From Clostridiales bacterium (lineage in GTDB: Bacteria; Bacillota; Clostridia; Oscillospirales; Oscillospiraceae): a DNA stretch of 12,141 bases. This document shows, one piece after another, positions 1 to 12,141 of this stretch. The notes under the pieces are model-generated. The model worked only from the letters and a program-made list of their open reading frames with translations, made no database searches and had not been told where the DNA came from. The stretch lies in NCBI GenBank assembly GCA_003525905.1, contig DQIA01000063.1, forward strand, positions 1-12,141, in the 5' to 3' direction. Numbering within the stretch: the stretch's first letter is position 1; every line of letters starts with the position of its first letter. A program made the position numbers and the translations under genes.

Positions 1-645
1 ATGGTCGGCGACGGCATCAACGATGCCCCCGCCCTGACGCGTGCGGACACCGGCATCGCCATCGGCGCGGGCACGGACGTCGCCATCGACGCGGCGGATG
101 TTGTGCTCATGAAGAGCCGTCTGCTCGACGTCCCGGCTGCCATCCGCCTGAGCCGCGCCACGCTGCGCAATATCCACGAGAACCTGTTCTGGGCATTTTT
201 CTACAATGTCATCGGCATCCCGCTTGCCGCCGGTGCGTGGATCCACCTGCTCGGCTGGGAGATGAACCCGATGTTCGGCGCGGCGGCGATGAGCCTTTCG
301 AGCTTCTGCGTCGTGACGAACGCCCTGCGCCTGAACCTGTTCCGCATCCGCAGCACGAAGCATGACCACAAGCGGAAGAACCACGCAAAGCAGACCGTTG
401 CAAAAACGGCTGAAGATCATAAGGAAAACAAGGAGGAAACATCCATGGAAAAGACGATGAAGATCGAAGGTATGATGTGCGGTCACTGCGAGGCCCGCGT
501 GAAGAAGTGCCTCGAGGCCCTGCCGGGCGTGGAAAAGGCCGAGGTCAGTCATGTCAGCGGCACGGCCGTCCTGACGCTGTCCGCACCGGTCGACGACGCG
601 CTCCTGAAGAAGACCGTCGAGGATCAGGGCTATCAGGTCATCTGA
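1..645 (+). CDS. copA: Cu(I)-exporting P-type ATPase, C-terminal part, with fused C-terminal HMA domain (5' end outside window)
   Basis: This is the 3' third of a copper-exporting P1B ATPase, which pumps Cu(I) out of the cytoplasm using ATP; the rest lies left of the window, so position 1 is not the start. Residues of the visible fragment: the P-domain hinge motif [12 protein letters not shown] is 1-12; the TM7 Cu-site pair Tyr68-Asn69 lies in the FFYNVIGIP stretch; the TM8 M-x-x-S-S signature is Met97/Ser100/Ser101. Together these are the Cu(I)-type (P1B-1) ligands. Residues 116-148 form a charged, His-containing linker. Residues 149-214 are a heavy-metal-associated domain with the MMCGHC metal loop (Cys160, Cys163). 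HMA domains usually sit at the N-terminus of CopA, so this one is at the unusual end. A strong terminator follows the stop codon. Copper specificity is inferred from the motifs and is fairly sure. Confidence 0.93.
445..645 (+). CDS. Possible separately translated CopZ-like copper chaperone inside the copA 3' end
   Basis: An in-frame ATG at 445 lies 8 nt after a perfect AGGAGG (431-436), an ideal ribosome binding site inside the ATPase reading frame. Initiation here would give a 66-residue protein consisting only of the HMA domain, with its MMCGHC metal loop at residues 10-15, close to the length of free CopZ chaperones (about 68-70 aa). CopZ delivers Cu(I) to CopA in the cytoplasm. Two readings are possible: the site is used and one mRNA makes both the fused pump and the free chaperone, or a former copZ gene became fused to copA by loss of the pump's stop codon and the site is a relic. 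The Shine-Dalgarno and frame are seen directly; use of the site is inference. Confidence 0.45.
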
Positions 646-651
646 ATCCGG

Positions 652-694
652 AAAAATACTGCCGCAGGGGTTTGCTCCTGCGGCAGTATTTTTT
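652..694 (+). terminator. Rho-independent terminator after copA
   Basis: A 17-bp perfect stem (652-668 with 677-693) has an 8-nt loop. The GC-rich core CTGCCGCAGG/CCTGCGGCAG is followed by a T run (689-694), and the A run on the left arm makes the structure usable in both directions. It begins only 6 nt after the copA stop codon and so ends the copper-pump transcript. Confidence 0.95.
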
Positions 695-699
695 GTGGC

Positions 700-879
700 G
701 CAATGACAAATCTGGAAGCCTTGCGCCGTTGAATTACCGCTGCGATACCTGCAACTGCCTTGGGCGCTTACTAAGCGCCGCTACAGACGCAATCGGTGCA
801 TACCATTTTAACGCAGCATTGTACGAATCGGCACTGCCTTCCCGAGATTCCCACGTCGCTTCGCTTCTTGCAATGACAA
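700..879 (-). repeat. Composite intergenic repeat, copy A (180 bp, minus orientation)
   Basis: Read on the minus strand, this element begins and ends with the same 10-mer TTGTCATTGC (870-879 and 700-709). It matches the 182-bp element at 5180-5361 over its whole length: first a CAATCTCGGGAAGGCA-like block (one base differs here), then a 37-base identical block (774-810 here, 5251-5287 there), then a GGCGCT-loop-AGCGCC hairpin whose loop differs between copies (TAGTA here, CAGCG there) while the stem is kept. No reading frame inside looks like a gene. It is probably a non-autonomous dispersed element or an expressed structured RNA. The family of 'TTGTCATTGCGAGG...' intergenic repeats is common in bacteria, but I cannot assign a named family. 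Confidence 0.8.
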
Positions 880-929
880 TTCGGGGGCCGGTGCTTAGCC
901 GCCACAGGCGGGCTTCTGATTCCTGCTAT

Positions 930-958
930 TTGATCGGCGGCCTGTTTTTCGGCATAAA
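930..958 (+). promoter_or_regulatory. Possible sigma-A promoter of the M23 peptidase gene
   Basis: A TTGATC box at 930-935 is followed after exactly 17 bp by CATAAA at 953-958; each matches consensus at four of six positions. Transcription would begin near 965, almost exactly at the foot of the hairpin at 963-994, giving a leader of only about 35 nt. No better promoter was seen between the upstream repeat and the gene. Confidence 0.4.
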
Positions 959-962
959 ACGA

Positions 963-994
963 CCACCTCCCCGGCAGAATAACCGGAGAGGTGG
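963..994 (+). promoter_or_regulatory. Hairpin burying the ribosome binding site of the M23 peptidase gene
   Basis: Positions 963-974 pair with 983-994 (11 of 12 pairs, one C-A mismatch) around the 8-nt loop CAGAATAA. The right arm contains the gene's Shine-Dalgarno GGAGAGG (985-991), 8 nt before the ATG at 1000, so the folded mRNA would hide the ribosome binding site. No T run follows, so it is not a terminator. A role in translational control, for example thermosensing or protein binding, is inference. Confidence 0.6.
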
Positions 995-999
995 TGCAG

Positions 1000-1980
1000 A
1001 TGAAAAAAGTGCTGATCGTGATCGCGCTGCTGGGCCTGCTGCCGCATGCGTCGGCGGACTACATTCACTGGGTGGACTTCCGGCTCAGTGCGCCGGTGCT
1101 CCGCAGTGCGCTGGAGCTGGACATGGCCTCACAGGGCGGGGAGCAGCCCCTTGACTGGATCGATATTCTGGCGCTGGCCGCGGCATGGCGCGGCGGAACG
1201 GGTGTGACTGTGGCGGACACACAGCGGGCGGCGCAGGCCCTGCGCGGCGATACGCCGCCGGAGCGGCTGCCCGGCATGGCAGGACGCTACTTTTCGTATT
1301 ACCGCGAAGCCTACGGCGCGGCACTCGGCGGTCTGGCCGGGCATTTTGCCATCCGGCGCACGGACCCGCAGACCGGCGAAGCGGAGTGGATCCCGGCCTA
1401 CGGCCTCAAGGCCTTTTCGCCCATCGCGGCGGGCTATTTCTGGTCGCATTATCCGGACTTCGGCGCGCAGCGCAGCTATGGCTATGCGCGGCCGCACCTC
1501 GGCAACGACATCCTCGGCGCGCTCGGCACGCCCATCTGCGCCGTGGAGGGCGGCACGGTCGAAGCGCTCGGCTGGAACCGCTACGGCGGCTGGCGCATCG
1601 GCATTCGCTCCGACGACCGGAAGCGCTATTATTACTATGCCCATCTTCGCAAAGACACGCCCTATGCCGAGGGACTTGCCGTCGGGCAGCGCGTGCAGGC
1701 GGGGGATGTCATCGGCTTTATGGGCCGCACGGGCTATTCTGCGCAGGAGAACGTCAACAATATCGAGACGGTGCACCTGCATTTCGGCCTGCAGCTGATC
1801 TTCGACGAGTCGCAGAAGGAGTGCGACAGCGAGATCTGGATCGACGTCTATCCCATTATCGAGCTGCTTGCCTCGCATTGCAGCAGCGTGGCCCGCGACC
1901 CGCAGACCGGGAGGTGGGAGCGGCTGTATCCCTACTGCGATCTGGATGCGGAGCCGATCAGATCAGCTGCTGCTCGTTGA
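1000..1980 (+). CDS. Secreted M23-family metallopeptidase (LytM-type, peptidoglycan endopeptidase)
   Basis: This 326-aa exported zinc peptidase probably cuts peptide cross-links in peptidoglycan outside the membrane. Residues 1-19 are a classic signal peptide (MKK, hydrophobic core, cleavage after HASA). Residues 20-130 form an unassigned N-terminal domain with a WIDILALAAAW helix. The M23 domain spans about 155-265 and has every key residue: HxGxD zinc ligands (His166, Asp170), the YAHL histidine (His215) and HLHFG (His259, His261). The ATG at 1000 was chosen because GGAGAGG lies 8 nt upstream and the signal peptide begins there; the GTG at 991 overlaps the Shine-Dalgarno. That site lies in a hairpin. 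The gene converges on and overlaps the HD-domain gene by 23 bp. The catalytic call is firm, but the substrate is known only by family. Confidence 0.9.
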   Translation: MKKVLIVIALLGLLPHASADYIHWVDFRLSAPVLRSALELDMASQGGEQPLDWIDILALAAAWRGGTGVTVADTQRAAQALRGDTPPERLPGMAGRYFSYYREAYGAALGGLAGHFAIRRTDPQTGEAEWIPAYGLKAFSPIAAGYFWSHYPDFGAQRSYGYARPHLGNDILGALGTPICAVEGGTVEALGWNRYGGWRIGIRSDDRKRYYYYAHLRKDTPYAEGLAVGQRVQAGDVIGFMGRTGYSAQENVNNIETVHLHFGLQLIFDESQKECDSEIWIDVYPIIELLASHCSSVARDPQTGRWERLYPYCDLDAEPIRSAAAR

Positions 1981-2614
1981 TGATGAGCTTGAACTGCAGG
2001 CCGAGCTTTTCGGCCGCCTTGCGGCAGAGGATCATGCGCTGCATGAAAATTTCAAAATAGTCCATGACGGAGCCGAAATGCGTGTCGACCGTCAGCTTCA
2101 GCTTGACGAGCGTGCGGTCCTCGTTGATCTTCAGCGTGGACTTTTTCACGGAGTAATTCACGCGGTCGTGGATGTCGAACGTCGTCGTGTCCTGATTGCG
2201 CACGCGGCTGCGGCGCACGTCGGCCTTGTCCGCAAGGATGAGAGCCGCTGCAACGGCGTTGACCGGCACGCCGGTGCCCTCGTCGTGGTTGCCGATGGCC
2301 GTGACGATCGTCGCGACGTCCTCGGCCCCGAAGCCGAGCGACGTCAGGATCTGGAACGCCATGACGGCGCCGCTCTGCGAGTGCTCGATGCGGTTGACCA
2401 GATTGCCGATGTCGTGCAGATAGCCCGCGATCTTCGCCAGCTCGACGGTGTGGGCGTCGTAGCCGAGCGTTTCGAGCAGATAGCCCGCCATAGCCGCCAC
2501 ATGCGTCACATGGGCAAAGCTGTGCTCCGTGTAGCCCAGCGCCACGAGCGATTCGTCCGCCTTGGAGATATAGGCGCGGATCGTTTCATTTTTTTCGATC
2601 TCTTCAAAAGTCAT
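1958..2614 (-). CDS. HD-domain phosphohydrolase, specificity unknown
   Basis: This 218-aa cytoplasmic protein has a metal-dependent HD fold, the family that hydrolyses phosphate esters of nucleotides and signalling nucleotides. The order of metal ligands is complete: His31 and His35/His38 in HSFAHVTHV, the HD doublet His67-Asp68 in YLHDIGN, His110 in GNHDEG, and Asp129/Asp132 in LADKADVRRSR. There is no signal peptide and no attached RelA/SpoT, GAF or receiver domain, so the substrate cannot be assigned. The ATG at 2614 has a GAAGAAGG ribosome site 8 nt upstream and a good promoter about 30 nt before it. The 3' end overlaps the last 23 bases of the peptidase gene on the other strand, with no terminator between the two. 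Confidence 0.85.
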   Translation of the reverse strand: MTFEEIEKNETIRAYISKADESLVALGYTEHSFAHVTHVAAMAGYLLETLGYDAHTVELAKIAGYLHDIGNLVNRIEHSQSGAVMAFQILTSLGFGAEDVATIVTAIGNHDEGTGVPVNAVAAALILADKADVRRSRVRNQDTTTFDIHDRVNYSVKKSTLKINEDRTLVKLKLTVDTHFGSVMDYFEIFMQRMILCRKAAEKLGLQFKLIINEQQLI

Positions 2615-2644
2615 AAATCATACCTTCTTCCTGTTATCTCTGTC

Positions 2645-2673
2645 AGTATAGCAGCTTTTCCGGCCGGAATCAA
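2645..2673 (-). promoter_or_regulatory. Sigma-A promoter of the HD-domain gene
   Basis: On the minus strand, TTGATT (2673-2668) and TATACT (2650-2645) are separated by 17 bp. The -35 matches four and the -10 five of six consensus bases. The predicted start near 2638 leaves a leader of about 24 nt. It lies back-to-back with the rightward promoter at 2727-2755. Confidence 0.7.
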
Positions 2674-2726
2674 CGAAGTTTGTGTTAAAAATTCACAGAT
2701 ATTGATGCGCAAAACCGGGAACTTGC

Positions 2727-2755
2727 TTGACAGGCCCATCGTCTCATGATAGGAT
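2727..2755 (+). promoter_or_regulatory. Sigma-A promoter pointing to the zinc-ribbon protein gene
   Basis: A perfect TTGACA (2727-2732) is followed after 17 bp by TAGGAT (2750-2755), which matches TATAAT at four positions. The next gene on this strand begins only at 3037, and a 221-bp MITE-like element starts at 2765, so the transcript would carry the whole element as a leader of about 275 nt. Confidence 0.6.
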
Positions 2756-2764
2756 GGAAATAGT

Positions 2765-2985
2765 AAGGAAGCTCTGAATAAATCATCTGCGGCGGATGCC
2801 GGATCTTTTTCGTCAATCCATCGGTTCGGAAAGTTTGTGGTATTGCGCAGCCGTTGGCGGCTTTGCCGCCTTACGGATGCGGCATGCCCCTTGCGGGTAC
2901 ACAAAGCACAATTGCACGTTCCGTACCTCGACTTGCCCAAAAATCTCTCGCCATCCGCTTTTGCTGATTTATCCAGAGCTTCCTT
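2765..2985. mobile_element. MITE-like element with 21-bp terminal inverted repeats (221 bp)
   Basis: The left end AAGGAAGCTCTGAATAAATC(A) at 2765-2785 is the reverse complement of 2965-2985 with one mismatch in 21; weaker pairing continues inward through a shared AGCGGATG/GGCGGATG block. The interior has no transposase and contains small palindromes such as GGCGGCTTTGCCGCC (2853-2867). No clear target-site duplication was seen. The size, end structure and lack of coding fit a non-autonomous miniature element moved by a transposase elsewhere. It sits between a promoter (2727-2755) and the gene at 3037, and its right end plus flank makes a fresh TTGACA (2984-2989) without a good -10 at the right distance. 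The minus frame is open across it, but I read that as chance. Confidence 0.75.
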
Positions 2986-3036
2986 GACAAACCATGATAC
3001 CATTATTCTGACAGGAAAACAGAGAAAGGGAAAATT

Positions 3037-5076
3037 ATGAAGTATTGTCATAACTGCGGCGCGCCGCTTGTCGATGACGTGCGCTTCTGCACCGCCTGCG
3101 GCAGCCCGCTCGACCCGCCGGAAACGGAACCGGCGATGCCCGAGTCGGCCGTAATGCCCGAAATGCCGGAGCCTGCGCCGGAAATGCCGGTCATGCCCGG
3201 AGAGGCCCTGCCGCCGGAGCCGCCGAAAAAGCGCAAAAAGCGGATCTGGCTCTGGATCCTGCTCCCGGTCGTTGTGCTGGCGCTGGCCGCCGGAGCGCTG
3301 TATTACTTCCTCGTGTGGAATGCGCCCGAGGCCCGCGTGCAGCGCGCGTGGCAGAAAACGGCTGCGGCGCTCGAGACGGAGGTCGGCCGCCCGGAGAAGC
3401 TGATGGCCTTTGCCGAGACGCTGCGGGGCCCGCTGAGTGAGCAGCGCGCGCTGACGGCCACGCTCACGTTTGAATCCAACGGCGAAACGCTCGCGGCCGA
3501 GCTCTATTCGCAGCGCGACAATGCGACGCGCCGCCTCGGCGGCACGGCTGAGCTGACCGTGCCGTGGGGGGAGGGGACGCTGCCCATTTCGTTCTACGGT
3601 GATGCGGAGGAGCTGCAGCTCACGCTGCCCGGCATCACGGACGAGGTCTACAGCATCCCGGCGCACGGCCTTGCCGAGGCCTATGCCGATTCCGCCCTCG
3701 GCGAAATGCTGGGTGAGCTCGACTCGCTGGAGGACCTTGATCTGTTCCCGGAGGAGACCGCCAGAGACCCGGCTCTGTCTGCTGATCTGCAGGATAAGCT
3801 CCGAACCTTCGGCGACAGCCTGAAGGTCACGAAGGCCGGGACGTCCGTCCTGACGCTGGACGGGCGCAGCGTGCCGGTCACGAATTACGACATCGACTTC
3901 AGCAAAAAGCAGCTCACGCGCCTGTGCAGAGCCTTCTGCGATGCCTATGAGATCGATTTCACCGTCAATATGGGCGTGAAGATGAGCACAGATACCGTGA
4001 TCGGCGAGCTGATCGACAGCGTGCGCACGCCGCTGCATGTCTCGGTGGACGGCGACGGCATGGTCCGCGCCTGGGAGATAACGGTGCAGGAGTCCGGAAC
4101 GGACATTACGGTCAGCATCCGGCTCGCCGGGACGGATAATCCGTGGAACCGGGTCGAGGCCTGGTCGGCCGAGGACGATGCGGAGCCGGAGATCCTGTTT
4201 GTCTGCGGCCTTACCGGTCAGAATGGCCTTCTGACGCTTGCCGTCGGCGATGAGACCGGCAGCTATGGCCTGCAGCTCGTGCTGGATGACGCGGCGCAGA
4301 GCCTGACGGCCCGCCTGTCGACGGGCTTTGGTGCAGAGAAGCTCGACCTGCTCACGATGAACTACGGCACGGAGGACGGCGGCGCGCAGCTTGGCGTGAC
4401 GCTGGACCTGCCGGACCAGCTTGACGCAAAGGCGACGCTTGACCTTCACTGGGCAGCACTGGAGACACAGCCCGAGGCGCTTTCGGACAGACCCGTCGGC
4501 CTGTTCGACCTCTCCGAGGACGAGCTGACGGCGCTGGAGAAGAGCATCGGCGCACAGATCGCGCGGCTTCTCTACGGCGGCGACATGACGGCGGGCGAGA
4601 CGGATGCGGTACTTACCGGGACCTGGAAGGCGCAGGTCGATCTGACGCCGGATCTGCTCGATGCGCTCAACGATGCGCTCGGCCTGGATCTGCAGATGGA
4701 TGATCCCACGGTGATGACGATGCTCGTCACGTTCGAGGAGGACGGCAGTTATCACATGGACTATGACGCAAAGGCGCTCCGGGAAGAGCTCAATGCGCTG
4801 GAGGACGCGCTGTGTGAGAAGTATCCCGATCAGGAGGCGCTGCTGAAACAGGCTTTTGCCGGTTTGCAGCTCGATGTGGACGGCTCATCCGGGACCTATA
4901 CGGCCTCGAACGGCATCCTCTACCTGACGCAGAGCGGGGAGGACTGGGAGGATATCCTCTACTATTCCGTGGAGGACAACAAGCTCTATCTGACGCCGCC
5001 GCAGGACGAGGAAAGCGGCGACTGGGGCGGAATGTTCGGCTCGGAATACCCGATGGTGTTCGAGCGCGTGGACTGA
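3037..5076 (+). CDS. Zinc-ribbon, single-pass membrane protein with large extracytoplasmic region, function unknown
   Basis: This 679-aa protein has four parts. Residues 1-27 are a zinc ribbon (Cys4-x2-Cys7 and Cys18-x2-Cys21). Residues 28-63 are a Pro/Glu-rich linker with five Met-Pro pairs. KKRKKR (64-69) is a positive-inside anchor before one membrane helix (70-94). About 585 residues follow outside the cell, rich in alternating beta-type segments. Near Gly528-Thr529-Trp530 a GTW-led module begins that ends in repeated strand-like segments (GTYTASNGILYL, NKLYLTPP), reminiscent of small lipocalin-like modules in gut Clostridia. Nothing catalytic is visible. Zinc-ribbon/TM/outer-domain proteins are common in Bacillota and some act as envelope sensors, but no role is assigned here. 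The start has AAAGGG 6 nt upstream. No terminator follows. Confidence 0.85.
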   Translation: MKYCHNCGAPLVDDVRFCTACGSPLDPPETEPAMPESAVMPEMPEPAPEMPVMPGEALPPEPPKKRKKRIWLWILLPVVVLALAAGALYYFLVWNAPEARVQRAWQKTAAALETEVGRPEKLMAFAETLRGPLSEQRALTATLTFESNGETLAAELYSQRDNATRRLGGTAELTVPWGEGTLPISFYGDAEELQLTLPGITDEVYSIPAHGLAEAYADSALGEMLGELDSLEDLDLFPEETARDPALSADLQDKLRTFGDSLKVTKAGTSVLTLDGRSVPVTNYDIDFSKKQLTRLCRAFCDAYEIDFTVNMGVKMSTDTVIGELIDSVRTPLHVSVDGDGMVRAWEITVQESGTDITVSIRLAGTDNPWNRVEAWSAEDDAEPEILFVCGLTGQNGLLTLAVGDETGSYGLQLVLDDAAQSLTARLSTGFGAEKLDLLTMNYGTEDGGAQLGVTLDLPDQLDAKATLDLHWAALETQPEALSDRPVGLFDLSEDELTALEKSIGAQIARLLYGGDMTAGETDAVLTGTWKAQVDLTPDLLDALNDALGLDLQMDDPTVMTMLVTFEEDGSYHMDYDAKALREELNALEDALCEKYPDQEALLKQAFAGLQLDVDGSSGTYTASNGILYLTQSGEDWEDILYYSVEDNKLYLTPPQDEESGDWGGMFGSEYPMVFERVD

Positions 5077-5396
5077 GGAGAAACGACTGCGCGCACCCTG
5101 TAGGGGAGCGGACAGCCGGACCCGGCGTAGCGCTTGCGATTCGTACAGGCTATCGTCAAAACAGCGAACGCCTCCAAGTTTGTCATTGCGAGGCCCCAGC
5201 GGGGCCGTGGCAATCTCGGGAAGGCACTGCCGATGCGAACCAGCTGCCGATAAAATGGTATGCACCGATTGCGTCTGTAGCGGCGCTCAGCGAGCGCCAT
5301 GCAGACCGGCAGTACTTGCAGCATCGATTCTATGGCATAAGGCTGCCGGATTTGTCATTGCAAGAAGGCGCGGCGATAAGAACGGAGGTATCCTTC
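5077..5396. other. Gene-free 320-bp interval built mainly of repeats
   Basis: It holds a TGTAGGGGAG 10-mer (5099-5108) that recurs at 12121-12130, a short unexplained piece (5109-5179) that includes CGATTCGTACA, also found in repeat copy A, the composite repeat at 5180-5361, and the ribosome site of the next gene. No clear terminator or consensus promoter was found. The open frame that runs from 5316 into the next gene is not coding. Confidence 0.6.
5180..5361 (+). repeat. Composite intergenic repeat, copy B (182 bp, plus orientation)
   Basis: It has TTGTCATTGC at both ends (5180-5189, 5352-5361) as direct repeats. The first 47 bases are identical to the solo copy at 6070-6116 and include a GGCCCC-AGC-GGGGCC hairpin. 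Bases 5251-5287 are identical to copy A, and a second hairpin GGCGCTCAGCGAGCGCC lies at 5282-5298. It is inverted relative to copy A. The downstream gene begins 35 nt after its end. Confidence 0.82.
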
Positions 5397-6050
5397 ATGA
5401 AAAAAGCGATCCCGATTTTACTGGTCGTATTTCTCTGCCTGCTTGTCGCTTTTTCCGCTGTCTGCGAATACCGGCAGCAGCATCCGGTACCGGAGGAGCT
5501 GCGGCTGTCGTTTGATGCCAACAGCGCATATCGGTTCCGGAATGCGGAGGGAGAGACACTGGAGTATGACGACCTTGGTTTCAGCGGTGATATGCAGATC
5601 ATAGACAGCGTGTTGGGCGGTGTTGACGCGCCTCCGTACTTCTACCTGACGCTTCCATACAGCAAAAGGCTTGAGGCTGACTTTGTGGATGGAGGACCGG
5701 ATGCTTACGTTCGCGTCAGCACGGATCTGGCCCTGTGGGGCGTAGAAGGAAGCGGGGTCCAAAGGGCTGTGTTCACCGGCTCGGGCATTGAGACCACGGG
5801 CGAGAATATGGACTATACAGTACGAGCCTGCGTTGTTGATGACCTCTATCTGGAGGCGACCGGCAGCGGGGAAAGCCATATCCGTTGTGTGCAGAGGGGC
5901 GGGAAGCTGTATCTCACTGCGCAGGACGCCGCGCTTACCGTGAAGATCGAAAGCTATCTGGAGACAGAGCCCCTGGATTCCATGGCTCTCTCTGCAGGAG
6001 AGACTTGTACCATCCGCATCCGCGACGGCGGTATGGAGTTCGTGCGCTAG
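5397..6050 (+). CDS. Small exported or membrane-anchored protein, function unknown
   Basis: This 217-aa protein is not recognised. Residues 1-23 are a signal or anchor helix (MKKAIPILLVVFLCLLVAF). SAVC at 20-23 resembles a lipobox, but Val before Cys is not normally accepted, so a lipoprotein is unlikely. The rest is a soluble, strand-rich domain outside the cell with Tyr/Asp-rich turns and four cysteines after the helix (Cys145, Cys164, Cys204 and the border Cys23). The ATG at 5397 was chosen because GGAGG (5384-5388) is 8 nt upstream; a longer frame back to 5316 would run through the repeat. Base use is less GC-skewed than the neighbours' at third positions, as in many lineage-specific genes. 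It follows the zinc-ribbon protein in the same direction and may be its partner, but a repeat-filled gap separates them. Confidence 0.75.
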   Translation: MKKAIPILLVVFLCLLVAFSAVCEYRQQHPVPEELRLSFDANSAYRFRNAEGETLEYDDLGFSGDMQIIDSVLGGVDAPPYFYLTLPYSKRLEADFVDGGPDAYVRVSTDLALWGVEGSGVQRAVFTGSGIETTGENMDYTVRACVVDDLYLEATGSGESHIRCVQRGGKLYLTAQDAALTVKIESYLETEPLDSMALSAGETCTIRIRDGGMEFVR

Positions 6051-6069
6051 ATCGGAAACGGCCCCCAGA

Positions 6070-6116
6070 TTGTCATTGCGAGGCCCCAGCGGGGCCGTGG
6101 CAATCTCGGGAAGGCA
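6070..6116 (+). repeat. Solo 47-bp copy of the composite repeat's left part (copy C)
   Basis: These 47 bases are identical to 5180-5226, from TTGTCATTGC through GGGAAGGCA, including the GGCCCC-AGC-GGGGCC hairpin. The remaining 135 bp of the full element and its second TTGTCATTGC are absent. The similarity stops abruptly at 6117, which suggests the left part is itself a mobile or recombining module. Confidence 0.85.
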
Positions 6117-6205
6117 GTTACGTTTTTGACGTCAACCCGCGCAGCTCGGCAGTGCCGCACCGGGTCTGACAGCCGCACTCCTGCAAGCGAAATTGCAGAA
6201 CATGT

Positions 6206-6242
6206 AAAAAAACAGGGCGTGCAGCTTTCGAGCTGCACGCCC
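6206..6242 (-). terminator. Rho-independent terminator of the O-acyltransferase operon
   Basis: A perfect 12-bp stem (6215-6226 with 6231-6242) with a four-base loop, read on the minus strand, is followed by TG and seven T (6212-6206). It starts 12 nt beyond the stop codon of the last operon gene. On the plus strand it lacks a T run. Confidence 0.93.
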
Positions 6243-6254
6243 TTCGCGGTTTCT

Positions 6255-7439
6255 TCAGTTCTCCGAGACATTCAGCACATCGGCCAGCGAGGTATCCTCA
6301 AAATAGGTGTTTGCGTTATAGAGGAACAGCACGTCCGTGACCTGCTCGCGGGAGATGACGGACTCGACGTTGTCATAATAATACCGCGGATCGATGAGAA
6401 TGATGTGGTCGTAATAGGGATAGAGGAACTGCATGAGGCAGTTGGCGTAGGAGTCCTTGAACAGCAGCAGCGTCTTGCCGGTTTCGGCCGTCGTATAGAC
6501 GTCCACGCGGGGGTAGTTGCCGCCGAAGAACACGGTGTATTTGTCCTTCTGGTCCAGCGCGCTGCGGTCGTAGATCGTGGCGGACGTCTCTGCGGCATCG
6601 CCGTAGGAGACGTAGTATTCGATGTCCGTCTGCGGGACATACAGCTCCACGGTGTCATAGGCGGCGTGGCTGCCGCTGCGGGAGGCCAGCGTGCCCTCGA
6701 ACGTGGTGGAGACGGTATAGGTGTCGTAATTCTGAACGGGCTGCGGGATGCCGAGCTTTTCGGCCATGGCCTCAAAGGCATAGCGCGCGCCGAGGCTCGT
6801 CCAGTGGTGGTCCGTGCGGTAATAGAGCTGCCCGTCCGTGTGGGCGGAAAGCGCGGCGGAGACATTCAGGAACGAGATGCCCTGCAGGCTGCCCGCCAGC
6901 GCGGTCAGGTCGGCGCTCTGGTCGCGGACCGGCGCATTTTTTGGGAGCTTGTCCGCCAGAATGCACGCGGCGTTCGGAATGACGGCCATGTTCAGCCGCA
7001 GGTCCGTGTGGCGCGCGGCAAAGGCATTGATGGCCTCCACATTGCGGCTGTCCTGCGGCGGATCGGCGGGCGGCTCCATGAGATAGTCGTCGCTGCAGAG
7101 GTAGACGCCGTTGGATTCCTTTTGCCCCGTGAGCTTCAGGAAGCGGAGCCGCAGCGCGATCCAGAAATCGCGGCCGGCGAACTGATCGGCCGTGTAGGAC
7201 TCCAGATCGGAAAACCAGCTGCCGTCCTTCACGGCGGACCAGCTCAGCTTCGGGAACTGGGCCAGCTTGCGGTTCTCGCTGTCGGAATAGGTGCGGTCCG
7301 GGGTGAGCAGGCTGCCGAGCGTCAGGCAGAGAATGGTCCCGAGCAGGATGACGCTCATAAGAAGGCCCTGCTGCAGCCGGGCGCGCTGGTAGGCAAGCCG
7401 CCGGGAGCGGCGCGGATTTCTGTGTTCTTCCAAAACCAT
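6255..7439 (-). CDS. DHHW-family protein, AlgJ/AlgX-like extracytoplasmic acyltransferase
   Basis: This 394-aa protein has a basic N-terminus, one membrane helix (about 27-45) and a large outer domain. The family-defining DHHW is at residues 210-213 (YYRTDHHWTSLGARYAF), and KDSYAN at 328-333 offers the serine. In AlgJ/AlgX the DxHW Asp and His plus a later Ser form the catalytic triad, so Asp210, His212 and Ser330 are the likely equivalents. Such proteins take acetyl groups handed over by an MBOAT partner and place them on a surface polysaccharide. It is the last gene of the four-gene operon, 9 nt after MBOAT. Start choice is unsettled: GGAGG is only 2 nt before this ATG but an ideal 8 nt before the TTG at codon 3. 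The family call is firm; the polymer is unknown. Confidence 0.88.
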   Translation of the reverse strand: MVLEEHRNPRRSRRLAYQRARLQQGLLMSVILLGTILCLTLGSLLTPDRTYSDSENRKLAQFPKLSWSAVKDGSWFSDLESYTADQFAGRDFWIALRLRFLKLTGQKESNGVYLCSDDYLMEPPADPPQDSRNVEAINAFAARHTDLRLNMAVIPNAACILADKLPKNAPVRDQSADLTALAGSLQGISFLNVSAALSAHTDGQLYYRTDHHWTSLGARYAFEAMAEKLGIPQPVQNYDTYTVSTTFEGTLASRSGSHAAYDTVELYVPQTDIEYYVSYGDAAETSATIYDRSALDQKDKYTVFFGGNYPRVDVYTTAETGKTLLLFKDSYANCLMQFLYPYYDHIILIDPRYYYDNVESVISREQVTDVLFLYNANTYFEDTSLADVLNVSEN

Positions 7440-7448
7440 CGCCTCCGA

Positions 7449-8849
7449 TCAGAACTGGAAATACAGGAAGGTGGAATAGGTGTCGTTCATCATCAGGGCG
7501 ATGCACAACAGCAGCAGCGCCAGGAACAGCACCACGGAGAAGGCCTGCCAGGCCTTATTGCGGCGCAGCAGATTGGTGCCCACATGCGAGACGACGGGGA
7601 ACGAGCCGATCGCGCCCACGAGCAGCAGGGGCCAGCAGCCTGCCAGATAATACTTCGCCGTGGCGTCGACGAGCGCACTGCCGCTGCCGAACATCCGCCC
7701 GATCCAGCCGAAGGCCGCGGCGGGCGAGGACGAGAAGAAGAACACCCAGCCGATGAGCACGAGCAGCAGCGTCAGCACATGGCGCAGCAGGCCGGGCAGG
7801 TGCTCCAGCACACGGCGCAGCACGAACTTTTCGAGGATGAGCAGCACGCCGTAATAAACGCCCCAGAGCAGGAACGTCCAGTTTGCGCCGTGCCAGATGC
7901 CGGTCAGCAGCCAGACGAGCAGCAGGTTCGCGATGGTGCGTACCGTCCCGGCGCGGCTGCCGCCGCAGGGAATGTAGACGTAGTCGCGGAACCACGCGCC
8001 GAGCGAGATATGCCAGCGCCGCCAGAATTCCGTGATGCTCTGCGAGACATAGGGATAGTCAAAATTCTTGCCGAAGCGGAAGCCGAACATCGAGGCAAGG
8101 CCGATGGCCATATCCGAATAGCCGCTGAAGTCAAAGTAGAGCATCAGCGCATAGCACACCGCTCCGAGCCACGCGCTCAGCGTGGAAAGCTGCGTCATCG
8201 GCAGGGCGGAGAGTGCGTAGAACGTTGTGCCGAGCGTGTTGGCCAGCAGGACCTTTTTTGCAAGGCCGATGAGGAACAGACGCGCGCCCGAGCCGAAGCC
8301 CTCGCGCGTGACGGGGTGGTCGCGCAGCTGCGGCTCCATCTCGGCATACTGCACGATGGGGCCGGAGACGAGTTTCGGGAAGAACGTGACATACAGGCTG
8401 AAGTCCAGCACATTGCGCGCAGCGGGCGCGCGGTCGCGGTAGACGTCGAACAGATAGGACAGCAGCGAGAACGTGAAGAACGACACGCCGATGGGCATCG
8501 GCAGCTCCCTCGCACGCAGCGCCGTGCCGAGCAGGGCGTTGAGATTGTCCACAAGGAAGCCGTAGTATTTGAAGAAGCCCAGCAGCAGAAGATTCACGAG
8601 CACGGACGAGACGAGCACGAACCGCCCGCTCCGGCCGCGCGCTTTCTGAAGCGCCAGCTCACGGCCCGCGAAATAGTGGAACGCGATGTCCAGCACCATG
8701 AGAACGAGATATTCCGGCGTCCCCCAGGCGAAGAACACGAGGCTGCACACAACGAGGGCGGCGTTTTTCAGCCGCTTCGGCAGCACAAAATACAGGATGA
8801 GGCTGACGGGCAGGAATACGAACGGGAAGACGAGTGTACTGAATGCCAT
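7449..8849 (-). CDS. MBOAT-family membrane O-acyltransferase (AlgI/PatA-like)
   Basis: This 466-aa polytopic membrane protein moves acyl (usually acetyl) groups from a cytoplasmic donor across the membrane to extracytoplasmic acceptor proteins. It is full length for the AlgI/DltB group. Visible family marks in order: YFDFSGYSDMAIG (238-250), EFWRRWHISLGAWFRDYVYI with His280 (274-293), and the catalytic GIWHGANW with the invariant His320 (317-324). About ten hydrophobic segments surround them. A dlt origin is unlikely because no dltA, dltC or dltD is nearby; the DHHW and SGNH genes beside it point to polysaccharide or peptidoglycan O-acetylation. Its ribosome site AAGGAGGGG overlaps the TAA of the preceding gene, so translation is probably coupled. 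Confidence 0.93.
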   Translation of the reverse strand: MAFSTLVFPFVFLPVSLILYFVLPKRLKNAALVVCSLVFFAWGTPEYLVLMVLDIAFHYFAGRELALQKARGRSGRFVLVSSVLVNLLLLGFFKYYGFLVDNLNALLGTALRARELPMPIGVSFFTFSLLSYLFDVYRDRAPAARNVLDFSLYVTFFPKLVSGPIVQYAEMEPQLRDHPVTREGFGSGARLFLIGLAKKVLLANTLGTTFYALSALPMTQLSTLSAWLGAVCYALMLYFDFSGYSDMAIGLASMFGFRFGKNFDYPYVSQSITEFWRRWHISLGAWFRDYVYIPCGGSRAGTVRTIANLLLVWLLTGIWHGANWTFLLWGVYYGVLLILEKFVLRRVLEHLPGLLRHVLTLLLVLIGWVFFFSSSPAAAFGWIGRMFGSGSALVDATAKYYLAGCWPLLLVGAIGSFPVVSHVGTNLLRRNKAWQAFSVVLFLALLLLCIALMMNDTYSTFLYFQF

Positions 8850-8861
8850 AGCTTCCCCTCC

Positions 8862-9347
8862 TTACAGCGCGCCGCGGAACGCCTGCTGCACGGCAGCGGC
8901 GTCCTTATGGACGACGAACAGAACGTAGTTGCCCCGGATATCCAGAATGGAATGATTCGTCAGCAGGTCATACTGCTCCAGGCCGTAGCCGTCGAAGCTG
9001 GTCTTCTGCGTTTCGAGCCGGGCCTCCACGGCGGCGCGGACAGCCTCCTGCTGCGACGTATCGCGCAGCTTGAGCAGCAGAAGCTCCTCGGCCTCCATGT
9101 TTGTCTGCGGGTAATAGAGCAGGCAGCCGTCAAAATCGGACGGATTCAGGCCGTACAGGCGCTTGACCATCTGCACGCTGCCCTCCTGCAGGGCGCTCAG
9201 GTCGATGCTCGCCGTGACGGCGGAGGCCACGTCCTCAAAGGCGGCCGAGCTGACCGGCTCCTGCCGGAAGCTCACCACAAGGAACACGACGGCAAGCCCC
9301 ACGCACAGCCAGCGCAGCAGCTCAAGCAGGATCGTTTTCTGTTTCAT
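8862..9347 (-). CDS. DUF4358 membrane-anchored protein
   Basis: This 161-aa protein has an N-terminal anchor helix (10-27) followed by a DUF4358 domain (about 35-155) outside the membrane, recognisable from the VKRLYGLNPSDFDG, TNMEAEELLLLKL and GNYVLFVV blocks. The function of the family is unknown. The ATG at 9347 was chosen because GGAGG sits 10 nt upstream; the ATG at 9356 is only 1 nt from it. The start lies inside the end of the SGNH gene (26-bp overlap) and the stop overlaps the MBOAT ribosome site, so it is locked into the acyltransferase operon. From that position I infer a structural or regulatory part in acyl transfer at the cell surface. Confidence 0.87.
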   Translation of the reverse strand: MKQKTILLELLRWLCVGLAVVFLVVSFRQEPVSSAAFEDVASAVTASIDLSALQEGSVQMVKRLYGLNPSDFDGCLLYYPQTNMEAEELLLLKLRDTSQQEAVRAAVEARLETQKTSFDGYGLEQYDLLTNHSILDIRGNYVLFVVHKDAAAVQQAFRGAL

Positions 9348-10185
9348 TTGTCGCATCCTCCGCTTCTGCGGGGCTGTCCAGCCCGGCAAGGATCAGATTG
9401 GCAGCCCAATAGGGGTAGAATTCCGGGCGGACGTGGATGCCGTCCGGCTGCCAGAGATCGGCATAGGTCTGGCAGATCTCGGTATTATCCGCAAAGGGAA
9501 TGCCGTTTTCGGCGCAGGCCGCGCCGACGGCCTCGCTCCATTCGGGGATATTGCGCCATTTCGAGCTCTTCTCAAAAGCGGGGTCCTGCGCGGGCAGGAT
9601 GGAGCTGACGACGACCGTCACGCCGGGCAGGGCCTCCTTCAGGTCGGCGACGACCTGCAGCAGCTCTGCGACATACTCCTCCTTTGTGTCCCAATAGCCA
9701 ATGCTGATGTCGTTCAGACCGTAGCACAGGTAGACATAGTCCGGCTGCAGAGCGCGGATGTCGTCCATGTGCGCGGCGACGTCGCGGATGGTGTTGCCGC
9801 CGTCCGCCAGCACGCGGCTCTTTTCCAGAAAATCGAAGTAATAGAAGCCGACGGCGCGGGAATCGCCGAGGATGACGTAGCTGTCGAACATGGACCAGAT
9901 GTCCAGCTCACCGCTCGTGATTTTTGCAACGAGGGCATCGCGCTCCTCCTTCTTCTGCTGGGCCAGCAGCTCCGCGCGGCGCTGCTTCTCCCGCTCGCGC
10001 AGCGTTTCGGCGATGGCGGAGGCGTCCTTTGCGGCCGCGCTGTCCAGATAGGCCGTGCCAGCGGCGACGGCCGCGCCCTCCTTCGGGGCGGCGGGCATAC
10101 TGCCGAGCACCCATACCGTGAGAAGTACGGCGCACAGCAGCGTCAGGATCCACGGCATCAGGCCGCGGCTTTGTCTTTGTTTCAT
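9322..10185 (-). CDS. Membrane-anchored SGNH/GDSL-family hydrolase or acyltransferase
   Basis: This 287-aa first gene of the operon has an N-terminal anchor (about 10-29), then a charged Ala/Glu/Arg/Gln-rich helix, probably coiled coil (55-85), holding an outer SGNH domain (about 100-270). All four blocks are present: GDSRAVG with nucleophile Ser109, Gly130 in DGGN, Asn158 in YGLND, and DGIH with Asp248 and His251. SGNH proteins next to MBOAT genes either transfer acetyl groups to glycans (as PatB does) or remove them. The C-terminal tail (271-287) is acidic and short. The ATG at 10185 has AGGAG 8 nt upstream, and a near-consensus promoter lies about 55 nt before it. Transfer versus hydrolysis cannot be told from the motifs. 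Confidence 0.9.
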   Translation of the reverse strand: MKQRQSRGLMPWILTLLCAVLLTVWVLGSMPAAPKEGAAVAAGTAYLDSAAAKDASAIAETLREREKQRRAELLAQQKKEERDALVAKITSGELDIWSMFDSYVILGDSRAVGFYYFDFLEKSRVLADGGNTIRDVAAHMDDIRALQPDYVYLCYGLNDISIGYWDTKEEYVAELLQVVADLKEALPGVTVVVSSILPAQDPAFEKSSKWRNIPEWSEAVGAACAENGIPFADNTEICQTYADLWQPDGIHVRPEFYPYWAANLILAGLDSPAEAEDATNETENDPA

Positions 10186-10239
10186 GCTCTCTGCTCCTGT
10201 TCAGCGGCTGTGTCCGGAGAGCACAGCCAGAGTAATTAT

Positions 10240-10268
10240 ATTCTATCGTATAGACGGATATTTTGCAA
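10240..10268 (-). promoter_or_regulatory. Sigma-A promoter of the O-acyltransferase operon
   Basis: On the minus strand, TTGCAA (10268-10263) is separated by 17 bp from TAGAAT (10245-10240), a five-of-six -10; a perfect TATAAT lies just beyond (10240-10235). The leader of about 50 nt contains a GGCTGTG/CACAGCC hairpin (10206-10228) just before the ribosome site. Confidence 0.72.
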
Positions 10269-10309
10269 CCGAAATCCCGTATATAAGACGGCAGTGCGTG
10301 CCGGATGTT

Positions 10310-10579
10310 TCACAGCCAGAGCTGGACCGCTGCGCCAAGCAGGAGCTGCACGGCCAGCATTACGGGCATGCCGACGGAAAAATGGCGGTGGAGCGTTTTG
10401 TGGCGGAACAGCTGCATGGCGAGAACGCCGCCGAGCGCGCCCCCGGCCGCCGCCCAGCCGAGCAGTACGCGCTCCGGGATACGCCTGCGGCGGCAGCGGG
10501 CGAGATGCTTATCCCATCCCATAAGAAAAAACGTGACGGCACTCATGAGAAGCAGCCAGCACACATAGTATTTCAGCAT
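10310..10579 (-). CDS. DUF1294 small membrane protein
   Basis: This 89-aa integral membrane protein has three hydrophobic segments and the DUF1294 signature: FFLMGWDKHLARCRRRRIPE, GGALGGVLAMQLFRHKTLHRHF and a final hydrophobic helix. The role of the family is unknown. The frame is open further upstream to 10651, but the ATG at 10579 has AAGGA 8 nt before it, while the ATG at 10588 has no spacing to its ribosome site. The only good promoter lies within the coding sequence of the divergent lipoprotein gene (10642-10670). There is no visible terminator between this gene and the acyltransferase promoter, so some read-through into that operon is possible. Confidence 0.83.
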   Translation of the reverse strand: MLKYYVCWLLLMSAVTFFLMGWDKHLARCRRRRIPERVLLGWAAAGGALGGVLAMQLFRHKTLHRHFSVGMPVMLAVQLLLGAAVQLWL

Positions 10580-10605
10580 CAGGATCATCCTTTCGGAGGT
10601 GGAAT

Positions 10606-11118
10606 ATGAAACGGATTCCATGCATTGCAATTGTCTGCCTGATTTTAACATTGAGCGGCTGCGCTGTCAAGAGCGCGGCGGATGCGGAGACGGTCTGTGA
10701 CCCCGGCTCCGGCCCGGAGCCGCCGCAGTTCTGCCTGACGGCCGAGCTCCCGTCAGAGCTGCAGCGCTCGGCGGAGGACTCCGCAGAGGGACGCAGCGTC
10801 TATACGCGCGCGGACGGGGCCTATGAGGTCGTCATCGAGACGGCAGCCGGGGCGCCCGATGCGGTGCTGCGGCAGCTGACGGGCCGAGAGACGGCTGCGC
10901 TGGACCCGGTCTATCTGGCCTGGCCGCAGGCAGATCAGTACCAGTTCGCGTGGACGGGCGCGGACGACGAGGGAGAGCTTGCCTGCTGCGGCACGCTGCT
11001 CTATGACGGCACGACGTGCTACACTCTGACCATCCGCTGCGCGGCAGAGCTGGAGAAGTCCTATCATGCCGAGTTTGCCCGCATTCTGGCGCACACAAGG
11101 CTGACGGACGCCGCATGA
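10606..11118 (+). CDS. Hypothetical lipoprotein, cysteine-rich
   Basis: This 170-aa protein has a lipoprotein signal peptide: basic start (MKR), hydrophobic core and lipobox LSGC with the lipidated Cys19. The mature part is not recognised; it has a short Pro-rich spacer (33-40), a strand-rich domain, and six cysteines (31, 43, 127, 128, 138, 145) that could form disulfides outside the cell. GGAGG (10595-10599) is 6 nt before the ATG. Its start is only 26 bp from the divergent DUF1294 start, so its own promoter must lie inside that gene; I found no convincing one. Codon use is like that of its neighbours. Confidence 0.82.
   Translation: MKRIPCIAIVCLILTLSGCAVKSAADAETVCDPGSGPEPPQFCLTAELPSELQRSAEDSAEGRSVYTRADGAYEVVIETAAGAPDAVLRQLTGRETAALDPVYLAWPQADQYQFAWTGADDEGELACCGTLLYDGTTCYTLTIRCAAELEKSYHAEFARILAHTRLTDAA
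10642..10670 (-). promoter_or_regulatory. Near-consensus promoter for the DUF1294 gene, inside the lipoprotein gene
   Basis: On the minus strand, a perfect TTGACA (10670-10665), a 17-bp spacer and TAAAAT (10647-10642, five of six) point at the DUF1294 gene. Transcription would start near 10635 with a leader of about 55 nt, antisense to the first 30 bases of the lipoprotein gene's coding sequence and to its ribosome site. Confidence 0.7.
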
Positions 11119-11140
11119 CCGGCCTGCGATTCTTTTTTGC

Positions 11141-11169
11141 TTGCGTTTTCCCGGCCTTTGCGGTATGAT
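11141..11169 (+). promoter_or_regulatory. Probable promoter of the second lipoprotein / GtrA pair
   Basis: TTGCGT (11141-11146), 17 bp, then TATGAT (11164-11169, five of six). The -35 is weak. Transcription would start near 11176, about 48 nt before the GTG start at 11224. Confidence 0.5.
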
Positions 11170-11223
11170 AGGGCATACGGTCCGCAGAATGCGCGCCGAT
11201 TTTTGTTGTTGGAGGCGCTGCCT

Positions 11224-11619
11224 GTGAGATCTGTTTCCTGTTTTCTGGCCATTGTCCTGGCCACCTTCCTGCTGTGCGCCTGCGGCGCGAAGGACGAGCC
11301 GAGAGCCTCAGTCGAGTCCGTCGTGCAGGAGAACTGGCCGCAGTTTTCCGATGCCGAATATGACGAGACGGCCGGAACGCTCCGCCTGACGCAGGAGAGC
11401 ACCATGACCTATGCCTCCGCGCAGAAGTTCGGCGGTGAGGTCTACAAGGACGACCTGTCGCTCGAGAGCTACCTCGATATCGTCGGCGTCATTTCCTATG
11501 ATGTCCGCAGCGCCTGCGGCCTGCAGGAGCTGACGGTCACGCTCGAGGGCGTCAGCAGCGACGGACAGACGATTTACACCGTCAGCAGCGATGGAACGAT
11601 CACGTCCTGTTGGCAATAA
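11224..11619 (+). CDS. Small hypothetical lipoprotein
   Basis: This 131-aa protein starts with GTG; GGAGG (11211-11215) lies 8 nt upstream, which decides the start against a longer open frame back to 11137 that would include the promoter. The signal peptide ends in LCAC with Cys20 as the likely lipid site (Cys at -2 is unusual but tolerated). The mature part (about 110 aa) has an acidic, strand-rich domain ending in a repeated strand motif (GVSSDGQTIYTVSSDGTI). It is not recognised. It is 16 nt upstream of the GtrA gene and probably co-transcribed with it. Confidence 0.78.
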   Translation: MRSVSCFLAIVLATFLLCACGAKDEPRASVESVVQENWPQFSDAEYDETAGTLRLTQESTMTYASAQKFGGEVYKDDLSLESYLDIVGVISYDVRSACGLQELTVTLEGVSSDGQTIYTVSSDGTITSCWQ

Positions 11620-11635
11620 AGAAAGAAGAATCCGT

Positions 11636-12061
11636 ATGAAAGAAAAGTTCCGAATGCTGTTTGACGAAAAACTGTGGAAGTTCCTGCTCGTGGGCGTGCT
11701 CAACACGCTCGTTGGCAACGGCCTGATGTTCCTGCTGTATAACCTCGCCGGGTTCTCCTACTGGCCGGCGACGGGCCTGAGCTATGCGCTTGCAAGCGTG
11801 ATGAGCTATTTCCTCAACCGGTATTTCACGTTCAAGTATCAGGGCAGCGGCTGGGGGACGGCCCTGCGCTTCGCGCTGAATATCGCCGTGTGCTACGGCC
11901 TTGCCTATGGCCTTGCCAAGCCGCTCGTGCGGCTGATCTTCTCCGGCCTGTCGAAGAAATGGGCGGAGAATCTGGCCATGCTGGCGGGCATGGGCCTGTT
12001 TGTGGTGTTCAACTACTTCGGCCAGCGCTTTTTTGCCTTCCGCGAGAAGAAGGCGGAGTAA
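11636..12061 (+). CDS. GtrA-family membrane protein
   Basis: This 141-aa protein has four membrane helices (about 13-36, 42-60, 77-101, 113-129). The GtrA hallmarks are present: FLLVGVLNTLVGNGLMFLLY near the start, the NRYFTFK block after helix 2 (61-67) and the closing NYFGQRFFAF (126-135). GtrA proteins are thought to flip undecaprenyl-phosphate-linked sugars for glycosylation of cell-surface polymers. The expected bactoprenol glucosyltransferase partner (GtrB) is not in the window. The ATG at 11636 has only a weak AAGAAG site; translation may be coupled to the lipoprotein 16 nt before. A role with the nearby acyltransferase operon is possible but unproven. Confidence 0.88.
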   Translation: MKEKFRMLFDEKLWKFLLVGVLNTLVGNGLMFLLYNLAGFSYWPATGLSYALASVMSYFLNRYFTFKYQGSGWGTALRFALNIAVCYGLAYGLAKPLVRLIFSGLSKKWAENLAMLAGMGLFVVFNYFGQRFFAFREKKAE

Positions 12062-12120
12062 GGAACGCTGGTGGAGGGAGCCAGCAGATTCCCGGGCATT
12101 CCCACCGGCCGCACGCGTTA

Positions 12121-12141
12121 TGTAGGGGAGGGGCATGCCCC
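12121..12141 (+). repeat. Start of a palindromic intergenic repeat, cut by the window edge
   Basis: TGTAGGGGAG (12121-12130) repeats the 10-mer at 5099-5108. It runs into the perfect palindrome GGGGCATGCCCC (12130-12141), which ends exactly at the window edge. More of the arm probably continues outside. Confidence 0.45.

Follow-up and report, generated by a model that had tools for sequence, protein, structure and literature searches.

A putative internal start in copA that may yield a free CopZ-type copper chaperone

The copA 3′ end and its nested HMA domain

The window analyzed here is the whole 12,141-nucleotide stretch of contig DQIA01000063.1, from a Clostridiales bacterium. It opens inside copA, the gene for a Cu P1B ATPase that bears an HMA domain at its C-terminus; the 3′ part of this gene (1..645, +) is in a frame already open at base 1, the contig ends before the 5′ part, and the last 214 codons are present, followed by a TGA stop (643-645). 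Profile searches with this fragment matched TIGR01511 (E 2e-43) and HMA (E 3.6e-14), although TIGR01511 and other whole-ATPase models stayed under their cut-offs owing to this truncation. Read from the translation, the ATPase ends with NALRLN (319-336, +) and is joined to the HMA domain by a 36-residue linker (337..444, +) that is hypervariable among relatives. Direct reading of the linker's end identified a conserved internal Shine-Dalgarno (SD) sequence, AAGGAGG (430..436, +), with a duplex energy of -11.2 kcal/mol; of the 1698 in-frame ATGs that served as controls within the ATPase portions of the first set of genes, 5 reached -11. Its AGGAGG (431-436) is separated by an 8-nt spacer (437-444) from an ATG in the copA frame (445..447, +), confirming the initial annotation, which had reported a perfect AGGAGG 8 nt before an in-frame ATG at the boundary between linker and HMA domain.

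This ATG is the start of a predicted nested gene in the copA frame (445..645, +) that would encode a free 66-residue CopZ-type chaperone. The junction Met is residue 149 of 214, the Pfam HMA match spans residues 152-211, and the metal-binding motif CGHC, within GMMCGHC, is encoded at 478..489 (+). Just past the stop codon, a hairpin with a U-run (652..694, +) is the probable terminator of the copA transcript (fold energy of 640-700, -34.7 kcal/mol; z -7.0), and was missed by a simple consensus terminator scan. We considered an internal promoter rather than an internal start; a simple consensus scan of 1-1000 found no sigma-70-like site on either strand, though one may have escaped it. Stable or unusually open mRNA structure at the window's start region was likewise rejected, as folding there did not go beyond that of shuffles (z -0.3).

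The HMA domain of the nested frame scored 57 bits against Pfam HMA (cut-off 24.8), and its 66 residues were modeled as a complete HMA fold, beta-alpha-beta-beta-alpha-beta, with a mean pLDDT of 95.8 and the first strand beginning at residue 2. The best PDB fold match of the model was the CopZ metallochaperone 6ff2 (TM 0.93), and C12, H14 and C15 were invariant in an alignment of 24 rows. CopZ and Atx1-like copper chaperones have the same features: one HMA domain, roughly 65-70 residues long, that contains a CxxC motif and adopts this fold. The initial annotation had called the product a complete CopZ; the model bears out its completeness, while the domain scored below the NCBIfam CopZ cut-offs (61.4 of 85 for NF047957 and 55.2 of 91 for NF033795), so we keep to the label CopZ-type.

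Elsewhere in the window, a dispersed repeat, ATTGCGAGG...GGCAATCTCGGGAAGGCA, occurs in both orientations (763-855, 826-855, 5167-5298 and 6057-6125), mostly between genes on this contig, in copies of up to 93 nt at 85%. At 2765-2985, inverted repeats of 37 nt (81% complementary) delimit a stretch of 221 nt that may be a small, gene-less mobile element. Frames for a GDSL hydrolase, a DUF4358 protein, an MBOAT acyltransferase and a DHHW/AlgX-like protein adjoin one another at 6255-10185 (-) and perhaps serve surface O-acylation.

Recurrence of the putative junction start in fused copA genes

We looked for the site in three sets of copA loci, scoring an in-frame ATG 3-14 residues before a GMxCxxC-type motif as a junction ATG and calculating SD energies with one anti-SD sequence applied to all species (strong, -8 kcal/mol or lower). 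Where several ATGs fell in range, the one with the best SD was kept, which gives a small bias towards finding a site. The likeness set comprised 98 records: the best 80 of 584 loci found when each species was represented by one genome, 17 loci from viral contigs and the window itself. A C-terminally fused HMA domain was present in 81 of these, and 74 of the 81 had the junction ATG, with an SD of -8 or lower in 68 and of -5.9 or lower in all 74. Spacing between SD and ATG ranged from 5 to 11 nt, with a mode of 8 nt (51 of 74).

For the second set, we searched 148 genomes drawn evenly from Clostridia, the class of Schaedlerella, using the ATPase core alone (115 residues), and obtained matches in 131; 130 of the 138 matches were read, two of them had no ATPase frame by motif, and 128 loci were left, 57 fused and 71 unfused. 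Junction ATGs were found in 54 of the 57 fused genes, 46 of them with a strong SD, and one further gene had a strong GTG site. The third set, searched in the same way, consisted of 30 loci from each of three further classes, to which Megasphaera, a Coriobacteriaceae MAG and a Treponema MAG belong (90 of 54, 44 and 39 matches); 85 of these loci were readable and five lacked an ATPase frame. We named the classes from the titles of the records and the established taxonomy of these organisms. Fused genes accounted for 14 of 30, 11 of 26 and 12 of 29 loci, respectively. The junction ATG was present in 36 of these 37, with a strong SD in 24 (5, 7 and 12 by class); energies no higher than -5.5 were found in 12, 11 and 12.

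The three sets together, in which a few genomes occur twice, hold 175 fused copA loci, and 164 of them have the junction ATG. Going by record titles, carriers of the site include Ruminococcus (among them R. albus and R. flavefaciens), Blautia, Gemmiger (G. formicilis) and Faecalibacterium. Because some genomes are in two sets (e.g. L006/L102, L013/L116 and L026/L303), we removed identical sites, leaving 159. These have a mean SD energy of -9.2 kcal/mol; 135 are strong, 157 reach -5.5 or lower, and 24 are weaker than -8. Among fused Negativicutes loci, 9 of 14 have an SD weaker than -8. Three genes that our first motif had classed as unfused (L036, L068 and L074) proved on reading to be fused and to carry the site, and were counted as fused; L066, near a contig end with no HMA domain after its SD, and L073, without a C-terminal HMA domain, were left out of the fused count.

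Eleven of the 175 loci had no ATG by our rule (L013, L116, L070, L019, L034, L039, L056, L081, L117, L127 and L252). Two of these, L013 and L116, are one genome, in which a GTG follows AAAGGAGG and the SD is strong; in L070, whose C-terminus carries two HMA domains, an ATG site precedes the last one (SD -11.8), and L039 keeps the SD (-9.5) with no start codon behind it. Two other loci have the ATG with little SD, none at L148 (-1.7) and a weak one at L257 (-4.8). Multiple C-terminal HMA domains, two or three per CopA, were seen at L246, L070, L020 and L081; the ATG site precedes the last domain in L246 as in L070 and the first in L020, and none was seen in L081.

Acetobacterium returned 20 loci, all outside the 175 except L351, which is the genome of L178; 13 of the 20 are fused. 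Twelve of the genes (L334, L336, L340, L342-L344 and L346-L351) were passed over as unfused by a motif requiring Gly before Met; reading showed a fused C-terminal HMA domain in which D, E or Q replaces the usual Gly (xMSCQHC). The junction ATG follows AGAAGGA in 11 of the 12 and AGCAGGA in L336, and 12 of 13 Acetobacterium sites have an SD weaker than -8, that of L351 being moderate (-6.2). Directly behind 11 of these 12 copAs lies a frame that we recognized, by eye only, as CsoR-like.

We also searched for other HMA frames in the genomes of seven loci lacking the start or its SD (L019, L034, L039, L056, L117, L127 and L148), in those of 53 other fused Clostridia and in two unfused ones, counting as free any HMA frame shorter than 150 residues, with matches listed down to E 2.6e-10. 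Among the matches listed, a free HMA frame was present in 5 of the 7 start-less genomes versus 11 of the 47 whose site is strong (Fisher p 0.02, ignoring kinship), and at 1e-11 in 4 of 7 versus 4 of 47 (p 0.006), a comparison of small numbers and mostly of MAGs that may be incomplete. The free frame of L039 lies directly behind copA, and no free frame was among the matches listed for L019 and L034. Six genomes with an SD between -5.5 and -8 stood outside the comparison, two of them with a free HMA frame. Free frames were also found in the genomes of L107 and L073, whose CopAs have no C-terminal HMA domain, and the sole HMA frame shown for L109 is 261 residues long.

Fusion history and coding constraint

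Separate copZ-like frames on the same strand were present within the read stretch at 36 of the 71 unfused Clostridia loci, 16-206 nt downstream of the copA stop in 35 and upstream in the other. With the best start taken, as for fused sites, the starts of these separate genes have a mean SD energy of -10.1 kcal/mol, strong in 32 of 36. At L161, an unfused locus whose neighbors on the tree are fused, copZ lies 28 nt past the copA stop behind AAAGGAGGTG.

This arrangement raises the possibility that copA and copZ have fused recently and repeatedly, leaving SD and ATG as functionless relics. Besides the 35 loci with a similarly strong copZ start just downstream, the phylogeny lends this some weight: a tree built from the cores of 203 CopAs, 133 of them fused and 70 unfused, needs 10 changes between the two states, and its starred branches force at least four. 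However, the same tree needs 58 changes when labels are shuffled, and one group of 94 rows with a local support of 97 contains 92 fused genes; such clustering of fused genes makes a fresh relic unlikely. Leftovers would also be expected to decay. Across the 159 sites, the linkers (8-110 residues in the 157 measured) have a nucleotide identity of 31.7%, against 29.7% when shuffled, yet the SD stretch has 57.6% against 43.9%. Over the same sites, identity is 56.5% in the 30 nt that directly follow the ATG, and in the core it averages 71% over the first 60 residues and 34% at third codon positions. Judged by these alignments, a functionless site would be unlikely to persist under such sequence change, and we regard a relic as a very unlikely explanation of the site. 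The initial annotation had offered the copA-copZ fusion relic as its alternative; fusion may well explain the origin of the site, but not its upkeep in lineages whose linkers are saturated.

Still less probable is a programmed pause, in which the SD-like stretch would aid folding of the last membrane segment or of the HMA domain and no new protein would be made. SD-like stretches within genes have been proposed to act as brakes that slow ribosomes, an idea that is disputed. Against it, the stretch lies 5-11 nt before the ATG and keeps its place where the domain begins, however long the linker is, and pausing has no need of an ATG, in place of which one genome has a GTG behind AAAGGAGG.

To measure what coding alone would produce, we compared the 159 junctions with several controls. 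Strong SDs precede 77 of 3057 other in-frame ATGs of the same genes, compared with the 135 of 159 at junctions. Synonymous shuffles following each gene's own codon usage (200 rounds) gave a mean of 51 strong sites and a maximum of 64, and permutation of the upstream codons (200 rounds) a mean of 7 and a maximum of 14. The class draws by themselves (85 sites) behaved similarly, with 67 strong sites versus at most 35 in synonymous shuffles and 9 in permutations, and strong SDs at 32 of 1462 other ATGs. The SD occupies all three codon frames (116, 33 and 8 sites), and residues -5 to -3 form 72 different tripeptides, KEE being the commonest (19 of 159). In CopAs with two N-terminal HMA domains, the second offers the same domain inside an open frame; an ATG was near in 5 of 38, and an SD of -5.5 or lower was found in none. 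The mean fold energy around the junction start was -1.6 kcal/mol, compared with -9.6 in random windows of the same genes; A-rich linkers may by themselves account for this nearly unfolded region.

By these comparisons, coding does not account for the conservation of the SD, because synonymous shuffles yield no more than 64 strong sites and the SD occupies every codon frame. Least credible of all, for the same reasons, is that the pump needs a Lys/Glu-rich peptide and a junction Met with the SD as by-product, even though KEE is the commonest tripeptide and synonymous shuffles retain a mean of 51 strong sites. These junctions bear the mark expected of an internal in-frame start: an SD and start codon, placed where a domain begins, whose conservation exceeds what coding requires. 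The initial annotation had foreseen that homologs would either keep the AGGAGG and ATG beyond what the protein needs or have a stop codon and separate copZ instead; the first is borne out in fused genes and the second in about half of the unfused Clostridia loci.

A probable two-protein copA and its known counterparts

Together our results suggest that copA is very probably a one-gene, two-protein unit that produces both a pump with a tethered HMA domain and, by internal initiation, a free CopZ-type chaperone. Comparison among genomes supports this main reading of the initial annotation through the site itself, its conservation relative to controls, its likeness to the starts of separate copZ genes and the completeness of the domain. 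Some observations weigh against it, namely the additional small HMA frame in 11 of the 47 strong-site genomes and the lack of a listed one in 2 of the 7 start-less genomes, the weak SDs, the several changes between fused and unfused states, the scores below the NCBIfam CopZ cut-offs, the effect that A-rich linkers have on structure by themselves and, in the window, a start region as structured as its shuffles. Under the proposed mechanism, ribosomes starting at the copA start would make the pump with its tethered C-terminal copper-binding HMA domain, while others would bind AAGGAGG in the linker and initiate in the cell at ATG 445, making the HMA domain alone; the short product would be stable and, as a free 66-residue CopZ-type protein, would act as a chaperone carrying Cu(I) to the pump. 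As for the order of events, the unit most likely originated in a copA-copZ operon from which the stop codon was lost and in which selection retained the ribosome site of copZ.

We think it likely, with considerable confidence, that in many Clostridia, Negativicutes, Coriobacteriia and Spirochaetia the chaperone is not missing but nested in copA through an old fusion, that two start sites on one mRNA set the ratio of free to tethered domain, that this is a second solution independent of frameshifting in E. coli, and that gene callers allowing one start per stop would miss it. Ordinary gene calling would pass over a copZ that lies in frame within copA, and such a gene could be an answer to the missing CopZ of gut Clostridiales: one survey describes CopZ as apparently absent from most of their abundant genera (PMC4938975). 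A literature search by title and opening of abstract, with most subscription journals outside its reach, found no paper on an internal start in copA among the matches listed. If our reading is true, the ability to make both pump and free chaperone out of a single gene evolved at least twice, through different translational mechanisms. It also suggests that the C-terminal domains of other gene fusions may possess separate starts.

The proposed unit has several known counterparts. The unfused Clostridia copA-copZ pairs have the same gene order, domain family and similar SD strength before copZ, but a stop codon and 16-206 nt between the genes, where the fused locus has one continuous open frame. 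The pump itself resembles CopA of Archaeoglobus fulgidus, likewise a Cu ATPase bearing a C-terminal HMA domain; that domain, chain 3fry, has been studied as part of the pump. That protein's C-terminal metal-binding domain appears in the reference list of PMC7558416. That a segment of a larger protein is also made by itself, from a start codon in frame within the gene, is predicted here and has been described for Cas11, made by internal initiation inside cas8 and encoded by a separate gene in other lineages (PMC13199841); these are CRISPR subunits, unrelated to CopA.

In outcome, the proposed unit parallels CopA(Z) of E. coli, where programmed frameshifting lets a single copA supply the pump along with an unattached HMA copper chaperone (Meydan 2017 and Drees 2017, as cited in PMC9548414). 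In that organism, translation is cut short by a -1 frameshift, which releases the N-terminal domain. Unlike CopA(Z), the product proposed here would arise from an internal start in frame 0, without a frameshift, and would be the C-terminal domain.
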